From: a bacterium
Lineage (GTDB): Bacteria > Elusimicrobiota > Elusimicrobia > UBA1565 > UBA9628
Direction: 5' to 3'
Assembly (NCBI GenBank): GCA_021822495.1
Contig: JAKAQO010000001.1
Span: 638,808-702,807, forward strand
Length of the DNA: 64,000 bases
The notes under the pieces: generated by a model
Databases searched by the model: none
What the model was told of the DNA's origin: nothing
The model's input: only the letters and a program-made list of their open reading frames with translations
Position numbers and translations under genes: made by a program
In this document: piece after piece, positions 1-64,000 of the stretch
How positions within the stretch are numbered: the first letter of the stretch is position 1
Layout of the letters: the number at the start of each line of letters is the position of its first letter

Positions 1-341
1 TTGGGCGTCCCATCGCCGATTTTCAGGCGACACAATTTAAAATTGCCGACATGGCTCTGGGAATAGAAGCTTCCCGGCTTTTAACCTATCAAGCCGCTCA
101 ATTGATGTCTGATGGTAAGCCCTGCGCCAAGGAAGCTTCGATGGCCAAGCTTTTTGCCTCTCAAAATTGCAATAAAACCTGTTTTGAAGCCCTTCAAATT
201 CATGGCGGAAACGGATATATCCGAGAATTTCCCGTGGAACGCTATTTTCGGGACGCGCGCGTGACCGAAATCTACGAGGGCACCTCGGAAGTCCAACGCC
301 TCATCATCGCCCGCGAGGTTTTAGGCGAAACGAAGGCCTAA
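1..341 (+). CDS. Acyl-CoA dehydrogenase, C-terminal fragment (5' end outside window)
   Basis: The reading frame is open from base 3, so the gene begins upstream of the window. What remains is the C-terminal helical domain of an FAD-dependent acyl-CoA dehydrogenase, which desaturates acyl-CoA thioesters and passes electrons to ETF. The end carries the family signature IYEGTSEVQRLIIAR; the Glu of YEG is the catalytic base in medium- and short-chain members. The upstream QIHGGNGY stretch is also typical. Substrate chain length cannot be told from this part. The stop codon is followed by two GC-rich palindromes and then the promoter of the next gene. Confidence 0.93.
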   Translation, partial: GRPIADFQATQFKIADMALGIEASRLLTYQAAQLMSDGKPCAKEASMAKLFASQNCNKTCFEALQIHGGNGYIREFPVERYFRDARVTEIYEGTSEVQRLIIAREVLGETKA

Positions 342-347
342 TTACCA

Positions 348-361
348 GGAATCCCGGGGAT
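348..361. repeat. Upstream palindrome ATCCCGGGGAT
   Basis: Bases 351-361 form a short dyad (ATCCC, one base, GGGAT). The ten bases GGAATCCCGG at 348-357 are nearly repeated at 376-385 (GGATTCCCGG) inside the promoter palindrome downstream. This looks like a second half-operator for the same regulator, or the base of a terminator stem for the acyl-CoA dehydrogenase transcript. No T-run follows, so the operator reading is preferred. Confidence 0.4.
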
Positions 362-362
362 A

Positions 363-391
363 TTGAAATATACCGGGATTCCCGGTATAAT
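363..391 (+). promoter_or_regulatory. Sigma-70-type promoter with operator palindrome, leaderless
   Basis: TTGAAA at 363-368 and TATAAT at 386-391 are separated by exactly 17 bases, a near-perfect housekeeping promoter. The spacer is almost filled by a palindrome at 369-389 with 10-base arms (TATACCGGGA and TCCCGGTATA) around one central T, so a repressor bound there would block RNA polymerase. A start site about 7 bases after the -10 box falls on the ATG at 398, and no Shine-Dalgarno is present. A leaderless transcript is therefore likely. Confidence 0.75.
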
Positions 392-397
392 AGGGCT

Positions 398-1360
398 ATG
401 AAAATCCATATTCCCAATAGCGCTTTTCTTGGCAATATTGATCCTTTTTTGCGGAGCTACAATCCCTCCGAACCTGAAATTCTTGAAATTACAGCCAACG
501 AAAAATGGATTTCCGTTCACCCGCTTGTTCTTTCCATGATCGCCGCGCGCGGGCTCACCCTCAACCCTCAAAATATTCGATTTGAGAAGCTTGAGGCTAA
601 ATCCCGCCATTATTTAGTGCGCATGGGGTTGTTTAAACTTTTGGGCGTTGAATCCGGCATTGACGTTGTGGAGCATGAAGAAGCGGGCCGATTTATCCCT
701 CTTTCTCTCATCAAAACATCGGAAGACTTAAGTCGGTTTATCACGGAGATGATTCCGCTTCTCCATGCAGGCCCGGAACAGGCCAAAACTCTCGGCTACA
801 TCATCAGTGAATTGGTTCGTAACGTCTTGGAACATGCCGAGGCTCAAAATGGGGCCGTTCTTTGCGCGCAGTATTATCAGAAAAGTAACTCCATTCGAAT
901 CGGCATCGCCGATACGGGAGTCGGGATCAGAAAAACCATCTCTCGCTTTCATCAGGCGCCCACCGATCTTGAAGCCATTCGCCTTGCCCTGACCCCGGGA
1001 ATCACGGGGACGACCAGCCGCGAGGGCGGGACAGAACAGAACGCCGGAGCGGGGCTTTTTTTCATTAAGTCCATTGCCGCGGTTAATCGAGACTTCTTTG
1101 TTCTTTACAGTGGATCGGGGTTCTATAAGCTTCTAAAAAAATCTTCGGCTCGCAGATTTTCTCTAAAGGCCGATCCCTTCAAAGACCGGCATTCCAAGTC
1201 CGAGGATATGCCGTATTGGCAGGGAACCCTTGTGGGAATTGATATTACTCTCGATGAGACCGCTGAATTTACCCGTCTTCTGGACGCCATTCGAGAGACT
1301 TATAGCGAAGCCATCCAAGAAAGGCTCCGGGCCTCGCGAAAAAAACCGCGGTTTATATGA
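398..1360 (+). CDS. HATPase_c (GHKL) ATP-binding regulatory protein
   Basis: A 320-residue protein with a GHKL ATPase fold in its second half. The N-box ELVRNVLEH (about 138-146, Glu138 and Asn142), the G1 box DTGVGI (172-177) and the G2 box NAGAGL (215-220) are all visible. There is no histidine phosphoacceptor domain, sensor or membrane segment, so this is not an ordinary sensor kinase. The 130-residue N-terminal region is not recognised. The stop overlaps the start of a STAS-like gene (ATGA), which suggests an anti-sigma-kinase/antagonist-like partnership such as SpoIIAB/SpoIIAA. That functional link is inference. The gene is probably repressor-controlled, given the palindromic promoter. 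Confidence 0.8.
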   Translation: MKIHIPNSAFLGNIDPFLRSYNPSEPEILEITANEKWISVHPLVLSMIAARGLTLNPQNIRFEKLEAKSRHYLVRMGLFKLLGVESGIDVVEHEEAGRFIPLSLIKTSEDLSRFITEMIPLLHAGPEQAKTLGYIISELVRNVLEHAEAQNGAVLCAQYYQKSNSIRIGIADTGVGIRKTISRFHQAPTDLEAIRLALTPGITGTTSREGGTEQNAGAGLFFIKSIAAVNRDFFVLYSGSGFYKLLKKSSARRFSLKADPFKDRHSKSEDMPYWQGTLVGIDITLDETAEFTRLLDAIRETYSEAIQERLRASRKKPRFI

Positions 1361-1647
1361 TTGAAATTCATGTTCTCGAAAAATCCGGGAAATTCGCCGA
1401 AAATAAAGACGTATCGCGGGAAATTAGAATTCGTGAAATTTGGCCCGCGCTTGAGCGCAATGAGGAAGTCGTGCTTAATTTTGAGGGCGTTGAGGCGGCG
1501 ACGCAATCATTTATTCACGCTCTCATCAGCGACATTTTACGCAAGCAGGGAGATCGGGCTCTTGAGCGCATGAGCTTTAAATCCTGCAACGAAACCGTGC
1601 GCAAAATTATAGGCATCGTCGTGACTTATATGCAGGAAGGCGCGTAG
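1357..1647 (+). CDS. STAS-like (DUF4325-type) small protein
   Basis: A 96-residue soluble protein whose start overlaps the HATPase stop by four bases (ATGA), so the two are probably translated together. The pattern of a strand (EEVVLNFEGVEAATQSF), a helix (HALISDILRKQG) and a later strand resembles the STAS-like DUF4325 family, which is often found beside HATPase proteins. The STAS fold is that of anti-sigma-factor antagonists; here the expected phospho-serine loop would be around EAATQSF. The family has no settled function that I know of. Pairing with the kinase-like neighbour suggests a switch module. Product class is moderately sure, role unknown. Confidence 0.7.
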   Translation: MIEIHVLEKSGKFAENKDVSREIRIREIWPALERNEEVVLNFEGVEAATQSFIHALISDILRKQGDRALERMSFKSCNETVRKIIGIVVTYMQEGA

Positions 1648-1648
1648 A

Positions 1649-1668
1649 AAAAGGGACTGTCCCCTTTT
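1649..1668. terminator. Hairpin after the HATPase/STAS operon
   Basis: AAAAGGG (1649-1655) and CCCTTTT (1662-1668) form a 7-base stem with a 6-base loop immediately after the stop codon, ending in a T tract. It lies between convergent genes, so it may terminate both. The GGGAC/GTCCC core is also seen in repeats at 15488-15527, 21049-21067 and 54807-54846, so this may be a copy of a dispersed element. Confidence 0.5.
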
Positions 1669-1682
1669 GGGGGCATCGCGCG

Positions 1683-1917
1683 TTATTTTTTAAGGAGGGA
1701 CACAATTCTGCGCTCAACGGAGTTGAGGCGCTCGCGGAGTTTCACTCGCGCCCGAAACAGCAACACCCGTAAATGAGTAGGGGAAATCCCCAAAATGTTA
1801 CACACGGATTCCGAACTTTCTCCCTCCGCCTCCTTAAGAAAAAAAGCTGTGCGCTGTTGGGCTGGCAAATTCTCGGTGCATTGTTCGATCATCCTCTTGA
1901 TTTCCCGCGTGAGGCTT
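1683..1917 (-). pseudogene. ECF sigma factor fragment (region 4 only)
   Basis: Only the C-terminal sigma region 4 of an extracytoplasmic-function sigma factor survives. The segment LPAQQRTAFFLKE is followed by the helix-turn-helix ESVCNILGISPTHLRVLLF. The homologous frame can be read back through SLTREIKRM to about base 1917, where it runs into the start of an unrelated gene on the other strand. An internal ATG at 1892 could yield a 69-residue peptide, but region 2, which binds core polymerase and the -10 box, is missing. I read this as a gene cut by the rearrangement that placed the metal island here. A small stand-alone HTH protein is the less likely alternative. Confidence 0.65.
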
Positions 1918-1921
1918 GGCG

Positions 1922-2089
1922 ATGAACGCGGCGCTCAAAGCCGTCTTAGGCGCGGTCATTGGGGGAGCGGCTGGGTTTATCTGGTATCGCCTCGTCGGCT
2001 GCCAGACCGGGACCTGTCCGCTTTCGTCTAATCCTTATGTTAGCGCGATGATCGGCGCCGCGATCGGCCTTATGTGGACCTTGAATTGA
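1922..2089 (+). CDS. DUF6132-like small membrane protein
   Basis: A 55-residue protein with two glycine-rich transmembrane segments (about 5-22 and 40-54) around a short loop containing GCQTGTCPLSSNP. The motif G-C-x-x-G-x-C-P followed by S-N-P is the hallmark, as I recall it, of the DUF6132 family of tiny membrane proteins. The two loop cysteines could bind a metal or exchange a disulfide. It is the first gene of the GC-rich island and points away from the merR operon. Function unknown; a role in thiol or metal homeostasis is inferred only from context and cysteines. No strong ribosome-binding site is visible. Confidence 0.65.
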   Translation: MNAALKAVLGAVIGGAAGFIWYRLVGCQTGTCPLSSNPYVSAMIGAAIGLMWTLN

Positions 2090-2104
2090 AATTGCCCTTT
2101 GCGT

Positions 2105-2143
2105 TCGATCACGGCTGGTTCCGTCCAGGCCGGCCGTGATCGA
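2105..2143. terminator. Strong hairpin between convergent genes
   Basis: TCGATCACGGC (2105-2115) pairs perfectly with GCCGTGATCGA (2133-2143) across a 17-base loop. The stem can be extended through a one-base bulge by GCG (2101-2103) and CGC (2144-2146). It sits between the converging DUF6132 gene and the merR operon. The trailing T tract on the plus strand is only three bases, so intrinsic termination is plausible but not certain. Confidence 0.5.
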
Positions 2144-2174
2144 CGCGTTTGGGTCAGGCTTGCCCGGCCACCCC

Positions 2175-2246
2175 TTAACTCTTCTTGCAACAATCGTCTG
2201 TGTAGCAATTCTCGCAACAGCTCTTGCAACAATTTTTCTCCTCCAT
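2175..2246 (-). CDS. 23-residue cysteine-rich peptide of the merR operon
   Basis: A tiny open frame whose product has seven cysteines in 23 residues: NCCKSCCENC near the N-terminus and DDCCKKS at the end. Its ATG lies five bases after the stop of the DF-family gene. The G-rich tract AGGGGGGG, overlapping that gene's last codons, is a good Shine-Dalgarno, so translation is probably coupled. Paired cysteines with lysines and acids resemble a minimal metallothionein-like thiolate chelator. Third gene of a Hg-type merR operon, so a role in buffering soft metals such as Hg(II) is a reasonable inference. No homologue is known to me. Confidence 0.6.
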   Translation of the reverse strand: MEEKNCCKSCCENCYTDDCCKKS

Positions 2247-2251
2247 CTTAA

Positions 2252-2566
2252 TCACCCCCCCTTTTTTTCCCATCCTTGCGGTCGTCCAAGGACCGCCGCG
2301 ATTTGATCGACGCTCGGCGCGCCGCCAAAGCGGCAAGCCCCGGAGCCTCCGGCGGCGGATGCTCCCGTCGTTATTTCCTTGCTTCCGACCATGATAGTCG
2401 GAGACGGGAAGCCGCGCCATTCCGCCGGCGCGCTTTCCGATCGCAGGTCGATCTCTTCCCAAACCGGGTCAAACCCCGCCCGAGACAACGCGGTCCTCAG
2501 ATTTTGCCGGGCTTGTTCGACGTTGGGACAGCCGTCAAAATAAAGCAGTTGAACCTTGACCTTCAT
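2252..2566 (-). CDS. DF-family thiol protein (thioredoxin-like)
   Basis: A 104-residue protein opening with a beta strand and the motif YFDGCPN (Cys13), characteristic of the small DF family, whose members are selenoproteins in some bacteria. Here the position is ordinary cysteine. Further features are the SPTIMVGSKEI stretch, where a cis-proline would lie, and a second cysteine (Cys78) in GSGACRFGG. The start is the ATG overlapping the merR stop (ATGA) rather than an upstream in-frame ATG inside merR. Co-transcription with a Hg-type MerR points to metal-thiol chemistry. Exact function is not established for the family, as far as I know. Confidence 0.75.
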   Translation of the reverse strand: MKVKVQLLYFDGCPNVEQARQNLRTALSRAGFDPVWEEIDLRSESAPAEWRGFPSPTIMVGSKEITTGASAAGGSGACRFGGAPSVDQIAAVLGRPQGWEKKGG

Positions 2567-2973
2567 CGTGGTTGTTCCTCCAAACACTCCAAAATCTGAC
2601 AGGTATCGATCATCGTCTTGGTTGCGCAAGTTCGAATCAAGCGCCTGAGCGCTTTTTCCATCGCGCGCAGGCTCGCCATCTTTTCTTTCACGCTGTCGAG
2701 CCGGGCCTGGGCCTGCCGCCTGACTCCCGCGCACTGCCCGCCGTGGCGTGTCTGCAGACTTAACAATCTTGCAATTTCGTTGAGAGTAAAGCCCAACCCC
2801 TGCGCATTTTTGATAAAGCGAATCTTTTTGATAGATTCATCGCCATACAACCGGTATCCCGATTCAAGACGGCTTTCCGGACGCAATAGTCCGCGCCGCT
2901 CGTAGTAATGCAGGGTCTGGATATTCACCTTGGCGAGTCTAGCCGCCCGGCCGATGGTCAACGTTTCGCTCAT
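2563..2973 (-). CDS. merR: MerR-type Hg(II)-responsive transcription regulator
   Basis: A 136-residue MerR protein with an N-terminal winged helix (TIGRAARLAKV, then LHYYERRGLL), a dimerisation helix and a C-terminal metal-binding loop. Cys81, Cys116 and Cys125 have the same spacings (35 and 9) as the Hg-binding trio Cys82/Cys117/Cys126 of Tn501 MerR, which strongly supports Hg(II) sensing. An extra Cys130 is present. The start was set at the ATG at 2973 because AGGAGGG lies seven bases upstream; the longer frame would run through the promoter. It overlaps the DF gene by four bases. Transcription is co-directional with its targets, as in Gram-positive mer operons. Confidence 0.9.
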   Translation of the reverse strand: MSETLTIGRAARLAKVNIQTLHYYERRGLLRPESRLESGYRLYGDESIKKIRFIKNAQGLGFTLNEIARLLSLQTRHGGQCAGVRRQAQARLDSVKEKMASLRAMEKALRRLIRTCATKTMIDTCQILECLEEQPR

Positions 2974-2992
2974 ATAGCGCCCTCCTATCCAT

Positions 2993-3024
2993 AGTATAAA
3001 CCCTATACCAAGGTATAGAGTCAA
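2993..3024 (-). promoter_or_regulatory. MerR-type promoter with long spacer and operator
   Basis: Read on the minus strand: TTGACT (3019-3024), 20 bases, TATACT (2993-2998). The spacer contains the dyad CTATACC-TT-GGTATAG (3003-3018). A 19-20-base spacer with a central dyad is the signature of promoters that MerR proteins twist open when the metal is bound. It drives merR itself, so the operon should be autoregulated and metal-induced. Confidence 0.85.
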
Positions 3025-3075
3025 GGGGCTTTGGGCGAATTTGGAATTTCAGCATAAGGAGGGTCGAAAAAAAAT

Positions 3076-3107
3076 CGTCATTCCCCGCGGCCGTAAGCGG
3101 GGAATCC
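3076..3107. repeat. Intergenic hairpin repeat (CGTCATTCC...GGAATCC type)
   Basis: ATTCCCCGC (3080-3088) and GCGGGGAAT (3097-3105) form a perfect 9-base stem with an 8-base loop. The flanks CGTCA and CCA recur in inverted, diverged form near 7710-7735. It lies between the divergent merR and arsR promoters and could insulate them, or be a mobile REP-like element. Confidence 0.5.
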
Positions 3108-3135
3108 AATTTCGTCTCGGCGACCCAAAGCGCCC

Positions 3136-3163
3136 TTGACTATTACACATAACTATGTAATAC
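3136..3163 (+). promoter_or_regulatory. arsR-operon promoter with operator dyad, leaderless
   Basis: TTGACT (3136-3141), 16 bases, TAATAC (3158-3163). The spacer holds TATTACA (3141-3147) and TGTAATA (3156-3162), a 7-base inverted repeat of the AT-rich kind bound by ArsR/SmtB repressors. The -10 box ends seven bases before the ATG at 3171 and no Shine-Dalgarno is seen, so a leaderless transcript is expected. Autorepression relieved by metal is the natural model. Confidence 0.75.
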
Positions 3164-3170
3164 TTGGACT

Positions 3171-3533
3171 ATGGCTCGCCCCATTGCTTCCATTTGTGTC
3201 CCCAAGCCTAAGTTGAACGCGCGTCCGCTGATCGGCCTGCGTCAGGCATCCGGCCTCGAAGGGCTTTTCAAGGTCCTCGCGAATGACACTCGCCTCCGGC
3301 TCCTTCATGCCTTGGCGCGGGAAAAAGAACTCTGCGTCCTGGATATGGCCCATCGCATCGGAATGAAGCCGCAGGCGGTTTCAAATCAACTTCAGCGCCT
3401 CGTCGGCAAGCGCATTCTGGCGTCAAGACGCGAAGGTCTCCAGATTTTCTATCGAATCGTCGATCCCTGCGTGACGGAGCTGCTCGACCGAGGCCTGTGC
3501 CTTCTTGAAGATTCGGGCGGAGGCAGACCGTGA
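3171..3533 (+). CDS. ArsR/SmtB-family metal-responsive repressor
   Basis: A 120-residue winged-helix repressor. The core ANDTRLRLLHAL and the recognition helix MKPQAVSNQLQRL are diagnostic of ArsR/SmtB. Cysteines lie at 9, 55 (in ELCVLDMA, where arsenic sensors carry CxC), 100 (VDPC) and 110. Only one cysteine occupies the classical alpha-3 site, so metal would probably be held with Cys100/Cys110 of the C-terminal helix, as in other thiol-based variants. The inducer (As, Hg, Cd, Pb) cannot be decided. It heads a four-gene operon in which every junction overlaps by four bases. Confidence 0.88.
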   Translation: MARPIASICVPKPKLNARPLIGLRQASGLEGLFKVLANDTRLRLLHALAREKELCVLDMAHRIGMKPQAVSNQLQRLVGKRILASRREGLQIFYRIVDPCVTELLDRGLCLLEDSGGGRP

Positions 3534-4693
3534 ACCGCGCGGAGTTGGATTCGGCGCTCGCGCAACTGCGCGACGCGATCAAGCACAAGAAATGCTGGGT
3601 CTGCGGCTGCCAACAGTCCTTCGCCCGGACACTCCGGGAAAGCCTTGATGAGATGCCGGAAGCGGATCGTCGAGAAATCGAGCCGCTCTTGAGCCGGTCC
3701 GAAGCGACATTTCGCCCGGTCGAGTACGACTGTCTGGGCTGCAAGGTCTGCTTTCCCGCGATAGCGACGAATGCCTTGGCGGGCGCATACCCGGCCTTCG
3801 CATCCGGCGAGGGCTGCGCTGTCGGCGCCGACGACAAGGAACGCTCCGGCTGGCCGCCTCTGCCTGGCAACTATGAGGTCCGGCGTTATCAAGCCGCTGT
3901 TGCCGTCTGCACTCTCAACTCTAAGAACATGATCCGCGAAGTGGTGGACCAAAATCATCCCGAAATTGGAATCGTCGGAACGCTCAATACCGAGAACCTC
4001 GGAATCGAACGGCTCATAAAGAACATCGTCTCCAACCCCCACATCCGCTTTCTGATCCTTTGCGGGGAGGATTCCAGGCAGAAGATCGGCCACCTCCCCG
4101 GGCAATCGCTGGCAAGCCTCTTCCAGCACGGGGTCGACAAAAACGGCCGCATCATCGGCGCGGAGGGCAGGCGGCCGGCGCTCAAGAACATCGAAGTCGG
4201 CCATGTGGATCGATTTCGCATGCAGGTCGAGCTTGTGCCGATGGTTTCATCCATGAATGCGGCGGAAATCCTGCGCGCGGCCGACTCTTGTGTCGGCAGG
4301 AATCCCGGAAGATTTCCAGATAACGGGTTTGCCGCGGCCGTCCCGACGGTCCAAGCTCACCCGCCGGAACGGTTGGTTCTTGATCCCAGCGGTTATTTTG
4401 TGATTTTCCCGGACAGATCGCGACGCCGCATCATGCTTGAGCACTACACGAACGACGGCATGCTCAGCCGCGTCATTGAGGGCCGCGATATCGGCGATAT
4501 CTATGCGACCGCGATCAGCTTGGGCCTTTTGAGCCGCCTCGACCACGCCTGCTATCTGGGCAAAGAGCTTGCCAAGGCGGAAAGCGCGCTTGCCTCCGGC
4601 TCGGAATATCGGCAGGACAAGGCTCCGGACTATCGGGGCGACGCAACCGATCCAAAATGCTCGGGAAAAGGATGTTGCGGGGAGAACGCATGA
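3530..4693 (+). CDS. MtrA-like corrinoid protein with DUF4346-like C-terminus
   Basis: A 387-residue protein, GTG start overlapping the arsR stop. Residues about 112-245 match the cobamide-binding subunit MtrA of archaeal tetrahydromethanopterin S-methyltransferase (TENLGIE, then SNPHIRFLILCG, then IGHLPGQS, then GRIIGAEG). His188 in IGHLPGQ corresponds to the histidine I recall ligating cobalt in MtrA (GHITGQ), so corrin binding looks intact. The N-terminal region has two cysteine clusters, CWVCGC (22-27) and CLGCKVC (68-74), fit for Fe-S or Zn. About 260-360 resembles DUF4346, and the tail KCSGKGCCGENA is thiol-rich. No transmembrane anchor, unlike archaeal MtrA. Methyl transfer to or from a metal(loid) is my inference from the operon. 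Confidence 0.78.
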   Translation: MNRAELDSALAQLRDAIKHKKCWVCGCQQSFARTLRESLDEMPEADRREIEPLLSRSEATFRPVEYDCLGCKVCFPAIATNALAGAYPAFASGEGCAVGADDKERSGWPPLPGNYEVRRYQAAVAVCTLNSKNMIREVVDQNHPEIGIVGTLNTENLGIERLIKNIVSNPHIRFLILCGEDSRQKIGHLPGQSLASLFQHGVDKNGRIIGAEGRRPALKNIEVGHVDRFRMQVELVPMVSSMNAAEILRAADSCVGRNPGRFPDNGFAAAVPTVQAHPPERLVLDPSGYFVIFPDRSRRRIMLEHYTNDGMLSRVIEGRDIGDIYATAISLGLLSRLDHACYLGKELAKAESALASGSEYRQDKAPDYRGDATDPKCSGKGCCGENA

Positions 4694-5115
4694 GGGCCGA
4701 AACGCCGCGCCAGAAAGGGATAATTCTGGCATTGACCGCGTTGGCCGTCGCCGGAGTCCTAATCGCCAAGGGCCATTTTGGTTCCAAAGTTCCAGTTGGC
4801 GGCGATAACTCTCCAATGGCAACCCCCGCCGTCTATCTTTTCCTCGACGAATCCGATCAAGATGGCGGCTGCCGCAGGATCTATTCTTTGTTTGAGGACG
4901 CAAGATCAACGCTGCCTCCAGGCGTCCATGCGGCTAGGGTGAACGTCAACGAGGATAACGGCCTCGTCGGCAAGTTCGGAGTCCGCGTTCTTCCAACCGT
5001 CGTTTTCGTGGACAAAACTGGAAAGGTCGTTGAAAGGATCGAGGGCGAAGGGCCGGAGGTCGAGACGCGGCTGCGCTCGGCTCTGGCCGAGGCGCCTCAA
5101 CTCCTCGCTCCATGA
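4690..5115 (+). CDS. Membrane-anchored thioredoxin-like protein with a single cysteine
   Basis: A 141-residue protein with one N-terminal transmembrane helix (about 10-27) and a thioredoxin fold outside the membrane. The active-site region reads DGGCRRI, so Cys61 is alone where CxxC is usual, and VLPTVVFVD supplies the cis-proline loop (Pro102). The start was set at 4690, which overlaps the preceding stop (ATGA) and has GGGGAG upstream; an earlier in-frame ATG at 4657 lies inside the preceding gene. A monothiol could pass a thiol-bound metal or be reduced by mixed disulfide with the CcdA-like neighbour. Partner and substrate are inferred. Confidence 0.75.
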   Translation: MRAETPRQKGIILALTALAVAGVLIAKGHFGSKVPVGGDNSPMATPAVYLFLDESDQDGGCRRIYSLFEDARSTLPPGVHAARVNVNEDNGLVGKFGVRVLPTVVFVDKTGKVVERIEGEGPEVETRLRSALAEAPQLLAP

Positions 5116-5756
5116 TTCTTCCGCTTCACGACGGCGCGACCGCGTTCGGGGCCGTCCTCGTCGGAGGCATCGTCTCGGCCTTTAATCCTTGTTGCCTGTC
5201 GATGAGCCCCGCGATGATGGCGCTGGTCGCCGATCACCATGCCCGCAAACTCCACTCAGCTTTGGTGGCGACCCTCGTAATCTGCGGTTTTGCTACTACG
5301 ATGGCGGCGTTGGGAGCCCTGAGTTCCACGCTAGGCTTGATTTTTGGGCACATGGGACACGGATTCTCTTATGCGGTTTCTGCCATCCCCATCTTGATGG
5401 CTTTACAAATGCTCGGCGTTATCGACATTCATCTTTCCGTGATACGAATGGCAGGGCTCGACGGCCATTTGGGGGCGATGACGGCGGGGGCCGCATATGC
5501 CCTTGTAGTCGCTCCCTGCGCTACGCCGATTCTTGCGTCCATACTCGCCTATTCGGCATCGAAGGGCAACATCGTCTACGGGACGAGTCTGCTTTGGGTC
5601 TATGGAGTCGGATTTTGCGGGCCTCTGTGCGCGTTCGGCGCGCTTTTTGCATCGCTGCGGCGGACGAGAATGATCGGACTAAATTTGGAAAGGTTAAACG
5701 CCTTCACTGCCGTAGTTCTCATGTTGCTTGGGCTTTCTCTGCTCTGGAAAGCCTGA
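5112..5756 (+). CDS. CcdA/DsbD-type transmembrane electron carrier
   Basis: A 214-residue, six-helix membrane protein of the CcdA family, which moves reducing equivalents from cytoplasmic thioredoxin across the inner membrane. The two redox helices are visible as FNPCCLSMSP (Cys27/Cys28) and VVAPCATPI (Cys136). The adjacent cysteine pair CC is a mild variation. The ATG overlaps the thioredoxin stop (ATGA). In this operon it would reduce the anchored single-cysteine thioredoxin and so supply electrons to the corrinoid protein's pathway or to an envelope step. Cytochrome c maturation is the alternative, but no ccm genes are nearby. Confidence 0.85.
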   Translation: MILPLHDGATAFGAVLVGGIVSAFNPCCLSMSPAMMALVADHHARKLHSALVATLVICGFATTMAALGALSSTLGLIFGHMGHGFSYAVSAIPILMALQMLGVIDIHLSVIRMAGLDGHLGAMTAGAAYALVVAPCATPILASILAYSASKGNIVYGTSLLWVYGVGFCGPLCAFGALFASLRRTRMIGLNLERLNAFTAVVLMLLGLSLLWKA

Positions 5757-5879
5757 TATCGCATAACGCGGTTCCGACCTCGGGTCCGGCCGTCGGCATG
5801 GGATAAGGCTCCGGCGACTCCCCCAAAATCGCCCCGGCGAGATGGGTACCTTATTTCTTTCCAAGCCCTTAATATCCAT
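5757..5879. other. Non-coding junction at right edge of GC-rich island
   Basis: No gene is apparent. Base composition changes visibly here, from the GC-rich metal operons to AT-richer sequence at about 5850. A frame open on the minus strand through this stretch continues from the truncated paralogue next door but has no family resemblance. It is most simply the scar where the island joined older chromosome. Confidence 0.5.
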
Positions 5880-6169
5880 GTTCGCGCTCAAAACCTCAGA
5901 AGATGACGGTTCAAAAGAAGTCCTGCTATTTTTTTTAAGCAAAGGCATTCGCTTTCTTATTTGGCCTAGCCGCACAAATACTTCAGAACCGTTCTTATTT
6001 TGATTGGCTTTCAAAGATGAGGTGAGTTCTCCAAAAACTTGGCCAGAATTGTCTTTCGCCGCTTCTAAAGAATCTTCAGCTTGAGTTTTTAAAACGGAAA
6101 CGAGCCCCAAAGAAAGAACGAGCCCGGAAAGAAAAACAGATTTTCTCGTTTTATCATTCCCCCATTCAT
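5880..6169 (-). pseudogene. Truncated, frameshifted third paralogue of a secreted family
   Basis: The minus-strand frame carries a signal-peptide-like stretch (SVFLSGLVLSLGLVSVL) and then SLEAAKDNSGQVFGEL, which matches SLERAKNDSSQAFGEL and ESSKVASDRAFGE of the two neighbours. No ATG is in this frame: the ATGs at 6169 and 6157 lie in another frame that stops after about 22 codons, so a small frameshift near 6150 separates start from body. The C-terminal half present in the paralogues is absent, replaced by island sequence. It directly follows the stop of the preceding paralogue (TGATG). A TTG start at 6110 would drop the signal peptide. Confidence 0.6.
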
Positions 6170-6801
6170 CATTGCGAAATTAAATCCGTAGAAAAATATT
6201 TTTCCCAACTGGTAAAATCAGGTTTAGATTCCCCTTGAGCCCAGTTTTGAGTGGAACCCGCTTTGATCGCTTCACTTCCCGCGCCAACCGCCGCCCCCAC
6301 CACGCTTCCAGCCAGATTTCCCGCTTGAAGTAATAATCCCCCTGTGACAACCACGGGCAAAAGAACAAGCCAAAACGCCGCGCCAAGCGCTGGAGAAGTT
6401 TGAGCGGCCGCGGAAACAGTCTCAATAGAACTGTTAATCATATTTTTTCCAGGCTGACTGCCAATTTCAGTTCCTACTACAGCGCCTGATTTAATTCCAC
6501 CAAGAACATTTCGCCGAGGTTTTTCTAATGGCGACCAAGAATTTTCCATAGAATTATTTTTTGTTTCTTTTATTTGCCCTGAACTCTTCTTGAGAAAAAT
6601 TCTTGAGTGAGAAGAAATATTTCGCAGTTGAAGCATTGGCGAAAGCGCTGGAGAAGAATGATTTTGCTTAAAGCCTTCCCTTAATTCCCCAAACGCTTGA
6701 CTTGAATCATTTTTTGCTCTCTCTAAACTTTCCGCATGGAGTAAATGAGAAAACACAGTTAAAACAGCGCCAAAAATAAAAAGGATTTTAAATTTTTTCA
6801 T
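6169..6801 (-). CDS. Secreted protein of unknown tandem family, member 2
   Basis: A 210-residue protein with an N-terminal signal peptide (MKKFKILFIFGAVLTVFSHL, cleavage probably after HAES). It has a polar serine-rich middle and a C-terminal hydrophobic, glycine/alanine-rich hairpin (ALGAAFWLVLLPVVVTGG, then GSVVGAAVGAGSEAIKAGS) that could insert in a membrane. It shares with its upstream neighbour the motif A-x-x-x-S/D-x-A-FGE near the N-terminus and the ending GST-x-NW. The two genes overlap by four bases. I do not recognise the family. The glycine-zipper-like C-terminus suggests envelope association. Confidence 0.7.
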   Translation of the reverse strand: MKKFKILFIFGAVLTVFSHLLHAESLERAKNDSSQAFGELREGFKQNHSSPALSPMLQLRNISSHSRIFLKKSSGQIKETKNNSMENSWSPLEKPRRNVLGGIKSGAVVGTEIGSQPGKNMINSSIETVSAAAQTSPALGAAFWLVLLPVVVTGGLLLQAGNLAGSVVGAAVGAGSEAIKAGSTQNWAQGESKPDFTSWEKYFSTDLISQ

Positions 6802-7448
6802 TGATTGACTCCGCCTTCATTGGCTATTTTTCCTAAGGCTTCCGTGGCTAGCCGCGCGGAATTTGACGACTTTGTTGAAGGAGTTTGTGAGGTGGGATCT
6901 GGCCAGTTTTTTGTCGAACCGGGTTTAATCACTTCAGCCGCCGCTCCTATCACGGATCCAGCCGCCGCCCCTGCTGTTGCTCCAACAGCCATCAACATCA
7001 CGCCCGCGGTAAAAATTAATGAAAAAGGAAGCGCAAGAATAAAACCAAGGAGGCCATTTCCCAAAACATCCCCAATTTTTAATGTCGCTCGATTCATTTG
7101 ATTTTGAATCCATATCCCAGGCTTAGTTCCCAATTTCCCGCCATCTACAAAACCAGAGATCACTCCTCTCTGAATATTTCTCACATCCCCTTGAGGGCAT
7201 GACGGAACTTGAGTTGCATTTTGTGAAAAGCGAGAAGAATGGGCCAAGGTTAATTGAGACTGGGCAGCTATCTGATGGAGAGCCTGCTCCGAGTTAAACC
7301 CAGAAGGGTTTTGACTCTGGGAAAATGCGCTGTTATTTTCTCCAAAGGCTCTATCTGAAGCTACCTTGCTACTTTCCAAATCTCCCGCCCAAACTTTGGC
7401 GGAAAAAAACGCAAATACAACCACATAGGAAAAAATTTTAAATCTCAT
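6798..7448 (-). CDS. Secreted protein of unknown tandem family, member 1
   Basis: First gene of the tandem family, 216 residues. The start at 7448 has a perfect AAGGAGG eight bases upstream; a longer frame from 7487 is less likely. It has a signal peptide (FKIFSYVVVFAFFSAKVWA), the shared motif SSKVASDRAFGE, and a C-terminal pair of hydrophobic segments (LLGFILALPFSLIFTAGVMLM, then GATAGAAAGSVIGAAAEVIKPGS). No catalytic motif is visible. Divergence between members 1 and 2 is high while architecture is kept, which fits an old tandem duplication with selection on the membrane hairpin and the FGE motif. Function unknown. Confidence 0.7.
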   Translation of the reverse strand: MRFKIFSYVVVFAFFSAKVWAGDLESSKVASDRAFGENNSAFSQSQNPSGFNSEQALHQIAAQSQLTLAHSSRFSQNATQVPSCPQGDVRNIQRGVISGFVDGGKLGTKPGIWIQNQMNRATLKIGDVLGNGLLGFILALPFSLIFTAGVMLMAVGATAGAAAGSVIGAAAEVIKPGSTKNWPDPTSQTPSTKSSNSARLATEALGKIANEGGVNQ

Positions 7449-7535
7449 TACCCCAACCTCCTTGAAAAGACTTTTCCATAAACTCACCCTAACTGCTTTA
7501 CTCCTATTTGTTAGCAGAAATTTTTTAAGAAGGGA

Positions 7536-7551
7536 TGGGCCAAAAGGCCCA
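7536..7551. repeat. Short perfect hairpin TGGGCC-AAAA-GGCCCA
   Basis: Six-base perfect arms (7536-7541 and 7546-7551) around an AAAA tetraloop. It lies upstream of the secreted-protein operon. Without a T-run it is a weak terminator; the alternative is a protein-binding dyad. Confidence 0.45.
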
Positions 7552-7599
7552 GGGGTAAGGGAAAAAAGGACCTAGTGCAGTGATTCAGAAATCCTTTTA

Positions 7600-7740
7600 C
7601 ATTCATTACCCCGGCGACCGAGCGTCGGCGAGGAAGTGCCGCGTCCAAGTTTGTAGGAAAGCGGCCGAAAGCCGCCTGCCTGCCGCAGGCAGGGGGTCCA
7701 GACATGTTTCTGGATTCCGACTTCCGTTGGAGTGACGAAA
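7600..7740. repeat. Hairpin-rich intergenic repeat region
   Basis: This gene-free stretch contains consecutive short dyads: GCGGC-CGAAA-GCCGC, CTGCCTG-CCG-CAGGCAG and CCAGA...TCTGG. It ends in TGGATTCCGACTTCCGTTGGAGTGACG-like sequence whose complement (CGTCA...GGAATCCA) resembles the ends of the repeat at 3076-3107. The clustering looks like a REP/MITE-type dispersed element. The rest of 7449-7773 shows no open frame, tRNA or clear promoter. Confidence 0.45.
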
Positions 7741-7773
7741 AATCAAAAGTAAAGAAGCGTTGGAATCACACCA

Positions 7774-8337
7774 CTAGTTCTCGCGCGATAAGAGTTTCAA
7801 AAATTCTTCCCGGGTGCGGGAATCCTTGCGGAAAGAACCGAGCATGGCGCTAGTGATAGTGGGAGACAAAAGGCTTTTGGCGCCCCGCATTTCCATGCAC
7901 AAGTGTCTTGCTTCAATGACAACACCGACTCCCAGGGGGCTGAGCTTATCCTTGAGAATTTCAGCGATTTGGCTCGTTAGCCGCTCTTGCACTTGGAGCC
8001 TGCGGGCGAAAGCTTCGACGAGTTTTGGAATTTTAGAAAGTCCGACTACTTTTTTATCCGGAATATAGGCGACATGAACCTTTCCAAAAAAAGGAAGAAG
8101 ATGGTGCTCGCAAAGCGAATAGAAATTAATGTCTTTAACCAGAACCATTTCGCTGTAGGCGACCGTAAAGAGAGCGTCATTGATAATGGCGTCCGGATCG
8201 GCGGTATAACCCCAGGTCATTTCTTTTAAGGATTTTTCCACCCGTTCCGGAGTTTTAAGAAGTCCTTCCCGATTTGGGTCTTCGCCTAGGAGTTTGAGAA
8301 TATCTTTGATGTTATCTGAAATACGAGGATTAGGCAT
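7774..8337 (-). CDS. folE: GTP cyclohydrolase I
   Basis: A 187-residue type I GTP cyclohydrolase, which opens the imidazole ring of GTP to give dihydroneopterin triphosphate, the first step of folate and other pterin routes. The zinc ligands are visible in [10 protein letters not shown] and RHLCMEMRG. Length is normal for the bacterial enzyme. Its ATG overlaps the tldD stop by one base (TAATG), making it the last gene of a long minus-strand operon. Later pterin enzymes of the window (FolM/PTR1-like and PTPS-like) lie 54 kb away at 61970-63114. Confidence 0.96.
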
Positions 8338-9725
8338 TATTTTTCTCCGCTTCCGCCGACTAAGATTTTAGGAATATGAAGGGTGGGTTGCCCGTCGCCG
8401 ACGGGGACACCTTGCCCGTCTTTTCCGCAGGTGCCGATTCCCCAGCCGATGTCCCACCCCACTTTGTCAATGGATTTAAGAATTTCAGGGCCAATCCCCA
8501 TTAAATTGGCGTCCCGGACGCGATGTTTGATTTCCCCGTTTTCGACCCAAAAAGCGTCGTCCAGCTCAAAAACAAATTCGCTGGTTGCGGTATTAACCTG
8601 TCCGCCACCCATCCTGGTCACGAAGATTCCAGTCTTCAAATTTTTAAGAATTTCTTTTGGGTCATCCGGCCCCGGCGCGATATAAAGGTTTGACATGCGG
8701 GGGATAGGGCGGCAATGAAAAGATTCCCGCCGTCCGTGACCGTTGGACCTTTTTCCTTCTTTCATGGCGGTCGTTCGGTCATAGAGATAATTAGTCAAAA
8801 CCCCGTTTTTGACTAACACGGTAGGCTGGGACTTATGGCCCTCATCGTCAAAATAAAAACTTCCGCGATAAAAAGGAAGAGTAGGATCATCAATGACGGT
8901 GATAGTTTCCGGCGCGACGACTTGGCCCATTTTTCCAATGTAGGCCGGAGAAGAACCTTCTTGAACATGATCGACCTCAAGAGAATGTCCGATGGCCTCG
9001 TGAATAAAGGTTCCGCCCGCCGAATTAGACAAAATCACCTGCATTTCCCCGGCCTTGGCTTTGGGGGCTTTAAGTTTAGCCTCGGCCCGGGCGGCAGCGG
9101 CATGAGCAAGGCGCAGGACAGTTCCTTGTTCCAACAGCTCATACCCTTTAAGACCGCCAATGACCTCATGCCCGGTCTGGAGAATTCCGTTTTCTTCGAC
9201 GATGACGTTGATGGAGAGAAGGACCGCTGTTCGATGTTCGACTTGGAAAGAGCCTTCGCTGTTTAAAATCGCGATTTCTCTTTCTCTTTCCCCGTAAGAC
9301 AGAGAAATTTGCCGAATGAGCTTAAAATTTTTTCGTAAGGACGAATCAATGAGCCTTAAGAGATTAATTTTATCTTCAAGAGGTGCTTCCTTGGGGTCAA
9401 TGCGAAAGGAATGCGTGAACTGTTCCAGGGGCCGAAAAGAAAGAGGAGCTTCTTTTTTTGCCTTGCCAAAAAGAGACTCTTTAAGCCGAAAAGCTTCTTC
9501 CGCTTCAAATTTCTGAGAGACGGCTTGAAAGGTTTGAATGGAGGAACCGCTTTTTTTAAGGTGCCTGAGCCCCAATCCCAAATCAGAGACGCTACCAATA
9601 TCTTCGACTTTGGAATCTTCATAGCGAATAGAAAGGCCGCTTGATTTCTCCAAAAAAGCCTCGCCGTAATCGGAGCCGGAAAGGGCTTGGGAAAAAGATT
9701 CGGGGTTTATAAGAGAAAATTTCAT
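8337..9725 (-). CDS. tldD: TldD-family metalloprotease
   Basis: A 462-residue TldD protein. TldD, with TldE/PmbA, forms a zinc protease that degrades unfolded peptides and matures some RiPPs. The metal-binding HEAIGH motif is intact, and the C-terminal [18 protein letters not shown] stretch is typical. The partner TldE is not in the window; homodimeric or distant pairing is possible. It overlaps rlmN by four bases upstream and folE by one base downstream. No RiPP precursor was recognised nearby. Confidence 0.93.
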
Positions 9726-10750
9726 TGTTTCAAAATAAGTTGTCCACAGGCCCCTTCGATATCGCGCCCAAGGTTTTGGCGGATGGTTGAATGAATCTTG
9801 GCGTCCATAATTTTCTTTTGAAAAATCCGCGCGTCTTTTTCGGCAGTTGCCTCGAAAGGAGAATCGGTTTGATTAAAGATTATGAGATTGATATGCAATA
9901 ACTCAAGCGGCCCGACGGAGCGGACAAAACCAATCAAATCTTTGGCATCCTTGGGGCGGTCGTTAGTCCCTTTAAGCAGGATGTATTCAAGAAAAATTTT
10001 TCGCGAGGATTTTTGAAGGTAAGCCTTCAGAGCCTCTCGAATTTTCGAGAGTGGATAGGCCTTATTGACGGGGACCAGGCGGTTCCTCAATTCGTCGGAG
10101 GCGGCATGAAGAGACAAGGCAAAATTAACCTGGGGGAAGTCTTCCGCAAAAAGAGCAATCTTTGGCGCGATGCCCGAGGTCGACACAGAAATATGCCGAG
10201 CGGCCAGGTTAAACAGACTTTGATCCATTAATATTTTGAGGCTTTGGGAGACTTCTGCGTAATTGGAAAAAGGTTCTCCCATTCCCATATAGACGACATG
10301 GCTCAGCCGCCCCGCTATTTTTTCCTTCTTCATGAATTGCCGCCAGAAAAGAACTTGATCGGTGATTTCTTCAGCTACGAGATTTCGCTTAATACCCATC
10401 AGCCCTGTCGCGCAAAAAGGACACCCGACGGCGCAGCCGACTTGAGAAGAAATGCAGGTGGTCCAGCGGGCATCCGAGGGCCGCAATAAAACGGTTTCAA
10501 TCTTTTTTCCATCTTTGCATTCCAAGACCGCCTTGCGGCACCTTTGATCCTGAGACGCCGTCATTTCCCTTAGGGTCAAACTTAAAATTGGGGATTGGTT
10601 TGAAAGAGCTTTCTTTAAAGATTCGGGCCAAGTTGAGATTTCCTCGTAAGAGGCGATTCCCTCTTCAAAGACCGGTTTGCGTAACTGATCGGCGCGATAG
10701 GCGCGCTCTCCCAGTTCCTTGAGTTGCGTCTGAATTTGTTGCCAATTCAT
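9722..10750 (-). CDS. rlmN: 23S rRNA/tRNA (adenine-C2)-methyltransferase RlmN
   Basis: A 342-residue radical-SAM enzyme that methylates A2503 of 23S rRNA and A37 of some tRNAs. The [4Fe-4S] motif reads CAVGCPFCATG (CxxxCxxC), with the SAM-binding GMGEPFSNY downstream and the conserved C-terminal cysteine in GACGQ. N-terminal helical domain present. It overlaps tldD by four bases and begins three bases after the mgtC-like stop. An ordinary housekeeping gene of normal length. Confidence 0.96.
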   Translation of the reverse strand: MNWQQIQTQLKELGERAYRADQLRKPVFEEGIASYEEISTWPESLKKALSNQSPILSLTLREMTASQDQRCRKAVLECKDGKKIETVLLRPSDARWTTCISSQVGCAVGCPFCATGLMGIKRNLVAEEITDQVLFWRQFMKKEKIAGRLSHVVYMGMGEPFSNYAEVSQSLKILMDQSLFNLAARHISVSTSGIAPKIALFAEDFPQVNFALSLHAASDELRNRLVPVNKAYPLSKIREALKAYLQKSSRKIFLEYILLKGTNDRPKDAKDLIGFVRSVGPLELLHINLIIFNQTDSPFEATAEKDARIFQKKIMDAKIHSTIRQNLGRDIEGACGQLILKQ

Positions 10751-10753
10751 TCT

Positions 10754-11464
10754 TTAGATAAAGTGAGGATCTTTATGGAATCTGACGCGGACCTGACGCA
10801 CCCCATCCTGGCTTTCCAAGAGCTTGATGAAACGATCAATTCCATATTCGATGGGAAAGGTTACATCAAAGGAAATAGTCACCTGACTTCCCTCAAATTC
10901 CTTGGCGTAATCGAAATCATAAACGCGCGCGCCAATTCCCTTTAAAATCGTCGTGATTTGATTGGCGCGATCAGAGCCGTCATTCATAACCAGAAGAACG
11001 CTTCTCCGGAGCCATTTTACATTTCGGTCTTCTAAAAATCTTAAAACAGAGAGAGAAATAAAACCCATGATGGTGACGGCGACGCTTTCAATGAACATTC
11101 CGGCTCCCGCGCAAAGGCCGATGGCCGTCACCAACCACAATCCGGCGGCGGTGGTGAGCCCCTGGATAGTGAGGCCTGTTCTTAGAATTGTTCCGCCAGC
11201 GATGAATCCGACTCCCGAGACAACCGCCGAAGCGATTCGGGAAGTATCAATGTCTAAATGTTTGGTCGAATCAAGATATCCCTGATAAAACATGAAATGA
11301 GCGGAAACCACCATAAAGGTTGCCGCTGCCATGGCGACGATGATATGGGTCCTCAGCCCCGCGTGGCGGCTGTGGAGATCTCGTTCATAGCCGATAATTC
11401 CACCAAGTCCGGTCGCGACGGCGATGCGAAAAATCAGCTGCGCGTGGGTGAGCATGGGCGTCAA
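10754..11464 (-). CDS. MgtC/SapB-family membrane protein
   Basis: A 236-residue protein with four or five N-terminal helices and a soluble C-terminal ACT-like domain, the MgtC/SapB architecture. Diagnostic is GLGGIIGYERDLHSRHAGLRTH near residues 17-38 and the cysteine/glycine helices that follow. MgtC proteins modulate F-type ATP synthase or magnesium-limited growth in pathogens; in other bacteria the role is unclear. It overlaps the protoporphyrinogen oxidase gene by four bases. Confidence 0.88.
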   Translation of the reverse strand: MTPMLTHAQLIFRIAVATGLGGIIGYERDLHSRHAGLRTHIIVAMAAATFMVVSAHFMFYQGYLDSTKHLDIDTSRIASAVVSGVGFIAGGTILRTGLTIQGLTTAAGLWLVTAIGLCAGAGMFIESVAVTIMGFISLSVLRFLEDRNVKWLRRSVLLVMNDGSDRANQITTILKGIGARVYDFDYAKEFEGSQVTISFDVTFPIEYGIDRFIKLLESQDGVRQVRVRFHKDPHFI

Positions 11465-12900
11465 ACCTCCGTGAATTGTAAGACAGGGATATTTTTATTT
11501 CCGCGATTTTTTAAAAATTGATGAGAGTCTTCGGCGGCTTTTCGCCCCGAGCGGATGCAATCCGGAAGCCCGATTCCATAATAAGAAGACCCCGCCAAGA
11601 AAACGCCCGGCAAGTCTCTCAGGCATGATTCTATTCTTTTGAGGCGAAGACTATGTCCGACTGAATAGACCGGATGGGCTTTGACCCATTTGTAAACGCG
11701 AAATTCCTCGTGGTTTGAGCGAAGTCCGAGAACATTGGACAATTCTTGATGCGCCGCTTGAGCGATCTGAGATGGGTCTTGGGAGATGAGTTTTTCCCCA
11801 AGAGGAGAATTCCCCTCAAAAAAAACTCGGATCAACGCTTTGTCCGGGTTTGCGCGATGCGGAAATTTTGACGAGCTAAAGGTCGCGGCCATGAGCGAAG
11901 AAGAATCATTTTTGACGGACACAAAACCGTATCCCTTGAGGGAATGAGAAACCGATTTTCGGGGATAGACTAAATTGACGACCGCGCTCGAGGTAAAAGG
12001 AATTTCCGATAAGGCCGATGAGAGTTCGGGCGAAAAATCGGCGCAAAGAAGAGAGGCGGAATTGGCCGGAACCGCCAACACCACGCTGTCGGCGAAAAAA
12101 GTTTCCCGCGCGGTCTTAACCGTCCAGCCTTTGTTTTCCCGTTGAAGAGACAAAACGGGAGAATCTCTTCTTAAGGCCTTGGCCGGCAGGCTTTGAATGA
12201 GGGCGTTAGAGAGGCTCGACAATCCATCTTTCAGCGTCATAAAAGCGACCGGGCTGGGTTTGGATTTGGAGAGAGACTGAAAGAGCCCGCCGCGTTTTTC
12301 CATATCCCGCAAATGGGGGAAAGTGGAGAGGAGACTGATTTGATCGGAGGGGGCGGCATAAATTCCGGATAAAATCGGATCGGCGATTTTTTGAAGAAAT
12401 TCCGTTCCCATCCTTCGGGAAATAAAGGAGGCCAAAGCCTCATCTTCCGTCCCTAATTTGGGAGTCGCCCACGGCTCCAGCAAAACCCTGAGTCGCCCTT
12501 TAAAACTCAATAAATTAGAAAAAAGAAACGGGACGATTTTGGAGGGAATAAGCCCCGTGCCCTTAGGGAGAGGATAAAGTTTTTTCTGACTGAGAATCCA
12601 GACTCTGGAAATTTTTTTATTGGCCGAAACAATATCTTTTTCAAGCCCCAATTCTTTGGCTAAATCTTGGGCTTCCGGCTTGAGAGTCAAAAAACTATCC
12701 GGCCCTCCCTCGGTCAAAATTCCTCCCGATCGATCCGTGATAATTTTTCCGCCTGCGCGCGGCGAGGCTTCAAAAATAGAAATTTCGACTTTGAAATCCG
12801 ATTTTCCCGCCAGTTGATTGATTCGGTGGGCGCAGGCAAGGCCTGAAATCCCAGCCCCGATGACGGCGATTTTGCGCGGGGAATTTTTTGAGTTATCCAT
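11461..12900 (-). CDS. hemY: FAD-dependent protoporphyrinogen/coproporphyrinogen oxidase
   Basis: A 479-residue flavoprotein of the HemY type. The FAD-binding Rossmann motif is VIGAGISGLACAHR at the N-terminus, followed by the GGKI stretch. The C-terminus carries the second FAD contact (VFLAGSSYYGIGLPDCIRSG). It oxidises protoporphyrinogen IX or, in the coproporphyrin route, coproporphyrinogen III; sequence alone does not decide which. The start overlaps the hemE end by eight bases, consistent with a haem operon. Some databases call this family hemG or cgoX. Confidence 0.93.
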   Translation of the reverse strand: MDNSKNSPRKIAVIGAGISGLACAHRINQLAGKSDFKVEISIFEASPRAGGKIITDRSGGILTEGGPDSFLTLKPEAQDLAKELGLEKDIVSANKKISRVWILSQKKLYPLPKGTGLIPSKIVPFLFSNLLSFKGRLRVLLEPWATPKLGTEDEALASFISRRMGTEFLQKIADPILSGIYAAPSDQISLLSTFPHLRDMEKRGGLFQSLSKSKPSPVAFMTLKDGLSSLSNALIQSLPAKALRRDSPVLSLQRENKGWTVKTARETFFADSVVLAVPANSASLLCADFSPELSSALSEIPFTSSAVVNLVYPRKSVSHSLKGYGFVSVKNDSSSLMAATFSSSKFPHRANPDKALIRVFFEGNSPLGEKLISQDPSQIAQAAHQELSNVLGLRSNHEEFRVYKWVKAHPVYSVGHSLRLKRIESCLRDLPGVFLAGSSYYGIGLPDCIRSGRKAAEDSHQFLKNRGNKNIPVLQFTEV

Positions 12901-13906
12901 GAAAAGAATGTGTCATTTGGATGGCGACTTTAACTAATGAGGTTTTGGTTTGCGGAAAAAGACCGTGCCCGATATTAAAAATAAAGCCGCGCTTGTTTCC
13001 CACCTGGTTGAGAATGGAGAAAACTCCTCGTCTTAAGGATTTTTCATCTCCCAACAGAAGCGCCGGATCAAGATTTCCCTGCAAAGCCTTGTTTCCAATT
13101 TTCTGGGCGGCGTCTTGAAGGTCAATTCGCCAATCAACCCCAATGACGTCCCCCCCGGATTTGGCGAAGTCTTCCAAAAAACCTGATTGTCCCGTTCCAA
13201 AATGAATGACGGGGACCTTTGTTTTTTGAGCGTTGTGAATTAGTTTTCGGGAATGAGGCTGAATATAATCCCGATAATCCGCCGGAGATAAGGCCCCAAC
13301 CCAACTGTCAAAAATCTGAAGAGCCCGAGCGCCGGCCTTGACTTGGAGATGAAGGTAGTCTGAAAGGGCTTGGACCAATTTCTCCATTAAAGCGCTCCAG
13401 GCCTCGGGATGTTGGTGCATGAAGATTTTAGTTTTTAAAAAATCCTTGGACGGACCGCCTTCGATGAGGTAGCTGGCCAAGGTAAAAGGCGCGGCTGAAA
13501 ACCCAATTAAAGGAAGTCCATCGAGACTGGGAACTGTGCGTTCGATGGCTTCTCCGACAAAGGCCAATTTATCGCTCGCTTTAAAATCTTTAAGCCTCTG
13601 AAGGTCGGACGGGCGCTGAACGGGATTTTTAATCGTCGGCGCGGGAGAAAAATCAACCTTAATTCCCATGGGTTCCAAGGGAATGAGAATATCCGAAAAA
13701 ATAATTGCGGCGTCAAGATCAAAGGCGCGAATGGGTTGAAGGGTCACTTGGGAGGCGAGTTTGGGGGTTTTGGCGATTTGAAGAATAGAGTAATTTTCTC
13801 TGAGGAGGCGGTACTCTTTCATGTAGCGGCCGGCTTGCCGCATAAACCAAATGGGAATTTGGTCTACTTTTTCCTTTCGGCAAGCGCGCAAAAAACGATC
13901 TCGCAT
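12893..13906 (-). CDS. hemE: Uroporphyrinogen decarboxylase
   Basis: A 337-residue cytosolic enzyme that decarboxylates uroporphyrinogen III to coproporphyrinogen III. The family signature PIWFMRQAGRY is at about 20-30, and the substrate-binding GFSAAPFTLASYLIEGG is intact. Next to the oxidase at 11461-12900, with overlapping ends. It begins 12 bases after the CNNM-like gene. Standard length. Confidence 0.97.
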   Translation of the reverse strand: MRDRFLRACRKEKVDQIPIWFMRQAGRYMKEYRLLRENYSILQIAKTPKLASQVTLQPIRAFDLDAAIIFSDILIPLEPMGIKVDFSPAPTIKNPVQRPSDLQRLKDFKASDKLAFVGEAIERTVPSLDGLPLIGFSAAPFTLASYLIEGGPSKDFLKTKIFMHQHPEAWSALMEKLVQALSDYLHLQVKAGARALQIFDSWVGALSPADYRDYIQPHSRKLIHNAQKTKVPVIHFGTGQSGFLEDFAKSGGDVIGVDWRIDLQDAAQKIGNKALQGNLDPALLLGDEKSLRRGVFSILNQVGNKRGFIFNIGHGLFPQTKTSLVKVAIQMTHSFHG

Positions 13907-13918
13907 AAGGTAATGATA

Positions 13919-15430
13919 CTAATTCGCGGTCAAGGTGTCGGCGGCAGAGAGGGCTTCAAACAGCTTTTCGGGAGTCTTGGCTGCAAAAAGGGTTTTTCTA
14001 AGGCCTTCATTAAAGACAAAACCCGCTAATCGGCTGAGAATTCGCAATTGAAAAACCGGAATCGAGGCCGGGGTCAAGATGAGAAAAGCCAGACGCACCG
14101 GGATATGGTCTGGCGACGGGAAAAGAACTGGTTTGGCGAATCGGGCGACGGCGATGAGAGGGGTTTTGAGCTCTGGAAGTCTTGCGTGAGGAAAAGCAAT
14201 TCCCCTTCCAAGCCCTGATGAAAACTTAAGCTCCCTGTCCCAGGCGGCGTCAAAAACTTTTCGAGCGTCCAATTCCGGATGAGCGTTGGAGAGAAGTTTA
14301 GCTAAGACGGCGATGGCAGATTTTCGATCCGAGGCTTCAACCCCAACCGTGACTGCGGGTAAAGAGAGTGAATCCGTTAGAGACCAGATTGCCCCCCGGT
14401 CAAACTCATCTTTGACCTCTCCAATGAGTTCTTCAACAATATCTTCAAGAGTGAGGAGTCCTGTAATGAGGCCCTTGTCGTTTTTGACCAAGGCCAGGTG
14501 AATTCCCCGATCGGGAAAGGTTTTGAGGAATTTATCTAAATGGTCCGATTCAGAGACAAAACTGACGTTTCTTTTTAAAACGTTAAGGTCGGGAGGGGTC
14601 GAGGCCTCGCGCAGAAAAATATCCTTGATATGGATGATGCCGATGGGGTTATCAATGTCCTGGTAACAGAGGGGATAACGGGAATAGCTTCTCTCTTGAA
14701 TCGTGTGAAGATTCTCTGTCCAACTTTTATCGACATAAAGAGCCGCGATTTCTTCTTTGGGCGTCATGGTTTCCGCGACGGTGGTTTGGCCGATATTGAA
14801 AAGATTTTCAATTAAAAGTAGGCGTTCGATAGGAATGGAGCCTTTTTCTTGAGTGGAATAAAGAAGAACCCGCATTTCCTCTTCCCCCACGATAGGCTCA
14901 TTCTCGCCGGCGGGTTTGAGGCCCAGTAATTTCAAAGCGCTCATGGAGCAAAAAGACATGAAAGCGATAGGCCAGCGAAAAAGATTGGTGAAGAGCTTAA
15001 GAGGCAGAGATCCCCAAAGGGCGATGGGTTCTGATTTTTGGAGCGCGATTCCTCTTGGGAGAAGTTCTCCAAATAGAACGTGGAGCCAGGTCAAAAAAAT
15101 CAGCGCTCCTGAAAGCGAAATCGCGGTCAGAGTTTCAGGTCCCAGCGGAATCCAGGGATGCGCCTTGAGATGGCGGGCAATGAGAGCCGCTAACTCCGGC
15201 TGCGCAATCCAGCCTAAGGCAATGGCGATGAGAGTCATCCCAAGCTGAATAGCCGCGAGATAATGATCGAGTTTTTTTTGCATCTCAATCACTCTTAAGG
15301 CCCGTGAGTTTCCGCGTTTGGACAAAACTTCCAACAGGGAAGGCCTGACCCGAACCAGGGCGTATTCCATGAGGACAAAGAGGGCGTTAAGCGAAATGAG
15401 AAGAACGGCAATTAAGAGAGCGTGGGGCAT
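13919..15430 (-). CDS. CNNM/CorC-type membrane protein fused to CBS pair and PTS EIIA-like domain
   Basis: A 503-residue protein in three parts: a DUF21 transmembrane domain (about 1-190), two CBS domains (about 205-330), and a C-terminal fructose/mannitol-type EIIA domain (about 345-500). The last has the phospho-histidine context GRGIAFPHARLPEL. CNNM/CorC proteins handle Mg2+ or other divalent cations. A fused EIIA domain suggests phosphorylation input, though no PTS partner lies here. Start chosen at 15430 because the membrane domain begins directly (MPHALLIAVLLISLNAL) with GGAAG upstream; a start at 15460 would add ten polar residues. Confidence 0.85.
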   Translation of the reverse strand: MPHALLIAVLLISLNALFVLMEYALVRVRPSLLEVLSKRGNSRALRVIEMQKKLDHYLAAIQLGMTLIAIALGWIAQPELAALIARHLKAHPWIPLGPETLTAISLSGALIFLTWLHVLFGELLPRGIALQKSEPIALWGSLPLKLFTNLFRWPIAFMSFCSMSALKLLGLKPAGENEPIVGEEEMRVLLYSTQEKGSIPIERLLLIENLFNIGQTTVAETMTPKEEIAALYVDKSWTENLHTIQERSYSRYPLCYQDIDNPIGIIHIKDIFLREASTPPDLNVLKRNVSFVSESDHLDKFLKTFPDRGIHLALVKNDKGLITGLLTLEDIVEELIGEVKDEFDRGAIWSLTDSLSLPAVTVGVEASDRKSAIAVLAKLLSNAHPELDARKVFDAAWDRELKFSSGLGRGIAFPHARLPELKTPLIAVARFAKPVLFPSPDHIPVRLAFLILTPASIPVFQLRILSRLAGFVFNEGLRKTLFAAKTPEKLFEALSAADTLTAN

Positions 15431-15487
15431 GGTTTTCTTCCGTAAGGACTGTTGAACCAACCATTCACTCGCCTAGGCTCGGTCATC

Positions 15488-15527
15488 AGTCCCTCTCTTT
15501 ATAGAATTTTAAGGACGGGACAATGCC
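15488..15527. repeat. 40-base dispersed repeat, copy 1 (AGTCCCT...GGGACAATGCC)
   Basis: Begins AGTCCCT and ends GGGACAATGCC. It aligns without gaps with 54807-54846, with 29 of 40 positions identical and both ends conserved. The terminal GTCCC and GGGAC can pair to form a hairpin. The stretch lies upstream of the CNNM gene, and a further ATCAGTCCC sits at 15552. Gene-free region 15431-15553 shows nothing else. Confidence 0.55.
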
Positions 15528-15553
15528 CACTTTATTATTAGTTGGGAGAGGCA

Positions 15554-16096
15554 TCAGTCCCATTTTGCCATTTCTTCGAGTATTTGAGACAAAACTTTTT
15601 TAAGTTCCCAGTCTTTTCCAGTTAAAACTTTAAGGCTGGTCGCCGATTCTAATTGCGGTCGATTATTGACATTGACTCCGATTCCAATGACCAGCCAGAA
15701 AAGGCGAGACTCGTTTCCGGCGGCTTCAATGAGAATTCCAGAAATTTTTTTCCACACCTCTTTTTCTTTTGCGTAAATATCGTTAGGAGGCTTGATTTTG
15801 GTTTCAATGCTGGAAGTTTTAAGAAGGGCTGTGGAAACCGCCTCGGCTGTCTTGAGGCTTAATTTCGCCAAAACCTTGGGGGATAATCGCGGTCTGAGGA
15901 TTAAAGAAAAATAAAGCCCGCCGTCCGGAGATTCCCAGGTTCTTTCCATGCGGCCTCTGCCCGCTTTTTGCTTTCTCGCCCAGACCAGGGTTCCGTTTTC
16001 GGCTCCCTCTTCGGCCAGCGCCTTGGCCGTATTTTGAGTTGATTCCATCTCCTCGGAAAAGACCAGGCACGAAATTCCGGGGAGAGATGAGCTCAC
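15554..16096 (-). CDS. birA: Biotin--protein ligase, short form
   Basis: A 180-residue biotin-acetyl-CoA-carboxylase ligase made of the catalytic domain alone. The biotin/ATP loop reads KAGRGRMERTWESPDGGLYFS, and KPPNDIY plus KISGILIEA are conserved. The N-terminal DNA-binding domain of bifunctional BirA is missing and the C-terminal SH3-like domain is short or absent. It should therefore attach biotin but not repress transcription. bioY at 53726 may thus be unregulated by BirA. The start has a poor ribosome-binding site. Confidence 0.88.
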   Translation of the reverse strand: MSSSLPGISCLVFSEEMESTQNTAKALAEEGAENGTLVWARKQKAGRGRMERTWESPDGGLYFSLILRPRLSPKVLAKLSLKTAEAVSTALLKTSSIETKIKPPNDIYAKEKEVWKKISGILIEAAGNESRLFWLVIGIGVNVNNRPQLESATSLKVLTGKDWELKKVLSQILEEMAKWD

Positions 16097-16133
16097 ACAT
16101 TCATTATTAACTTTTTATTAATTGTTTTCAACT

Positions 16134-16163
16134 TGAAACCAAACCCCTGGTTTTTTCGTAATC
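16134..16163 (+). promoter_or_regulatory. Sigma-W-like ECF promoter of the sigma gene
   Basis: TGAAACC (16134-16140), exactly 16 bases, CGTAATC (16157-16163). The same two heptamers with the same spacing recur at 16741-16770 before the anti-sigma gene. TGAAAC-N16-CGTA is the known consensus of Bacillus subtilis sigma-W, so this is very probably an autoregulated promoter recognised by the ECF sigma encoded just downstream. Confidence 0.85.
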
Positions 16164-16176
16164 TTTTATTGAGCTC

Positions 16177-16743
16177 ATGACGCGCCATGAAGAAGACCTT
16201 ATCGCGGTTCGCCGTTGCCTCAATCAGGAGCCGGCCGCTTTTCGCGAATTGGTCGAGCGTTATAAAAACCAGATATTCAGTTTGATTTTTCGTCTCGTGC
16301 GCAATCCATCCGACGCCGAGGATTTATCCCAGGAGACCTTCATTAAAGCGTTTAAGAATCTCGCTTCCTATGACGCGAATCGCCCCTTCATTACCTGGCT
16401 TTTTAAAATCGCCCATAACGCCTCCCTTGATTTCTTAAGGGCCAAAAAACCCGAGGCGATTTCTATTGACGAAGAAGAAGTCGGCGTCTATCCGGACTCT
16501 TCGGCTTCCATCGAGAAAGAACTGGAATCCGTTTTACAACGGGAATTTCTTGATCGGATATTAGCCTCCCTGCCGCCGCTTTATCAGGAAGCCTTGATCT
16601 TGCGCCATAAAGAGGGATTGGATTTAAAAGAGATAGCCCAAGTCCTCCAAATTCCGGAAGGCACGGTCAAGATTCGGTTATTTCGCGCCCGGGAGGCGCT
16701 CAAGAAAAAACTGGAATCTTTTGGCGGAGAGCCCTTGGTATGA
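16177..16743 (+). CDS. ECF sigma factor (RpoE/SigW-like)
   Basis: A 188-residue ECF sigma factor. Region 2 is seen as FRELVERYKNQIFSLIFRL and then PSDAEDLSQETFIKAFKNL, and region 4 as LPPLYQEALILRHKEGLDLKEIAQVL with the helix IPEGTVKIRLFRARE. It should direct RNA polymerase to TGAAAC/CGTA promoters such as the two flanking it. It is followed by a zinc-finger anti-sigma factor and two envelope proteins, the usual layout of an envelope-stress regulon. Start ATG at 16177 is about seven bases after the expected transcription start. Confidence 0.93.
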   Translation: MTRHEEDLIAVRRCLNQEPAAFRELVERYKNQIFSLIFRLVRNPSDAEDLSQETFIKAFKNLASYDANRPFITWLFKIAHNASLDFLRAKKPEAISIDEEEVGVYPDSSASIEKELESVLQREFLDRILASLPPLYQEALILRHKEGLDLKEIAQVLQIPEGTVKIRLFRAREALKKKLESFGGEPLV

Positions 16744-16770
16744 AACCTTTTTCCCGCGGTTTACGTAATC
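16741..16770 (+). promoter_or_regulatory. Second sigma-W-like promoter, before the anti-sigma gene
   Basis: TGAAACC (16741-16747), 16 bases, CGTAATC (16764-16770), identical in both boxes and spacing to 16134-16163. Its first three bases are the stop codon of the sigma gene. It would allow extra anti-sigma and downstream envelope protein when the sigma factor is active, an additional negative feedback. Confidence 0.83.
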
Positions 16771-16788
16771 TATGGTGAGGGAATTTAA

Positions 16789-17382
16789 ATGGACTGTGAA
16801 AAAATAAAGGCGAGTTTCGAGGAACTTTGGGATCAGCCTTCCGATTCTCTCTTGGGGGCGGAGGCGAAGCGGCATTTCGAGAAATGCGCCGCTTGCTTGG
16901 CGCGCTATGAGGAATTTCAAAGTTTTTCGCGGGCAATATCGTCTCTTCCTTATTTCTCCCCTCGGCTGGGCTTTACGGACAAGGTCTTGGCCGCCCTGAA
17001 TATCCAAAACGCTCCCGAGGCCTTGCCGTCGTGGCTTGCTTGGATGATGGGAGGGGCGATTTCTCTCGTGTTTTCTTGGATGATGGGCATTTTGTTTTTG
17101 GCGAGAGAACGTTTTAGTTGGAATAAAACCCTGGGGGCGATGAAACTGCTTCAAAACCCGCAAAAAATGAGAGTTTTCTTTCAGTTGCGGCTGGCCCGCG
17201 CCCCTTTGCTCGCTGAGCGCATCTTAAGGACGTTTCATGCGTTTAATTTTTTCATGGGACATTGGAACGCCGATTGGTTTGCGCAGTTGCCCGTGGCCGC
17301 GGTCATCGCCGGAATTTTTATAGAGGTTATCTTGCGCCCATCGCCGATTGGCGCTCAAAATAGAAAATGGAGGACGTTATGA
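16789..17382 (+). CDS. Zinc-finger (zf-HC2) membrane anti-sigma factor
   Basis: A 197-residue protein. Its N-terminal anti-sigma domain has Cys3 and the H-x3-C-x2-C signature in RHFEKCAAC, typical of zf-HC2 (ZAS) anti-sigma factors that sequester ECF sigmas. A first transmembrane helix lies at about 78-103 and a second hydrophobic segment near 165-182. GTGAGGG upstream gives a good ribosome-binding site. Preceded by its own ECF promoter and overlapping the next gene by four bases. The ligand or stress that releases the sigma is unknown. Confidence 0.85.
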   Translation: MDCEKIKASFEELWDQPSDSLLGAEAKRHFEKCAACLARYEEFQSFSRAISSLPYFSPRLGFTDKVLAALNIQNAPEALPSWLAWMMGGAISLVFSWMMGILFLARERFSWNKTLGAMKLLQNPQKMRVFFQLRLARAPLLAERILRTFHAFNFFMGHWNADWFAQLPVAAVIAGIFIEVILRPSPIGAQNRKWRTL

Positions 17383-18524
17383 CCCACGCGCGTAATCGAA
17401 AAATAAAAATAGGAATATTCCTTGTTTTGGCCGCCGTTTGCGGTTTCTTTGGAACGGCGCATGCCGCGGCTCATTCTCGCCCCAATTCAAAAAGCGAGTG
17501 GACCAGCGGAGAAGTTCGCGTCGCCAAGGGAGAGACGCTTGAAAAAGACGTTACAGCCAGCGGCCCCATTGTGATTGAGGGCGCTTTAAGAGGAGATTGC
17601 GTCGCCTTGGGCGGCCCGGTCAACATTAGCGGCAAGGTTTCGGGAGATTTGACTTCCTTGGGCGGTCCCGTCGCCGTGAGCGGGGATATCAAGGGAGATG
17701 TGTCTTCCCTGGGCGGCCCTGTTGAGATTTCGGGCAGAGTCGAAGGCGATATCTCCTCCATGGGTGGAGACGTGACTTTAGGGGATGGGGCTATTGTTCT
17801 AGGCGACGTCGCCTTGATGGGAGGTCGCTTGAACAAAGCTAAAACCGCCGTTTTGAAAGGAGATGTCTCCCATATGGATTGGGGTCTTCTTGGGCGTTTT
17901 GCCCCGCTGTTGTCGCGCTATGGCCGAAATGGGAATTGGGAAAAATTCGCGCTCGCGTATCGAATTTTTAGCTATGCGGCGTTTCTCTTTTTTACGGCCG
18001 GAATTGGGCTCATGCTTTTATTAATAACCGTTTTTTTCCCGAAGCAAGTCGAGACAATCTCCAACGCCGTGAGGAGGGATTTTTGGAAATCCACGGGGAT
18101 TGGAGCCCTAATTTTGATGCTCATTTCTCCCGGGCTTTTTTTGATGCTGGTCTCGGTGCTTGGAATTCCCCTCATTCCCATGGCAATTCTTCTTTTTTGC
18201 GCCGCCGTTTTGATGAGTCTGGCCGCCTTTAGCCTGATTGCGGCCGATAAATTTTACTTCTCCTTGAAAAAATCTCCGCCGGGAATTTTAGCCAAGGTTC
18301 TGATCGGATATCTGATACTGACTGGCCTCATGATTCTGGGAAAATTGATCGGCATTCTCGGCGATGCCGGAGATTTTTTTGGGGGAATGCTCATCTTTGC
18401 CGACATCATGGCGCTCGGTTTTGTGGTCATGGTCGGTTTGGGAGCCGTTTGGATGACGCGCATGGGAAGCCGCGCCGTGGAAATGGGCGCGGGAGTATCG
18501 TCAATGGAGGAGAAAAATTCATGA
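17379..18524 (+). CDS. Bactofilin-like polymer-forming repeat protein with membrane domain
   Basis: A 381-residue protein. A signal peptide (about 5-28) leads into a beta-helical repeat region (about 45-165) with recurring GGPV-x-I/V-SG and G-D-V/I-SS-L/M-GG units, as in bactofilins (polymer-forming cytoskeletal family). Four hydrophobic helices (about 195-360) form a membrane domain. It resembles fusions annotated as polymer-forming proteins in ECF-controlled operons. Start chosen at 17379: it overlaps the anti-sigma stop (ATGA) with GGAGG five bases upstream. Likely an envelope scaffold under sigma control; the precise role is unknown. Confidence 0.75.
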   Translation: MTHARNRKIKIGIFLVLAAVCGFFGTAHAAAHSRPNSKSEWTSGEVRVAKGETLEKDVTASGPIVIEGALRGDCVALGGPVNISGKVSGDLTSLGGPVAVSGDIKGDVSSLGGPVEISGRVEGDISSMGGDVTLGDGAIVLGDVALMGGRLNKAKTAVLKGDVSHMDWGLLGRFAPLLSRYGRNGNWEKFALAYRIFSYAAFLFFTAGIGLMLLLITVFFPKQVETISNAVRRDFWKSTGIGALILMLISPGLFLMLVSVLGIPLIPMAILLFCAAVLMSLAAFSLIAADKFYFSLKKSPPGILAKVLIGYLILTGLMILGKLIGILGDAGDFFGGMLIFADIMALGFVVMVGLGAVWMTRMGSRAVEMGAGVSSMEEKNS

Positions 18525-20140
18525 AGAAAACATTCTTAGCCGTGGTTTTATGTTGCGCGGGCTCTATCTGGTCTTGGGGCGCGGAAAAATCGTCGGAGGA
18601 GTCTTATCCCCAGGGTCAGGTGAAGGAAATTCATATCGGCATCCAAAGAGGAACAATCAATATCGTTTCCGCTCAAGGGCCAGTCAAACTCGAAATTCTC
18701 CGATTGGATCACATGGACAAATGCGATATCTCGACGACTGTCAAAAACGGGACGCTCCGCGTTCTCGCCAAAACGAAGGGCTGGCTGTGGAGCCATGGAA
18801 ATCTTGGAGATGGGGATGGAATTAAGATTCCCTATCACGAAAAAAGCGCGTGCGCGGTCTCGGTGACGGTCCAGGCCCCGCCGAATCTTCCGTTACGCAT
18901 CGCGGGTTCTTACGCCGATATCGCCGTGGGGAAGCGGAACGGTTCCGCGAAGTTTTCTCTCGCTTACGGGAAACTCAGTCTCAACGGCGTTAAGCAAAAA
19001 TTGCAAATTGACGGCATATCTAACATTGTTGACGGCGCGGCTGATTCTCAAGATGCCCGTATCAATTCCGTCGGGGGAATTCTGCGCTTAACATGGTCAG
19101 AATCTTCATTGCCTATTGACGGCGTTGAAATCAGCGAGGTTAATAGCGATAACATTTTGGAATTCCCGAAGGGGAGCAATGTCGAGATTGAGAAGTCGGG
19201 ATGGGTTCGCGTCTTGAATCAATTCGCGGGAAATGAAACAGAAAGCGCGAAAGGAAACAGAACTGTGAGGGTTCAGGTATCTGGGGTCAAAGGGACTCTT
19301 AAAATCGCTCAACTAAAGCGGCGCGGGAAGGATTTAAGTTCGAGGCCCCAGGCGCCTATTGAAAAAAATACGGCTCAGGCGGCGAAGCATTCTGGGAGCG
19401 TCTCTGACAGGGAAAAATTTACTGGTTCTCATCTCGCTATTGAATCAATAGATGAAGACATCACGCTTGACATGGGGAAATCAGGGGAAATCCGCTACGG
19501 ACTTTCATGCGTTCCAAATAAAAGTGGGATTTTTCTTTTTGGGGAGGGTCTTTGGACGACCAGCCAATCAACTCTGAACAAGGAAAGAGATGAAAATAAG
19601 GCGGATTTTTATTCTAAACAAGGCCGACTTGTAATTCATTCAGGGAAACATTGGTCCTGTAAGGCGAATATCCACATCCCGGAAAAGGTTTCAGTGGCGC
19701 TTGATGGCGTTAGCGGCGACATTCAGATTCTTCGGCGTTCAGGAGAGACGCGGGTTGTATCAGTGAGTGGAGACGTAAAAATTCAGGATTCAAAGGGAGC
19801 TGTTCGCGTGGAAACAGCGAGCGGGGATATCAAAATCAAAGATTCTAATGGCCCGATTCAGGCAAAATCTACAAGCGGCGACATCGAAATTATCGGCGGA
19901 ATGAAAGGCGTGATTGCAAAAGCGGTCAGCGGGGATATTTCAATTTCTGGCAGCGGACCTCAAACGTTAGCGAGGAGCATTAGCGGAGATATCACGTTTT
20001 CGCCTTGGGCTTTGAAGTCTTCCCAATGTATCGAGGATCATACTGGAACCGGCGATCTGAAAATGTCGCGCCCTTGGAAAATTTGTAAAAATTCGAGCGT
20101 TCGTTTTCAAACAACCAGTGGAGACATCACGATAAAATAG
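18521..20140 (+). CDS. DUF4097-family beta-repeat secreted protein
   Basis: A 539-residue secreted protein with a signal peptide (MKKTFLAVVLCCAGSIWSWG). The N-terminal part carries the DUF4097 pattern (GTINIVSAQGPVKLEI). The C-terminal third is a regular array of short beta units, each ending in SGD-I/V (VSGDIQI, VSGDVKI, ASGDIKI, TSGDIEI, VSGDISI, ISGDITF, TSGDITI), predicting a right-handed beta-helix or stacked sheet. The ATG overlaps the preceding stop with GGAGGAG upstream; an in-frame ATG at 18449 lies inside the upstream gene. Last gene of the ECF operon; its end overlaps convergent nadC by 14 bases. Confidence 0.78.
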   Translation: MKKTFLAVVLCCAGSIWSWGAEKSSEESYPQGQVKEIHIGIQRGTINIVSAQGPVKLEILRLDHMDKCDISTTVKNGTLRVLAKTKGWLWSHGNLGDGDGIKIPYHEKSACAVSVTVQAPPNLPLRIAGSYADIAVGKRNGSAKFSLAYGKLSLNGVKQKLQIDGISNIVDGAADSQDARINSVGGILRLTWSESSLPIDGVEISEVNSDNILEFPKGSNVEIEKSGWVRVLNQFAGNETESAKGNRTVRVQVSGVKGTLKIAQLKRRGKDLSSRPQAPIEKNTAQAAKHSGSVSDREKFTGSHLAIESIDEDITLDMGKSGEIRYGLSCVPNKSGIFLFGEGLWTTSQSTLNKERDENKADFYSKQGRLVIHSGKHWSCKANIHIPEKVSVALDGVSGDIQILRRSGETRVVSVSGDVKIQDSKGAVRVETASGDIKIKDSNGPIQAKSTSGDIEIIGGMKGVIAKAVSGDISISGSGPQTLARSISGDITFSPWALKSSQCIEDHTGTGDLKMSRPWKICKNSSVRFQTTSGDITIK

Positions 20141-20963
20141 GGATTTCCAAGCTCATATCCAAGGCCGGGGCGCTGTGGGTCAGGCGCCCGATGGAAATGC
20201 GGTCGGGGCCCAAAAGGGCGAGAGCGCGGATGTTTTGAAGGCTGACTCCGCCGGAAATTTCAATTTGAATTTTTTTTGAGAAAGCGCGAATGAGAGAAAT
20301 CGCTTCCTTAATTTGCGCGGGATTCATATTGTCAAGCAAAATCATATCAGGCTTAAGAGTCAGCGCGGCTTGAACCCGGCTGATCCTATCGGCTTCGATT
20401 TCGACTGGAATCTTGGGAAATTTTTTCTTGAGCGCGCTTAAGCCTTGTTTTAAATCTCCAAATTCCCAGTGATTGTCCTTGAGGAGGACCATGTCATAAA
20501 GCCCCATCCGGTGGTTTTCCCCGCCGCCGCATTTGACTGCATATTTTTCAAGGCTTCTCCAGCCCGGGAGGGTTTTTCGCGTGTCATGAATTTTGGCCGT
20601 TGTCCCCCTAATTTCTCTGACGAATTGACGGGTGAGAGTCGCAATTCCAGATAAATGCTGAAGAAAGTTAAGCGCGGTTCTTTCCGCCGTTAAAATCTTT
20701 CGGAAGCCTTTGATTTCAAAAATTTTCTGTCCGGCTTTGGCGTAGCGGCCGTCGGGAATGATGATTTTAACCTGGGCCGCGCGGTCGATTTTTTGAAAAA
20801 CCTGCTTGGCGATTTCGGTTCCGCAAATTATTCCGTCGGCTTTTAAAACGATGAAGCCTTGGATTTTTGCGCGGGGAGGAATAAAAAATCGGGTGGTTAA
20901 ATCGCCATTTTGGCCCAAATCTTCGGCCAAGGCTTTCTGGATAAGCCAATCAGGGGCTTTCAT
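20127..20963 (-). CDS. nadC: Nicotinate-nucleotide pyrophosphorylase (carboxylating)
   Basis: From the ATG at 20963 the product has 278 residues, the normal size for quinolinate phosphoribosyltransferase, which makes nicotinate mononucleotide in de novo NAD synthesis. Conserved parts include FLQHLSGIATLTRQFV, HDTRKTLPGWR, KCGGGENHRMGLYDMVLLKDNH and the C-terminal EISGGVSLQNI. The frame also extends upstream to an ATG at 21059, adding 32 residues foreign to the family. The 20963 start is preferred because the duplicated fragment at 23677 begins at exactly this codon. Ribosome-binding site weak at either start. The 5' end has lost its ancestral position behind uvrB. Confidence 0.93.
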   Translation of the reverse strand: MKAPDWLIQKALAEDLGQNGDLTTRFFIPPRAKIQGFIVLKADGIICGTEIAKQVFQKIDRAAQVKIIIPDGRYAKAGQKIFEIKGFRKILTAERTALNFLQHLSGIATLTRQFVREIRGTTAKIHDTRKTLPGWRSLEKYAVKCGGGENHRMGLYDMVLLKDNHWEFGDLKQGLSALKKKFPKIPVEIEADRISRVQAALTLKPDMILLDNMNPAQIKEAISLIRAFSKKIQIEISGGVSLQNIRALALLGPDRISIGRLTHSAPALDMSLEIPILS

Positions 20964-21048
20964 TCGTTTTTTCAAGGATTTTTCCTTATCCACGAAAAAC
21001 TCTTTTTTATATTGTGCGATGGAATATTTTAACAAATCATAGTGAAAC

Positions 21049-21067
21049 AGGGACTTCATCTGTCCCT
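21049..21067. repeat. AGGGAC...GTCCCT hairpin over alternative nadC start
   Basis: AGGGAC (21049-21054) and GTCCCT (21062-21067) pair around a 7-base loop. On the minus strand the loop contains the ATG at 21059 and the stem covers its Shine-Dalgarno-like AGGGA. It belongs to the family of GGGAC/GTCCC hairpins in this window and would disfavour initiation there. Confidence 0.45.
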
Positions 21068-21157
21068 ATTATTTAAGATGGGCGATTCTGGGGCGTCTTA
21101 TCCCCATCCAAAGGATAAATTTTACCTTCTGCCTCGCAAACTCATAAAATAAGGACA

Positions 21158-22153
21158 GTGAATTTAGAAATCCCCGCTTCTTGCCGGGCCGCCTTGGTTG
21201 ATTCCGCGTCGCGGAAACTGGTTTTGGGAAGCGTTCCCGTTTTCTCTCCCGGCGCGGGAGAGATATTGATTAAGGTCTCGGCGATGGGGGGCAATCGCCT
21301 GGATATCGATCAGAAAAAAGGGAATTACCGCCTTCCCGAGGGGGCTTCTCCGGTTTTGGGTCTTGAGGCGGCGGGAACCGTCGCGGCCGTTGGAGAAGGA
21401 GTTTCCCGCTATAAAACCGGAGATCGCGTCATGGCCTTGATGAACGGCGGGGCCTACGCGGAATATGCCGTCTCTCCCGAGGAAACGACTCTTCCGATTC
21501 CACCTTTGATGAGTTTCGAGGAAGCCGCCGCCGTTCCGGAGGCGTATTTGACCGTATGGTCGAACGTGTTCATGGACGCGAAACTTAAAGCCGGAGAGGT
21601 CCTTCTGGTGCATGGGGGAGCGAGCGGCGTGGGATCGGCGACGATACAAACCGCGAAATCTTTCGGCGCGGTCGTCATCGCCACGGCCGGCTCCGATGAA
21701 AAAGTAAGATTTTGCCTGGAACTTGGGGCTGATTGCGCCATTAACGACCGCGAGAAGGACTTCGAGACGGAAGCCTTGAAATTTCTTGGCGCAAGAAGAG
21801 TCGACGTCGTCTTTGACTGGATCGGGCCCCAATACCTTCAAAAACATTTATCGCTTTTGGGCCGCCGGGGAAGATTGGTTTTCATTGATTCGCGGAGTGA
21901 GGGAAGCCTTTCAATCGACCCCGGTTTCATTATGCGGAAAAATCTCATCATCACCGGTTCTCTTCTTCGCCCAAAGCCCTTGGAGGAAAAGCGCGCGATT
22001 GCGCTTGAGGTGGAAAACCGTCTTCTTCCGAAACTTGCCTCTGGGGAACTTTTGCCCCGGGTTTTTCGCGGTTTTCCGCTGGCCCGCGCGGAGGAGGCGC
22101 ATTGCGTGATGGAGTCCGGCAAGAGCCTGGGAAAAATAGTTCTGACGGTTTGA
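21158..22153 (+). CDS. NAD(P)H quinone oxidoreductase (PIG3-like MDR enzyme)
   Basis: A 331-residue zinc-free medium-chain dehydrogenase/reductase. The substrate domain carries GGNRLDIDQKKGNY and PVLGLEAAGTV; the cofactor site is LVHGGASGVGSATIQ (Rossmann GxSGVGS). It resembles the PIG3/QorB group, which reduce quinones one electron at a time with NADPH. GTG start with AAGGA upstream. It lies in the segment that separates nadC from its partial copy, so it may have arrived with that insertion. Confidence 0.88.
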   Translation: MNLEIPASCRAALVDSASRKLVLGSVPVFSPGAGEILIKVSAMGGNRLDIDQKKGNYRLPEGASPVLGLEAAGTVAAVGEGVSRYKTGDRVMALMNGGAYAEYAVSPEETTLPIPPLMSFEEAAAVPEAYLTVWSNVFMDAKLKAGEVLLVHGGASGVGSATIQTAKSFGAVVIATAGSDEKVRFCLELGADCAINDREKDFETEALKFLGARRVDVVFDWIGPQYLQKHLSLLGRRGRLVFIDSRSEGSLSIDPGFIMRKNLIITGSLLRPKPLEEKRAIALEVENRLLPKLASGELLPRVFRGFPLARAEEAHCVMESGKSLGKIVLTV

Positions 22154-22227
22154 GTCGTTCTAAAAAATTCAGCTCTACAATGATATTATAAACGGAACTA
22201 ATATAAAATAAAACAGGGTATATTCTG

Positions 22228-23454
22228 ATGAAACTTAATCGTGCCGGGCAAAACCTATTTCTACTCTTCTTGCTTACAGTATTTGTTCCAGCTTCAATAA
22301 AGGCTTCCCCATTCAAACGAATCGAAATCACCAAGACTAATAATTACTTTACGGGATTTAACTCCGACTCTTATCGAGCGGATGCCGTTAGCGAAGCATC
22401 CTTGAATAGTCTTCGCCAATATGTTGGTAAAAGAATTCGGCTTAATCCCAAGGATGATCCCGGCGTCATCATTCAGGCGTTGCAATGGGTTAGCCTTCAG
22501 TGGAAGCAAGATGGTGTGAATGAACCCAGAAAGGGAGAATCCGCTTTGGACATCCTTAAGGATGTCCATGAAAAAGGCCAGCGGTATCGTTGCGTCGAGT
22601 ATAGCTTGGTTCTTGTCGATATTCTTCGTTCCCTTGGCTATGTCAGTCGCAAGCTTTCTTTACGCTCCGTTGATGTCGCTTATGGCCCAGGAGCAGAAGG
22701 GCATATTGCCGTTGAGGTCTGGTCGAATCACCTTCAAAAATGGATTTTCATTGACCCCCAGTTCAGTATTTATCCCACCTATCGAGGCAGATATCTTGAC
22801 TACTATGAAATCTATCAATTGAAAAAACAAGGCAAGTTTTCCAAAATAAAATTTAACGTGACTCAGGGATATCAGAAGCGGCAGTCAAAATTTAACCTCC
22901 AAGGCTATCAGCGGGACTATCAGAAATTCTTAGCGCATTATTTTGGTTATATGGCAACGCCTATTGTCCATCTAGGGAAAAATTACAACTTGGTTCTAGA
23001 ATTGAACGGAAAACGGGAAACAATGACGTTTCAAGCCTCTCCTGAGGGAAATAATCTATTTACGCGCAATTGGCGCGACTTATATTTTGACGTGAACCGC
23101 ACTATGATCAATTTTCAATATCACCATGATGGGAAAAGCGATTATCAGGCGCTATTAAAACAGAATGGTATTGCCGTGCGGGGCGATAAAACTGATAAAG
23201 AAATAGAGGCAAAACTGGCCAAGCTTGAGCCCTTGTTCGCGGCCAAGCCGGATTTCAACGTCTCATTTCTCAATAATTCTCCTTGGCATTCTTACTACGA
23301 GTACCGATTCTCAGAACAAGGACCGTGGCTGAAGATTAAAGGCGACTCAATAATTTGGAATCTCAAATCAGGACGCAATGACCTCGAAGCGCGATCGGTC
23401 AATCGGATGGATATCCCGGGACCGACGACCTTCGTCCATATTCTTTACCGCTAA
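22228..23454 (+). CDS. Secreted transglutaminase-like (papain-fold) protein
   Basis: A 408-residue protein with an N-terminal signal peptide (LFLLFLLTVFVPASIKAS). A transglutaminase-like core spans about 75-205, with Cys in RYRCVEYSLVLVDILRSLG, His in EGHIAVEVW and Asp in FIDPQF, a complete Cys-His-Asp triad. The C-terminal 200 residues have no motif I recognise. More AT-rich than its neighbours and flanked by the nadC duplication, it has the look of acquired DNA. Such proteins are often envelope peptidases or crosslinkers; substrate unknown. Confidence 0.72.
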   Translation: MKLNRAGQNLFLLFLLTVFVPASIKASPFKRIEITKTNNYFTGFNSDSYRADAVSEASLNSLRQYVGKRIRLNPKDDPGVIIQALQWVSLQWKQDGVNEPRKGESALDILKDVHEKGQRYRCVEYSLVLVDILRSLGYVSRKLSLRSVDVAYGPGAEGHIAVEVWSNHLQKWIFIDPQFSIYPTYRGRYLDYYEIYQLKKQGKFSKIKFNVTQGYQKRQSKFNLQGYQRDYQKFLAHYFGYMATPIVHLGKNYNLVLELNGKRETMTFQASPEGNNLFTRNWRDLYFDVNRTMINFQYHHDGKSDYQALLKQNGIAVRGDKTDKEIEAKLAKLEPLFAAKPDFNVSFLNNSPWHSYYEYRFSEQGPWLKIKGDSIIWNLKSGRNDLEARSVNRMDIPGPTTFVHILYR

Positions 23455-23472
23455 AGGCAATACCTCTGAGAT

Positions 23473-23677
23473 CGATGATTTTCACTTGCGGGATTGAATC
23501 CACTTTTTGAAAAACCTGCTTGGCGATTTCGGTTCCGCAAATTATTCCGTCGGCTTTTAAAACGATGAAGCCTTGGATGTTTGCGTGGGGAGGAATAAAA
23601 AATCGGGTGGTTAAATCGCCGTTTTGGCCCAAATCTTCGGCCAAGGCTTTCTGGATAAGCCAATCAGGGGCTTTCAT
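23473..23677 (-). pseudogene. nadC: nadC 5' fragment (partial duplicate)
   Basis: The first 57 or so codons of nadC, starting MKAPDWLIQKALAEDLG, repeated next to uvrB. About 172 bases (23506-23677) match 20791-20963 with only three obvious differences. Beyond codon 57 similarity decays (QVKII still shared) and the frame runs into unrelated sequence. Its ATG overlaps the uvrB stop (ATGA), the arrangement of a true uvrB-nadC operon. Catalytic parts are missing, so it is non-functional. It marks the ancestral nadC position. Confidence 0.85.
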
Positions 23678-25671
23678 CTTTTTACCTTCTTTTTTGAGGC
23701 GGACATTTCTTTAAGCTCAAATAATTGATCTCTTAAAACTGCGGCCGTTTCAAAGTCGAGATTCTCAGCGGCGTCTTTCATGCGCTTCTCTATTTCCTCG
23801 GCGATGACCGGAATGTCTTTGGGCGCAAGCGGCTTTTCCGTTTCCTTTAATAAGGAAAGACCCTCGCGCTTGGCTTGAGACTCAAATTCCTCAAGTTCCG
23901 AAACGGCCCTGACGACGGTCTTAGGCGTAATCTTAAACTTCTGATTATATTCAACCTGTTTTTTGCGCCGCCTTTCCATCTCTGAAAGAGCCCTTTTCAT
24001 GGAACCGGTTTGGGAATCGGCATATAAGATGACCAAACTATTGACGTTTCTGGCCGCGCGCCCGGAAATTTGAATAAGAGTCGTTTCCGATCTCAAAAAT
24101 CCCTCGTGATCGGCGCCTAAAATTGCGACCAAGGACACCTCGGGGAGATCCAAACCTTCGCGGAGAAGATTAATACCGACCAAACAATCAAAAGCTCCGC
24201 GCCTCAAATCCTGGAGAATTTGGATTCTTTCCAATGGTTCAATATCGGAATGAAGATAACGCACTCGAATGCCTTTACTTCCCAGGTAATCCGCCAAATC
24301 CTCGGCGGTACGTTTGGTTAAAGTTGTGACCAGACTTCTTTCCCCTTTTTTTGCTTTTTCCTTAACCCGAGCGGTTAAATCCTCAATTTGACCTTCGGAG
24401 GGATGAATGATGATCTGTGGATCCACTAGCCCCGTCGGGCGAATAATCTGCTCGACAATTTCGCCTTTTGATTTCGTCAATTCATAAGGCCCAGGGGTGG
24501 CCGAGACAAAAATGGTTTGCTTGGCCAGGGATTCAAACTCGTCAAATTTAAGCGGGCGATTGTCCAGGGCTGAGGGGAGCCTGAACCCAAAATCAACCAA
24601 TGTTTGTTTTCGCGAGCGATCACCTTCATACATTCCGCGAATTTGAGGGACGGTCACATGGGACTCGTCAATAAAAAGAAGAGAGTCCTTGGGAAAGTAA
24701 TCTAAAAGACAAAATGGGCGTTCGCCCGGGGCCCGCCCCGACAAATGGCGAGAATAATTTTCGATTCCGTGACAAAAACCGACTTCTTTGAGCATCTCCA
24801 TATCATAGCGAGTTCGCTGTTCCAGCCGTTGGGCTTCAAGATTTTTTCCGCGAGCGTTAAGTTCTGCCACGCGCTCTTTCATTTCAGCCTCGATGAGTTT
24901 CAAGGCTTTAAAGCGGCTGATTTCATCGGTGACGAAGTGTTTGGCCGGATAAATCCAGAGGCTTGAAATATTTTTAAGCGTTCTTCCCGTCAGCGGGTCT
25001 AGTTCCGAAAGGCTCTTGATCAGCCCGTTTTCAAGAGACACCCTAACGGCTGTTTCCTGATAGGCCGGAAAAATATCGATGTTTCCCCCCTTCGCGCGAA
25101 ATTTCCCGCGGGTAAACTCGACTTCATTTCTCTCGTAATGAATGGAAACGAGTTGCTCAAAAAGTTTCATGCGCTCTTGGGTTTTTCCTTGTTCAAGATA
25201 AACCGAACTTTTTTCGTAATTTTCAGGAGAGCCGATGTTGTAGATGCAGGATACGGACGCGATGACAATCACATCCCTTCTGGAAGACAGCGCGCTGGTC
25301 GCTTTGAGACGCAATCGGTCGATGCGGTCGTTAATCGCGGAATCTTTTTCGATATAGGTGTCGGTTGAGGGCACATAGGCTTCCGGCTGATAATAATCGT
25401 AGTAAGAAATAAAAAATTCGACCGCATTTTCTGGGAAGAGAGATTTAAACTCGCTGTAGAGTTGGGCGGCCAGGGTTTTGTTGGGCGAAATGATGAGGGA
25501 CGGGCGGTCCATATTTTTAATGACATGGGCCGCGGTAAAGGTTTTTCCCGATCCCGTGACTCCTAAGAGAACCTGGGCCGGGGCGTTTTCCCTGATTCGG
25601 CGCGTCAAAGTTTCAATCGCCTGGGGTTGATCGCCCGCCGGTTTAAACGAAGACTTCAAATGAAAAGGCAT
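23674..25671 (-). CDS. uvrB: UvrABC system protein B
   Basis: The DNA-damage-loading helicase of nucleotide excision repair, 665 residues from the chosen ATG. Walker A is GVTGSGKTFTAA, the beta-hairpin region is YYDYYQPEAYVPSTDTYIEKD, and helicase motifs include SATPGPYEL and GRAARN. The C-terminal UVR domain binds UvrC. The start at 25671 gives the usual N-terminus (MPFHLKSSFKPAGDQPQAI); an ATG ten codons upstream is the alternative. Confidence 0.97.
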   Translation of the reverse strand: MPFHLKSSFKPAGDQPQAIETLTRRIRENAPAQVLLGVTGSGKTFTAAHVIKNMDRPSLIISPNKTLAAQLYSEFKSLFPENAVEFFISYYDYYQPEAYVPSTDTYIEKDSAINDRIDRLRLKATSALSSRRDVIVIASVSCIYNIGSPENYEKSSVYLEQGKTQERMKLFEQLVSIHYERNEVEFTRGKFRAKGGNIDIFPAYQETAVRVSLENGLIKSLSELDPLTGRTLKNISSLWIYPAKHFVTDEISRFKALKLIEAEMKERVAELNARGKNLEAQRLEQRTRYDMEMLKEVGFCHGIENYSRHLSGRAPGERPFCLLDYFPKDSLLFIDESHVTVPQIRGMYEGDRSRKQTLVDFGFRLPSALDNRPLKFDEFESLAKQTIFVSATPGPYELTKSKGEIVEQIIRPTGLVDPQIIIHPSEGQIEDLTARVKEKAKKGERSLVTTLTKRTAEDLADYLGSKGIRVRYLHSDIEPLERIQILQDLRRGAFDCLVGINLLREGLDLPEVSLVAILGADHEGFLRSETTLIQISGRAARNVNSLVILYADSQTGSMKRALSEMERRRKKQVEYNQKFKITPKTVVRAVSELEEFESQAKREGLSLLKETEKPLAPKDIPVIAEEIEKRMKDAAENLDFETAAVLRDQLFELKEMSASKKKVKR

Positions 25672-25800
25672 CTTTCTTATTATAATTGAAGTCTGCGACA
25701 TTTTTTTAATTTCATGAGCTTAAAATGAAGACGTAAATTAAATACAAGAAATTGCAATGAAACAATTATCGGCGTTATTTGGCGACAGAAATAAACAGTA

Positions 25801-26664
25801 ATGGACATCCGCGAGATATTTTCTCAAGGGCGCCCCGTCATTTCCTTTGAGTTTTTTCTTCCCAAAGCTCCGGAAAACCTCCCTGAGTTCATCGACAATC
25901 TCGAAGAGTTTAAGGCTCTTCATCCGGACTTTATCACGCTCACCTATGGAGCCGGAGGCTCCGAACAAGGCCGAACCATCGAGGCGGCCGGGCTCATCAA
26001 ATCCAAAACGGGGCTTGAAACCGTCTGCCATCTCACGGGAATCACCCACACGCAAGAGGAAATCGAGGAACGGTTAAAACGCCTTAAAGATATTGGTATC
26101 GGAAAGATTGTCGCGTTGCGGGGAGATATCCCAAAGGGAAATCCCTCCCTTCCGGGTCGTTTCCCGCACGCTAGTGATCTCATCGAAATGATCCGGGAAA
26201 TGGGAGGCTTTCAAATCGCGGCGGCGGGTTATCCGGAAACCCATCCCGAGGCAAAATCTCCCGAATCGGATATTTTCTATCTCTCGGAGAAAGTTCGCGC
26301 CGGGGCGGATTGGATCATTACCCAAATTTTTTTTGACAACAAGGATTATTTTGATTTCGCCAAACGCGCAAAGGCCGCCGGAATTTCCCGTCCCATCATT
26401 CCGGGGATAATGCCGGTTACGAATTTCGCGCAGCTCAAGCGTTTTTCCTCCCTTTGCGGGACGAAAATCCCAGAAATAATGGCCCAGGAACTCAAAAAAA
26501 TAGAAAATGAGCCCGAAGCCGTCGTCCAATACGGAATTCAATGGGCAAGCCGCCAGGCGCGCGGGCTTTTAGAGGGAGGGGCCCCCGGCATCCATTTTTT
26601 CACGCTCAACCGCAGCCACTCGACCGCCGAGGTATTGCGGCAAATTAGGCAGAAAACCGTCTAA
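25801..26664 (+). CDS. metF: 5,10-Methylenetetrahydrofolate reductase
   Basis: A 287-residue FAD enzyme that reduces methylene-THF to methyl-THF, the methyl donor for MetH just downstream. Family features are the N-terminal SFEFFLPKAPEN (catalytic Glu region), LTYGAGGSE, ALRGDIPKG and QIFFDN. The gene lies 58 bases before metH on the same strand, so the two probably form one methionine operon. The 100-base leader shows no recognisable SAM or cobalamin riboswitch. Confidence 0.96.
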   Translation: MDIREIFSQGRPVISFEFFLPKAPENLPEFIDNLEEFKALHPDFITLTYGAGGSEQGRTIEAAGLIKSKTGLETVCHLTGITHTQEEIEERLKRLKDIGIGKIVALRGDIPKGNPSLPGRFPHASDLIEMIREMGGFQIAAAGYPETHPEAKSPESDIFYLSEKVRAGADWIITQIFFDNKDYFDFAKRAKAAGISRPIIPGIMPVTNFAQLKRFSSLCGTKIPEIMAQELKKIENEPEAVVQYGIQWASRQARGLLEGGAPGIHFFTLNRSHSTAEVLRQIRQKTV

Positions 26665-26722
26665 AATTATTTCGTGAAATATGAGCCTGAAGAAAAGCGA
26701 GTTTTGATAAAATAAATTCTTC

Positions 26723-29700
26723 ATGGAAGCTTCCCTTAAAGACGCTCTTGGCCGCCGAGTTTTGATTTTAGACGGCGCGATGGGAACCTTGATCCAAGAG
26801 GCCCGCCTTTCGCCGGATGATTTTGGTGGACACGCGCTTGAGGGATGCAATGAAAATCTGGTTTTGACGAGACCCGATCTCATAGAACAAATTCATGAAA
26901 AATATCTCGAGGCCGGGGCCGATATCATCGAGACTAACACCTTCGGGGCCATCCCCTACGTTTTGGCGGAATACGGGCTTGCGGAAAAAACAAGGGAAAT
27001 CGCAATCCGGGCGGTTCAGATCGCCAAACAAGCCGCCGCGAAATACGCGAGTCCCCATCGCCCGCGCTTCGTGGCCGGGGCCTTGGGTCCGGGCACGAAA
27101 ACGATTAGCTTAGCCGGCGGGATTACCTTTGACGAGGTTTCAAGGGCCTATCAAGAATCGGTCTTGGGTTTAATCGAGGGCGGCGCGGATTTGATTTTGC
27201 TTGAAACCCAGCAAGATACGCTGAACGTCAAGGCGGAATTGATTGGGCTTGACCGGGCTTTTCAAATAGCGGGCGCGTCCCTGCCCGTGATTGTTTCCGT
27301 CTCCATTGAATCTTCCCAAACGATGCTGGCGGGGCAAACCATTGAAGCCCTATATGATTCCTTATCTCATTTGGATCTTTTGGCGATAGGCCTTAACTGC
27401 GCGACCGGTCCGGAATTCATGGCCGATCACCTGCGGACATTATCCGGAATTTCGCGTTTTCCCGTTATTTGTTATCCCAATGCCGGGCTCCCCGACGAAC
27501 ACGGACATTATCACGAGTCTCCCGATAAAATGGCGGAGGTCTTGGGACGTTACTTAAAAGAAGGTTGGATCAACATTGTGGGCGGATGTTGCGGGACGAC
27601 TCCGGAACATATTCGGCGCATCGCCTCCATCGCCCAAGGAGTTTCTCCCTCAACCTCGCGGACAAATCTGCAAAGAAACGCGGTTTCTGGACTAGAATCC
27701 CTGGTCCTCGTTGAGGAAGAACGGCCCTATTTAGTGGGAGAAAGGACCAATGTGATCGGTTCGCGCGCGTTTAAGGATTTAATTTCTCAAGGACGTTATG
27801 ACGAGGCCTCCGAAATTGGGCGCGCGCAAGCCAAAAATGGGGCGCACATCCTGGACGTTTGTCTGGCGAACCCCGATCGGGAGGAAATGGAGGATATGGA
27901 ACGCTTTATCCCGAGCATTTCCCATAAAATTAAAATTCCGATCATGATTGATTCGACCGATACCACGGTCGTGGAGGCGGCTTTAAAGAGAACTCCGGGG
28001 CGTTCCATCATCAACTCGATTAATCTTGAAGACGGAGAGGAGCGCTTTGAAAAAATTGTTCCGCTGATCAAGCGTTACGGCGCCGCCGTGGTTGTGGGGA
28101 CCATCGACGAGGATAAAACCCAGGGAATGGCGCTCAGTCGCGAGAGAAAACTCCAGATCGCCTTAAGAAGCCGGGACTTGCTCACGAAAGAATATGGCCT
28201 CAAGGATGAGGATCTGATTTTTGATCCCTTGGTCTTCCCCGCCGCGACCGGAGATAAGAATTATTGGGGTTCCGCCATCGAGACCATCGAGGGCGTGCGC
28301 TTGATTAAAAAGGAAATCCCGAAATCAAGGACGATCCTGGGAATTTCCAATGTTTCGTTCGGCCTTCCACCCGCCGCCCGAGAGGTTTTAAACGCGGTTT
28401 TCCTTCATCAATGCGTTCTCGCTGGGCTGGATTTGGCGATTGTCAATACCGAAAAATTGGCGCGTTACGCGTCTTTAAATGAGGAGGAAAAATTCTCGGC
28501 CCTTAATCTTTTGTCCTGGAAGGGACCCGGCGATTCGCGCTATCCCCAGGGTTTTGACGCGGTTCAGGATTTTTCCTCGCGATTTCAAAAGCCCCGTGAA
28601 AACTCAAAAACCGGGGATCAAAAATCAGAGCTTCCGGTTCCGGATCGTTTGGCGCGAAATATCGTGGATGGATCCCGAGTCGGGCTAGAAGCGGATTTAG
28701 ACGAGATGCTCAAAACCCTTTCTCCCCTTGAGATTATCAACGGCCCTTTGATGAGTGGAATGGACGAGGTTGGGAAACTTTTCGCTTCAAATCGGATGAT
28801 TGTCGCCGAGGTTTTGCAGTCAGCCGAGGTGATGAAGGCGGCGGTTAGCTATCTTGAGCCTAGGATGGATCAATCGCAGCTTGTTTCCCGCGGACGAGTG
28901 GTTTTGGCCACGGTCAAGGGAGACGTTCATGATATAGGGAAAAATTTGGTCCACATTATTTTTAAAAATAATGGCTATGAGATCATTGATTTGGGTATTC
29001 GAGTTTCCCCGGAAACCTTAATCGAGGCCGTGAAAGAAAAATCTCCGCATATAGTCGGTCTTTCAGGGCTTTTAGTTAAATCCACCCAGCAGATGGCGGC
29101 GACGGCCTCTGATTTAGAGGCCGAGGGAATTTCCGTTCCCATTCTCGTTGGAGGAGCGGCCTTGTCTCCCAAATTCGTCGCCTCTAAAATCGCGCCCATT
29201 TATTCAGCTCCCGTTTTTTACGCCAAAGACGCGATGTCGGGCCTTGACATCGCCAATCGTTTCCAAGACGCCTCTGCCAGAGAGGCTCTTTTGGAAAAGA
29301 ATAGGGAAATACAAACCCATTTATCAAAAATGAACGGAGTTCCTTCCGAACGCTCTCCCATGGTTGTCGATAATAAGAAAATATTATCCCGCGATCATTC
29401 CATTCCCATTCCGACGGATTTTGTCCCACGCATTCTCTTGGACTTTTCTCTTGAAAAAATTTTCTCCTATATTAATCCCGTGATGCTTTATGGAAAACAT
29501 CTGGGTCTTAAGGGTGTGGAGGCGAAAATCAAGGAAAAAGATCCCAAGGCCTTGGACTTAATCCTTAAGGTATCGGAACTCCAAAGAGAAGTGATTTCAA
29601 AAAAACAAATGTCCGCTAAAGCCGTTTATCGGTTTTTTAGGGCGGATTCGAATGGGGAATCCTTGAATCTTTACGATCCGAGGAGTCTCAATGTTCTTGA

Positions 29701-30208
29701 AACCTTCGTCTTTCCACGCCAAAATTCAGGGGAGGGCTTGTGTCTATCCGATTTTACGGAGCCTAAAGGGTCAGGGAAAAAGGATTTCGTGGCCCTTTTC
29801 GCGCTCAGTTGTGGATTTGGTGTTCGGAAACTCTCGGAGTTGTATCGCGATCGCGGGGAATATTTTAAATCCCATGCCCTCCAAGCCCTGGCCATTGAAT
29901 CGGCCGAAGCTTTCGCCGAACTTCTGCATGAAAAAATCCGCTCCGAGTGGGGGTTTCCCGACCCTTCAACAATGACTCTGAAGGAAAAATTCCAGGCCAG
30001 GTATCGAGGACTGAGGGTGAGCTTTGGTTATCCCGCTTGCCCAAACCTGGAGGATCAGGAAAAACTTTTTCGGCTATTGGATGTCGAAAATTCCATCGGC
30101 GTGAAGCTGACCGAGGGCTTCATGATGGAGCCGGAGGCCAGCGTCTCGGCCTTAGTCTTCCATCATCCGGAGGCGCGCTATTTCGCCGTTTCTCCGCCCT
30201 CGGTTTAG
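26723..30208 (+). CDS. metH: Cobalamin-dependent methionine synthase
   Basis: A full-length 1161-residue MetH. Order of domains: homocysteine-binding barrel (about 1-310, zinc cysteines in GLNCATGP and VGGCCGT), pterin-binding barrel (about 330-600, VGERTNVIGSRAF), B12-binding cap and Rossmann region (about 640-870, with the cobalt-ligating His in GDVHDIGKNLV), and a C-terminal SAM-dependent reactivation domain (about 900-1160, RFSFGYPACP-like RVSFGYPACPN). It methylates homocysteine with methyl-THF. It shows that the cell uses cobamides, relevant to the MtrA-like protein at 3530-4693. Confidence 0.97.
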   Translation: MEASLKDALGRRVLILDGAMGTLIQEARLSPDDFGGHALEGCNENLVLTRPDLIEQIHEKYLEAGADIIETNTFGAIPYVLAEYGLAEKTREIAIRAVQIAKQAAAKYASPHRPRFVAGALGPGTKTISLAGGITFDEVSRAYQESVLGLIEGGADLILLETQQDTLNVKAELIGLDRAFQIAGASLPVIVSVSIESSQTMLAGQTIEALYDSLSHLDLLAIGLNCATGPEFMADHLRTLSGISRFPVICYPNAGLPDEHGHYHESPDKMAEVLGRYLKEGWINIVGGCCGTTPEHIRRIASIAQGVSPSTSRTNLQRNAVSGLESLVLVEEERPYLVGERTNVIGSRAFKDLISQGRYDEASEIGRAQAKNGAHILDVCLANPDREEMEDMERFIPSISHKIKIPIMIDSTDTTVVEAALKRTPGRSIINSINLEDGEERFEKIVPLIKRYGAAVVVGTIDEDKTQGMALSRERKLQIALRSRDLLTKEYGLKDEDLIFDPLVFPAATGDKNYWGSAIETIEGVRLIKKEIPKSRTILGISNVSFGLPPAAREVLNAVFLHQCVLAGLDLAIVNTEKLARYASLNEEEKFSALNLLSWKGPGDSRYPQGFDAVQDFSSRFQKPRENSKTGDQKSELPVPDRLARNIVDGSRVGLEADLDEMLKTLSPLEIINGPLMSGMDEVGKLFASNRMIVAEVLQSAEVMKAAVSYLEPRMDQSQLVSRGRVVLATVKGDVHDIGKNLVHIIFKNNGYEIIDLGIRVSPETLIEAVKEKSPHIVGLSGLLVKSTQQMAATASDLEAEGISVPILVGGAALSPKFVASKIAPIYSAPVFYAKDAMSGLDIANRFQDASAREALLEKNREIQTHLSKMNGVPSERSPMVVDNKKILSRDHSIPIPTDFVPRILLDFSLEKIFSYINPVMLYGKHLGLKGVEAKIKEKDPKALDLILKVSELQREVISKKQMSAKAVYRFFRADSNGESLNLYDPRSLNVLETFVFPRQNSGEGLCLSDFTEPKGSGKKDFVALFALSCGFGVRKLSELYRDRGEYFKSHALQALAIESAEAFAELLHEKIRSEWGFPDPSTMTLKEKFQARYRGLRVSFGYPACPNLEDQEKLFRLLDVENSIGVKLTEGFMMEPEASVSALVFHHPEARYFAVSPPSV

Positions 30209-30265
30209 ATTTCGCGACACTTTTTCTAGCTTTCATGCGTCTAAAAGGTATTCTTGGTTATTAAT

Positions 30266-30304
30266 CCGGCCTTAAACTCCTATGCGCGTGGGGGTTAAGA
30301 CCGG
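30266..30304 (+). other. Leader hairpin before the second ECF sigma gene
   Basis: CCGGCCTTAAACTCC (30266-30280) pairs with GGGGGTTAAGACCGG (30290-30304) at 13 of 15 positions, including one G-U, with a 9-base loop. The right arm ends inside the strong ribosome-binding site GGAGGAG (30303-30309). It could terminate metH readthrough (no T-run) or control access to the sigma gene's ribosome site. Confidence 0.55.
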
Positions 30305-30315
30305 AGGAGACTTTT

Positions 30316-30882
30316 ATCAGCGATTTAGAGATTGTCAGAAAGATTCGAAAGGGCCATTCCGATTTATACGCGGAATTGATGCGCCGGCATTATCCAAAAA
30401 TTTTTTGCCTTTGCTTGTCGCTTCTCAAAGACCGCTCTCTTGCCGATGACGCTACCCAAGAATCTTTTATCAAGGCGTATCATTCGCTCGACCAATTTAG
30501 GGAAGATTCTTCTTTTTCGACCTGGATTCACCGTATCGCGGTCAACCGCTGCTTGGATTTAACTCGTCTTAAGGCCCGTGAAAAGGAAGATTCCTTGGAT
30601 ACAATACTTGAAAATTCTGGGGGGCATTCTTTTCAAGAATTAGAGAGCTCTCTCTATCTTGAGTCCTCGCTCATTAATTCTGATTTGGTTGAGAAAATCA
30701 TGGCTCGTTTGCCGGTGGAATATCGTTTGATTCTCATTTTGCGCGAGATGCAGGGATTTAATTATCAGGAAATCGCCCAGGTTTTAGAATGCAGTCTTGA
30801 TTCGGTCAAAGCCCGTCTGCGCCGGGCGCGCCTTGCTTGCGGGGAGATTATCCGACACTTTCAGATGGCGGGATACGTCTAA
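30316..30882 (+). CDS. ECF sigma factor with apparent non-canonical start
   Basis: An ECF sigma factor controlling the efflux genes that follow. Region 2 reads YAELMRRHYPKIFCLCLSLL and ADDATQESFIKAYHSL, region 4 LPVEYRLILILREMQGFNYQEIAQVL. Homology begins at SDLEIVRKIRKGHSDLYAEL, upstream of the first conventional start (TTG at 30376). The only well-placed initiator after the strong GGAGGAG site is ATC at 30316, six bases away, giving 188 residues. Either a rare ATC start is used, or the annotated base sequence hides an ATG, or a shorter TTG-started protein is made. A zf-HC2 anti-sigma gene follows after 22 bases. Confidence 0.85.
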   Translation: MSDLEIVRKIRKGHSDLYAELMRRHYPKIFCLCLSLLKDRSLADDATQESFIKAYHSLDQFREDSSFSTWIHRIAVNRCLDLTRLKAREKEDSLDTILENSGGHSFQELESSLYLESSLINSDLVEKIMARLPVEYRLILILREMQGFNYQEIAQVLECSLDSVKARLRRARLACGEIIRHFQMAGYV

Positions 30883-30904
30883 CTAGGAGAACGGAGTTAC
30901 TTCG

Positions 30905-31366
30905 ATGGAACACAGAGAAATTAGGGAGAACCTGGGGGCTTTTCAAGATGGAGAATTGTCTCCCAAGGAAAGGCTTGAAATTTCAGCTCATCTTGATGTT
31001 TGCCCGGAATGCCGGGAGCTTCAGAAAAGTTGGCAAAAAATTTCAGAGACCTTATTTCATTCCCGGAGTTTTGTATCCCAACAAGAGACCGAACAATTTG
31101 TCGCTCAAACCATGGCCAAAATTGTTCCTTTTCCTTCCGGGGAACTTTGGGTTCTCTCCAAACCGTTATGGGCGTGGTTGACTCCAGTCCTTGAACTGGG
31201 TTTTGCCGCTGCGCTTTTCTTGGCCGTTCTTGGAAACTCGGATCGCTTGGCTTCTCCGGATACGCTTCTTCTTTTGGGTTCCAATAAGGATATGGCGGAG
31301 TTCATATTGCCTCCGGCGAGCACGCATGGGCCAAATTGGTTTAATTTATTATTGGAGGGAAAATGA
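30905..31366 (+). CDS. Zinc-finger anti-sigma factor with one membrane helix
   Basis: A 153-residue anti-sigma factor. The zf-HC2 signature HLDVCPEC (H-x3-C-x2-C) lies at about 29-36 after an FQDGELSPKER stretch typical of the fold. A single transmembrane helix is at about 98-115 and a short periplasmic tail follows. It should hold the preceding ECF sigma at the membrane until an envelope signal arrives. It overlaps the Spy-like gene by four bases. Confidence 0.87.
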   Translation: MEHREIRENLGAFQDGELSPKERLEISAHLDVCPECRELQKSWQKISETLFHSRSFVSQQETEQFVAQTMAKIVPFPSGELWVLSKPLWAWLTPVLELGFAAALFLAVLGNSDRLASPDTLLLLGSNKDMAEFILPPASTHGPNWFNLLLEGK

Positions 31367-31776
31367 GGACTTCTTGGAATCATATTTTACTGGCCTTTTG
31401 CGCCGGTCTTTTGATGGGAGGGTGGGCTGGGGTGCGCCATGAGAAGGCTATCCTCCATCAGTTCTGGTCTCGTGGGCCGGAGACTCAAAAAATTTTGGCG
31501 AAGCTCAGTCGGAAACTGGATTTAAACCCGCAACAAGAAGAGCAAGTTCGGCTTCTCTTAGAATCTAAGCGCGAGAAAATTTTGTTTCTTCATCAACAGA
31601 TGAGGGCCCAATTCGAAGCCTTGCGCCTTTCCATGCGCGCGGGCATTGCCCAAATTTTAAACCCAAAACAAAAAGAAAAATTTACCCAGATGACTCAAAA
31701 ATGGGACAAGCGTCATCCTTGGGTTGCGCCGAGTTCCGTTAAGGTTTCTTCGGGAATTTCACTTTCCCCTCCTTAA
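31363..31776 (+). CDS. Spy/CpxP/ZraP-like periplasmic stress sensor-chaperone
   Basis: A 137-residue protein with an N-terminal anchor or signal (HILLAFCAGLLMGGWAG) and a long helical region with LDLNPQQEEQVRLLLESK and LNPKQKEKFTQM. The paired LT/LNPxQ motifs characterise Spy/CpxP and the periplasmic heavy-metal sensor family. Placed between an anti-sigma factor and an efflux pump, it may be the periplasmic sensor of the module, as CnrX is for CnrYH. No cysteine-rich metal site; ligand unknown. Confidence 0.75.
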   Translation: MRTSWNHILLAFCAGLLMGGWAGVRHEKAILHQFWSRGPETQKILAKLSRKLDLNPQQEEQVRLLLESKREKILFLHQQMRAQFEALRLSMRAGIAQILNPKQKEKFTQMTQKWDKRHPWVAPSSVKVSSGISLSPP

Positions 31777-31780
31777 GTCT

Positions 31781-31789
31781 TGGTATAAT
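31781..31789 (+). promoter_or_regulatory. Extended -10 promoter before the tolC-like gene
   Basis: TGG directly followed by TATAAT (31784-31789) is an extended -10 element. No good -35 is seen 17 bases upstream. The start site would fall near 31796, just before the GTG at 31799, so the transcript would be nearly leaderless. It would give the pump genes basal expression independent of the ECF sigma. Confidence 0.5.
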
Positions 31790-31798
31790 GAGTGAAAC

Positions 31799-33133
31799 GT
31801 GAGACGATTTAAAAGGTTTGTTTTATTTTCCTTCTTTCTTTCCTTGAGTGCGAACCCGTTTTTCGCCTCTGCCGCTGATTTAATGCCCCCCTCTAGTCTC
31901 CATGCCTTAACCTGGAAAGACTGCGTTCAAATTGCGCTCAAACACAATCCTGATCTTGCCGCCGCCAAAAAAGCGATTGATTCCGCCCGCGCCACCTATT
32001 ACGCTACTTGGAATGAGGTTTTGCCCAGCATATCCTCATTAGAAGACGGTTATACCAAGACCCAATCGAGTAACCAGGCCAGTTTTCTCGCTTCGAACGG
32101 AATTGCCAGCGGCGGTTTTCTTCCCTGGACGCTTCAGGGTTCCGCCCGCATGGATATTTTTAATTTTAAGGATTCCCAGGATATCCGCAAGGCCCACGCT
32201 TTTATTGCCCAGATGTGGGCATCTTATCGAACCTCTTCCGTTACGGTTCGGTATAACTTAAAAGTCGCTTATTATCGTTTGCTTTTTGCCTATCGGATGG
32301 TCAAGGTTGCCAAGGATATTTTAAAGCTTCGGCAAGACAACACTGACATGGTTCAGCTTTTGTATAACAACGGTCAAGAATCCAAGGGAAATTTGATGCT
32401 GTCAAAGGCCCAAACTAAGTTAGCCCAGGAAGCGGTGGACCAAAATCGGCGGCGCTTGCGCCTGGCCCAAATCCAGCTTGATCAACTTTTAGGAAAAGAC
32501 GGTTTCACCCAGGTCGCCGTTCAAGGAACTCTAGACCTTCCAGATCCGCAAAAAGGTTATCCCAATATGGCGTCCTTGGTTGAAAATAATCCCAACGTCC
32601 AACTTCAAAAAGCGATTTGGTGGGGCGCTAAGGCCGGAGTAGGGCAATCCTTGAGCGCGATGTTGCCGAACGTCGGAGTTTTATACAGCCGAAGCAGCCT
32701 TGGAAACAATATGGTGGCGACCCAAAACCCAAGTTGGTCTTTTTTTGGTTCCGTGGACCTTCCCATTTTTTCCAATGGCCCTTTGGGAAATTTCTTTACC
32801 CTGGTCAGCGCTAAAAGGACTGCCGATCAAAATGAAGAGCAATTGCGTTCAACTCGGCTTTTGACCCGGGAGACGATGGAAAACGCCTGGTATAATCTCA
32901 AAAATGAGGCGCAACTGGTTGATGTGTGGACTTATCGTGTCAAGGCGACTAAACAAAGAAACGATGAGTCAACCATTCGCTACAGCGCGGGGCTTATGAC
33001 CTATGACACCTGGGAGATTGCCGTGACTGATCTTGTGAACGCTGAACAAATATTAATTCAAGATCAGTTCACTGAGGCTGAATATTTAGCCGCCTGGGAA
33101 GAGTCTGAAGGTTTGGGTTTGGAGGATCAATGA
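31799..33133 (+). CDS. TolC-family outer-membrane efflux protein
   Basis: A 444-residue outer-membrane factor with a signal peptide (about 1-25) and the two internally repeated helical-barrel halves typical of TolC. The first begins at CVQIALKHNPDLAAAKKAIDSARA; the second follows YPNMASLVENNPNVQLQKAI. GTG start. It overlaps the following membrane-fusion gene by four bases. With that protein and MacB it makes a tripartite pump from inner membrane to exterior. Confidence 0.88.
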   Translation: MRRFKRFVLFSFFLSLSANPFFASAADLMPPSSLHALTWKDCVQIALKHNPDLAAAKKAIDSARATYYATWNEVLPSISSLEDGYTKTQSSNQASFLASNGIASGGFLPWTLQGSARMDIFNFKDSQDIRKAHAFIAQMWASYRTSSVTVRYNLKVAYYRLLFAYRMVKVAKDILKLRQDNTDMVQLLYNNGQESKGNLMLSKAQTKLAQEAVDQNRRRLRLAQIQLDQLLGKDGFTQVAVQGTLDLPDPQKGYPNMASLVENNPNVQLQKAIWWGAKAGVGQSLSAMLPNVGVLYSRSSLGNNMVATQNPSWSFFGSVDLPIFSNGPLGNFFTLVSAKRTADQNEEQLRSTRLLTRETMENAWYNLKNEAQLVDVWTYRVKATKQRNDESTIRYSAGLMTYDTWEIAVTDLVNAEQILIQDQFTEAEYLAAWEESEGLGLEDQ

Positions 33134-34089
33134 GGAAAATTTTGTTATGGAGTTTGGCCGCAGTCCTTGTGGGAGGAGCTTGGTTTTATTGGCATAAAAA
33201 AAATGAGAAGCCAAAGGATACGGGAAAAATCATTTTGGTTCGCCGCGGGCCTTTGCAGGAAACCGTTGAGTCAACAGGAAATATCGCGCCTTTAAACCGA
33301 GTTGAAATTAAACCCGCGATTTCCGGACGCATTGATAAATATTTAGTGGATGAGGGAAGCGTGGTTAAGGCCGGTCAAGTAATCGCCTGGATGAGCTCGT
33401 CTGACCGCGTGGCCATTATGGACGCGGCAAGGTCCCAGGGTCCCAAGGCTCTTAAGAAATGGGAAGACAGCTATAAGCCAACCCCCATTATTGCTCCGAT
33501 TTCAGGAGTCGTGATTTTAAGAAATATCGTCGATGGCCAAACGGTAGACGCCTCAACGGTCCTTTTTGCGATGTCAGATAAATTGATTGTCATTGCCCAA
33601 GTCGATGAAACCGATATTGGAAAAATTCATTTAGAAATGCCGGCCAAAATCGTTCTGGATGCCTATCCCAATCGAACGGCGATGGGAAAAGTTTTCGATA
33701 TTCTCCATGAGGGAGTTAATAACTCTAACGTGATCACCTATAACGTCAAAATTAGCCCTGACGGAGGCGCGCCAGCTTATTACAAATCTCAAATGACCGC
33801 CAATGTCAGTTTCATCGTCAAAGAAAACAAAAACGCTCTTTTTGTTCCCGCCGTTGCCGTCAAACAAAAGAAGGGAAAATACGTTGTACTGGTCCCGGGA
33901 GCGGATGGTCAGCCCGAAGAAAAGCTCGTGACTCTCGGTATTCAAGACGGGACCAATGATGAGATTCTCTCAGGCCTTAAAGACGGCGATTCCATCATTA
34001 TTCCGGGCAATCATTACGTTCCCAGGGAAGCTCAAACCAGCCCCTTAACCTTTGGCGCCAAAAAGAAAGGAAAAAAGCCCGCTTTTTAA
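33130..34089 (+). CDS. HlyD/MacA-like membrane-fusion protein with reduced hairpin
   Basis: A 319-residue periplasmic adaptor with an N-terminal anchor (about 4-21). The lipoyl halves are ISGRIDKYLVDEGSVVKAGQVIAWM and IIAPISGVVILRNIVDGQTVD, followed by beta-barrel and membrane-proximal domains. Between the lipoyl halves only about 30 residues remain, far fewer than the long helical hairpin of MacA that docks on TolC. Docking must therefore differ, or another subunit bridges the gap. Located between the TolC and MacB genes, as expected for the adaptor. Confidence 0.83.
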   Translation: MRKILLWSLAAVLVGGAWFYWHKKNEKPKDTGKIILVRRGPLQETVESTGNIAPLNRVEIKPAISGRIDKYLVDEGSVVKAGQVIAWMSSSDRVAIMDAARSQGPKALKKWEDSYKPTPIIAPISGVVILRNIVDGQTVDASTVLFAMSDKLIVIAQVDETDIGKIHLEMPAKIVLDAYPNRTAMGKVFDILHEGVNNSNVITYNVKISPDGGAPAYYKSQMTANVSFIVKENKNALFVPAVAVKQKKGKYVVLVPGADGQPEEKLVTLGIQDGTNDEILSGLKDGDSIIIPGNHYVPREAQTSPLTFGAKKKGKKPAF

Positions 34090-34097
34090 TTTGAATC

Positions 34098-36110
34098 ATG
34101 CCCGTCATCCAACTCGATAATATCCGGCATTCGTATAAAGTCGGAGCGGGGAATCTCCTAGTCCTTAAAGGAATCAATTTGTCCATTGATCAAGGAGAAT
34201 TTGTCGCGATCATGGGGCCTTCGGGTTCTGGAAAGTCGACTTTGCTTCAGATTTTAGGGCTCTTAGAGCGTCCGACCGAAGGTCGCTACCTTTTGATGGG
34301 AAAAGACGTATCGCGGTTATCCGATGATGAGGGCGCGGCACTTCGCTCAAAAACTATCGGGTTTATTTTTCAGATGTTTAATTTATTGTCTCGGACCAGC
34401 GCCTTAGACAATGTGCTTCTTCCGGCGATTTACGCTGGCCAAGGGATTCCCCACCCAAGAGCTCTGGGCCTTCTTGAAGATGTCGGGCTTTCGGACCGCG
34501 TTCATCATAAGCCCAATCAGCTTTCCGGCGGGCAGCAACAGAGGGTGGCGATTGCAAGATCTCTAATCAATTCTCCAAAAATTATTTTTGCCGATGAACC
34601 GACTGGAAATTTAGCTTCCGATCAGGCTGATGAAGTGCTTGAAAAATTGTCCGAGCTCAACGCGCGCGGGATGACCGTGATTATGGTCACTCACGAACCG
34701 GATATCGCCTCTTACGCCGAGCGCATTATTAAAATCAAGGACGGTCTCATCCAGTCTGATGAAAAGAACCCAAACCCTAAACATCAATTAAGTAAGACCC
34801 AAAGCGCCCCAAATGGGGCAGAAAAAGAAATTGCGGTCCTATCTTCTCCTCACGTTCTTCCTGATCTGAGTTGGCTTGAGGTTAAGGAAAATGCTTCTTC
34901 CGCCGCGCGCGCGATTTCGGCCAATAAAACCCGCTCTTTCTTGTCTGTCTTGGGAATTTTGATCGGGGTTTGTTCGGTGATCGCAATGTTGGCCATTGGT
35001 CGCGGCGCGCAAAAATCCATTGAGGCCCGCATTTCGGGTCTCGGTTCCAATTTAGTTATGATCTGGCCTTTTTCTTCTGCCGCTTTTCATGGCGGAACTG
35101 GCGCGGTGTCTCGCTTGACCTTGGAAGATATGACGGCTATTTCTCACTTGAGTTCCCATATTATCGCAGTCAATGGAGAGGTGTCGGGAAATGAACAAGT
35201 CGTTTATAAAAATAAGAACACCAATACGGAAGTGAATGGAGATTTGCCTGCTTACGCTTCCATGCACTCCGCCGAACCTTATTACGGGCGCTTTTTTACA
35301 GATGAAGAAAATAATAATATTGCCCAGGTTGCGGTTTTAGGACAAACTGTCGTCAACACTCTTTTCGGAAAAAATGATCCAGTGGGTCAACAGATCAAAA
35401 TTAAGCGTATAAGCTTTAAAGTCATTGGAATCTTGCCCCCTAAAGGTTCCAGCGCCTGGCATGATCAAGATGATTTGGTCGTGATTCCCCTTAAGACCGC
35501 GATGATGAGATTAGGACTCAACGGCTGGAGCAGTTTAAATAGTCGTGGGCGTTATCTTCAAAGGATGGAAGTGGAATGCGACGGCCCTAATTCTATTGAT
35601 GGAGTCATGGCTAAGATCAAGGCTTTCTTAAGAGCGCGTCATCACTTGCCAGCTTATAAAGACGACGATTTTACCGTTCGTAATATGCAAGACATTCAAT
35701 CCGCTTTGACCGGAACAACGAAAACTTTCGGGGTTCTTTTGGGAATTGTCGCTGCGATTTCAATACTCGTTGGCGGGATTGGGATTATGAACATCATGCT
35801 GGTTTCAGTCACGGAAAGAACGCGGGAAATTGGCCTTAGAAAAGCCGTGGGAGCGCCTAGGCGCGCGATTTTAGCCCAGTTTCTCATCGAGTCGGCGTTA
35901 CTTTCTTTGCTTGGAGGAACGATTGGAGTTCTTTTAGGGGTGGGAATCGCATTTGTGATGACTCATTTTGCGGGTTGGGCCGCGATTGTGAGTCCGCAAT
36001 CTGTCATTCTGGCTTTTGGTTGTTCCGCGATCATCGGGATTATCTTCGGCTTTTGGCCGGCCCGCAAGGCGTCTTTATTGTCTCCCATTGAAGCTTTGCG
36101 TTATGAGTAA
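34098..36110 (+). CDS. macB: MacB-type ABC transporter (ATPase plus FtsX-like permease)
   Basis: A 670-residue fusion. Residues about 1-225 are the ATPase: Walker A GPSGSGKST, signature LSGGQQQRVAI, Walker B IIFADEPTGN. The permease half (about 270-670) has a first helix at SFLSVLGILIGVCSVIAML, a large periplasmic domain, and three C-terminal helices starting VAAISILVGGIGIMNIMLV, the MacB/FtsX arrangement. It expels macrolides, peptides or envelope lipids in known cases. ECF control here suggests export of something that stresses the envelope. Confidence 0.92.
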   Translation: MPVIQLDNIRHSYKVGAGNLLVLKGINLSIDQGEFVAIMGPSGSGKSTLLQILGLLERPTEGRYLLMGKDVSRLSDDEGAALRSKTIGFIFQMFNLLSRTSALDNVLLPAIYAGQGIPHPRALGLLEDVGLSDRVHHKPNQLSGGQQQRVAIARSLINSPKIIFADEPTGNLASDQADEVLEKLSELNARGMTVIMVTHEPDIASYAERIIKIKDGLIQSDEKNPNPKHQLSKTQSAPNGAEKEIAVLSSPHVLPDLSWLEVKENASSAARAISANKTRSFLSVLGILIGVCSVIAMLAIGRGAQKSIEARISGLGSNLVMIWPFSSAAFHGGTGAVSRLTLEDMTAISHLSSHIIAVNGEVSGNEQVVYKNKNTNTEVNGDLPAYASMHSAEPYYGRFFTDEENNNIAQVAVLGQTVVNTLFGKNDPVGQQIKIKRISFKVIGILPPKGSSAWHDQDDLVVIPLKTAMMRLGLNGWSSLNSRGRYLQRMEVECDGPNSIDGVMAKIKAFLRARHHLPAYKDDDFTVRNMQDIQSALTGTTKTFGVLLGIVAAISILVGGIGIMNIMLVSVTERTREIGLRKAVGAPRRAILAQFLIESALLSLLGGTIGVLLGVGIAFVMTHFAGWAAIVSPQSVILAFGCSAIIGIIFGFWPARKASLLSPIEALRYE

Positions 36111-36116
36111 TGAAAA

Positions 36117-36485
36117 ATGAGTTCTCAATTTTGGCTTCGCGCCGGAAGTCTTCTCATGCTCTTAGGCGTTGCCGCAGGGGCGTTTGGGGCTCACGGGCTT
36201 AAAAACTTTCTTTCTCCGGAAATGAAACAGGTTTATGAGACAGGCGTCAAATATCAAATCTATCATGCCTTGGCTCTTTTGCTCGTTTCTGAAATTGCGC
36301 TGAGAAATCAAAATCCATGGGTTGAGCGGGCGGGATTTTCATTTCTGACTGGCATTTTTTTATTTTCTGGGAGTCTCTATGTCTTGTCTTTAAGCGGAAT
36401 TAAGAAGTGGGGGATGGTGACTCCTTTAGGCGGCCTTGCGTTTTTGGCGGGTTGGGCTTTTCTGCTTATTTCTTCCTTCAACTAA
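36117..36485 (+). CDS. DUF423 membrane protein
   Basis: A 122-residue integral membrane protein with four helices and the conserved N-terminal GVAAGAFGAHGLKNFLSPEM followed by YQIYHALALL, the DUF423 (YwdK/YgdD) signature. Function is unknown in all bacteria I recall. It starts seven bases after macB and is followed by a strong terminator, so it ends the efflux operon. Confidence 0.9.
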   Translation: MSSQFWLRAGSLLMLLGVAAGAFGAHGLKNFLSPEMKQVYETGVKYQIYHALALLLVSEIALRNQNPWVERAGFSFLTGIFLFSGSLYVLSLSGIKKWGMVTPLGGLAFLAGWAFLLISSFN

Positions 36486-36494
36486 TCCCTCAAT

Positions 36495-36526
36495 AAAAAA
36501 AGCGCCCTTAAAAGGGCGCTTTTTTT
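36495..36526. terminator. Bidirectional intrinsic terminator
   Basis: AGCGCCCTT (36501-36509) and AAGGGCGCT (36512-36520) form a perfect stem with a 2-base gap. It is flanked by seven As on the left and seven Ts on the right. It lies between the convergent DUF423 and FKBP genes and should stop transcription from both sides. Confidence 0.95.
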
Positions 36527-36540
36527 AAGTTCTCGAGAGA

Positions 36541-37074
36541 TTAAGATTTCTGGTTATCCACGCTGACGACCGTCACGTCAAAATTAAGCGTTTTTCCGGC
36601 CAAGGGATGATTTAAGTCTAACGTCACATTCTTTTTGCCGATTTGGGAAATGCTGGCTTGGAAATGTTGTCCGTTTTTGGCTGTTCCCCCTACCATGGAA
36701 CCGATTTTAAGAGAGGCGAGATCCTTGAAAGAAGTTTTGGGAACCTTGACGAATTTTTTAGGATTGACAATGCCGTATCCGTCCTGAGGGCTGACAACAA
36801 CGTGTTTTTGAGCGCCGGCTTTAAGACCCATTAGGGCGCTGTCTAAGCCCGGAATGATTTGCCCGGAACCCTCGATGAACATGAGGGGTTTTTTCCCGAT
36901 GGAGGTGTCAACTACTTGGCCGTCAACTTTAAGAGTGTAATCAATTTGGACAACGGAGCCCTTTTGAATGGCTTGCCCCCCCGCCATTTTTTTACAGGCG
37001 GCAAACCCCAGGGTGGCTGCACCGATCATTAATAATAAATATTTAAGGTTTAGTTTTTTATTTTTGAGCGTCAT
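36541..37074 (-). CDS. FKBP-type (SlyD-like) peptidyl-prolyl isomerase lipoprotein
   Basis: A 177-residue protein. The hydrophobic N-terminus ends in a lipobox-like GFAACKK, so the mature protein is probably a lipoprotein beginning at Cys26. The catalytic domain (KGSVVQIDYTLKVDGQVVDTS, then IIPGLDSALMGLKAG) with an inserted flap and DLNHPLAGKTLNFDVTV at the end is the SlyD-type FKBP. It would assist folding of periplasmic or membrane proteins. No histidine-rich metal tail as in E. coli SlyD. Confidence 0.9.
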   Translation of the reverse strand: MTLKNKKLNLKYLLLMIGAATLGFAACKKMAGGQAIQKGSVVQIDYTLKVDGQVVDTSIGKKPLMFIEGSGQIIPGLDSALMGLKAGAQKHVVVSPQDGYGIVNPKKFVKVPKTSFKDLASLKIGSMVGGTAKNGQHFQASISQIGKKNVTLDLNHPLAGKTLNFDVTVVSVDNQKS

Positions 37075-37114
37075 TCATTTTTCTCCTTATAAAGTCCGTA
37101 TGGGCTATTATAGC

Positions 37115-38935
37115 TTAAGCGACTCCCATTTGAAGCCCGTCTTTTAAGATTGCGTCAATGTCTTCACCATCGAGAACCTCTCGGTCGAAAAGTTTTTTCG
37201 CGAGATCATCTAAAATTTTCTTATGAGTGAGGAGGAGATTGTGGGCTTTTTCATGAGCCTCTGTCACCAGACGTTTGACTTCTTCGTCAATGAGCTGAGC
37301 GGTTCTTTCTGAATAGCCGTTTTGTTGGGAAAGGTCTCGTCCTAAAAAAATTTCCTGCTCGGGCTGTTTGAGGGACAAGGGGCCGATCTTATCGGACATC
37401 CCAAATTCTGTCACCATCTTGCTCGCGTAGGAAGAGGCTTTTTGGAGATCGTCGGAAGCGCCGGTGGTGATTTCATTAAACACCAGTTCTTCCGCGCAAC
37501 GGCCGCCGAGAAGAACCGCCAAACGATTAAGGATTTCGCTTCTAGAAGTTAAATATTTATCCTCGGTGGGAAGTTGAAGCGTGTAGCCCAAAGCGTGACC
37601 GCGGGAAACGATGGACACCTTGTGGACCGGATCCGCGTTCGGCAAAAGCTTCGCGACCAAGGTGTGTCCCGATTCATGATACGCCACGATATTTTTTTCC
37701 TTATCAGACATGAGACTTGACTTTTTCTGGGGGCCGGCCATGACGCGCTCGATAGATTCTTCGAGATCGCTCATCTCGACCTCGGGTTTGTCTTTTCGGG
37801 CGGCAAGAAGCGCCGCTTCATTGATGACGTTGGCTAAATCCGCTCCAGAAAACCCGGGCGTTCTTCGCGCGATGACGGAGAGATCAACCTTGGAAGACAT
37901 CTTGACGTCCTTGGCGTGAACTTTCAAAATTTCTTCCCGTCCTTTAAGATGCGGGGCGGGAACGTGGATTTGACGGTCGAAACGGCCCGGGCGAAGAAGG
38001 GCCGGGTCAATGACGTCCGGGCGGTTGGTCGCGGCGATGAGAACGATTCCCTGGTTTTGCTCAAAGCCGTCAAGCTCGATAAGAAGTTGATTTAAGGTTT
38101 GCTCGCGTTCGTCGTGTCCCCCTCCAATTCCGGCAAAGCGGTGTCTTCCCACGGCATCAAGTTCATCAATAAAGATAACAGCGGGAGCGGTTTTTCTGGC
38201 CTGATCGAAAAGGTCTCTGACGCGAGACGCCCCAACGCCGACAAACATTTCGACAAATTCAGAGGCCGAGGCCGAGAAAAATGGAACGCCGGCTTCTCCG
38301 GATACTGCGCGGGCAAGCAAGGTCTTCCCGGTTCCCGGTTGTCCGAAAAGAAGAACTCCGCGTGGCATTTTCCCCCCTAATCTTTGAAACCTCGCGGGAT
38401 TTTTTAGAAATTCGACAATTTCTTGAAGTTCTTCTTTAGATTCATCGCATCCGGCGACGTCAGCAAAAGTCGTCTTTTTCTTTTTGTCGTCCACCATGCG
38501 CGCCTTCGTTCTTCCGAAAGACATCGCCTGTTTTCCCCCCATTTGGACTTGTCGGATGACAAAAATCCACCAAAGGGCGAAGAAGAGAACCACCCATCCG
38601 ATGTTGACAATCAAGCTCGTCACCCAGCTCCGATCGGGTTCTCCGGAAAAATTTTTGACATTGTATTTTTCCAAATCTTGAACGAGTTTTAAATCCGGGA
38701 GAGGAATAGTTTTAAATTCTTCTATTTTGCCGTCATCTTCTTTTATTTTTCCCGAGATGGTATCCGGACTCACCTTAACATCGCTAATATTTCCGGCTTT
38801 GAGTTCGGCTTTGAATTCCGAGTAAGGAATTTCCTTGTCGGACATGGTGGGAGTTTTTATGTTTTTGAAAAGAACGATGATGAGAAGAAAGGCTGCGGCC
38901 CAGAGAATCAGTTGTTTGATGTTTTTATTTTCCAT
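37115..38935 (-). CDS. ftsH: ATP-dependent zinc metalloprotease FtsH
   Basis: A 606-residue membrane protease. Two N-terminal transmembrane helices (about 8-25 and 103-122) bracket a periplasmic domain. The AAA domain has GQPGTGKT (Walker A), FIDELDAVG (Walker B) and the second region of homology [20 protein letters not shown]. The zinc site is HESGH. It degrades membrane and regulatory proteins. Ends 15 bases downstream of hpt on the same strand, a common hpt-ftsH pairing. Confidence 0.98.
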
Positions 38936-38950
38936 AGAGAGTTAATTTTA

Positions 38951-39502
38951 TTATTTTTTGAGGACGCCGATGTAGGGAAGATTTCTATATTTTTCATTCA
39001 GATCGAGACCATAGCCGACGACAAACTCATTAGGAATGGTAAACCCGACGTATTTGGCTTTGACCGAAATCTTTCGGCATTCAGGTTTATCGAGAAGAGA
39101 GCAAATCTCAAGCGAGCGCGGGTTTCGAGTTTTGAGAATGTTCTCAAGGTAGCTCAAAGTGAGTCCGGTATCAACAATGTCTTCAACGATGATGACATCT
39201 CTTCCTTCGATTGTTTCCCGCAGATCTAAAAGAAGTCTCACGATTCCGTTCGATTTTTCGCCTGAATAAGAGGCTAAACTCATGAAATCGATGCAACAGT
39301 CAATGGAGAGCGCCCGCATTAAATCGGATAGAAAAAATACGCTTCCTTTTAATATGCCAATAAGAACGGGGTTTTTATTCGCATAATCCCGAGAGATTTG
39401 CTCTCCTAATTCTTTGACGCGTGCGCGAATCTGTTCCTCGGAAACAAGGACCTTTTTTATGTTGATGTTGATTTTTTCTTGGGCTGTGCGCGCGGATAGC
39501 AT
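38951..39502 (-). CDS. hpt: Hypoxanthine phosphoribosyltransferase
   Basis: A 183-residue purine-salvage enzyme that converts hypoxanthine or guanine to IMP or GMP with PRPP. The PRPP motif VIIVEDIVDTGLTL and the N-terminal GILKGSVFF loop are diagnostic. Located just upstream of ftsH, as in many bacteria. The AT-rich region 39503-39558 separates it from the divergent ddl gene and contains TATAAT at 39518-39523 for ddl. Confidence 0.95.
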   Translation of the reverse strand: MLSARTAQEKININIKKVLVSEEQIRARVKELGEQISRDYANKNPVLIGILKGSVFFLSDLMRALSIDCCIDFMSLASYSGEKSNGIVRLLLDLRETIEGRDVIIVEDIVDTGLTLSYLENILKTRNPRSLEICSLLDKPECRKISVKAKYVGFTIPNEFVVGYGLDLNEKYRNLPYIGVLKK

Positions 39503-39558
39503 CGTATCTTTTTATCATATAATATTTCTATTGATTTTTTAAAAAGGATTTTATTTAA

Positions 39559-40644
39559 ATGGCCAAGAAAAGAGTGTGGATCGTGGGTGGGGGGGAATCG
39601 GCGGAGCGAGATGTTTCCGTAGTCAGCGCCCGGACCATTTTTCACGCCTTGGATCCCAAAAAATACGAAAAGGAGTTGATTTGGATCTCGCCGCAGGGGC
39701 AATGGATTAAAAAAGATATTATATTTATTGAACAATTTGAAAAAGTAAAAATTTCTCAAACAGCCCATTCCTCTAAAAATCTTTCTTCACTCTCATTGTC
39801 TGAAGGTTTTCACGTGAAAACCTTGCCGGAGATTGTTTTCCCTGTTTTGCATGGTCCTTTGGGTGAAGATGGTTCTATTCAAGGTTTTTTAGAAATGATT
39901 CATGTCCCTTATGTGGGTTGCGGGATTTTAGCTTCAGCTTTGGGGATGGATAAAGAATTTGCGAAAATTTTGGCTGAGCGCGCGAATATTCCGGTGTTGC
40001 CTTATTTTTGTATTTATGATCTTAAAGAGGCTGAAAATGTAGCGCGAAAGCTTGGCTTTCCTGTTTTTGTTAAGCCGGCACGTCTGGGCTCTTCGGTGGG
40101 AATTTCAAAGGTCACGTCCATGGGTCAACTTCTTCCCGCAGTCAAAAACGCCTTTCAATACGACACCAAGGTTTTGATCGAAAAGGCGATTGAGCCTCGG
40201 GAAATTGAGTGCGCGGTGTTGGGGGACCCGCATTCTTTCGAACCTCGCTTTCAGTTGCGTGCTTCTGCTCTTGGGGAGGTGGTTCCGCATTCAGAGTTCT
40301 ATGATTATAAAACTAAATATTTAGCTCAAAATGAAGCAGGGCGGGAAATTCCGGCCCGATTAAGCGTTCGTCAAACCCGGCAAATTCAAGACTACTCATT
40401 GCGAATTTTTAAGGCTCTGGATGGTTATGGTTTGGGACGTGTGGACTTTTTGATAGATAAAAAAACAAATAAGGTCTATTTTAATGAGATTAACACCTTG
40501 CCGGGATTTACCTCGACGAGTATGTATCCCGCTCTTTGGGAGTTCTCCGGGATTAAAATTCAATCCCTCATGGATATTTTGATTGAATTGGCTCTTAAAA
40601 GGGGCGCGGCGACCCGGCGCCTCAAGAAAACTCCTCTTGTTTGA
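39559..40644 (+). CDS. ddl: D-alanine--D-alanine ligase
   Basis: A 361-residue ATP-grasp enzyme that makes the D-Ala-D-Ala end of peptidoglycan precursors. Seen are the N-terminal GGGESAERDVSVVSA loop, FPVLHGPLGEDGSIQG, the ATP-grasp FVKPARLGSSVGISKV and the C-terminal VYFNEINTLPGFTSTSMYP. The YxxK-type omega loop appears as EFYDYKTKY. It contains a perfect 22-base palindrome at 39803-39824 within the coding sequence, a candidate ParB site for the parAB genes downstream. Confidence 0.95.
   Translation: MAKKRVWIVGGGESAERDVSVVSARTIFHALDPKKYEKELIWISPQGQWIKKDIIFIEQFEKVKISQTAHSSKNLSSLSLSEGFHVKTLPEIVFPVLHGPLGEDGSIQGFLEMIHVPYVGCGILASALGMDKEFAKILAERANIPVLPYFCIYDLKEAENVARKLGFPVFVKPARLGSSVGISKVTSMGQLLPAVKNAFQYDTKVLIEKAIEPREIECAVLGDPHSFEPRFQLRASALGEVVPHSEFYDYKTKYLAQNEAGREIPARLSVRQTRQIQDYSLRIFKALDGYGLGRVDFLIDKKTNKVYFNEINTLPGFTSTSMYPALWEFSGIKIQSLMDILIELALKRGAATRRLKKTPLV
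39803..39824. promoter_or_regulatory. Perfect 22-base palindrome, candidate parS
   Basis: AAGGTTTTCAC followed by its exact reverse complement. The centre TTTTCACGTGAAAA differs from the widely conserved parS core GTTTCACGTGAAAC only at its two outermost positions. It lies 0.9 kb upstream of parA, inside ddl; chromosomal parS sites often sit within or near genes next to parAB. Confidence 0.7.
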
Positions 40645-40682
40645 TTTAAAATTCATAAACTGCTAGCATAAACAGAGCTCAA

Positions 40683-40700
40683 AGTTTTCACGGGAAAACT
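40683..40700. promoter_or_regulatory. Degenerate parS-like dyad at the parA start
   Basis: AGTTTTCACGGGAAAACT is an 18-base palindrome with one mismatched pair. It shares TTTTCAC and GAAAA with the perfect palindrome at 39803-39824. It ends three bases before the parA initiation codon, so ParB or ParA binding here could autoregulate the operon. Confidence 0.6.
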
Positions 40701-40703
40701 CAT

Positions 40704-41537
40704 TTGCAAATTATCACCTTAGCGAATCAAAAAGGGGGGGTTGGAAAAACAACCTCAGTTCTCAATTTGGGGGCGGCTCTCGCTCAAATGGGGTTTCAAA
40801 CCCTCATCGTAGATTCTGATCCTCAGGGAAATGCAACTTCTGGGCTGGGTTTCGATAAACGCGCGTTTTCTCCCAGCGTTTACAATGTCCTGGTTGATTT
40901 AATGCCTATTGATAAGACAATTCGCCCTACTTCTGTTCCGAATTTATTTCTAGCGGGCGCGGGAGTTGATCTAGCGGGGGCAGAAGTGGAACTAGTGCCG
41001 GCCTTGGCCCGAGAAAGCCGTTTAAAGGGGTCTTTTGCTTCTATTAAAAATCAGTTTGAGTTTGTTTTGATTGATTGCCCTCCTTCTTTAGGGCTTCTTA
41101 CGGTCAACGCGTTGACAGCCGCAACCCATGTTTTAATCCCTATTCAGGGCGAATATTATGCTTTGGAGGGCTTGGCGCAATTTGTGGATACCATTAACCG
41201 GGTCAAAAAAGCGTTGAACCCTTCTCTCGATTTCTTGGGGTGTTTTCTCACCTTATTTGACAGCCGCATGAGTTTGGCGCAGCAGGTTCAAGACGAAGTG
41301 AAAAAATTCATGAAAGAAAAACTTTTTAAGTCTATTATCCCGCGGAGTATTCGTTTAGCGGAAGCCCCAGGCTTTGGAAAAACTATTTTTGAACACGACG
41401 CTAAATCTCGGGGGGCGCAGGCTTATCTCGATTTGTCGCGAGAGATTTTAGTCCGAATGAATTATCTTTGCGAGTTGAATCAGATTTCAGAGAGATCGAA
41501 TCATCAAGACTCAGTAGTCGTGGGAGAAATCGCATGA
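40704..41537 (+). CDS. parA: Chromosome-partitioning ATPase ParA/Soj
   Basis: A 277-residue Walker-type ATPase. The deviant Walker A is NQKGGVGKTTS near the N-terminus, Walker A' is IVDSDPQGNATSGLG, and FVLIDCPPSLGLLT is Walker B. TTG start; it gives the usual MQIITLANQKGGVGKTT N-terminus. It drives origin segregation with ParB, whose gene overlaps it by four bases. A parS-like dyad touches its start. Confidence 0.95.
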   Translation: MQIITLANQKGGVGKTTSVLNLGAALAQMGFQTLIVDSDPQGNATSGLGFDKRAFSPSVYNVLVDLMPIDKTIRPTSVPNLFLAGAGVDLAGAEVELVPALARESRLKGSFASIKNQFEFVLIDCPPSLGLLTVNALTAATHVLIPIQGEYYALEGLAQFVDTINRVKKALNPSLDFLGCFLTLFDSRMSLAQQVQDEVKKFMKEKLFKSIIPRSIRLAEAPGFGKTIFEHDAKSRGAQAYLDLSREILVRMNYLCELNQISERSNHQDSVVVGEIA

Positions 41538-42406
41538 GAAAAGCATTGGGCCGTGGTCTCGGAGCGTTAATTTCGGTTGAAGAGCCACAAGAAAATCAAA
41601 AAAAAGCAGAAGGGACGTTGCGCGTGGTTTTGGTTGAAAAAATCCGTCCCAGTCATTTGCAGGCGCGCAAGAATTTTGATCCGGAAAAACTCTCCGAACT
41701 CGCGGCTTCAATCAAACAGCATGGGTTAGCCCAACCCCTGCTAGTCTCCTATGATTCTCAACGGGACTCTTACGAGCTGATTGCCGGCGAGAGGCGTTTA
41801 AGAGCCTGTGTATTAGCCGGGCTTAACGAAGTGGAAGTCTTGGTTCGAGAATCTAAATCTGATAAAGACCGAATGATGGTGGGGCTTATTGAAAACCTTC
41901 AGCGTCAAGATTTGAACGCGATTGAAGAGGCTTTGGGGTATTTGCGCTTAATGAAGGAATTTCACATTTCTCAAAATGATTTGGCTCATACGGTTGGGAA
42001 ATCGAAATCAGCGGTTTCAAATACTTTGCGTTTATTGGACTTATCCGAAGAAATACAAAAAGCGGTTCAATTTGGCCAAATCAGCGAAGGTCATGCGCGT
42101 GCCTTGCTTATGGTTCCCGAGGCGATGGAGAGAAATAGAATTTTTAAAAAAATTTTAGAAAACAAGCTCTCGGTTCGTGAGACGGAGGACCTCGCTCGTC
42201 AAACCCATAGCGCTAAAAGCAAACGCGCGCAAAAAATCTCAAAGGAAAAAGATCCGGATATCGCCTTACAAGAAGCTCAGTGGCGGGAATTTTTGGGCAC
42301 GAATGTGGAGATTCGCATGAAAAAAAATCAAAAAGAAGGGCAGATTGTGATTAATTTTTATGACTTGGCGGAGTTTGAGAGATTGACACAATTATTTAAA
42401 AAATGA
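41534..42406 (+). CDS. parB: Chromosome-partitioning protein ParB/Spo0J
   Basis: A 290-residue ParB. The CTPase motifs are GERRLRA (box II) and ENLQRQDLNAIEEA (box III), after KIRPSHLQARKNFD. The helix-turn-helix is SQNDLAHTVGKSKSAVSNTLRLL, which reads parS, and the C-terminus is a dimerisation zipper. Start chosen at the ATG overlapping the parA stop; it yields the canonical MRKALGRGLGALI N-terminus. A longer frame from 41468 lies within parA. Confidence 0.96.
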   Translation: MRKALGRGLGALISVEEPQENQKKAEGTLRVVLVEKIRPSHLQARKNFDPEKLSELAASIKQHGLAQPLLVSYDSQRDSYELIAGERRLRACVLAGLNEVEVLVRESKSDKDRMMVGLIENLQRQDLNAIEEALGYLRLMKEFHISQNDLAHTVGKSKSAVSNTLRLLDLSEEIQKAVQFGQISEGHARALLMVPEAMERNRIFKKILENKLSVRETEDLARQTHSAKSKRAQKISKEKDPDIALQEAQWREFLGTNVEIRMKKNQKEGQIVINFYDLAEFERLTQLFKK

Positions 42407-43380
42407 TTAAAATTATTACATTTTTCTTGTTTTTTGTTTCGCCCTCATTTTCTTATGCTGTCACCGTTTCCACGAGTTCTGCCTTGCCGAATTATCTTTC
42501 TCTTTTACCCGATATTCATGGTTTCAACCGTTTTTCCGATGGGGGGCCGGATGGTAATTGGTATATTGGGTTTAATAACGCATGGATCGTGAAACTTCCC
42601 TCCGCTCCCGTGGGCAATTTTATCCACGCTTTTATCGGAGCTAAAATTGGCCGCGCCAAAACCCAGCCGAATCCTGATAAGCCTTGGGAACGAGACATTA
42701 TTGACGGGAAAATATACATGGCTGTCTCTCAGGTTCCTGCGTTCTCAACGGAACAAAGCTACTTTCTAACCGAAACCTCGGATATTTCCGTTGATCCGGA
42801 CTCTCCAGAATCAAAAAGCCCGCGCGGCAAAGGCCGCTGGTTTTGGGCGGAGGTGCCAATGGGAATGATTAGCTTTACGCAACCTAATTATCTCATTATT
42901 TGGTCTCCCACGGAATCTTTCACTTCCGTTTCCAGTTCTCCGGTTTTGGCGGCGGCGATGCCGGACAGCTCTTCTCTACCGGAATATCCTCTTGCCTGGA
43001 ATAATCACAGCATTTCAGGCGTGCCTCCGCGTTCGGTCGAAGGTTCGCTTGAAACTCCGATTAATATCTTCCCGGCCCTGGCGATTAAGCTTGTGGGGCC
43101 CATGGCTCAATCCTCGGTGACCATTCAAAATTTTTCCATCTTTGAAGGAAGATTCCATTCTCTCGTTCGCTTTTCCGTCTCCGGAAAAGATATTTCCGGC
43201 GTTTGGGTCGAATCTTCTGACGACCAACTGAATTGGGAGAGAATAAGCCCTATTCTTCAGTCGCCGCCTTTTTATTTCTCATTTGACAAGGCTCTTCTTA
43301 AGAGCGGCAACTATCTTCGCGGCGCGGCTGAAGATGAAAGCGGCGATGTAGGCTTTAGCGCGCCGTCTCCCATTCCCTAG
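42403..43380 (+). CDS. Secreted protein of unknown function
   Basis: A 325-residue protein with a signal peptide (ITFFLFFVSPSFSYA). The mature part is rich in aromatic residues and beta strand, with no cysteines of note and no motif I recognise. A C-terminal region (about 240-325: FEGRFHSLVRFSVSGKD and WVESSDDQLNWERIS) looks like an immunoglobulin-like or carbohydrate-binding sandwich. The ATG overlaps the parB stop by four bases, so it is probably co-transcribed with parAB, an unusual partner. It is followed by asd after five bases. Confidence 0.7.
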   Translation: MIKIITFFLFFVSPSFSYAVTVSTSSALPNYLSLLPDIHGFNRFSDGGPDGNWYIGFNNAWIVKLPSAPVGNFIHAFIGAKIGRAKTQPNPDKPWERDIIDGKIYMAVSQVPAFSTEQSYFLTETSDISVDPDSPESKSPRGKGRWFWAEVPMGMISFTQPNYLIIWSPTESFTSVSSSPVLAAAMPDSSSLPEYPLAWNNHSISGVPPRSVEGSLETPINIFPALAIKLVGPMAQSSVTIQNFSIFEGRFHSLVRFSVSGKDISGVWVESSDDQLNWERISPILQSPPFYFSFDKALLKSGNYLRGAAEDESGDVGFSAPSPIP

Positions 43381-43385
43381 TTTTT

Positions 43386-44411
43386 ATGGTTGAATTATCC
43401 GTCGGAGTGGTGGGGGCAACCGGGCTTGTCGGCCGTGAGCTTTTATTTTTCCTTGAGAAAAGAAAATTTCCTCTCTCGCGTCTGGATTGTTACTCTTCCG
43501 GGAAATCAAATCAGGGAATTTTCTTCCAAGGGAAAAAATATTCGGCTAAAAAATTTAATTTTAACGAGGCGAAAAAAAATCAAATTATTTTTTTTGTCAG
43601 CTCTGATGAGGTTTCCGCGCGTTGGGCAAAAAAATTGGCGGCCTTGGGCATTTGGGTTATCGACGACAGTTCCGCTTTTAGAAATGATCCCGCCGTGCCG
43701 CTGGTGATTCCAGAAGTCAACAAGGAAGAGATTTCCCCAAGGTCTCGCCTCCTTGCGGGGCCCAACTGCACGATGACCGGCCTTGGCGTCGCCGGATACC
43801 GGCTGCATCAGAAAATCGGAGTTAAAGAGATTCGGCTTGCCTCCTATCAGTCGGTTTCAGGCGCGGGGAGAGCCGCTGTGGAGGATTTTTTCGCCGAAAC
43901 CAGAAAAGACATGAAAAATTTTTCCCTGAAAGGGGGGAGAGTTCCCATTTTGAAAATGAAAAAATCGCTTCATTTGCCTCGTCCCATTTCCGCTAATGTC
44001 TTTCCCCAGGTCGGGGCTTTTGATTCTCAGGGCGTTTCCGGGGAAGAAAGTAAGGTTGCCTTTGAATTAAGAAAAGTTTGGAAAGCGCCGAACCTTAAAA
44101 TCAGCGTCACGGCGGTGCGCGTGCCGACATTGAGGGGACATTGTTTATCGGCCTGGCTGACGCTTAGAAAACCAATTTCCCTTAAAGAAGCGACGCGGTT
44201 GATTTCAGCCTCAACCATCTTGAAAAATGATCATTCTTATCCCACGCCGCTTTCTTGCGCGGGCAGAGAAGGCGTTTTTGTATCGCGCATCAGACGAGGG
44301 TGTTCTCCTTTTGAAATCGTTTTGTGGATTGCGATGGACAACCTTATTAAGGGCGCGGCTTTAAACTCCGTGCAGATTGCCGAAGAAATTTTGCGCTGCG
44401 GATTTATTTAA
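43386..44411 (+). CDS. asd: Aspartate-semialdehyde dehydrogenase
   Basis: A 341-residue NADP enzyme that reduces aspartyl phosphate on the way to lysine, diaminopimelate, threonine and methionine. N-terminal GVVGATGLVGRELL binds NADP; the catalytic cysteine is in GPNCTMTGL (usually PNCTT). SYQSVSGAGRAAV and VPTLRGHCLSAW, with the catalytic histidine region, complete the family pattern. Length is normal. Confidence 0.95.
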   Translation: MVELSVGVVGATGLVGRELLFFLEKRKFPLSRLDCYSSGKSNQGIFFQGKKYSAKKFNFNEAKKNQIIFFVSSDEVSARWAKKLAALGIWVIDDSSAFRNDPAVPLVIPEVNKEEISPRSRLLAGPNCTMTGLGVAGYRLHQKIGVKEIRLASYQSVSGAGRAAVEDFFAETRKDMKNFSLKGGRVPILKMKKSLHLPRPISANVFPQVGAFDSQGVSGEESKVAFELRKVWKAPNLKISVTAVRVPTLRGHCLSAWLTLRKPISLKEATRLISASTILKNDHSYPTPLSCAGREGVFVSRIRRGCSPFEIVLWIAMDNLIKGAALNSVQIAEEILRCGFI

Positions 44412-44456
44412 GTAGAATGAGAAAAGAAGCGCGTTTATTTAAAAAGGGGGAATCGT

Positions 44457-45596
44457 ATGCCAACAGCTACTCAATTTGTTCCGGGTCTTGAAGGGATTGT
44501 CGCCGTTCAAACCAAGCTCAGTCATGTGGACGGTCAAAAGGGAAGGCTTATCATCGGAGGTTATTCGATTGAGGAACTCGCCGGAAAAGTTTCTTTTGAG
44601 GAAGCCGCCGAGCTTTTGTGGACCGGAACCTTGCCTTCTTCTAAGGAGTCGGCTAGTTTTCGAAAAGAACTCGCGGAACTAAGGACGATTCGCCCTGAAA
44701 CCTTGGACATTATCAAGGTGGCGAGACATTCTCCACCGATAGACGCGCTGAGAATGGCGTGCGCGACTTTGTCTTTGGATTTATCCAACCCCAATGATAT
44801 TTCTCCCGCCGCGGATTTGGCGGTCGCAAAAAGATTAACCGCGCGCTTTCCGACGGTCGTCGCCGCTCATGCGCGCTTACGCCAAGGGCATGACCCGATT
44901 CCCCCGCGAACCGATTTGGGGCTGGCGGAAAATTTTCTTTATATGGTTTTTGGCGAAGTGCCGCATCCGGCTGTCGCCAAGGCTTTGGATACCTATTGGA
45001 CCACCGTCATCGATCACGGAATGAATGCCTCCACTTTTTCCGCTCGCGTGATTGCCAGCACCAGATCCGATATGGTGAGCGCGGTGACGGGAGCCGTGGG
45101 GGCGCTTAAAGGTCCTTTGCATGGCGGAGCTCCGGGACCTGTTTTAGATATGCTTGTGGATATTCAATCGGCCGATCGAGCGGAAGCGTGGCTTAAAAAT
45201 GAGCTTAACGCCGGACGCCGTATCATGGGTTTTGGCCACCGAGTTTATAAAGTTCGCGATCCCAGGGCCGAGGTTTTGGCAAAGACGGCTGAGGCTTTAG
45301 CGGGAGCTGATTTGAGAAACCGCAAACTCTACGATTTGGCGCGCTCAGTTGAAAAAACGGCTCTCAGGGTTCTAGACGAGGTGAAGCCTGGCCGGAATCT
45401 TAAAACCAATGTTGAGTTTTATACCGCTTTGGTTTTGCAGTCGGCGGGACTGGTTCCGGATCAGTTCGTGTCGATGTTCGCTTGCGGTCGCGTGGCCGGT
45501 TGGTGCGCTCATGTCATGGAACAACACGCGCAGGATCGCCTCATTCGTCCTCAGTCGGAATATTTGGGTCCGCAAAACCTGACCGTTTCACGTTAA
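44457..45596 (+). CDS. Citrate synthase (CitA-like)
   Basis: A 379-residue citrate synthase that condenses acetyl-CoA and oxaloacetate. Substrate-binding histidines are in GPLHGGAPG and GFGHRVYKVRDPRA. The third catalytic residue, usually Asp in NVDFY, is Glu here (NVEFYTALVL), as I recall for the CitA branch of actinobacteria. The C-terminal GRVAGWCAHVMEQ also fits that branch. Methylcitrate synthase is an alternative, but no prp genes are near. GGGGG upstream of ATG serves as ribosome site. Confidence 0.9.
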   Translation: MPTATQFVPGLEGIVAVQTKLSHVDGQKGRLIIGGYSIEELAGKVSFEEAAELLWTGTLPSSKESASFRKELAELRTIRPETLDIIKVARHSPPIDALRMACATLSLDLSNPNDISPAADLAVAKRLTARFPTVVAAHARLRQGHDPIPPRTDLGLAENFLYMVFGEVPHPAVAKALDTYWTTVIDHGMNASTFSARVIASTRSDMVSAVTGAVGALKGPLHGGAPGPVLDMLVDIQSADRAEAWLKNELNAGRRIMGFGHRVYKVRDPRAEVLAKTAEALAGADLRNRKLYDLARSVEKTALRVLDEVKPGRNLKTNVEFYTALVLQSAGLVPDQFVSMFACGRVAGWCAHVMEQHAQDRLIRPQSEYLGPQNLTVSR

Positions 45597-45608
45597 TTCG
45601 TAATTCGA

Positions 45609-45647
45609 GGGACGCATCATTTAATTATTAAATTGAGTGATGCGCCC
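45609..45647 (+). terminator. Long hairpin after citrate synthase
   Basis: CGCATCA (45613-45619) pairs with TGATGCG (45638-45644). The outer GGG/CCC extends the stem with one bulge pair, and the inner TTTAATT/AATTGA-like parts prolong it. No strong T-run follows, so it may be rho-aided or an RNA-stabilising structure. Confidence 0.6.
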
Positions 45648-45662
45648 TTGTAATTTAGATAG

Positions 45663-45692
45663 TTGACAAAGATAGTCAGAAATTAATAACCT
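45663..45692 (+). promoter_or_regulatory. Promoter of the PuuD-like gene
   Basis: A perfect TTGACA (45663-45668). Possible -10 boxes are TAATAA (45684-45689, spacer 15) or TAACCT (45687-45692, spacer 18). AAGGAG at 45701-45706 is the ribosome-binding site for the ATG at 45713. Confidence 0.6.
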
Positions 45693-45712
45693 AGGTTTTT
45701 AAGGAGAAAATA

Positions 45713-46303
45713 ATGAATAAATATGAGTTTGCTGTACGCTGGTTGCATGTCATCGCGGGAATTACCTGGATTGGAATGCTTTATTTTTTCAATTTCATTA
45801 ACGTGCCGCTTCAGGCCGATCTTGATGATGCCGGCAAAAAAGCCGCCAATCCGAAGTTACTTCCACGCGCGCTGTGGTGGTTCCGCTGGGGGGCGATGAT
45901 CACATTTTTGGCAGGACTCCTTCTCTATGGATTGATTTATATGTATATTCCAGGCGTGGGTTTTAGCGCCCAGGGGTTGCGCGCGCCCTCTCCCTGGCTT
46001 TTAATGGGGATGCTTTTTGGAACGATCATGTGGTTTAACGTTTGGTTTATTATTTGGCCAGCGCAAAAGCAAATTCTCTCCGGGAAAGCTCCGGCGGAAC
46101 AGCTTCCAGCGATTCGTAAAAAAGCTTATCTCGCTTCCCGAACCAACACCTACCTCTCCGCTCCGATGCTTTTGGGAATGCTGGCCGCTAATCACTTGAA
46201 CGCGGCGTTTACCTGGCCGCGCGCGGTCGTGGCCATCGCCTTGGGGTTCTTGGCCATTTGGACGGCCATTTGGCATTCTTATAAGGTTGGAAAGACCGTT
46301 TAA
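45713..46303 (+). CDS. PuuD-like urate-hydroxylase N-terminal domain membrane protein
   Basis: A 196-residue membrane protein with five or so helices. WLHVIAGITWIGMLYFFNFINVPLQ at the N-terminus, with its His and aromatic residues, and WFNVWFIIWPAQKQI in the middle are typical of the urate hydroxylase PuuD N-terminal family. Full PuuD carries a cytochrome c domain, which is absent here. The histidines could bind haem. Urate turnover is not otherwise indicated, so substrate is open. A cytochrome c gene at 59795 is not linked. Confidence 0.78.
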   Translation: MNKYEFAVRWLHVIAGITWIGMLYFFNFINVPLQADLDDAGKKAANPKLLPRALWWFRWGAMITFLAGLLLYGLIYMYIPGVGFSAQGLRAPSPWLLMGMLFGTIMWFNVWFIIWPAQKQILSGKAPAEQLPAIRKKAYLASRTNTYLSAPMLLGMLAANHLNAAFTWPRAVVAIALGFLAIWTAIWHSYKVGKTV

Positions 46304-46310
46304 TTAAGGT

Positions 46311-46748
46311 TCACTTTCTCTGATTAAAGACAAACGCCCATGGCAAAAGATGGGCGGCGGTCGTTTCCAAAACATTGGAAAAAGGGTCTTTGAGGGACAC
46401 ATCCACAAGCAGAATCGGGCATCCATGGGAGGCAAATTCCATGATCACCTGCCGGCACGCCCCGCACGGTTTCGGAGACTTGGTTGCGACGCAGAGAGCG
46501 GCGATTTTTTTTTCTCCACAGGCGACGGCGTTAAAAATCGCGTTTCTCTCGGCGCAGATGCTGAGCCCATAGGAAGAATTTTCGACGTTACATCCCGAAT
46601 AAATTTTCCCGGAAGATGTGAGGATTGCGGCTCCCACGGCATAGCGGGAATACGGGCAATAAGCGCTTTTGCGGACTTTGAGAGCTGACTGAATCAGCTT
46701 GTTTTTTTGGAAGCGATTGAGCGCCTTTTTTTGATTGAGTGGAGTCAA
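46311..46748 (-). CDS. cdd: Cytidine deaminase
   Basis: A 145-residue tetrameric-type cytidine deaminase for pyrimidine salvage. Zinc ligands and catalytic Glu are in ICAERNAI (Cys-Ala-Glu) and KPCGACRQVI (PCxxC). The substrate loop GCNVENSSYG is intact. Its start overlaps the mtnP stop by four bases, the last gene of a six-gene minus-strand series. Confidence 0.96.
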   Translation of the reverse strand: MTPLNQKKALNRFQKNKLIQSALKVRKSAYCPYSRYAVGAAILTSSGKIYSGCNVENSSYGLSICAERNAIFNAVACGEKKIAALCVATKSPKPCGACRQVIMEFASHGCPILLVDVSLKDPFSNVLETTAAHLLPWAFVFNQRK

Positions 46749-47620
46749 ATATATTTTCCAATAATGAGGGCTAATTTCTTTTTCACTGACGCTGTAATCG
46801 CTTTCGGAGAAGTGACGATCGCATACTTCATCGCTTCAGGACAAGCACAACGAGCGTCTCTCCGCGCAATTTCAGAGATCGAAGAGACCAAAAGTTTTTG
46901 CGCGTTTTTGGAATTGTCGTGCATAACGGAGGTTACGATATCAGCGGAAACTTCTTCTCCATCTTTCCAGCAGTCATAATCGGTCACGAGACTAATCAAA
47001 GAATAACAAATCTCGGCTTCCCGAGCGAGTTTGGCTTCCGTTGAGGCTGTCATGCCAATGATGGAGAACCCAAGGCTCTTATAAAACCGGGATTCGGCTT
47101 TGGTTGAGAAAAGAGGGCCTTGCATACACACGTAAGTCCCACCCTTATGGGAGTTAATTCCCAGAGAGACGGACTTATCAAAAATTATTTTTGACTGATC
47201 AAGACAAAACGGGGTATGAAAAGCCGTATGGGCCACGATTCCGTTTCCAAAGAAGGTGGCGGCCCGACCGTGGGTTAAATCAAAAATTTGATCAGGGAAA
47301 ACAAAATGGCGCGGAGGGAGTTCTTCTTTTAGGGAACCAACCGCGGTCACCCCGATTAAGCGTTCAACCCCGACCGATTTAAGGGCCCAAATATTGGCCC
47401 GAAAATTGATTTCTTGCGGCAAAATCGTATGTCTATTTCCGTGCCGTGCGAGAAAAGCGCAAGGAACTCCGGAAATTTCTCCTAAGATGAGAGGCGCCGA
47501 GGGCTCTCCAAATGGAGTTTTAACCTTGAAAAGGCGCTTGTTGGAAAAGCCGTCCATGTCGTAGAGGCCGCTTCCCCCGATGATTCCTACTTTTGCTTTT
47601 TTGTTAGAAGATGATTTCAT
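46745..47620 (-). CDS. mtnP: S-methyl-5'-thioadenosine phosphorylase
   Basis: A 291-residue purine-nucleoside phosphorylase of the MTAP group. KVGIIGGSGLYDMDGF at the N-terminus binds phosphate. FLARHGNRHTILPQEINFRAN and GMTASTEAKLAREAEICY are the substrate and ribose sites. MTAP releases adenine and methylthioribose-1-phosphate from the SAM by-product MTA. A purine nucleoside specificity (inosine) cannot be excluded; ASTEAKLA resembles the MTA class (usually TxxPEAxLA). Confidence 0.9.
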   Translation of the reverse strand: MKSSSNKKAKVGIIGGSGLYDMDGFSNKRLFKVKTPFGEPSAPLILGEISGVPCAFLARHGNRHTILPQEINFRANIWALKSVGVERLIGVTAVGSLKEELPPRHFVFPDQIFDLTHGRAATFFGNGIVAHTAFHTPFCLDQSKIIFDKSVSLGINSHKGGTYVCMQGPLFSTKAESRFYKSLGFSIIGMTASTEAKLAREAEICYSLISLVTDYDCWKDGEEVSADIVTSVMHDNSKNAQKLLVSSISEIARRDARCACPEAMKYAIVTSPKAITASVKKKLALIIGKYI

Positions 47621-47661
47621 GGAACTCCCTTTTAGTGCGCGTTAGCGACAAGTTTATTCTA

Positions 47662-48927
47662 TCAAATGGCGGCAACCGGATGATTTTGAGACGTCGGAAC
47701 CGGAAAGCGCGCGCAGAGTTTTTTGACCTCGTTTCTAATGATCTTAAGCCCGGCTTCGTTTTGAGCTTTTGAAAGGGCTTCGTCAATGAGGCTTGCGATA
47801 TGAAGCATTTCCCTTTCCTTCATCCCGCGGGTCGTAATGGCCGGGGTCCCGATGCGGATTCCAGAGGCGATAAAAGGTTTTTGCGGGTCATAGGGAATTG
47901 AGTTTTTATTGACGGTGATTCCGGCTTTGTCCAAAGCCTCTTCGGCCTCTTTTCCGGTGATGTTTTTGGCCCTTAAATCGACGGAAAAAAGGTGACAGTC
48001 AGTTCCTCCGGCGACGATGCGAAACCCTTTTGATTTTAATTCGCTTGAGAGTTTGCGGGCGTTGGCGAGAATTTGGGCCTGGTAATCCTTAAATTCCGGC
48101 TTTAAGGCTTCGCCAAAACAAACGGCCTTGGCCGCGATAATGTGCATCAAAGGCCCTCCTTGAATTCCTGGAAACATGATTTTATCGAGATTAGCCTGTT
48201 GCGCGGCCTTGCATAAAATGAGTCCGCCCCGGGGGCCGCGAAGGGTCTTATGAGTGGTTGAGGTGACAAAATCAGCCAGGGGAACAGGAGAAGGATAAAT
48301 CCCCGCGGCGATAAGCCCCGCGTAATGGGCGACATCGGCGGCGAAAAAGGCTCCGACGGAATCTGCGATTTTTTTAAGGCGCTCCCAATCGAATTTTCGT
48401 GAATAGTTGGAGGCTCCCGCGAAAATGAGGCGAGGCTTATGCTCCAAGGCTAATTTTTCCGCTTCATCGTAATCGATGAGCTCGGTTTCCCTGGAGACGT
48501 TGATCGGGATGATGTTGAAATATTTGCCTGAGAAGTTAAGCGGGTGCCCGTGAGAAAGATGTCCTCCGTGGGCCAGATTGAGTCCCATCACCGTGTCCCC
48601 AGGTTTTAAAACCGAGAGATAGACCGCCATATTGGCCTGGGTTCCGGAATGGGGTTGGACATTGGCGTGCTCGGCGTGAAAAAGGGTTTGAGCTCTTTCG
48701 ATCGCGAGTTTTTCCGCGATATCCACGAACTCGCATCCCCCGTAGTAGCGTTTCCCGGGATAGCCTTCCGCGTATTTATTGGTGAGAATGGAACCCTGGG
48801 CTTCCAGAACCGCCGGAGAAACATAATTTTCGGAAGCGATGAGTTCAAGATTGTCTCTTTGCCTTTCTGTTTCGAGAGAAATTGCGCGGTAGACTTCCGG
48901 ATCTTGGCGCTCAAGAAGAGAATTCAT
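47662..48927 (-). CDS. glyA: Serine hydroxymethyltransferase
   Basis: A 421-residue PLP enzyme that makes glycine and methylene-THF, feeding the folate pool used by MetF and FolD in this window. The PLP lysine is in [29 protein letters not shown] and [16 protein letters not shown] are classic. Its start overlaps the tsaC stop by four bases. Confidence 0.97.
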
Positions 48928-49601
48928 TTTTTATCTCCTGTAACCGAAACATTTTCCGGCGGGCAAACTTCAAAAGCTTGGGAGGCGGAAATTTTCCCTT
49001 CTCTCAAAATTCGAATGGTTTTCCCGGTTGCGTCAATAATGGTCGCTTCTCCTCCCGGCGTGTCTCCGGCGGAGATGATATAATCAACCGTTCCTCGAAA
49101 CGTAGAAAGAACGTCTTCGGCTTTAGAGATTGCCGGGGAGCCGGAAATATTAGCGCTGGTCGAAACCCATGGAACTCCCGAAATCTTAATGATCTCGTTG
49201 AGAAGCGGGTGATTGAGGACGCTGATAGCGATGGTTTGATATTCCGGGAAGGTCAAAATTTTTCCTTGTTGGGTGGGCCTTAAGACCAGGGTCAAGGCTC
49301 CCGGCCAAAATTTTTGCGACAGTTTTTCCGCCTGGTCGGTCCATTGAACCCATTTTTTAGCCTCCTCCGCTGACCAGACTAGAACGGGAAGGGGTTTAAT
49401 GCTGGAGCGGGCCTTGATTTGATAAATGCGCCGGGAGGCTGCTTTGATAAGACCGGTTGATCCTAAGCCGTAAACAGTGTCGGTCGGAAAAATAATTGTG
49501 CGACAGGCTTTAGCGGCTTCGGCCAAGGTTTGAATCGCTTCTTCCGGCAATTTCCCGGCGTCGCTCGCATGAAAAATTTTCGTGTCAACTCTCAGGCTCA
49601 T
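48924..49601 (-). CDS. tsaC: L-threonylcarbamoyladenylate synthase (Sua5/YrdC/TsaC)
   Basis: A 225-residue enzyme that makes the threonylcarbamoyl-AMP used for t6A37 in ANN-decoding tRNAs. KxR-SxxN-type features appear as [31 protein letters not shown] and [12 protein letters not shown]. The short C-terminus lacks the Sua5 extra domain, so TsaC is the better name. It overlaps rsmI by 17 bases. Confidence 0.95.
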
Positions 49602-50277
49602 TAAACAAGTCTCCTTTGGGATGAATCATTACGACGAACTCGCCGAGAATGGGTTCTTTGGCGTCAATCTTATTTTTGACTTCTTCAAGGTTTCCGCAAA
49701 ACCATTCTTCGTGTATTTTAGAAATTTCTCGGGCGACCGCGCACTGGGCTTTAGAGGAAAAAACCTCGAAAAGCTCCTGCATTAAGTTTTTGACGCGAAA
49801 AGGAGATTCGTAGAGAACGATCGTTCTTTGAAGAGTGGAGAAGGTTTCTAAAATTCGTCTTCTTTTTCCCGGGGCTCTGGGTAAAAATCCCAAAAAGATA
49901 AAGGAATCCGCCGGAAGCCCGGATCCGGCCAATGCGGCGACTACCGCGCTGGGACCGGGGATTGCCAGCGCCTCAATATTTTCTTTTCGCGCCAGGGCGA
50001 CGATTTTGTGGCCCGGATCAGAGATGCCCGGAAGGCCGCCATCGGAAACCAGGGCGATATTTTTTCCGCCCTTGAGTTCATCGAGCATTTGCCTGATGAC
50101 TTTGGGGTTGTGTTCATCATAGCGCTTAAGGGGTGCTGAGATTCCAAAATAAGAAGTGAGAATTCTGGTTCGCCGGGTATCCTCGCAATAAATGATGGAA
50201 GCTTTTTTAAGGGCTTCAAGGGCTCGGGGACCCATGTCGCCCAAATTTCCGATTGGAGTGGGCACAATGGTCAGCAC
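49585..50277 (-). CDS. rsmI: 16S rRNA 2'-O-ribose C1402 methyltransferase
   Basis: A 230-residue SAM-dependent tetrapyrrole-methylase-fold enzyme. VPTPIGNLGDMGPRALEAL at the start, YCEDTRRTRILTSYF, LVSDGGLPGISDPG and IPGPSAVVAALAGSGLP are the family motifs. It modifies the ribosomal P-site nucleotide C1402. It overlaps tsaC by 17 bases and the HD-GYP gene by one base. The C-terminal about 50-residue domain of E. coli RsmI is absent. Confidence 0.96.
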   Translation of the reverse strand: MLTIVPTPIGNLGDMGPRALEALKKASIIYCEDTRRTRILTSYFGISAPLKRYDEHNPKVIRQMLDELKGGKNIALVSDGGLPGISDPGHKIVALARKENIEALAIPGPSAVVAALAGSGLPADSFIFLGFLPRAPGKRRRILETFSTLQRTIVLYESPFRVKNLMQELFEVFSSKAQCAVAREISKIHEEWFCGNLEEVKNKIDAKEPILGEFVVMIHPKGDLFNEPES

Positions 50278-51491
50278 TACTCGCTCCGGGATAAAGCGGC
50301 GCTTTCCTCGGCTTCTATCTTAAGGAAGGCTTCTACCACCGCAGGATCAAATTGGGTTCCCGCTCCTTTTTGAAGTTCTGAAATGGCTTTTTCTCGGCCT
50401 AAAGCTTTGCGGTAAGGACGATCAGAGGTCATGGCGTCCCAAGCGTCGATGACGGCGACAATACGGGAACCCAAGGGTATTTTTTCGCCCTTAAGTCCGT
50501 TGGGATATCCGCGACCGTCGTACCACTCTTGATGATGTAGCACCATTTGAGCCACGGGGCCTAAAAATTTAACGGGAGCTAAAATTTGATGCCCGATGAG
50601 AGGATGTTTTTTCATCTCCTCGTATTCTTCCGCCGTGAGTTTTCCCGGTTTATTAAGAATGGACTCATCAATGCCGATTTTCCCGATATCATGGAGGAGC
50701 GCCGCGTATTCCACGTAACGAGTATAGGTGGGATCAATATCCAAAGCCTTGGCGAGTCTTTTGGCCCGCGCCTTGGCGCGGTCCGAGTGCTCATGGGTGT
50801 AATGATCCTTGGAATCAACCGCCCGGGCCAGAGTCTTAACCATCTCAAGATAAAAAGTTTCCAAGCGTTCGAATAATTCCAAATTATGAAAAGTGACGGC
50901 TGCCTCAGAGGCGAGAATCTTGAGAAACTTCGCGTTATGGTCCTTAAAAGGGGCCGCGTTTCCCGTCGCATGCAGATTTAAAACTCCAATGGGCTTTGAC
51001 TGAATCAAAAGCGGCATGGACAAAAACGGATGGGTATGGTTTTGAGTAGAAAGATAACGCGGATCAGCGGAGGGATCTTCAATAAATATCGTTTGGGCTT
51101 TGGAAAAGGCTTCTCCCGCGATTCCTTCTCCGGGTTTTAAAAAAAGAGTTTGCGGCTTTCCCGTCTCCGGAATGGCGGCGACAATCTTAAGATGTCCGCC
51201 ATTTTCGTCCCAAAGCATGATGGATCCTCGTTCGCAATTCATCAAACGGCAGGCGGCTTTTAGGACGGCCTTGCCGAAATCTTCCTTTGAGACGAGTCCC
51301 GCATAGGAAACGCCTTGCTCTTGAAGGGTTGAGAGCATATCCAAAAGCTCGTCTAATTTTTCCCATCCCACTTCGCTTGTCTTTTTGTTTTGAGGCGGCG
51401 TTTTGGAGGAGGTTCGGGAGAAAAAACGCAATAAGGTCAAAAATGACATGAGAAAAGCAAAAGCAAGAGCCACGGATTCTAGGATCATCAC
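50277..51491 (-). CDS. GAF-HD-GYP signalling phosphodiesterase
   Basis: A 404-residue protein with one N-terminal membrane helix (about 5-25), a GAF domain (about 60-205) and an HD-GYP domain (about 215-390). Metal-binding and signature residues are HDIGKIGI, HPLIGHQIL, HHQEWYDGRGYP and AVIDAWDAMTSDRPYR. HD-GYP proteins hydrolyse cyclic di-GMP or related dinucleotides. It heads a housekeeping operon. The ligand of the GAF domain is unknown. Confidence 0.92.
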   Translation of the reverse strand: MMILESVALAFAFLMSFLTLLRFFSRTSSKTPPQNKKTSEVGWEKLDELLDMLSTLQEQGVSYAGLVSKEDFGKAVLKAACRLMNCERGSIMLWDENGGHLKIVAAIPETGKPQTLFLKPGEGIAGEAFSKAQTIFIEDPSADPRYLSTQNHTHPFLSMPLLIQSKPIGVLNLHATGNAAPFKDHNAKFLKILASEAAVTFHNLELFERLETFYLEMVKTLARAVDSKDHYTHEHSDRAKARAKRLAKALDIDPTYTRYVEYAALLHDIGKIGIDESILNKPGKLTAEEYEEMKKHPLIGHQILAPVKFLGPVAQMVLHHQEWYDGRGYPNGLKGEKIPLGSRIVAVIDAWDAMTSDRPYRKALGREKAISELQKGAGTQFDPAVVEAFLKIEAEESAALSRSE

Positions 51492-51549
51492 TGAAACGAT
51501 GTTAGCAAAAAGCTTACCGGCCCCGCTTATTTTTTTGTAGATTCTTCGT

Positions 51550-52053
51550 ATGCCTAATTCAAAAAGCCGCGTGGCCGTCTACCCGGGGAGCTTTGATCCC
51601 CCGACCCTGGGTCATCTCGATATTGTTTTTCGCGCCGCTAAAATGTTTGAGCGGGTCATCGTCGCGGTCGCGGATAACCCCGCTAAAAAGCATACCTTTT
51701 CAGCCGAGGAACGGCTGGACATGGTTCGCCAGGCGATTAAAAAAATCCCTAATGCGCAGGCGGATATCTTTTCCGGCCTTTTGGTGGATTATTTGCGCGA
51801 AAATAAAATTCGGGTGTTGATTCGGGGCCTTCGGGTCGTCAGCGACATGGATTATGAATTTCAATTGGCGTCTTTTAACCGGACTTTATACCCCGACGTT
51901 GAGACGGTTTTTCTGATGCCGGATGAGCGCTACACTTATTTCGCCTCTTCGATGGTTAAGGAAGTGGCTCGCCTGGGGGCTTCGGTTGAGTCTTTCGTTT
52001 TACCAGACATCTCAAAAAAGTTGAAGGAAAAATTTGAGCTTCGCGGAAACTAA
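51550..52053 (+). CDS. coaD: Phosphopantetheine adenylyltransferase
   Basis: A 167-residue nucleotidyltransferase, the penultimate step in coenzyme A synthesis. VAVYPGSFDPPTLGHLDIV carries the TxGH motif, and VRFIRGLR-like VLIRGLRVVSDMDYEFQ and YTYFASSMVKEVA complete it. It overlaps the following membrane glycosyltransferase by 20 bases. Divergent from the HD-GYP gene; 51492-51549 is the shared upstream region. Confidence 0.96.
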   Translation: MPNSKSRVAVYPGSFDPPTLGHLDIVFRAAKMFERVIVAVADNPAKKHTFSAEERLDMVRQAIKKIPNAQADIFSGLLVDYLRENKIRVLIRGLRVVSDMDYEFQLASFNRTLYPDVETVFLMPDERYTYFASSMVKEVARLGASVESFVLPDISKKLKEKFELRGN

Positions 52054-53311
52054 AAGGATATTTCCAGTTTCTGGTCTTGTTTTTTTGGTCGCCCTGTTCA
52101 TTCGATTAGGGTTTGTTTTTTGGATCAATGCCCATAATCCTGAATTTGCCTGGGATGGAGATGCCAAGGACTATCAATCCTATGCCCTACATCTCTTAAA
52201 AGAAGGTCGTTATCAAAATGACGTGGGAGATCAGTTTTTTAGGATGCCTGGATATCCCATTTTTCTTTATTCAATTTACAAAGTCTCCAGAGTTTCCCAA
52301 ATCGCCGTTCAAATCACTCAAGTTGTTTTAGGAGCTTTGGCTTGCCTGCTTTTGTTTCTCATCGCGCGTAAATTTGCCGGGGAAGATTGGGGGTTTTTTT
52401 GCGGGTTGTCCTTGGCGATTCTCTATGACTCCATTGGACCTTCGGCGCAGATTCTCAGCGAGGCCTTGGCCATCCCGCTTTTGTCTTTATTTTGGTATTT
52501 ATGGTTTTGCTGGGAACAATCAGTTCAAGTCAAGTCGGCGGTTTTGGCCTTGGTTTGCGCGGTAATTGCTTTTGTCCGTCCCGAATTCGGGCTTTTCGCG
52601 GCCGTCTTTTGCATAGGATACCCATTTCCTTTCTTTAAGAATGCCGGGACGCGGATCAAGGGTTGGATTTGGGGAGCGGTTTTTCTCGCCGCGTTTACTC
52701 CCTGGATCATAAGAAATTTTATTTTATTCCACCGTTTTATTCCGGATTCCGGTCAGGGCGAAGCTGGAATCTATATGGGCCTAGCCTTACCCTTGGAGAA
52801 TTTAGGGGTTATTCCCAAGTCAAAACGCGCTCCCGCGAGTTTTGGGAGCCTTGAGCGAGAACACTTTTATGGGAAGGAGTTTCTTCGGCTTTGGCGTTCA
52901 ACTCCAATCTTTGAAATTCTTAAGGCCTATTCCGTCAATGTTTTGTCTCTTTTTTATCCTTTCCTCCCCGCCTATGATTGGAGTTATGTGCTTTTTATTC
53001 CACTTTGGCTGTGGGCTCTTTTTAGGATTCGTCGCTTGCCTCAGTTAATTCCTTTGTGGTTGATCGTTTTTTTGTATCTGGCGGTCCACGTCATCTCCGG
53101 GGGTCCGGTTTCCCGTTATCGACAGGTCTTATCTCCAATGTTGATGATCGCGGCGACGATGGGGGCGCGCGACCTTTGGACGCGCTTTGGCAAAAATTTC
53201 TGGAGAACCTTTGCTTTATGGGCTGGGGCCAATCTTATGCTTTGGATTTTCGCTTCGCAGGCTCGAAATATTATTTTGTCCTTGGCTTCCGTTCTTAGGT
53301 TGCATACCTAA
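52034..53311 (+). CDS. GT39/ArnT-like membrane glycosyltransferase
   Basis: A 425-residue protein with about ten transmembrane helices. The first periplasmic loop contains WDGDAKDYQSYALHLL and RMPGYPIFLYSIY, the acidic catalytic loop of GT39/PMT/ArnT-type enzymes that use polyprenyl-phosphate sugars. TTG start overlapping coaD by 20 bases; a later start is possible. Acceptor (lipid A, protein or other glycan) is unknown. Confidence 0.8.
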   Translation: MSFAETKRIFPVSGLVFLVALFIRLGFVFWINAHNPEFAWDGDAKDYQSYALHLLKEGRYQNDVGDQFFRMPGYPIFLYSIYKVSRVSQIAVQITQVVLGALACLLLFLIARKFAGEDWGFFCGLSLAILYDSIGPSAQILSEALAIPLLSLFWYLWFCWEQSVQVKSAVLALVCAVIAFVRPEFGLFAAVFCIGYPFPFFKNAGTRIKGWIWGAVFLAAFTPWIIRNFILFHRFIPDSGQGEAGIYMGLALPLENLGVIPKSKRAPASFGSLEREHFYGKEFLRLWRSTPIFEILKAYSVNVLSLFYPFLPAYDWSYVLFIPLWLWALFRIRRLPQLIPLWLIVFLYLAVHVISGGPVSRYRQVLSPMLMIAATMGARDLWTRFGKNFWRTFALWAGANLMLWIFASQARNIILSLASVLRLHT

Positions 53312-53330
53312 AAATAACGATTCTCTTCGT

Positions 53331-53433
53331 TATAATTCTCCAAATCCGTGCTATAATAAAACTAGGCCTTAATTCAAGACCTGCCGCGCCGTTTTGCGGC
53401 CATTATCAGTAAAATAAGAGGATAGTAACAGGA
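53331..53433 (+). promoter_or_regulatory. Cold-shock gene promoter and structured leader
   Basis: Two TATAAT boxes (53331-53336 and 53352-53357) without clear -35 boxes precede a leader of about 70 bases. A hairpin GCCGC (53383-53387)/GCGGC (53396-53400) lies in it. Long structured leaders are usual for cspA-type genes, whose mRNA refolds on cooling. GAGGATAGTAACAGG before the ATG includes the ribosome site. Confidence 0.6.
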
Positions 53434-53637
53434 ATGCCTACAGGAAAAGTGAAGTGGTTCAATGATCAGAAGGGCTTCGGGTTCATCACCCCGGACGACG
53501 GTTCAAAGGACTTATTTGTCCATCACAGCGCCATTACGGGCGATGGATTTAAGACCTTGGCCGAGAATCAATCGGTTGAGTTCGAAATCCAGCAGTCGGA
53601 CAAAGGTCCCAGAGCGACCAACGTTAAAAAGCTCTAA
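53434..53637 (+). CDS. Cold-shock protein (CspA family)
   Basis: A 67-residue single cold-shock domain. RNP1 is KGFGFITP and RNP2 is DLFVHHSAI, so RNA/ssDNA binding is expected. The N-terminus GKVKWFNDQ and the ending RATNVKKL are canonical. It acts as an RNA chaperone. A strong terminator follows, so it is a single-gene unit. Confidence 0.97.
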
Positions 53638-53660
53638 GCGCCTTCAGTAGGCGTTCTTAA

Positions 53661-53694
53661 ACAAAACCCGCTGAAATTTTTCGGCGGGTTTTGT
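53661..53694 (+). terminator. Intrinsic terminator of the cold-shock gene
   Basis: ACAAAACCCGC (53661-53671) and GCGGGTTTTGT (53684-53694) form an 11-base perfect stem with a 12-base loop and a following ATTTTG tract. A textbook rho-independent terminator. Confidence 0.93.
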
Positions 53695-53725
53695 ATTTTG
53701 AGTCGAAAAAAAGTAAAATAAAACC

Positions 53726-54316
53726 ATGAATTCCTCGATTATCTCAGGCGCTCGCATTCCTTCTTTTTCTGAAAATATTTCTCCTGAAACCGTTAGCGTT
53801 CCCGCAGCTCTTTGGGTTTTGGGGGCGGCGTTTTTGATGGCCCTTTGCTCCCAAATCACCATTCCCCTTCCGTTTACTCCCGTTCCTTTGACGGGGTCGA
53901 CTTTTGGGGTTCTCTTTTCGGCGGCCTTGTTGGGCCCGCGCCGGGGGCTTTTGAGCGTAGGAATTTATCTCGCGATGGGAGGGGTGGGGTTCCCGTTTTT
54001 CGCCGGAGCCTCTTCCGGCTGGCATATTTTTTTGGGCGCGACCGGCGGGTATTTGATTGGGTTTTTGCCGGCGGCTTATTTGACCGGAGTTCTTTCTGAG
54101 CGCGGATGGGATCGCGATCCCTTAATGGCCTTCCTGCAAATGATACTGGGGAGTTTTGTGATTTTAGCCTTCGGTTTAGTCGTTCTTTCTTTTTATGTTC
54201 CAAAGGCTCATTTATTGGCGGACGGCCTTTATCCATTTTTGGTGGGGGATGTCCTTAAATCTTGCCTGGCCGCTGGACTTCTCCCCTTGGGTTGGCGCCT
54301 AGTTCGAAAGAAATAG
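53726..54316 (+). CDS. bioY: Biotin ECF-transporter substrate component BioY
   Basis: A 196-residue six-helix membrane protein. ALCSQITIPLPFTPVPLTGSTFGVLFSAALLGPRRG, then GGVGFPFFAGASSGWHIFLGATGGYL, are the BioY signature. It binds biotin and usually pairs with an ATPase/EcfT module, not present here. The local birA lacks a DNA-binding domain, so regulation by BirA is not expected. The end lies two bases from convergent CoA-binding gene. Confidence 0.95.
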   Translation: MNSSIISGARIPSFSENISPETVSVPAALWVLGAAFLMALCSQITIPLPFTPVPLTGSTFGVLFSAALLGPRRGLLSVGIYLAMGGVGFPFFAGASSGWHIFLGATGGYLIGFLPAAYLTGVLSERGWDRDPLMAFLQMILGSFVILAFGLVVLSFYVPKAHLLADGLYPFLVGDVLKSCLAAGLLPLGWRLVRKK

Positions 54317-54317
54317 A

Positions 54318-54761
54318 TTAAGATTTAAGTTGGGATCGCCTTCGCCCGAGACAATCATTCGAGATCACTAAAAGCCCGGCTTTCTTGGCCTTGGCTTCTC
54401 CCTCCGGATGGGAGATTCCGTCTTGAAGCCACAGGGCTTTTGCCTTTATGGCGATGGCCTCATCAATAACGGGCAAAACTTCTTCAGATCTCCTGAAAAC
54501 ATCAACGACATCTACGCTTCCCGGAATGTCCAAAAGGGATGGGTAACATTTTTCACCCAGAATTTCTTTGTGTCCGGGATTGACGGGGATGATTTTGTAG
54601 CCTTCTTCTTTAAGATAAGCGGCGACGGAATAGCTTGGGCGTTCAGGCTTGGGAGAACATCCAACCACCGCGATGGTCTTGTAACCTAGAATTTTTTTAA
54701 TTGTTTCTAAATCATCCGAACTTCCCGACAGGCGACAGGCCTCTCCCGATTTTAAATCCAT
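54318..54761 (-). CDS. CoA-binding (YccU-like) protein
   Basis: A 147-residue Rossmann-fold CoA-binding domain protein. TIAVVGCSPKPERPSYSVAAYL and YKIIPVNPGHKEILGEKCYPSL, then DVVDVFRRSEEV and ALWLQDGISHPEG, are the family pattern. It binds CoA in structures, but its cellular role is unclear. Length normal. Confidence 0.9.
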   Translation of the reverse strand: MDLKSGEACRLSGSSDDLETIKKILGYKTIAVVGCSPKPERPSYSVAAYLKEEGYKIIPVNPGHKEILGEKCYPSLLDIPGSVDVVDVFRRSEEVLPVIDEAIAIKAKALWLQDGISHPEGEAKAKKAGLLVISNDCLGRRRSQLKS

Positions 54762-54794
54762 GTGTGTTTCCCTCCGACTCCATTCTACAAAATG

Positions 54795-54823
54795 TTAGGA
54801 TTTCTTAGTCCCTTTCCTATAAT
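54795..54823 (+). promoter_or_regulatory. Candidate promoter of nagZ
   Basis: TTAGGA (54795-54800), 17 bases, TATAAT (54818-54823). The -10 box lies inside the 40-base repeat at 54807-54846. The leader to the ATG at 54877 is about 47 bases and includes the conserved GGGACAATGCC. Confidence 0.5.
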
Positions 54824-54846
54824 AACCTTGAGGTTGGGACAATGCC
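54807..54846. repeat. 40-base dispersed repeat, copy 2
   Basis: Same length and ends (AGTCCCT, GGGACAATGCC) as 15488-15527; 29 of 40 bases agree. GTCCC and GGGAC can pair into a hairpin around the TATAAT box. It is upstream of nagZ, between it and the divergent CoA-binding gene. Confidence 0.55.
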
Positions 54847-54876
54847 GTCACTAAAAATTATGAAGAATAGGCATAA

Positions 54877-56328
54877 ATGAACGCAAGTCCTTTAATCGTA
54901 GGAATCGAAGGTAAAAAAGCCAGCCGAGCTTTAATTGTCCATTTAAAAAAAATAAACCCCGCAGGCGTTTTGCTCCTGGCTCGGAATATTGATTCGCCTC
55001 GTCAAGTCGCTTCTTTGATCCGAGACGCTAACGAGGCCTTGGGGCGGCCTCTTCTTTGGAGCATCGATCATGAAGGGGGAAATGTCGTTCGCTTTTCAAA
55101 GGGGGTTACTTTCTTCCCTAGCGCTCAGGCGATTGGAAAAACCGGAAATCCGGATTTGGCTTACGCCGTTGGGCGGCAAATGGGGCTGGAACTCTCCGCT
55201 TTGGGAATTGCGGTTAATTTCGCTCCAGTTTTGGATTTAAGCGGATCGTCTTATAACCCCGGAATCGGAATTCGCTCTTTTGGAGAAGACCCCCGGGCAG
55301 TCGCCCACTTCGGAGAAAATTTTATTCGCGGGCTTCAAGAACATCACGTTTGGGCCTGTGCCAAGCATTTCCCGGGGATGGGAGAGGCCCGGTTGGATCC
55401 CCATATTTTAATTCCTCAAATTAAGGCTTCCCGTTCCGAAATTTTTAATCGCCACTTAATTCCATTTGAGGCGGCGGTCAAAGCGAAGGTGAAATTGGTG
55501 ATGACTTCTCATATTCGCTATCCTGCCCTCGATTCAGAACTCGCGACTTTCTCAAAAAAAATCGTGACGGGTCTTTTAAGAAAAAAACTAGGGTTTGAGG
55601 GTCTGGTGGTTTCGGATGATTTGTCCATGGGAGCGGTGCTCAAAAGCGGTTTAAGCCCGGAAAATGCGGCGGTGAAAGCTCTCCAAGCGGGACATGACTT
55701 ATTGATTCTTTCCGATCCTAATTTGAATATTCAGAACCGGGTCAAGGAAGCCGTGGCAGATTTTGCGGATAATCAGCGAGTTTCTTCTCTTATCCATCAA
55801 AGAAAAACTCTCCACCATCAAGGCGCGGTTTTGCTTCATTCAAAACATTTGACGTCCTGGATCGCGGAAAAAGCCCTCCGCATTTTGAGACCGGGAAGCT
55901 GGGAATTTCCCTTCAATCAAAAGCGAAGTTCACTTCTTGTCTTATTTCCAAAACTCTCTGAAATTAAATCTTCCTTTGTCTTTGAAGGAGGGCCGGGCGG
56001 CCCCGCTCAATGGTTGAGGACCAATCTGAAAAAAAAGGGTCCTGTTCGCTTTATAGAAACACCAGTTAAAGAAAAGAAAGCCGGCTTTTTGCGCGCGGCG
56101 CTTAAAGAGGCCGAGCAAATTTTGTTTTTCTGTTTCGAGGCGCGCCGCTTTCCCGGCCAAAAAGCGGTTTTAGACCTTCTCAATCAAAAAACGGCTGATA
56201 AGACCATGGTTCTTTTGATGAGGGGAGATTCCGATTTGCCGCTCATCAATTCTCGCTCGGCCGTCATTGATATGGCTGGAGATCGGAAATTGCAAATAGA
56301 AAAGACTCTTGAGGTGATTTTTAAATGA
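54877..56328 (+). CDS. nagZ: Beta-N-acetylhexosaminidase NagZ (GH3)
   Basis: A 483-residue glycoside hydrolase family 3 protein for peptidoglycan recycling, removing GlcNAc from anhydromuropeptides. WSIDHEGGNVVRF, ACAKHFPGMGEARLDPH (with the Asp-His dyad) and the nucleophile loop VVSDDLSMGAV are visible. It is longer than E. coli NagZ: residues about 335-483 form an extra C-terminal domain as in the Bacillus type. No signal peptide, so cytoplasmic. Overlaps the HEAT-repeat gene by four bases. Confidence 0.9.
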   Translation: MNASPLIVGIEGKKASRALIVHLKKINPAGVLLLARNIDSPRQVASLIRDANEALGRPLLWSIDHEGGNVVRFSKGVTFFPSAQAIGKTGNPDLAYAVGRQMGLELSALGIAVNFAPVLDLSGSSYNPGIGIRSFGEDPRAVAHFGENFIRGLQEHHVWACAKHFPGMGEARLDPHILIPQIKASRSEIFNRHLIPFEAAVKAKVKLVMTSHIRYPALDSELATFSKKIVTGLLRKKLGFEGLVVSDDLSMGAVLKSGLSPENAAVKALQAGHDLLILSDPNLNIQNRVKEAVADFADNQRVSSLIHQRKTLHHQGAVLLHSKHLTSWIAEKALRILRPGSWEFPFNQKRSSLLVLFPKLSEIKSSFVFEGGPGGPAQWLRTNLKKKGPVRFIETPVKEKKAGFLRAALKEAEQILFFCFEARRFPGQKAVLDLLNQKTADKTMVLLMRGDSDLPLINSRSAVIDMAGDRKLQIEKTLEVIFK

Positions 56329-57395
56329 AAATAATTCTTCTTTTAATTAGTTCTAATTTGTGGGCGCAGCAATTTTCCCCAAAACATCCACCGGTTGTCT
56401 CTCTGTGTCGTTCCTATTACCAGGCCATTGATAAAGGCGAAAAAGAGAAAATCCTTGGGGAAATCGCGCGCACCGCTCCGGCGACTCCTATTGACGTTCA
56501 ATATGATTTCGATTTATATATGCGATATCCAAAGGCGCGTTCCGTTGTGATGAGTTCTTTATCGTTGCTCAAAGGCCCCAATCATGATCTCGCTTCCGTT
56601 TTCCTGAGTTATTTGTCCCATAAAGATCCTCAGATACTCATGTTTGCGATTCAAGGAGCTTTTCAATTGCGCTCCCAGCGGGCTTTGCCATTGATTGAGA
56701 AAATTGCCAAGTCTAAATTTAAGTTTTCAAGTCTTGAGCAGGCGACGCTTCTGAGAGACAAGCAGATGTGGACGGCTCAATATGAAGCCTTGGACGCCTT
56801 GGCTTTATGGCAGGGAGAAAAAGCCTTTAAGCTCATCGTTGACCAGGCCGAGAAGGCGCCTTCGGTCGCGAGAATCCTTGCGGTGCGTTTTTGGGATAAA
56901 ACCGTTCCGCTGATGGTTGATTGGTCCAAAAGTGGCAGTGCGGCCAAACGCGCGATGGCAGATGAGGCCGCGGCGACTGATATCCCAATTTCCATCCTTG
57001 AAAAATCTTATGATCCGATGTTGGCTATTGTTGAGAATAATAAACTTCCCAATGGCCTTCGGCATCAATTAGCCATTAAGGTCGGTATTTGCGCGAATGA
57101 GGATCAGATTAAGAATTTAATCCAGAAGTATCAGACTCTAACCGATGAAAATGAGCGCACGATGCTTGAGACCGCGCTTTTTGCCTCAAGAAGCCATCAG
57201 GTGATTCCTATTTTGGTTCATTACGCCAAGACCAATCCCGATCCGCTTCGGCGCATGAACGCTCGCTTTGAGCTCAAAGAATTGATGGACCCGGCTGAAT
57301 ATAGAAGTTTTTTAAAATGGGTTTCTAAAAATGATCCAGATTCGCAAAATCGCAAGGAAGCGTCTCGGGAGTTATTTTCAATGGGTGGAAATTAA
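56325..57395 (+). CDS. Secreted HEAT-repeat-like helical protein
   Basis: A 356-residue protein with a short signal peptide (IILLLISSNLWAQ) and repeating paired helices (SLSLLKGPNHDLASVFLSYL, HKDPQILMFAIQGAFQLRSQRALPLIEKI and later units), suggesting a HEAT/Armadillo solenoid. No catalytic motif. It overlaps nagZ by four bases and meets the convergent P-type ATPase gene (overlap four bases). Perhaps a periplasmic scaffold linked with cell-wall recycling; that is inference. Confidence 0.68.
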   Translation: MKIILLLISSNLWAQQFSPKHPPVVSLCRSYYQAIDKGEKEKILGEIARTAPATPIDVQYDFDLYMRYPKARSVVMSSLSLLKGPNHDLASVFLSYLSHKDPQILMFAIQGAFQLRSQRALPLIEKIAKSKFKFSSLEQATLLRDKQMWTAQYEALDALALWQGEKAFKLIVDQAEKAPSVARILAVRFWDKTVPLMVDWSKSGSAAKRAMADEAAATDIPISILEKSYDPMLAIVENNKLPNGLRHQLAIKVGICANEDQIKNLIQKYQTLTDENERTMLETALFASRSHQVIPILVHYAKTNPDPLRRMNARFELKELMDPAEYRSFLKWVSKNDPDSQNRKEASRELFSMGGN

Positions 57396-59683
57396 ATTTC
57401 CACCTTTCTTAATCTGAGTGAATTAAGAACGACGGAAACAGAGCTGAAACTCATCAGGACTCCGGCCATGACCGGGCTTAAAAGACTGGAAGCGCCAAAC
57501 AAAGGGTAAAGAGCGCCTGCCGCCATGGGAATGGCCAAAGCGTTGTAGCCGAAAGCCCAGAACAGATTTTGCCGGATATTTTTTAGGGTGAGTTGGGAAA
57601 GTTTTCGAGCGCGCGCAATATCTCTGAGGTCTCCGTGAATGAGGGCGATGGGCGCGCTTTGAATGGCGGCTTCCGTTCCATTTCCCATGGCCAGACCGAC
57701 ATCTGCTTGGGCTAGAGCCGGCGCGTCGTTGACCCCGTCTCCCGCCATTAAGACCCGTCGCCCCTCTTTTTGTAAATCGCGGATCACTTCCAATTTTTGA
57801 TGCGGCAAAATTCCCGCTTTGACATTTTTGATTCCCAGTTTTTGGGCTACGTGTTTTGCGGTGGTTGGATCATCTCCGGTCAGCATGACAATTTCAAGCC
57901 CCTCTTGCGCCAAAGCTTTTAAGGCTTCTGGCGTTGAGGGTCTAACAGGGTCTGAAATTCCCATCATTCCAGCAACACGGCCTTTCTCAGCGACAAAAAC
58001 CGCGCTTTGGGCGTTTTCCCGCATGGTTTGAGTTTTTTCTTTAAATGAAGAAAGGTTGACGTTATGTTTCTCCATGAAGGATTCGTTTCCAATTAAAATC
58101 TCTTGCCCGGAGATTTTTCCCTGAACGCCTTCTCCGGGGAAAGACTCAAAGCCTTCAACTGCTTGGAGAGAAATGCCGCGTTCTTCCGCGCTTTTTACGA
58201 CGGCTAAAGCGAGCGGGTGTTCGCTTAATTTCTCAAGGCTTGCGGCTAAGCTGAGCGCGCGAGACTCGTCATAACCCGGCGCTGCGATAATCGTCGTAAC
58301 GCGGGGCTTTCCCTCAGTCAAGGTTCCGGTTTTATCGACGCAGAGAACATCCGCTTTGCCCAGGATTTCAAGAGCCTCGGCGCTCTTAATCAAGATTCCC
58401 ATTTCGGCGGCCCGTCCCATTCCTACCATGATAGACATCGGGGTCGCTAATCCCAAGGCGCAGGGGCAAGCAATAATAAGGACCGAGATAGAGCTAATTA
58501 GGGCATGGCTTAATCGCGGCTGGGGGCCGAAGAAAAACCAAAGCAGTCCAGAGAGGGCCGCGATTAAAACAACGGCGGGGGCGAAATAGGCGGCCGCGAG
58601 GTCGGCCACCCTTTGAATTTTTGCGCGGCTTTTTTGAGCTTGGACGACTAGGCTAATAATTTGAGAAAGAAAGGTCTCAGCTCCGACTTTTTCCGCTTTC
58701 ATGAGGAAACTGCCCGAGGCGTTGAGGGTTCCTCCAATGACGGAATCTCCCGCTTTTTTCTCGACGGAAAAAGACTCTCCGGTTAAAAGAGATTCATCCA
58801 CCGCGCTGCGGCCGGAAATAATTTTGCCATCGGTTGGAACTCGTTCGCCGGGTTTGACCCTTAAAACATCGCCGATTCTAATTTCTTCGATAGAAATTTC
58901 TTCTTCTTGGTCTTGAATCATCCGGTGAGCTTTTGGCGGAGACAGACTTAAAAGGGCTTCTATGGCTTGAGAGGCCTTTCTTCGCGCTTTCATTTCGAGC
59001 ATTTGACCTAAAAGGACTAAAAGCGTAATCATGGCCGCTGATTCAAAATAGACGGGGGCTTGACCGTTTTGCGTTTTAAACGTTGCCGGGAACCATTGCG
59101 GGAAAAATAGAGAAATGACGCTTGAAAAATAAGCAATTCCAGTTCCCATTGCGATGAGGGTGAACATATTAGGGCTTTTATTCTTGAGAGATTCCCAAGC
59201 GCGAATAAAAAAAGGTTTTCCGCCCCAAAAGACAATCGGCGTCGCCAAAATGAGCTCAATGAAGGCGTCTTCTTTGTTTAAACTTTTCATGCGGGACATG
59301 GAGAGAACCAGGAGCGGAACGCCCAAAAGGAGGCTCATCCAAAAACGGCGGCTCATATCTTTAAATTCCGGATCGGGCCCGGTTTGGAGACTGGGCATTT
59401 CAGGGTCCAGCGCCATTCCGCAAAAGGGGCAGGAACCGGGGCCTGTGTTTCTGACCTCTGGGTGCATCGGACAACTATACATTGCCCCTGGGATTGGAGG
59501 TTCTTCTTCCTGAGTATTTGGATTTAGAAATTTTCCCGGGTCAAGAATAAATTTTTCCCGGCATTTAGAATTACAGAAAAAATAAGTTTGTTCGCGGTAG
59601 GAAAAAGAACCGCCCCTGGGATTGGGCGGATGAACCGTCATCCCACAAACGGGATCGAGGGCGGTTTCCTGGGAATTAACCAT
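57392..59683 (-). CDS. Copper-type P1B ATPase with YHS and heavy-metal-binding domains
   Basis: A 763-residue heavy-metal P-type ATPase. An N-terminal YHS domain (about 8-53: DPVCGM, FFCNSKC) and a heavy-metal-binding domain (about 69-95: SCPMHP, GSCPFCGM) replace the usual HMA domain. The core has ACPCALGLATP (CPC metal site), the phosphorylation motif DKTGTLTEG, HPLA and GDGVNDAPALAQAD. Cu(I) export or delivery to oxidases is expected. No copper chaperone gene beside it. Confidence 0.95.
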   Translation of the reverse strand: MVNSQETALDPVCGMTVHPPNPRGGSFSYREQTYFFCNSKCREKFILDPGKFLNPNTQEEEPPIPGAMYSCPMHPEVRNTGPGSCPFCGMALDPEMPSLQTGPDPEFKDMSRRFWMSLLLGVPLLVLSMSRMKSLNKEDAFIELILATPIVFWGGKPFFIRAWESLKNKSPNMFTLIAMGTGIAYFSSVISLFFPQWFPATFKTQNGQAPVYFESAAMITLLVLLGQMLEMKARRKASQAIEALLSLSPPKAHRMIQDQEEEISIEEIRIGDVLRVKPGERVPTDGKIISGRSAVDESLLTGESFSVEKKAGDSVIGGTLNASGSFLMKAEKVGAETFLSQIISLVVQAQKSRAKIQRVADLAAAYFAPAVVLIAALSGLLWFFFGPQPRLSHALISSISVLIIACPCALGLATPMSIMVGMGRAAEMGILIKSAEALEILGKADVLCVDKTGTLTEGKPRVTTIIAAPGYDESRALSLAASLEKLSEHPLALAVVKSAEERGISLQAVEGFESFPGEGVQGKISGQEILIGNESFMEKHNVNLSSFKEKTQTMRENAQSAVFVAEKGRVAGMMGISDPVRPSTPEALKALAQEGLEIVMLTGDDPTTAKHVAQKLGIKNVKAGILPHQKLEVIRDLQKEGRRVLMAGDGVNDAPALAQADVGLAMGNGTEAAIQSAPIALIHGDLRDIARARKLSQLTLKNIRQNLFWAFGYNALAIPMAAGALYPLFGASSLLSPVMAGVLMSFSSVSVVLNSLRLRKVEI

Positions 59684-59794
59684 GACCTTTTTATGATACC
59701 AGTCTCATTAAGGCTAAGGCAAAATTTTGGAAAAAGTTTTGTCTTTATGCCACAATAAGAGTGTTGTTGTTAAAATAAAATCAAGGAGAGTTTT

Positions 59795-60331
59795 ATGGGT
59801 AAAGGAATTGTCGTGGGAGCTTTAGGCGTTATTTTCGGAGGCATGATCGTCGCCGCTTTGGTCATCACCTTGGGCTACGCTCCGGCCAATGCCGATGCCA
59901 AACCCTCCTGGCTTGAAAAGGTGGTAGCTAAGACCGCCCTTCATGCGGTGATTAACCGGCAAGCGCCGAAAGGCCCCAATCCGGAAGCCTTAAATGATCA
60001 AAATTTAATTGAAGGGATTGAGATTTACTCTCAAAACTGCGCGGTTTGCCACGGAGCTTCCGATGGACAGCCCTCCAATATCGCCCTGGGGCTTTATCAG
60101 AGGCCGCCGCAACTGGCGATGCACGGTGTTGAAGACGATCCTGCGGGACATACTTTCTGGAAAGTTTTCCATGGAATCCGCATGACGGGAATGCCATCTT
60201 TTGCCCACACCTTGAGTTCGGAACAAATTTGGAAAGTCTCTTTGTTTCTCCAGAATATGAAATCCTTGACTCCTGCTGCCCAAGCGGTTTGGCAGCACGT
60301 TCCCAGCCAGGCGATCAAAAAGGCGAGCTGA
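59795..60331 (+). CDS. Membrane-anchored class I cytochrome c
   Basis: A 178-residue protein with an N-terminal hydrophobic helix (GIVVGALGVIFGGMIVAALVITL) acting as signal or anchor and a single-haem domain. NCAVCHGAS is the haem site (CxxCH) and the distal methionine is probably in RMTGMPSFAH. It would carry electrons in the periplasm. AAGGAG precedes the start. Its end overlaps folD on the other strand by 17 bases. Confidence 0.9.
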   Translation: MGKGIVVGALGVIFGGMIVAALVITLGYAPANADAKPSWLEKVVAKTALHAVINRQAPKGPNPEALNDQNLIEGIEIYSQNCAVCHGASDGQPSNIALGLYQRPPQLAMHGVEDDPAGHTFWKVFHGIRMTGMPSFAHTLSSEQIWKVSLFLQNMKSLTPAAQAVWQHVPSQAIKKAS

Positions 60332-61196
60332 TTTCCACTTTGGATTCGAGGCCCTTGAGCGCCTTCGCGCAGTAAATGAGGTTGACAAACAAAAGCGCGC
60401 GGGTGACCTGTCCGATTCGGTTATCCGGGATCGTGATGATTTTGGCGTATTCCCGGGCTTGGATCACGTCGATATTTCCCTGATAGGAGACGTCGAGAAT
60501 CGAAGCGCCTTTTTTAATCCAGCAGGGATCAATCGAAAAATCGGGACTTGGCACCGCGGTGACCAAAATATCTGCGCGCCGGACGCATTCCTCCAGATTT
60601 GTTTTTTCAGTTTTATCATGACATTTAACGACGGTTGCGCCTAAATTCTCCAGCATCAGCCCCAGGGGTTTTCCCACGCGCATCGAGTTATTGATAATGG
60701 AGACAAAAGCGCCTTCAATCGGAACCTGGTGTTCTTGAAGGGTTTTGACGATGGCTTTCGCGGTCGCTGGAACCACGCATTTTTTGGTTCGGCCCGAGTC
60801 CAGAAATTTTTTGTATTTTATCAGATAGCCGAGATTGAGAGAGTGGAGCCCCTCAACATCTTTAAGAGGGTTGACTAAATCCATGAGATCCTCATCCGGC
60901 ATGGAGCCGCTGATGGGATAAAAGACAATAATTCCGGAAATAACGGGGTCGGAATTGAGGTTTCCAATGAGAGACCAAAGTTCGCTTTCGGAAGTGGGTT
61001 CAAATTTTTTTGCGTGAAAGCCAAGGCGGGAAGCGTCTTTAAGAATTAAATCCCGATATTGTATGGAGGCTTCCTGGGCGCGGGGCTTAAAGAGAACTGT
61101 CGCAAGCGTAGGAATGGGGGAAAGCCTCGGTAATTCCTCCCGGACCCAGGTTTTAAATTTTTCAGCGACTAAGCGGCAATCAAAAGTCCCGGACAT
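60315..61196 (-). CDS. folD: Methylenetetrahydrofolate dehydrogenase/cyclohydrolase
   Basis: A 293-residue bifunctional FolD interconverting methylene-, methenyl- and formyl-THF. YIQPKD-type features appear as IQYRDLILKDASRLG, GIIVFYPISG and the NADP site IINNSMRVGKPLGLML; the C-terminus has VTRALLFVNLI in place of the usual GVGPMT. The typical PSRSxxVGxP loop is altered (NNSMRVGKP), and the catalytic lysine context (YxxxK) is unclear, so it is a divergent member. Divergent from tlyA; likely leaderless. Confidence 0.82.
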   Translation of the reverse strand: MSGTFDCRLVAEKFKTWVREELPRLSPIPTLATVLFKPRAQEASIQYRDLILKDASRLGFHAKKFEPTSESELWSLIGNLNSDPVISGIIVFYPISGSMPDEDLMDLVNPLKDVEGLHSLNLGYLIKYKKFLDSGRTKKCVVPATAKAIVKTLQEHQVPIEGAFVSIINNSMRVGKPLGLMLENLGATVVKCHDKTEKTNLEECVRRADILVTAVPSPDFSIDPCWIKKGASILDVSYQGNIDVIQAREYAKIITIPDNRIGQVTRALLFVNLIYCAKALKGLESKVEISSPF

Positions 61197-61201
61197 TCTT
61201 C

Positions 61202-61214
61202 TATCATATATGAT
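61202..61214. promoter_or_regulatory. Symmetric double -10 palindrome between folD and tlyA
   Basis: ATCATATATGAT (61203-61214) is a perfect 12-base palindrome. It provides TATCAT on the plus strand (61202-61207) and TATGAT on the minus strand (61208-61203). Each -10 box ends six to seven bases from the corresponding start codon (GTG 61215, ATG 61196), so both transcripts would be leaderless and would compete for polymerase. Confidence 0.5.
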
Positions 61215-61973
61215 GTGAAAAGCTTAAAGCGAATGAAAAAGCAGAGGCTGGATGTTGTGCTGGTGGAACGCGGTTTTTTTGAGACGAGATCCAAGGCCCT
61301 GGCCGCCATTATGGCGGGGCAAGTCCGCGTAGACGGCGTTTCCGTCACGAAGGCAGGGGCCATGACCCCTGAATCCGCTCAAATAGAAATTGAGTCTCCC
61401 TGTCCTTATGTTTCCCGTGGCGGCTTTAAGCTGGAAGCGGCATTAAAAGCTTTTTTTGTGGACGCTTCCGGGAAGATTGTCATTGACGTGGGGGCTTCTA
61501 CCGGCGGCTTTACGGATTGTCTTCTTCAAAAAGGCGCGAAAAAAGTTTATGCCATTGACGTGGGACATGGACAAATCGCCCAAAAAATAAGAAATGATCC
61601 ACGAGTGGTTGTGCGGGAAAAATTAAACGCTCGCTTTTTAAATTCCGAGGATTTTTTTCCGCGACCATCTTTAGCCGTCATTGATGTCTCCTTCATTTCA
61701 TTGACCCAGGTTCTCAGACCCGTTTCTGATTGTTTGGATGAGCCTTCAGAAATCATCGCCCTGATTAAACCGCAGTTTGAAGTGGGGCCGAAACTCGCTC
61801 CTAAAGGAATTGTTCAGACTGAAGAGGTTCGGCAGCTTGCGATTTCAAAAATTCGTCATTTTTTGCCTGAAGCGGGGCTGAAAGAGTGGGGGATGATTGA
61901 ATCTCCAATTTCAGGGATGAAGGGGAACCGGGAATTTCTTATTTTTCTTAAAAAAAGCGAGAATAAAATATGA
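61215..61973 (+). CDS. tlyA: TlyA-family rRNA methyltransferase/hemolysin
   Basis: A 252-residue protein with an N-terminal S4 RNA-binding domain (LDVVLVERGFFETRSKALAAIMAGQVRVDG) and an FtsJ-like SAM methyltransferase domain (VIDVGASTGGFTDCLLQKGAKKVYAIDVGHGQI). TlyA methylates 2'-OH of 16S C1409 and 23S C1920 in mycobacteria. GTG start at 61215; ATG at 61233 is an alternative. Overlaps the next gene by four bases. Confidence 0.93.
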   Translation: MKSLKRMKKQRLDVVLVERGFFETRSKALAAIMAGQVRVDGVSVTKAGAMTPESAQIEIESPCPYVSRGGFKLEAALKAFFVDASGKIVIDVGASTGGFTDCLLQKGAKKVYAIDVGHGQIAQKIRNDPRVVVREKLNARFLNSEDFFPRPSLAVIDVSFISLTQVLRPVSDCLDEPSEIIALIKPQFEVGPKLAPKGIVQTEEVRQLAISKIRHFLPEAGLKEWGMIESPISGMKGNREFLIFLKKSENKI

Positions 61974-62701
61974 GCCAATCAACCAAGACGGTTTTGATTA
62001 CCGGAGCGGCCAGGCGCATCGGGCGCGCGATTGCTCTTTTTTGTGCCGGTCGCGGAATGAAAACAGCTCTTCATTACCGAAATTCAAAAAAAGAAGCTTT
62101 GGAATTGGCTGAGAAGCTTAATCGCATCCATCCCGGAACCGCTCGGGCCTTTCAATCGGACTTAAGTGATGTTTCTGAAATTAAAAAGATGGTTTCGAAA
62201 ATGGGGAAACATTTTGGAAGAATTGATATTCTCATCAATAATGCCTCGGTCTATGAAAAAAACCAGTTTGGAAAAACGACTTTGGATGATTGGGAGCAGC
62301 ACCTCAACGCGAATTTACGCGCGCCGTTTTTTTTGTCTCAAGAAGTGGTTCCCTGGATGAAAGAGGGGGGACAAATCATCAATATCGCCGATTGGGCGGG
62401 GATTAGACCCTATGCCGATTTTATCCCCTATTGCGTTTCAAAAGCGGGGCTTTTATGTCTCAATACCGCCCTGGCGAAAGCCTTGGCTCCTAAAATCCGG
62501 GTCAACGCGATTTTGCCGGGCCCGGTCTTGCTCCCGGAAAAATCCACTCCCCATTTTAAACAGGCTGTGATAGAGGCCACTCCTCTGAAAAGGACTGGAA
62601 CGCCTCAAGATATCGTCAGCGCCGTCTCTTTTTTAATTGAATCCGGATCTTTTATCACCGGGGCTCAAATTCCAGTAGATGGTGGGAGGTTAATTTCATG
62701 A
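61970..62701 (+). CDS. SDR reductase of the FolM/pteridine-reductase type
   Basis: A 243-residue short-chain reductase. The cofactor motif TGAARRIGRAIA fits TGx3RxG, the NADPH signature of FolM and PTR1 pteridine reductases, rather than TGxxxGIG. The catalytic Tyr-Lys pair is in PYCVSKAGLL and INNASVYEKN provides the Asn region. It sits between tlyA and a PTPS-like gene with four-base overlaps on both sides, supporting a pterin substrate. Confidence 0.85.
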   Translation: MSQSTKTVLITGAARRIGRAIALFCAGRGMKTALHYRNSKKEALELAEKLNRIHPGTARAFQSDLSDVSEIKKMVSKMGKHFGRIDILINNASVYEKNQFGKTTLDDWEQHLNANLRAPFFLSQEVVPWMKEGGQIINIADWAGIRPYADFIPYCVSKAGLLCLNTALAKALAPKIRVNAILPGPVLLPEKSTPHFKQAVIEATPLKRTGTPQDIVSAVSFLIESGSFITGAQIPVDGGRLIS

Positions 62702-63114
62702 ATTCCGCGTCTTATCAAGTGACAAGAATTATTCATTTTTGCTATGGACACCGGCTTCTCAAATACGAGGGGAAATGCCGCCATCCGCATGGGCACAACG
62801 GCGTTTTAGAGATTACGATTGCTTCCTCGGGCTTGGATTCGCTGGGGATGGTCATTGATTTTGAGGAAATAAAAAAGAAGATACAAGTTTGGGTTGACTC
62901 GGAACTGGATCACAAGATGATTTTAAATGAAGAAGATCCGCTGGTTCCCATTCTTAAAAAGATGGGGGACCCGGTCGTTATTTTCCCGTCAAATCCTACG
63001 GCGGAAAACATCGCAAAGTATATTTTTGACTACGCCAAAATCCAAAACCTTAATGTAAGAGCAGTCAAACTCTGGGAAACCCAAAATTCCTTTGCTGAAT
63101 ATGGAAGGGTCTAG
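62698..63114 (+). CDS. 6-Pyruvoyl-tetrahydropterin synthase/QueD-family protein
   Basis: A 138-residue T-fold enzyme. Zinc histidines are visible in FCYGHRL and CRHPHGHNG, with the catalytic cysteine in GKCRHPHGHN and the Glu in LWETQNSFAEY. QueD makes carboxytetrahydropterin for queuosine; PTPS makes biopterin precursors; a folate variant replaces FolB. No queuosine genes lie beside it, and the FolM/PTR1-like neighbour favours a reduced-pterin role. Both junctions overlap by four bases. Confidence 0.85.
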   Translation: MNSASYQVTRIIHFCYGHRLLKYEGKCRHPHGHNGVLEITIASSGLDSLGMVIDFEEIKKKIQVWVDSELDHKMILNEEDPLVPILKKMGDPVVIFPSNPTAENIAKYIFDYAKIQNLNVRAVKLWETQNSFAEYGRV

Positions 63115-64000
63115 GGCTTAAATTGATTTAAAACGACTTTTCCTTCAGGGACGCGGAAACTTTCTCCATTCAAAAGATTGACCTTGTCTTTGATCCCATT
63201 AGAGGATACAGACACAGTGAGGGAGTGATAAAACTTATCCGCCACTCCCGAGGGAAACAACGGAGATCCTCCGCCGCCTGTTAAAACGTAGCGCACCCCC
63301 TGGTGATCGCAAACGGCAAAAGCGTGAATATGCCCGGTGTAGACGCGGTCAACCTTGTATTTCGCCATGATTTCGGTAAATGCTTTGGAGCCCCGGACAA
63401 AACCGCCGCGGCAAGAAATGGGCAGATCATTCCAGAAACGCAGGCTTATCGGGGGCATATGGGTGAGGACAATCTTTTTTAAAGGGGTGTTGAGAGCCAA
63501 ATGAAGCCAGCGAAGCTGAGCGCGGGTTAATTTTGCGCGGCTTGAGTCCAAAATAATTAGACGGACGGGCCCGCGGTCAAAGAAATAATTGGTTTTTGAT
63601 CCAAAAAGCGAGCGATAAAGCTTTGAGTGAGACTTCCCGTTTGGTTTTGAGCGGTCGTGGTTTCCAATGACGGTTAAATAGGGAGCTGGCGGCGGAGTCT
63701 CAGAAAGGGCGCGGAAAAACCTGAGGTAATTTTCGGGAGTTCCCCGGCTGACCATGTCTCCAAGCTGAAAAACAAAATCGGGAGAAAGATTTTGGAGAGA
63801 AAGAAGGTGTTTGGTGAATACCGCGGGTTCGTTGAAAAGTTTGCGGAAAATCCAGAACCTTCCGGGTTCGGAGTCTCCTAAGATGGCGAAATCAAAGGAT
63901 TCTGTTTGAGCTTTTGGTTTTTGAATCAGTTGATTGAGTTGCGCGGCTCTCTCCCAGGGTGAGGCGCGGGATTTGAGCTCCTGGTGGACCTCATCAGGAT
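63111..64000 (-). CDS. Calcineurin-like metallophosphoesterase (N-terminus outside window)
   Basis: The minus-strand frame is open from the window edge. Metal-binding motifs appear in order: FAILGDSEPG (GDxE/S), QLGDMVSRG (GDxxxRG), VIGNHDRS (GNHD), LTHMPP and GHIHAF (GHxH). The first visible ATG at 63755 lies inside the domain, after LGD, so the true start is beyond 64000. It would hydrolyse phosphoesters; substrate unknown. Its stop overlaps the PTPS-like gene end by four bases, convergent. Confidence 0.88.
   Translation of the reverse strand, partial: PDEVHQELKSRASPWERAAQLNQLIQKPKAQTESFDFAILGDSEPGRFWIFRKLFNEPAVFTKHLLSLQNLSPDFVFQLGDMVSRGTPENYLRFFRALSETPPPAPYLTVIGNHDRSKPNGKSHSKLYRSLFGSKTNYFFDRGPVRLIILDSSRAKLTRAQLRWLHLALNTPLKKIVLTHMPPISLRFWNDLPISCRGGFVRGSKAFTEIMAKYKVDRVYTGHIHAFAVCDHQGVRYVLTGGGGSPLFPSGVADKFYHSLTVSVSSNGIKDKVNLLNGESFRVPEGKVVLNQFKP

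Follow-up and report, generated by a model that had tools for sequence, protein, structure and literature searches.

The question raised by this locus is whether a kinase-like gene and the small STAS-like gene that overlaps it, situated behind a promoter filled with palindromes, constitute a unit in their own right and, if so, what that unit controls. Within the window, i.e., the whole stretch of 64,000 nucleotides that was analyzed, a compact cassette at positions 344-1647 (forward strand) comprises two operators, a promoter and two genes, designated HAT (398-1360, forward), which encodes a STAS-like plus GHKL kinase-like protein of 320 residues, and DUF (1357-1647, forward), which encodes a DUF4325 STAS-like protein of 96 residues. 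That HAT, DUF and their leaderless, dual-palindrome promoter are inherited as one unit is strongly supported. The cassette is best read, with a probability of roughly 0.6, as a kinase-STAS switch that stands alone, moves horizontally and represses its own expression, and it is probably defence-like or toxin-antitoxin-like in character.

The promoter and its paired operators

The promoter consists of a -35 element, TTGAAA (363-368, forward; TTGACA is the version in most relatives), a 17-nt spacer (369-385) and a -10 element, TATAAT (386-391, forward), as described in an earlier note on this DNA, and the 21-base palindrome reported there is likewise present, TATACCGGGAtTCCCGGTATA being perfect over positions 369-389 and overlapping the -10 box. 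Two 15-bp palindromes (ACCGGGAWTCCCGGT), here termed operators, flank the -35 box. Operator 1, ACCAGGAATCCCGGG (344-358), agrees with 12 of the 14 specified bases of ACCGGGANTCCCGGT, while operator 2 (372-386) is the core of the 21-bp palindrome, fills the spacer up to and into TATAAT, and represents the sole exact core site in the host genome. Transcription is predicted to start at position 398 (forward), the first base of the ATG and 7 nt after the -10 element, such that the transcript would be leaderless. Just past the stop codon of DUF there is an imperfect inverted repeat, AAAAAGGGACTGTCCCCTTTTGGGGG (1646-1672), which may be a terminator or a REP-like element.

Judged from the window by itself, the palindrome pair exceeds chance only slightly (two matches with at most three mismatches against 0.20 expected, with 4 of 100 shuffles yielding two or more), and it is taken as real because it is conserved across loci. 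Both palindromes, with centres 27-28 bp apart and TTGA between them, were found in 30 of the 31 loci with a readable promoter, the 31st being archaeal; none of the 30 readable bacterial promoters lacks either operator or the intervening -35 box, which supports the operator control proposed previously. With the transcription start set 7 nt after the -10 box, the predicted leader has a modal length of 0 nt over the 30 bacterial promoters and measures -1 to 2 nt in 26 of them (4, 4, 5 and 8 nt in the remaining four). No Shine-Dalgarno-like motif was observed in any of the 31 loci, and the leaderless start claimed for this locus, with the ATG located where transcription should begin, is thereby upheld as a prediction. 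Two copies, L032 (same contig as L006) and L035 (same record as L101), were excluded from the promoter and tree counts and retained among the 23 rows of the homologue, charge and overlap tallies; L039 and L019/L106 are without the 5' end of HAT and fall outside the promoter count, and L024 is a remnant. In one cassette, L100 (G210:C11:102097-102167), three operators lie in tandem with two -35 boxes, spaced at 28 bp.

The finding that the operators occur almost nowhere but at cassettes is strongly supported. Across 340 genomes of the host phylum Elusimicrobiota, 40 exact sites were detected in 27 genomes, compared to a single site for a reversed-pattern control in the same genomes, and 38 of these 40 fall at an intact cassette or at one of four remnants, i.e., G030 (internal deletion), G205 (approximately 58 codons remaining, beside a phage-type integrase), G208 (approximately 19 codons remaining) and G201 (operators only). 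The two exact sites elsewhere, G034:C52 and G098:C66, are single and do not show the paired layout. A wider regulon was considered and rejected, no convincing second target being apparent: G034:C52 lies inside an ORF, and G098:C66 lies in sequence judged to be coding by eye only. In a separate set of seven genomes the exact sites are present at cassettes only, and six archaeal genomes hold one site each with at most one mismatch, at the cassette. Five extra one-mismatch sites outside the cassette in the spirochaete genome G341, and three in G343, count against an operator confined to cassettes.

Occurrence, transfer and neighbourhood of the cassette

Relatives of HAT with 64-74% identity were identified in 16 other genomes among the 57 searched (one copy being cut by a contig end), or in 22 of the 57 when distant relatives are included. 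Within the Elusimicrobiota, HAT is present in 27 of 340 genomes, and it was also found in records labelled Chlamydiae, Spirochaetia, Nitrospira, Omnitrophota and Thermoplasmatales; the phylum of G341 yielded one positive genome out of 296, and the archaeal phylum of G342 seven out of 292 (E <= 1e-40). Identity is 64-74% across bacterial phyla, 54-66% in six of the archaeal genomes and 37% in the seventh. Closer to the host, the same-family genome G023 holds the same cassette as L006/L032, and the HAT-DUF pair is absent from all four same-genus genomes.

Six of the seven archaeal copies retain the palindrome, which lies 56-58 bases ahead of the start codon and directly upstream of an A+T-rich, TATA-like stretch, and half of a second palindrome remains near the start in two of these six; the seventh copy, that with 37% identity, has no palindrome. 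In our reading the A+T-rich stretch may represent a TATA box and the archaeal transcripts would be leaderless. Archaeal marker genes were identified on two of the cassette contigs (ABCE1/RLI in L037 and the archaeosine transglycosylase gene TgtA in L186), and the archaeal status of the other contigs rests on group assignment. In a tree of 36 rows, the bootstrap of which is incompletely settled, the six archaeal copies group with two bacterial rows (100/99), and the chlamydial and spirochaetal rows group with one Elusimicrobia row (96/94). Because bins may hold stray contigs, less weight is given to cases known from one record each than to the archaeal set. Enzymes are the usual cargo of gene transfer between bacteria and archaea; here, the crossing includes a regulated unit together with its operator, the promoter having been rebuilt for the other transcription machinery and the operator kept.

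In the window, the cassette forms the left end of an insertion of about 7.45 kb (325 to about 7776-7792) between an acyl-CoA dehydrogenase gene and folE. This insertion is absent from G001 and G004, in which folE lies within approximately 10 bases of the acyl-CoA dehydrogenase gene. Neither a transposase nor an end repeat was found with the cassette, and the loci have no DNA in common outside the stretch from operator 1 to the end of DUF. A phage origin was rejected, as no relatives were detected in viral contigs by protein or by promoter pattern; phage and plasmid matches are distant, with at most 32% identity. The patchy distribution, horizontal movement and frequent decay of the cassette are in agreement with the conflict- or stress-like life style previously suggested.

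No conserved third gene was found beside the cassettes among the neighbours compared across loci. When 85 of 215 neighbour ORFs (from 22 of 32 cassette loci) were scanned alongside 85 of 120 control ORFs, 55 PADLOC families matched at 1e-15 near cassettes compared to three in the controls. Among the matches listed (25 of the 55 families), AbiEi and AbiEii are represented by two proteins each and PDC-S01 by three, and AbiEii also occurs beside an archaeal cassette copy. As many other neighbours are housekeeping genes, this is regarded as an enrichment in defence genes and not as a defence island. The survey of defence-island context called for in the earlier note thus has a divided outcome, in that PADLOC matches exceed those of the controls and many copies nevertheless lie beside housekeeping genes, but an occurrence in housekeeping contexts only, which would have spoken against a conflict role, was not observed. 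DUF4143/AAA_14 ATPase genes also recur near cassettes (L048, L049, L054 and L182), in bacteria as well as beside an archaeal copy.

The broken ECF sigma gene remarked upon next to the pair is indeed a remnant, retaining region 4 only (1683-1892, reverse strand; Sigma70_r4_2, 44.8 bits). A functional link to it is unsupported because no sigma gene is conserved beside other cassette copies, sigma-70 domains being present in 2 of the 85 neighbour proteins scanned. Control by a sigma factor was therefore discarded as an explanation, the ECF remnant being local to this locus and not conserved with the cassette.

The two proteins and the systems they resemble

DUF matches PF14213 with 42.1 bits (cut-off 23), and its AF2 model (pLDDT 94.4) places all 96 residues within a STAS fold. 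Its structural matches are STAS folds with Z values of up to 7.9, which are by themselves middling and leave SpoIIAA, RsbS and RsbV tied within approximately one unit. Up to E = 0.1, the DUF profile finds a single sequence in the PDB, that of Escherichia VapS (9z7o), a weak hit at E = 0.066. A candidate phosphoacceptor site, T49-Q50-S51 (1501-1509, forward), is located at the start of STAS helix 2: the motif TQSF is present in 23 of 23 DUF homologues, with T49, Q50 and S51 invariant, and the VapS phosphosite (S48, counted from the tag) aligns with Q50, one residue off both T49 and S51.

For HAT, the Pfam models HATPase_c_2 (25.5 bits, cut-off 27.4) and HATPase_c (24.4 bits, cut-off 26.4) both score just below threshold. 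The GHKL domain (residues 108-285; 719-1252, forward) exhibits invariant motifs, i.e., an N-box (E138...N142), a G1 box (D172-G174-G176) and a G2 box (N215-A-G-A-G), and its best structural match is SpoIIAB (Z 9.5 over 133 residues). The AF2 model of HAT is of moderate confidence (pLDDT 74.7). From the strand-helix order and from relatives, residues 1-105 or thereabouts (398-712, forward; W37 invariant) appear to form a second, STAS-like domain, so named by analogy with CapK/VapK, and the description of this ATPase as being without a sensor is probably wrong because of this N-terminal domain. Searches by sequence for solved relatives of HAT returned nothing convincing (two matches with E > 0.7 in one search, none in another), and neither HAT nor DUF contains a recognised DNA-binding domain according to Pfam and the AF2 models. 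The last 20 residues of HAT form a basic tail (1298-1357, forward) with a mean net charge of +6.2 over 23 homologues, DUF averaging -3.3; this basic tail next to an acidic partner is a weak hint that the kinase may touch DNA, and the tail is a candidate for that contact. The PADLOC model of DrmA (PDLC02567) matches HAT with E = 8.4e-20 through its first 250 positions. Membership of DISARM was rejected, given that the match is limited to positions 47-248 of a model with 1750 positions, and its confinement to that part implies that some proteins filed as DrmA probably carry a STAS-GHKL-like N-terminus.

The two genes overlap by four bases (ATGA), as they do in every complete copy inspected, including the archaeal ones, and the pairing of a GHKL ATPase with a DUF4325-type protein noted previously is confirmed. 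Both genes are under purifying selection, with dN/dS values of 0.03-0.22 in 12 of 14 pairwise comparisons (of the other two, one is zero and one saturated). The partnership is further supported by a natural fusion of the kinase and DUF4325 parts into a single protein of 430 residues (L064:356-1645, reverse strand). This fusion gene adjoins a HigB-like/HTH gene pair, named by eye.

The resemblance of the GHKL domain to SpoIIAB and the STAS fold of DUF support the view that the pair is akin to a kinase and its STAS antagonist. The cassette shares the fold of both partners, and likely their chemistry, with SpoIIAB-SpoIIAA and RsbW-RsbV, yet differs from them in having no linked sigma factor, in possessing an extra N-terminal STAS-like domain, and in being a self-operated mobile unit. 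Its layout is also that of type II toxin-antitoxin operons, which are compact, mobile and autorepressed with operators inside the promoter, although no toxin and no DNA-binding antitoxin of a recognised family is encoded.

CapK-CapS is the nearest known counterpart: there the kinase CapK is switched on by ssDNA and phosphorylates CapS, a repressor that then comes off its palindromic sites (Chambers et al., EMBO J 2026, PMC13373217). As in that system, the cassette encodes a STAS plus GHKL kinase immediately followed by a STAS partner with a conserved Ser/Thr at the start of helix 2 (T49-Q50-S51), palindromic sites lie at its own promoter, autoregulation is predicted, and the setting is one of conflict. 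According to the text of PMC13373217, however, CapS binds DNA through a C-terminal winged helix, which DUF does not possess; CapK has an N-terminal HTH, albeit a dispensable one, where HAT starts with the STAS-like domain and no HTH family was found; and CapS sites (TTAA half-sites) precede capS and the downstream operon and not the kinase gene, whereas the cassette operators precede HAT. Furthermore, 348 of 443 capKS pairs are reported in that text to precede an immune operon, whereas no such operon follows the cassette and no downstream gene is shared among loci. The STAS-like domain of CapK is described there as helping to form the ssDNA sensor, with an aromatic residue at the ssDNA groove (CapK W68, VapK F54); W37 of HAT is invariant among homologues and is a candidate counterpart of CapK W68.

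The same paper describes VapKSC, comprising a related kinase, a STAS antitoxin and a PIN toxin (PMC13373217). The cassette resembles VapK-VapS in its STAS-GHKL kinase and small STAS protein, VapS being also the best, if weak, PDB match of the DUF profile, but no VapC/PIN gene follows DUF, and the text of PMC13373217 mentions no operator at the vapKSC promoter. Given the shared kinase-STAS core and palindromes, and the missing winged helix, PIN gene and operon, the cassette probably works like CapKS by analogy and is not a member of it. Among the papers listed by literature searches on CapK/VapK and on GHKL, STAS and toxin-antitoxin, PMC13373217 was the sole relevant one.

Other kinase-STAS operons in Elusimicrobiota include L022, L027 and L028; in L022 and L027 a PIN gene follows, making these loci VapKSC-like by their gene content. 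L029 holds another kinase-STAS pair; upstream of its position 725 (reverse strand), an inverted repeat of 10-12 bp, TTTCACCAT...ATGGTGAAA, adjoins a TATAAT that lies 6 nt before an ATG, a similarly leaderless and operator-like layout of another sequence. Such a layout was not clearly seen in L020, L021, L022, L023, L026, L027 or L028, and since L029 is the only one to show it, no general tie between leaderless operator promoters and kinase-STAS pairs is claimed.

A probable self-repressing switch and its rivals

We consider it very probable that the cassette makes its own repressor, i.e., that DUF, HAT or a complex of both is bound to the two palindromes over the promoter. The repressor is sought within the pair because the operator travels with only these two genes through two domains of life, which differ in their transcription machinery, and in one or both of the proteins because no third gene is conserved; this identification of the DNA binder proceeds by elimination, since a recognised DNA-binding domain is missing from both. 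HAT would then, as seems likely, use ATP to phosphorylate DUF at T49 or S51, a step modelled on CapK-CapS and SpoIIAB-SpoIIAA, thereby breaking the repressor and opening the promoter. More tentatively, and at somewhat less than even odds, the trigger might be ssDNA or something akin to it that arises from DNA damage or phage attack, sensed in the groove between the STAS and GHKL domains of HAT. An equally tentative suggestion is that the output would be a burst of HAT and DUF acting on a host or invader target in the style of a toxin-antitoxin or abortive-defence system, the pair itself being proposed as the output because the operator precedes no other gene and the unit ends with DUF.

One objection to the autorepressed-switch reading is that it leaves a switch with no target but itself, and so with no evident output; the one-residue offset of the VapS phosphosite from T49 and S51 and the moderate confidence of the HAT model likewise count against it. 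The fuller version, in which a pair with no known DNA-binding domain reads a 15-bp palindrome, silences both bacterial -35/-10 and archaeal TATA promoters, and is its own effector, strikes us as rather doubtful; were it correct, the palindrome would most likely be contacted by the basic tail of the kinase or by a kinase-STAS complex. No effectorless immune or addiction unit of such a kind was found in the literature searches made on DUF4325, on CapK/VapK, and on GHKL, STAS and toxin-antitoxin.

Of the competing explanations, a two-gene toxin-antitoxin system, in which HAT is a toxin kinase acting on a host target, DUF is its antitoxin and their complex autorepresses the operon, is the one we hold to be unlikely while granting it a real chance. 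A small, overlapping two-gene operon with paired operators would fit it well, as would the patchy distribution, the transfer and the remnants, the AbiEi/AbiEii neighbours at some loci, and the precedent of VapS as a STAS antitoxin (PMC13373217). It sits less easily with the larger protein being encoded first and with the lack of any toxin fold besides the GHKL kinase, and the toxin of VapKSC is a separate PIN gene that is absent from the cassette.

A partner switch of the SpoIIAB/RsbW type, holding a host sigma factor or another regulator, appears improbable. It draws on the structural proximity of the HAT GHKL domain to SpoIIAB (Z 9.5) and of DUF to SpoIIAA/RsbV (Z 6-7), but no conserved sigma gene adjoins the copies, the cassette brings its own operators, and the unit persists in archaea, which use TFB and not sigma factors. 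Least credible, in our estimation, is that a host regulator binds the palindromes, or that they serve as ends for recombination and not as operators. The absence of a DNA-binding domain in the pair and the position of operator 1 at the left edge of the shared DNA speak for this explanation, yet a host regulator would need to be common to bacteria and archaea, the sites are confined to cassettes, the position of the palindrome follows the promoter parts in both domains, and no copy of it was seen at the right end. The self-repressing kinase-STAS switch is accordingly preferred. It suggests that the switch known from immune operons also exists as a free-standing unit, whose ancestral job may hence not be the control of effector operons. 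Retention of the operator across domains provides a natural test of which protein reads it, and the cross-domain cassette one of how a single repressor can silence two kinds of RNA polymerase.

Elsewhere in the host genome, a second DUF4325 gene with no kinase alongside (L002, G000:C6:204543-207659) precedes a gene for a PIN-domain protein and a large ORF resembling restriction enzymes, possibly an orphan VapS-VapC pair judging from its gene content. Within the insertion, the region 2255-5753 encodes a MerR protein (2566-3024, reverse strand), an ArsR-like protein (3171-3530, forward), an MtrA-like plus PterinBD protein (3530-4690, forward; PF04208, 136.7 bits), a DUF2703-like protein and a DsbD-like membrane protein, and resembles a metal- or metalloid-related island that includes an unusual methyltransferase-like gene. 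Beyond it, three successive ORFs (5694-7487, reverse strand) with secreted-looking N-termini share, by eye, an 'SSQAFGEL'-type motif and may represent a tandem paralogue family.

What the first reader, a model, noticed from the sequence alone, without database searches (positions are those of the whole stretch)
2175..3024. Hg-type merR operon without merA: DF protein and a 23-residue cysteine peptide
MerR keeps the Hg-binding cysteine spacing (81/116/125) and a 20-base-spacer operator promoter, yet the operon has no mercuric reductase, transporter or lyase. It encodes instead a DF-family thiol protein and a translationally coupled peptide with seven cysteines in 23 residues. This suggests Hg(II) sequestration or hand-off to the neighbouring corrinoid operon.
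Basis: partly seen in the sequence, partly recalled or inferred. Interest (0 to 1): 0.75.

Follow-up and report, generated by a model that had tools for sequence, protein, structure and literature searches.

The report
Mercury operon with cysteine-rich mini-peptide
In an Elusimicrobiota genome, a second, shortened mercury-response operon keeps the sensor and switch of the cell's full mercury-detoxification operon but makes a thioredoxin-like protein and a tiny cysteine-packed peptide; similar peptides sit in three more mercury loci of the same family, suggesting an unreported mercury-binding helper.

Summary
On the minus strand are merR (2973-2563, Cys 81/116/125), a 20-bp-spacer operator (3024-2993), a DF-type thioredoxin-like protein (2566-2252) and a coupled 23-aa peptide with seven Cys (2246-2175). 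The locus has no merA, transporter or lyase.

The host, an Elusimicrobiota genome, carries a complete operon on another contig: merR, merTP, merA, a second Cys-rich peptide, a 63-aa gene. Its 32-bp operator is identical, and the genome holds only these two sites. Cys-rich peptides recur in two further relatives, one between merTP and merA, one monocistronic behind its own Mer-type operator. In relatives the DF domain follows such a MerR and is usually fused to a MerC-type Hg transporter. So DF and peptide are probably accessory Hg(II)-handling parts of a mer regulon; the peptide probably acts as a MerR-induced metallothionein-like chelator.

The window locus is a rearranged mer island: MerR is chimeric, the ECF sigma gene truncated, merTP/merA absent. 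Hand-off to the corrinoid operon is unsupported: that cluster has its own ArsR and is absent from 195 other relatives searched.

No metal binding or expression is shown. Verdict: a new variant of a known kind, of moderate interest.

The parts
2993..3024 (-). Mer-type operator/promoter TTGACT-20 bp-TATACT with inner dyad CTATACC-TT-GGTATAG
   Evidence: 32-bp sequence identical at C11 mer operon; only two sites in the own genome with up to 3 mismatches, reversed-pattern control 0; near-universal before homologous merR genes of the phylum
2563..2973 (-). merR, Hg-type MerR regulator (136 aa), chimeric: residues 1-66 94% identical to the C11 MerR, residues 67-136 47%
2252..2566 (-). DF-family thioredoxin-like single-active-Cys protein (CPNV), 104 aa; start overlaps merR stop
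   Evidence: NF049942 E 4.8e-11 below cut-off; conserved C13, C78 and FPSPT; thioredoxin-like model, pLDDT 75; fused to MerC in relatives
2255..2268 (-). A7G7 run at the DF 3' end (in-frame A AAA AAG heptamer); the peptide lies in the -1 frame, so slippage or a homopolymer error could fuse DF and peptide
   Evidence: sequence itself; no experimental support
2175..2246 (-). 23-aa Cys-rich mini-peptide MEEKNCCKSCCENCYTDDCCKKS (7 Cys), 5 nt after the DF stop
   Evidence: analogues in L035, L037, L042
2105..2143 (.). Inverted repeat between peptide and convergent gene; possible shared terminator, no T run
   Evidence: fold
1922..2089 (+). Convergent small membrane-type gene (DUF6132-like, ~55 aa), also downstream of the C11 and G012 mer operons
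   Evidence: 87% and 80% aa identity
1683..1892 (-). Truncated ECF sigma factor (region 4 only); full-length sigma/anti-sigma pair lies next to mer loci in relatives
3171..5756 (+). Divergent neighbouring operon: ArsR (3171-3533), MtrA-like corrinoid-type protein (3530-4693), thioredoxin-like (4690-5115), DsbD/CcdA-type membrane protein (5112-5756); judged not part of the system
   Evidence: absent from 195 other relatives

Best explanation
This is an accessory, rearranged mer operon. MerR sits on the 20-bp-spacer operator and, on binding Hg(II), activates merR-DF-peptide together with the full merR-merTP-merA-peptide operon on another contig, which has an identical operator and a near-identical MerR DNA-binding domain. 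DF, a thioredoxin-fold protein with one exposed Cys, carries Hg(II) between thiols; in relatives it is the cytosolic front domain of a MerC-type importer. The Cys-rich mini-peptide is a metallothionein-like chelator that buffers cytosolic Hg(II) and passes it to MerA, which here lacks an NmerA domain. Shown: genes, operator identity, recurrence of such peptides in mer loci, DF-MerC fusion, absence of merA here and presence elsewhere, chimeric MerR. Inferred: Hg induction, translation of the peptide, metal binding, transfer to MerA.
For: Full mer operon in the same genome with a Cys-rich peptide right after merA and a strong SD. Operator identical over 32 bp, only two sites in the genome. MerA found above cut-off only at C11. 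Peptide analogues in four mer loci in four different positions, one with its own operator. Eight of ten DF genes found in the class lie directly behind such a MerR, most fused to MerC. MerR Cys positions align with Hg-MerR ligands. DF model is thioredoxin-like. C11 MerA has no N-terminal HMA domain. No glutathione synthetase ATP domain was found in the genome.
Against: The peptides are too short and low-complexity to prove common ancestry. The closest sister operon (G018, L036) and other merA operons (L063, L071, L072) lack one. None were found in the Nitrospira-dominated set of mer loci apart from the G012 locus already counted. MerR scores below the MerR equivalog cut-off and equally well against ZntR; Pro126 of the metal-loop motif is Gln. 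No expression or binding data exist.
Confidence: 0.55

Rival explanations
1. The locus is a decaying remnant of a full mer island; merR, DF and peptide are leftovers with little or no function.
For: The ECF sigma gene is cut to region 4 and fused to the DUF6132 block by a deletion of about 610 bp relative to G012. merTP and merA are missing. G008 shows a comparable decay, DF followed by a broken MerC. Two tracts nearly identical to the C11 locus show recent recombination.
Against: merR, DF and peptide are open, the operator is identical to the C11 one, and all DF and MerR invariant residues are kept.
Confidence: 0.25
2. The peptide is not a separate product: -1 slippage at the in-frame A AAA AAG of the A7G7 run, or a one-base homopolymer error in the assembly, makes it the C-terminal Cys tail of DF.
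For: The peptide frame is -1 to DF and open across the run. DF-MerC fusions end in short CxxC tails.
Against: A separate ATG with a G-rich leader is present. Peptides in C11, G012 and G021 are free-standing, each with a good SD. No strong stimulatory hairpin just after the run.
Confidence: 0.12
3. The operon serves the neighbouring corrinoid/MtrA operon, handing Hg or methyl groups to it.
For: Divergent neighbours that share raised G+C against their flanks.
Against: The MtrA cluster has its own ArsR and promoter and is found in only this one of 196 genomes searched, while merR, DF and peptides occur without it. No MerB was found (weak because the control was silent too); genes for Hg methylation were not searched for.
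Confidence: 0.04
4. The Cys codons act as a cysteine-sensing attenuator rather than encoding a useful peptide.
For: Poly-Cys leader ORFs acting as attenuators are known in mycobacteria (own knowledge).
Against: In the window nothing lies downstream in the operon, and in G021 the peptide gene is monocistronic.
Confidence: 0.04

Closest known systems
Classical mer operon (merR-merT/P-merA; Tn501, Gram-positive and Aquificae types)
   Same: MerR with three Hg-ligand Cys, promoter with long spacer and inner dyad, co-regulated Hg genes; a complete version exists in this genome
   Different: The window copy lacks merT, merP, merA and merB and has DF plus a Cys-rich mini-peptide; a review tabulating mer gene complements (PMC3466566) names arsR, merR, P, T, C, F, E, G, H, B, D and TRASH, and its text has no match for metallothionein or cysteine-rich
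CadR-Zrd of Pseudomonas aeruginosa (PMC12301328)
   Same: A MerR-family metal sensor controls a separate gene for a small Cys-containing, metallothionein-like protein
   Different: Zn/Cd sensor; Zrd has two zinc ribbons, not a 23-aa Cys cluster
Bacterial metallothioneins (SmtA, PmtA, MymT)
   Same: Short, Cys-rich, metal-induced chelators
   Different: No Pfam or NCBIfam match; much shorter, CC and CxxC rather than the spaced SmtA pattern; metal binding untested
DF family (seleno)protein NF049942 / DUF2703
   Same: Homologous over the first 75 residues with the active-site Cys at CPN
   Different: Below the curated cut-off (42.5 against 70 bits); belongs to an Elusimicrobiota branch linked to merR and MerC
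NmerA domain of mercuric reductase
   Same: Proposed role: thiol relay that protects cells and feeds Hg(II) to the MerA core
   Different: No HMA domain; separate peptide; role inferred only

Membership tests
Hg-type MerR | Three Hg-ligand Cys (Tn501 82/117/126) | tested here: met
   C81, C116, C125 align with 5crl and are invariant in 12 homologues
Hg-type MerR | Score above NCBIfam MerR equivalog cut-off | tested here: not met
   114.3 against 150.85 bits; ZntR model scores the same
Hg-type MerR | 19-20 bp spacer promoter with inner dyad | tested here: met
Hg-type MerR | Transcriptional response to Hg(II) | not testable with these tools
   needs experiment
mer operon (detoxifying) | merA in the operon | tested here: not met
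   absent in the window operon; present at G000:C11 under the same operator
DF family NF049942 | Score above curated cut-off | tested here: not met
   42.5 against 70 bits
DF family NF049942 | Thioredoxin-like fold with active-site Cys/Sec | tested here: inconclusive
   E-H-E-E-E-H model at pLDDT 75; thioredoxins best in Foldseek but E about 5e-3; C13 conserved
Metallothionein | Short, very Cys-rich chain without aromatic core | tested here: met
   7 of 23 residues Cys, one Tyr
Metallothionein | Match to a known metallothionein family | tested here: not met
   no Pfam or NCBIfam match for any of the four peptides
Metallothionein | Binds metal through thiolate clusters | not testable with these tools
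   needs titration

The most novel reading that the evidence does not exclude
Elusimicrobiota mer regulons use MerR-induced Cys-rich micropeptides as dedicated Hg(II) buffers and donors to MerA, replacing glutathione and the NmerA domain, with a DF thioredoxin domain as relay from a MerC-type importer; the window carries a stand-alone relay-plus-chelator operon.
Probability: 0.35. Interest if true: 0.65.

Novelty: new variant of a known kind. Interest (0 to 1): 0.5.

Why it matters
If true, mer systems gain a component class that short-ORF cut-offs have hidden: MerR-regulated metallothionein-like micropeptides. This would explain how bacteria that may lack glutathione and have MerA without NmerA keep Hg(II) chelated until reduction. 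It also offers very short natural Hg-binding peptides and a recognisable operator for finding more.

Tried and rejected
Chance ORF: rejected. A merA-free organism: rejected. A CCxxCC peptide elsewhere in the own genome: only the window hit. A broader CxCCxxCC scan of relatives gave repeats and, in four genomes, a hit within a ferredoxin-type protein, not peptides (the other hits were not read). Peptides in the Nitrospira-dominated mer loci: only a repeat of the G012 Elusimicrobiota locus and weak chance hits in 803 kb. Corrinoid link: the MtrA-like protein is absent from 195 relatives. MerB in the genome: no match, but the control was silent too. Literature: no report of Cys-rich peptides in mer operons in the held library; two selenoprotein papers on the DF and Tso families were not held. 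One search was a misuse and gave nothing.

Full report
OBSERVATION. The minus-strand cluster is as described. merR runs 2973-2563, DF 2566-2252 with its ATG overlapping the merR stop, and the peptide 2246-2175, five bases after the DF stop. The promoter is TTGACT, 20 bp, TATACT with an inner dyad. MerR Cys 81, 116 and 125 align with the Cys of the solved Hg-MerR 5crl and are invariant in twelve homologues. MerR scores 114 bits against both the MerR and the ZntR models, under both cut-offs, so the Hg assignment rests on ligand positions and context. The peptide is the only ORF of its Cys density in the 64-kb window, and none arose in 4 Mb of simulated DNA of the same dinucleotide make-up.

THE SAME GENOME HAS A FULL MER OPERON. 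The window lies in a 2.2-Mb genome in 15 contigs; named relatives are Elusimicrobiota. A second MerR (72% identical) on contig C11 heads merR, merTP (MerT plus HMA), merA (528.9 bits, above the 454 cut-off), then a 25-aa peptide MNEENAKTCGCGCSCCSSEKCCCSK with a strong Shine-Dalgarno sequence, then a 63-aa gene. The 32-bp operator is identical in both operons, and no third site with up to three mismatches exists in the genome. So the window operon belongs to a two-operon mer regulon and is not a merA-free strategy.

THE PEPTIDE RECURS. In G012 a 57-aa Cys-rich ORF lies between merTP and merA. In G021 a 28-aa peptide MTESKCCCRDGCRCCETYSCCRESEKKA is divergent from merR and follows its own Mer-type promoter TTGACT-20-TACAAT. 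With the two in this genome that makes four mer loci and four different positions, all under a Mer-type promoter by position. The closest sister operon (G018) and three other merA operons lack one. In 803 kb of loci mostly from Nitrospira, the only convincing hit was the same G012 locus under its public name. No library names these peptides. They are too short to prove descent from one ancestor; association with mer is the evidence.

DF HAS A MERCURY CONTEXT. A profile of this DF branch hits ten of 196 genomes; eight hits lie directly behind a MerR of this kind. In G066, G010, G007 and G036, and by profile in G030, DF is fused to a MerC-type membrane domain (MerC E 1e-9 and 2e-5 in the two tested against Pfam, 7e-7 in one against NCBIfam). 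In G008 the MerC part is broken after DF, so a free DF can arise by loss of MerC. The DF model has the order E-H-E-E-E-H (pLDDT 75), and Foldseek lists thioredoxins first, with weak E-values. C13 (CPN), C78 and FPSPT are invariant.

A REARRANGED ISLAND. The promoter and merR codons 1-66 are about 94% identical to C11, while residues 67-136 are only 47% identical; the convergent DUF6132-like gene is 91.5% identical to its C11 counterpart. MerR is thus chimeric, consistent with recombination between the two loci. Beyond it lies only region 4 of an ECF sigma factor. In G012 the full sigma gene lies on the far side of the same DUF6132 gene, and a deletion of about 610 bp would give the window arrangement. 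This supports remnant status for the surroundings, but merR, DF and peptide remain intact.

MECHANISM. Most likely Hg(II) turns on both operons through MerR; DF relays Hg(II) between thiols; the peptide chelates cytosolic Hg(II) and can donate it to MerA. The C11 MerA has no NmerA-type HMA domain and no glutathione synthetase ATP domain was found in the genome (94.7% complete), which would leave a place for such a donor. Induction, translation, metal binding and transfer are inferred.

ALTERNATIVES. A functionless remnant is the main rival. A DF-peptide fusion through the A7G7 run at 2268-2255 (in-frame A AAA AAG, peptide in the -1 frame) is open, but the free-standing peptides elsewhere speak against it. 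A Cys attenuator is unlikely, as nothing lies downstream here. Hand-off to the corrinoid operon is not supported: that ArsR-MtrA-thioredoxin-DsbD cluster occurs in only this one of 196 genomes, though both operons share raised G+C.

KNOWN. The mer review text has no mention of metallothionein or cysteine-rich parts (PMC3466566). CadR-Zrd in P. aeruginosa (PMC12301328) is the nearest precedent, a MerR-family sensor controlling a small metallothionein-like protein. NmerA's role under glutathione depletion is known from Ledwidge 2005, seen only as a reference title.

Noticed in passing
window 3171-5756 (+): ArsR - MtrA-like fused corrinoid-type protein (MtrA plus PterinBD-DUF4346) - thioredoxin-like - DsbD/CcdA-like operon, G+C about 60% against 46-50% flanks, found in only this one of 196 relatives; function unclear, probably acquired.
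   Followed up: partly
window 1683-1892 (-); L043 8111-8707 and 7869-8144; L037, L039, L042, L063, L064, L071, L072: An ECF sigma factor with a small zf-HC2-type anti-sigma factor (CREV...CRHCxRFARQ) lies beside mer operons in many Elusimicrobiota; the window keeps only sigma region 4. A mer-linked sigma switch seems undescribed.
   Followed up: partly
L035 10060-10251; L036, L037, L063: Conserved 60-63 aa protein (VRVYxGSLWCxGCxxCPVVDY...ISVEEYNALIAHAKPI) directly after merA in four operons; no Pfam or NCBIfam match.
   Followed up: partly
L049, L054, L057, L062, L071, L072, L045, L066: Thioredoxin-like protein (EVFTAGCPVCDEAV...DLNKGCGTNECR...CCKQ) with many Cys follows DF-MerC or merA in these mer loci.
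   Followed up: no
L038-L069, many merR loci: Most relatives have merR-merTP-CopZ-type (CopZ_Nterm_CC) operons without merA directly behind, suggesting another mer variant in the phylum.
   Followed up: no
L197 810-1568 and 1465-1785 (G016): A stand-alone DF gene overlaps the start of a predicted SAM methyltransferase gene, without a nearby MerR on the short stretch seen.
   Followed up: no

Follow-up and report, generated by a model that had tools for sequence, protein, structure and literature searches.

A protein with an MtrA-type cobamide domain is encoded within a metal-sensor-controlled operon in the window, the 64,000-nucleotide stretch of Elusimicrobiota DNA analysed here. There is good support, from sequence comparison, for predicting that this protein binds a cobamide, and the gene neighbourhoods of its relatives support a metal-resistance role well. 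More tentatively, the operon may be a horizontally acquired thiophilic-metal(loid) resistance unit in which the cobamide protein either methylates the metal(loid) or takes a methyl group from it, a reading that we regard as a serious possibility short of a probable one.

Operon layout and DNA setting

The operon (3171–5756) comprises four overlapping genes served by one promoter and encoding an ArsR repressor, a 387-residue protein that combines MtrA and DUF4346 domains, a thioredoxin-fold protein and CcdA. At each of the three gene junctions the stop codon overlaps the next start codon (GTGA, ATGA and ATGA). The four genes with overlapping ends reported in an earlier note on this DNA are all where that note had placed them, and their family matches are far beyond chance. 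Position 3136, the start given there, corresponds to the -35 box of a sigma-70-like promoter that matches the consensus (TTGACT-17-AATACT, 3136–3164, + strand). A perfect 7-bp inverted repeat, TATTACA-N8-TGTAATA (3141–3162), covers the spacer and the -10 element just 5' of the arsR start and is, judged by its sequence, likely to be the ArsR operator.

GC content is approximately 60% across most of the interval from 2.0 to 5.5 kb, against approximately 48% in the flanks, and the MtrA-DUF4346 gene was found in none of the other genomes of the genus or family that were tested. The operon DNA is foreign-looking and suggestive of a horizontally acquired, mobile resistance module for thiophilic metal(loid)s. 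Searches of the window and of the host genome for a cobalamin riboswitch gave no hit. The host genome encodes MetH and MetF and contains two further matches to B12-binding domains, so a cobamide is probably available in the host.

An AntR-type repressor and its divergent neighbours

The first gene (3171–3533, + strand) encodes an ArsR/SmtB repressor of the antimonite-responsive AntR type (NF033788, 80 bits, cut-off 55), which matches the solved structure 6uvu_A with 125 bits (E 1e-35). It is approximately 60% identical to the antimonite repressor AntR, reaching 61.7% with the annotated antR of Enterobacter plasmids, and has in common with AntR a C-terminal cysteine pair, DPC-x9-C; close relationship and cysteine pair together place it in the AntR group. 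The Cys-x9-Cys pair of such repressors presumably binds Sb, and the window ArsR is predicted most likely to respond, AntR-like, to an antimonite/arsenic-type metalloid. Neither this AntR likeness nor the B12/pterin link of DUF4346 described below had been noticed in the earlier note. The antimonite resistance operon formed by antR and a P-type ATPase is a close parallel: its repressor is 60–62% identical to the window ArsR, with the cysteine pair in common, and it resembles the Planococcus locus described below, where a P-type ATPase is encoded together with ArsR and a small protein that binds metal. However, the antR-ATPase locus examined is devoid of a corrinoid protein, whereas the window operon has no adjoining P-type ATPase.

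A MerR regulator is encoded divergently (2563–2973, - strand). It displays the Cys/Cys-x8-Cys arrangement of mercury MerR, scores 114 bits against both TIGR02051 and ZntR, in each case under the cut-off, and finds its best solved match in 5crl, a mercuric resistance MerR. A MerR-type operator, ACCCTATACC-2-GGTATAGAGT (3000–3021), forms an inverted repeat inside TTGACT-20-TATACT in the minus-strand reading. Downstream of merR lies a gene for a thioredoxin-like DF family (seleno)protein with an FDGCP motif (2252–2566, - strand; NF049942, 40.8 bits against a cut-off of 70), which is tied to the operon through the divergent neighbourhood only. A 23-residue peptide with seven cysteines, MEEKNCCKSCCENCYTDDCCKKS (2175–2246, - strand), has no family match and is possibly a metal-binding microprotein.

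The MtrA-type cobamide protein

The second gene (3530–4693, + strand) encodes the MtrA-like protein, which comprises an N-terminal six-cysteine region, the cobamide domain and a C-terminal PterinBD-DUF4346 domain. PF04208 (MtrA) covers residues 105–268 with 137 bits (136.7, cut-off 25), and the family profile matches the solved MtrA 5laa with 158 bits. NF002128 (PRK00964.1-6) has the same architecture and extends across residues 3–383 with 451 bits (451.2), which is below the curated cut-off of 568 for an equivalog; its name implies methanogenesis and is ill-fitting for these hosts. The automatic name of the window protein is tetrahydromethanopterin S-methyltransferase subunit A.

In solved MtrA the residues that contact B12 are Y18, T53, E54, N55, G57, N64 and H84 (PMC4915002). 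Alignment to 5laa gives Y115, T154, E155, N156, G158, N165 and H188 as their window equivalents, and all seven are invariant among five full-length proteins that are 33–50% identical, with 21% of domain positions invariant (P = 1.2e-5). The corrin site is on this account intact. His188 (4091–4093, + strand), the counterpart of His84, the lower axial ligand to cobalt, is itself invariant in all five relatives and lies in the retained cobalt-ligand motif GHLPGQ; the MtrA cobamide domain recognised in the earlier note proves to retain the full MtrA-type site. The AlphaFold model of the whole protein (pLDDT 45.6) is too poor for use.

Methanogen MtrA and its cytoplasmic homologues (PF04208; 5laa, 5l8x) share with the window protein the Rossmann-type corrinoid domain, the His84 ligand, its Glu54 partner and the nucleotide-tail residues, and identity between the window MtrA domain and archaeal solo MtrA is 35–44%. 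Unlike methanogen Mtr, the window protein adds the six-cysteine region and DUF4346 and is set in a metal-sensor operon. The methyl-pterin methyltransferase MtrH (PF02007) had no match in the genomes G000, G041, G469 and G247 or in two plasmid records, in a search for that one Mtr subunit; a role as subunit A of a Na+-pumping Mtr complex is rejected for want of MtrH in the hosts tested. A scan of genome contigs with the window protein as single query returned archaeal DUF4346 fusions only, and viral contigs and phages gave no match. Selenocysteine was considered for the G041 and G469 copies, where a TGA had been flagged; in G041 we place this TGA where the gene ends at its C-terminus, so that it is probably an ordinary stop.

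The six cysteines (residues 22–74; 3593–3751, + strand) form the clusters CxxCxC at 22, 25 and 27 and CxxCxxC at 68, 71 and 74, and are invariant in all five full-length relatives. They may constitute an Fe-S or soft-metal site; residues 1–104 match no Pfam entry and no known Fe-S family. The Planococcus homologue carries a Cys-rich insert. The two CxxC-type clusters described earlier are present and conserved, with the exact patterns refined as above, whereas a CC tail listed beside them shows no conservation among relatives.

DUF4346 (residues 284–363; 4379–4618, + strand; PF14251, 74 bits) is independently linked to B12/pterin chemistry. A cobalamin riboswitch stands directly 5' of a stand-alone DUF4346 gene in Calothrix and heads the gene run DUF1636-metE-DUF4346 in Nostoc; stand-alone copies share such riboswitch islands with metE and B12-independent ribonucleotide reductase. 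DUF4346 is fused to Pterin_bind in Archaeoglobus and to Fer4_15 ferredoxin in the phylum of the window. The domain has no solved relative, and a weak AlphaFold model (pLDDT 59.8) gave no Foldseek match with E < 0.1.

Thioredoxin-fold protein and CcdA

The third gene (4690–5115, + strand; PF00085, E 4e-6) most likely starts at 4690 and not at 4657, with an ATGA overlap with the preceding stop. Its product has one N-terminal membrane helix and a lone cysteine in GGCRR; lacking CxxC, it is not a classical thioredoxin. The fourth (5112–5756, + strand; PF02683, 59 bits, cut-off 27.1) encodes a CcdA/DsbD_TM thiol-relay membrane protein, identified as such also by the membrane cysteines of NPCC and APCATP, which shares 25% identity with the CcdA encoded in the G041 operon. 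A membrane-anchored single-cysteine thioredoxin and a CcdA had both been read correctly at these places.

Homologous loci

Six bacterial loci were found: three from the phylum of the window, one each from Planococcus and Paraburkholderia, and one MtrA-only variant. Metal-resistance genes adjoin the MtrA-type gene in every one. The window contributes ArsR and MerR. The G041 operon encodes ArsR, an ArsP_1 permease (203 bits), CcdA, a Thioredoxin-fold protein, the MtrA-like protein and a weak match to ArsD; G469 has a CadC-like ArsR, a MerT-like protein and a Cd/Zn-type ATPase. On Planococcus plasmids the gene stands beside ArsR, HMA and a heavy-metal ATPase, and in Paraburkholderia beside a MerR that scores 148.5 bits to Cd/Pb CadR-PbrR. 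G247 has a MerT-like neighbour and keeps the MtrA domain without the cysteine region. Small Cys-rich neighbours occur in the window and in Paraburkholderia. The metals suggested by the loci other than the window are As, Cd/Pb or Hg. P-type ATPases, ArsP-type permeases and MerT-like proteins as neighbours had been overlooked previously; at these other loci efflux pumps adjoin the MtrA-type gene.

The proposed link between the MtrA-like protein and metal-sensor-controlled operons is thus seen among relatives, most completely in G041, where ArsR, CcdA and the thioredoxin-fold protein accompany it. Conservation of neighbours is uneven: ArsR occurs in four of the six loci, CcdA/Trx in only two. The linkage thus extends more widely than the earlier note proposed, to metal-resistance genes at large, and the refuting condition named there, homologues mostly lacking ArsR/CcdA, has a mixed outcome. 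The earlier interpretation is supported as regards the cobamide site and the metal-sensor operons, but not, in the form given, as regards CcdA and thioredoxin as constant parts of the system, the CC tail and the methyl chemistry, neither methylation nor demethylation being shown by any tool result.

Comparison with known metal systems

HgcA and HgcB, a corrinoid protein and its cysteine-rich redox partner, methylate mercury and are akin to the proposed system in that a corrinoid protein acts on a metal. HgcA combines a membrane domain with a CFeSP-type domain, in which the ligand is a Cys. The window protein is not of this type: its corrinoid domain is MtrA (PF04208), its ligand His188, and it has no HgcA family match. 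The B12 site of MtrA is a different one (PMC4915002), with a His ligand. The SAO (Sec-assisted organometallic) and Tso selenoprotein operons are likewise metal/organometal operons, cited in a review (PMC13188914) that makes no mention of MtrA; the NCBIfam models TsoR (ArsR/SmtB), TsoB (DsbD-type) and SaoE (permease) score weakly at the present loci, far under their cut-offs. The literature search found no paper on DUF4346, or on MtrA combined with any of ArsR, CcdA, cadmium and resistance to metals. Bacterial MtrA homologues are already known; their metal-resistance role is undescribed in the literature searched.

Proposed mechanism and alternatives

The operon, switched by the AntR-like ArsR, would confer resistance to thiophilic metal(loid)s, in the window copy most probably to Sb(III), As(III) or both. 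The cytosolic protein would hold its cobamide base-off with His188 beneath the cobalt, as in methanogen MtrA. A methylated tetrahydropterin might dock via DUF4346, the cobalt shuttling the methyl group between pterin and metal(loid). The six-cysteine region would hold or deliver the metal(loid) or, alternatively, carry an Fe-S cluster that keeps the cobalt as Co(I), and CcdA with the membrane thioredoxin-fold protein may relay electrons or thiols across the membrane. The methylated metal(loid) would then leave the cell or, in the reverse direction, a methyl group would be removed from an organometal(loid). Methyl transfer, its direction, the substrate and what the cysteines and CcdA do are what we infer. 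In its fullest form, a mobile, B12-dependent MtrA-type pathway of metal(loid) methyl transfer or organometal demethylation with a pterin-linked domain, directed in the window copy at antimony/arsenic, the scheme is doubtful but worth entertaining; it would be distinct from SAM-dependent ArsM, HgcAB and MerB. Several points count against it. The lack of MtrH in the hosts tested raises the matter of the methyl source, DUF4346 is without a solved relative, the host genome yielded no cobalamin riboswitch, and CcdA/Trx is confined to two loci. We know of no detoxification by Cd or Pb methylation, and this, together with sensors that vary by locus (Sb/As, Cd/Pb, Hg-like), argues against a single simple metal-methylation role.

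That variety of sensors is easier to reconcile with one shared target than with one shared substrate, as would be expected if thiol-dependent enzymes of methyl transfer are poisoned by soft metals and the operon provides a back-up corrinoid/pterin methyl carrier for one-carbon/B12 metabolism without acting on metal. The riboswitch islands that unite stand-alone DUF4346 with metE and B12-independent ribonucleotide reductase are in keeping with such a back-up, which is nevertheless unlikely: the operons have no homocysteine-activating or other methyl-acceptor domain, and the six invariant cysteines with the Planococcus insert suggest that metal is contacted directly. The same cysteines and insert, together with the small Cys-rich proteins encoded nearby in the window and in Paraburkholderia, would suit a chaperone or sink that sequesters thiophilic metal while the corrinoid domain holds a cobamide and performs no chemistry. 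Strong conservation of all B12 contacts tested, the His-Glu pair included, and the survival of the MtrA domain without the cysteine region in G247 make this somewhat less probable still. A corrinoid redox protein, in which an N-terminal Fe-S cluster supplies the electrons for Co(I) and this then reduces the metal(loid) or cleaves it reductively with no methyl carrier involved, could draw on the ferredoxin fusions of DUF4346 in the same phylum and on the resemblance of CxxCxxCFP to part of a ferredoxin motif; it is improbable, given that residues 1–104 match no known Fe-S family and that the pterin link of DUF4346 is left without explanation. Chance association, namely a housekeeping methyltransferase subunit that landed beside arsR, is what the automatic name would imply, but metal-resistance genes in all six loci across several phyla, settings on plasmids and mobile elements and the absence of MtrH from the hosts tested render it very improbable.

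Significance

As the relatives stand beside toxic-metal resistance genes at every locus found, B12 chemistry may be an unrecognised route for coping with metals. If true, vitamin B12 chemistry would have a place within the ordinary, partly plasmid-borne toxic-metal resistance of non-methanogenic bacteria, and a protein named in databases as a methanogenesis subunit would be accounted for. Were Sb, As or Hg found to be methylated or demethylated, the environmental cycling of these elements would gain a new enzyme and DUF4346 a function. With the copies from Planococcus and Paraburkholderia, the question is open to direct bench testing.

Organization of the operon and its surroundings

The four genes outlined in the earlier note are real and correctly placed, as judged from gene coordinates and family matches: they encode an ArsR repressor (3171–3533), the MtrA-DUF4346 protein (3530–4693), a thioredoxin-fold protein (4690–5115) and CcdA (5112–5756). 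Start and stop codons overlap at every junction, and the genes are probably translationally coupled. The operon's own promoter-like site, TTGACT-17-AATACT, is overlapped by the palindrome TATTACA-N8-TGTAATA, a candidate operator that would be the expected site for the ArsR repressor. Divergent from the operon are the gene of a MerR regulator, which has a separate palindrome (3000–3021), and the gene of a DF-family thioredoxin-like protein. These are followed by a 23-aa ORF with seven cysteines and a G-rich stretch upstream (MEEKNCCKSCCENCYTDDCCKKS; 2175–2246, minus strand), possibly a metallothionein-like microprotein. Two neighbouring secreted-looking ORFs (6169–7487, minus strand) share an SxAFGE-like motif near the N-terminus and look like paralogues in tandem, perhaps joined by a third related ORF at 5694–6110.

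A predicted corrinoid protein

The best solved relatives of the window protein are the MtrA cobalamin proteins 5laa (158 bits) and 5l8x. The residues that hold cobalamin in MtrA include Tyr18, Thr53, Glu54, Asn55, Gly57, Asn64 and the cobalt ligand His84 (Wagner and colleagues, PMC4915002); the window equivalents are Y115, T154, E155, N156, G158, N165 and H188, the last being the histidine that the earlier note had proposed as cobalt ligand. All seven are invariant in the five full-length bacterial proteins, whose mutual identity is only 33–50%; with 35 of 164 domain positions invariant, this corresponds to P = 1.2e-5. Six N-terminal cysteines (CxxCxC...CxxCxxC) are likewise invariant and, together with DUF4346, set the protein apart from MtrA; the CC tail remarked upon in the earlier note is not conserved. 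Sequence and context allow cobamide binding to be predicted with considerable confidence. MtrA in bacteria is not by itself new, as bacterial homologues, mostly retaining the histidine, have been reported (PMC4915002).

Judged by its genomic associations, DUF4346 is tied on its own to B12 and pterins. The domain is fused to a Pterin_bind domain in Archaeoglobus, a cobalamin riboswitch (57.7 bits) directly precedes a stand-alone DUF4346 gene on a Calothrix plasmid, and another (56.5 bits) heads a DUF1636-metE-DUF4346 run on a Nostoc plasmid. The MtrA domain and DUF4346 are unrelated, and both halves of the window protein therefore point to the same chemistry. The stand-alone cyanobacterial DUF4346 genes (L063, 4594–5327; L061, 1580–5327) share their cobalamin-riboswitch islands with genes for metE, DUF1636 and ribonucleotide reductase, and a Fer4_15 ferredoxin-DUF4346 fusion is found in other members of the window's phylum (L014, 1219–1803; L018, 1219–1782).

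Cobamide is probably available in the host, since MetH and MetF are encoded inside the window and two further B12-binding-domain matches are present; MetF adjoins the full-length B12-dependent MetH at 25801–30208. MtrH, the methyl-pterin methyltransferase partner of MtrA, was not found in the host genomes tested, whereas each archaeal solo MtrA gene examined adjoins, by our own reading of the ORFs, an MtrH-like gene.

Genomic neighbourhoods and the metals concerned

Six loci were counted as independent, three Planococcus plasmid records being taken as one. The window combines an AntR-like ArsR, the thioredoxin-fold protein, CcdA and the divergent MerR. In G041, from another class of the phylum, the MtrA-DUF4346 gene lies with an ArsR bearing an ELCVCEI motif, an ArsP_1 permease (203 bits), CcdA, a thioredoxin-fold protein and a weak ArsD match; in G469, of the same phylum, it accompanies an ArsR nearest CadC (74 bits to 1u2w), a MerT-like protein and a Cd/Zn-type P-ATPase. 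The Planococcus locus comprises ArsR, an HMA protein, a heavy-metal P-ATPase, an MtrA-DUF4346 protein with a Cys-rich insert and then a transposase; the ATPase (L008, 5350–7266) has the membrane motif CSC instead of the usual CPC, and NEG near its C-terminus. On a Paraburkholderia megaplasmid the gene is immediately preceded by a short Cys-rich ORF ending in ACCSCCG (L006, 7764–7883) and accompanied by a divergent MerR, which scores 148.5 bits against Cd/Pb CadR-PbrR, slightly below the cut-off of 151.45. The sixth locus, in G247 of the window's phylum, has an MtrA-only gene (L026, 224 aa) beside a lipoprotein-like protein, Cys-rich proteins and a MerT-like membrane protein (weak Pfam match) related to that of G469; the contig carries genes that read as transposase and integrase.

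In raw counts, metal-resistance genes thus adjoin all six loci. Of the neighbours for which the earlier note expected conserved linkage, ArsR recurs in four loci and CcdA with the thioredoxin-fold protein in two, a mixed outcome. No description of an association between an MtrA-like protein and metal resistance was found in the literature searched, a body from which subscription papers were mostly absent.

The strongest clue to the metal is, from sequence comparison, the window's ArsR. Its best annotated plasmid matches are antR, the antimonite-responsive repressor (61.7% identity), followed on those plasmids by genes for a small Cys-rich protein and a P-type ATPase. It also matches 6uvu (125 bits), which we take to be the AntR structure and whose sequence is almost identical to plasmid antR over the aligned part; a DPC-x9-C pair is common to the window ArsR and AntR. 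At the other loci the signs point to As, Cd/Pb or Hg, and thiophilic metals and metalloids are a common denominator of all. On a Massilia putida plasmid from wolfram-mine tailings, an AntR-like repressor (~55% identical) stands at the head of another kind of operon, whose products include an ABC transporter and a protein with a DsbD N-terminal domain (L066, 5001–9601).

Distribution and ancestry

G+C content is ~60% across most of 2.0–5.5 kb against ~48% on both flanks, and the block looks like an island. No MtrA match was present in any other tested genome of the window's genus or family; within the phylum, the full-length protein occurs in only three of 341 genomes and the MtrA-only version in one. 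The nearest relative by identity is the Paraburkholderia plasmid copy (43%), against 34–38% for the phylum's other two full-length copies, which form one group in the tree (support 100); the nodes that would separate the copies compared here have modest support (42–64).

Possible mechanism and role

As, Sb, Bi and Hg can all accept a methyl group from methylcobalamin; cob(I)alamin acts as a strong nucleophile. For methylotrophic methanogens, it has been proposed that dimethylarsenate is demethylated in a corrinoid-dependent manner (PMC6776024, PMC10579292). On account of this chemistry and this proposal methyl transfer is favoured, albeit tentatively and by analogy: a methyl group would move, in either direction, between a pterin-linked cobamide and a metal(loid), and CcdA and the membrane thioredoxin-fold protein would supply electrons or thiols. 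A single role in metal methylation is weakened by the variation of the sensors between loci, the CadC-type one especially; demethylation of organometals, or a back-up of one-carbon metabolism under metal stress, would fit such varied sensors about equally well. As to the broader function, sequence together with the company that the genes keep makes it very probable that the MtrA-DUF4346 system has a role in metal(loid) resistance.
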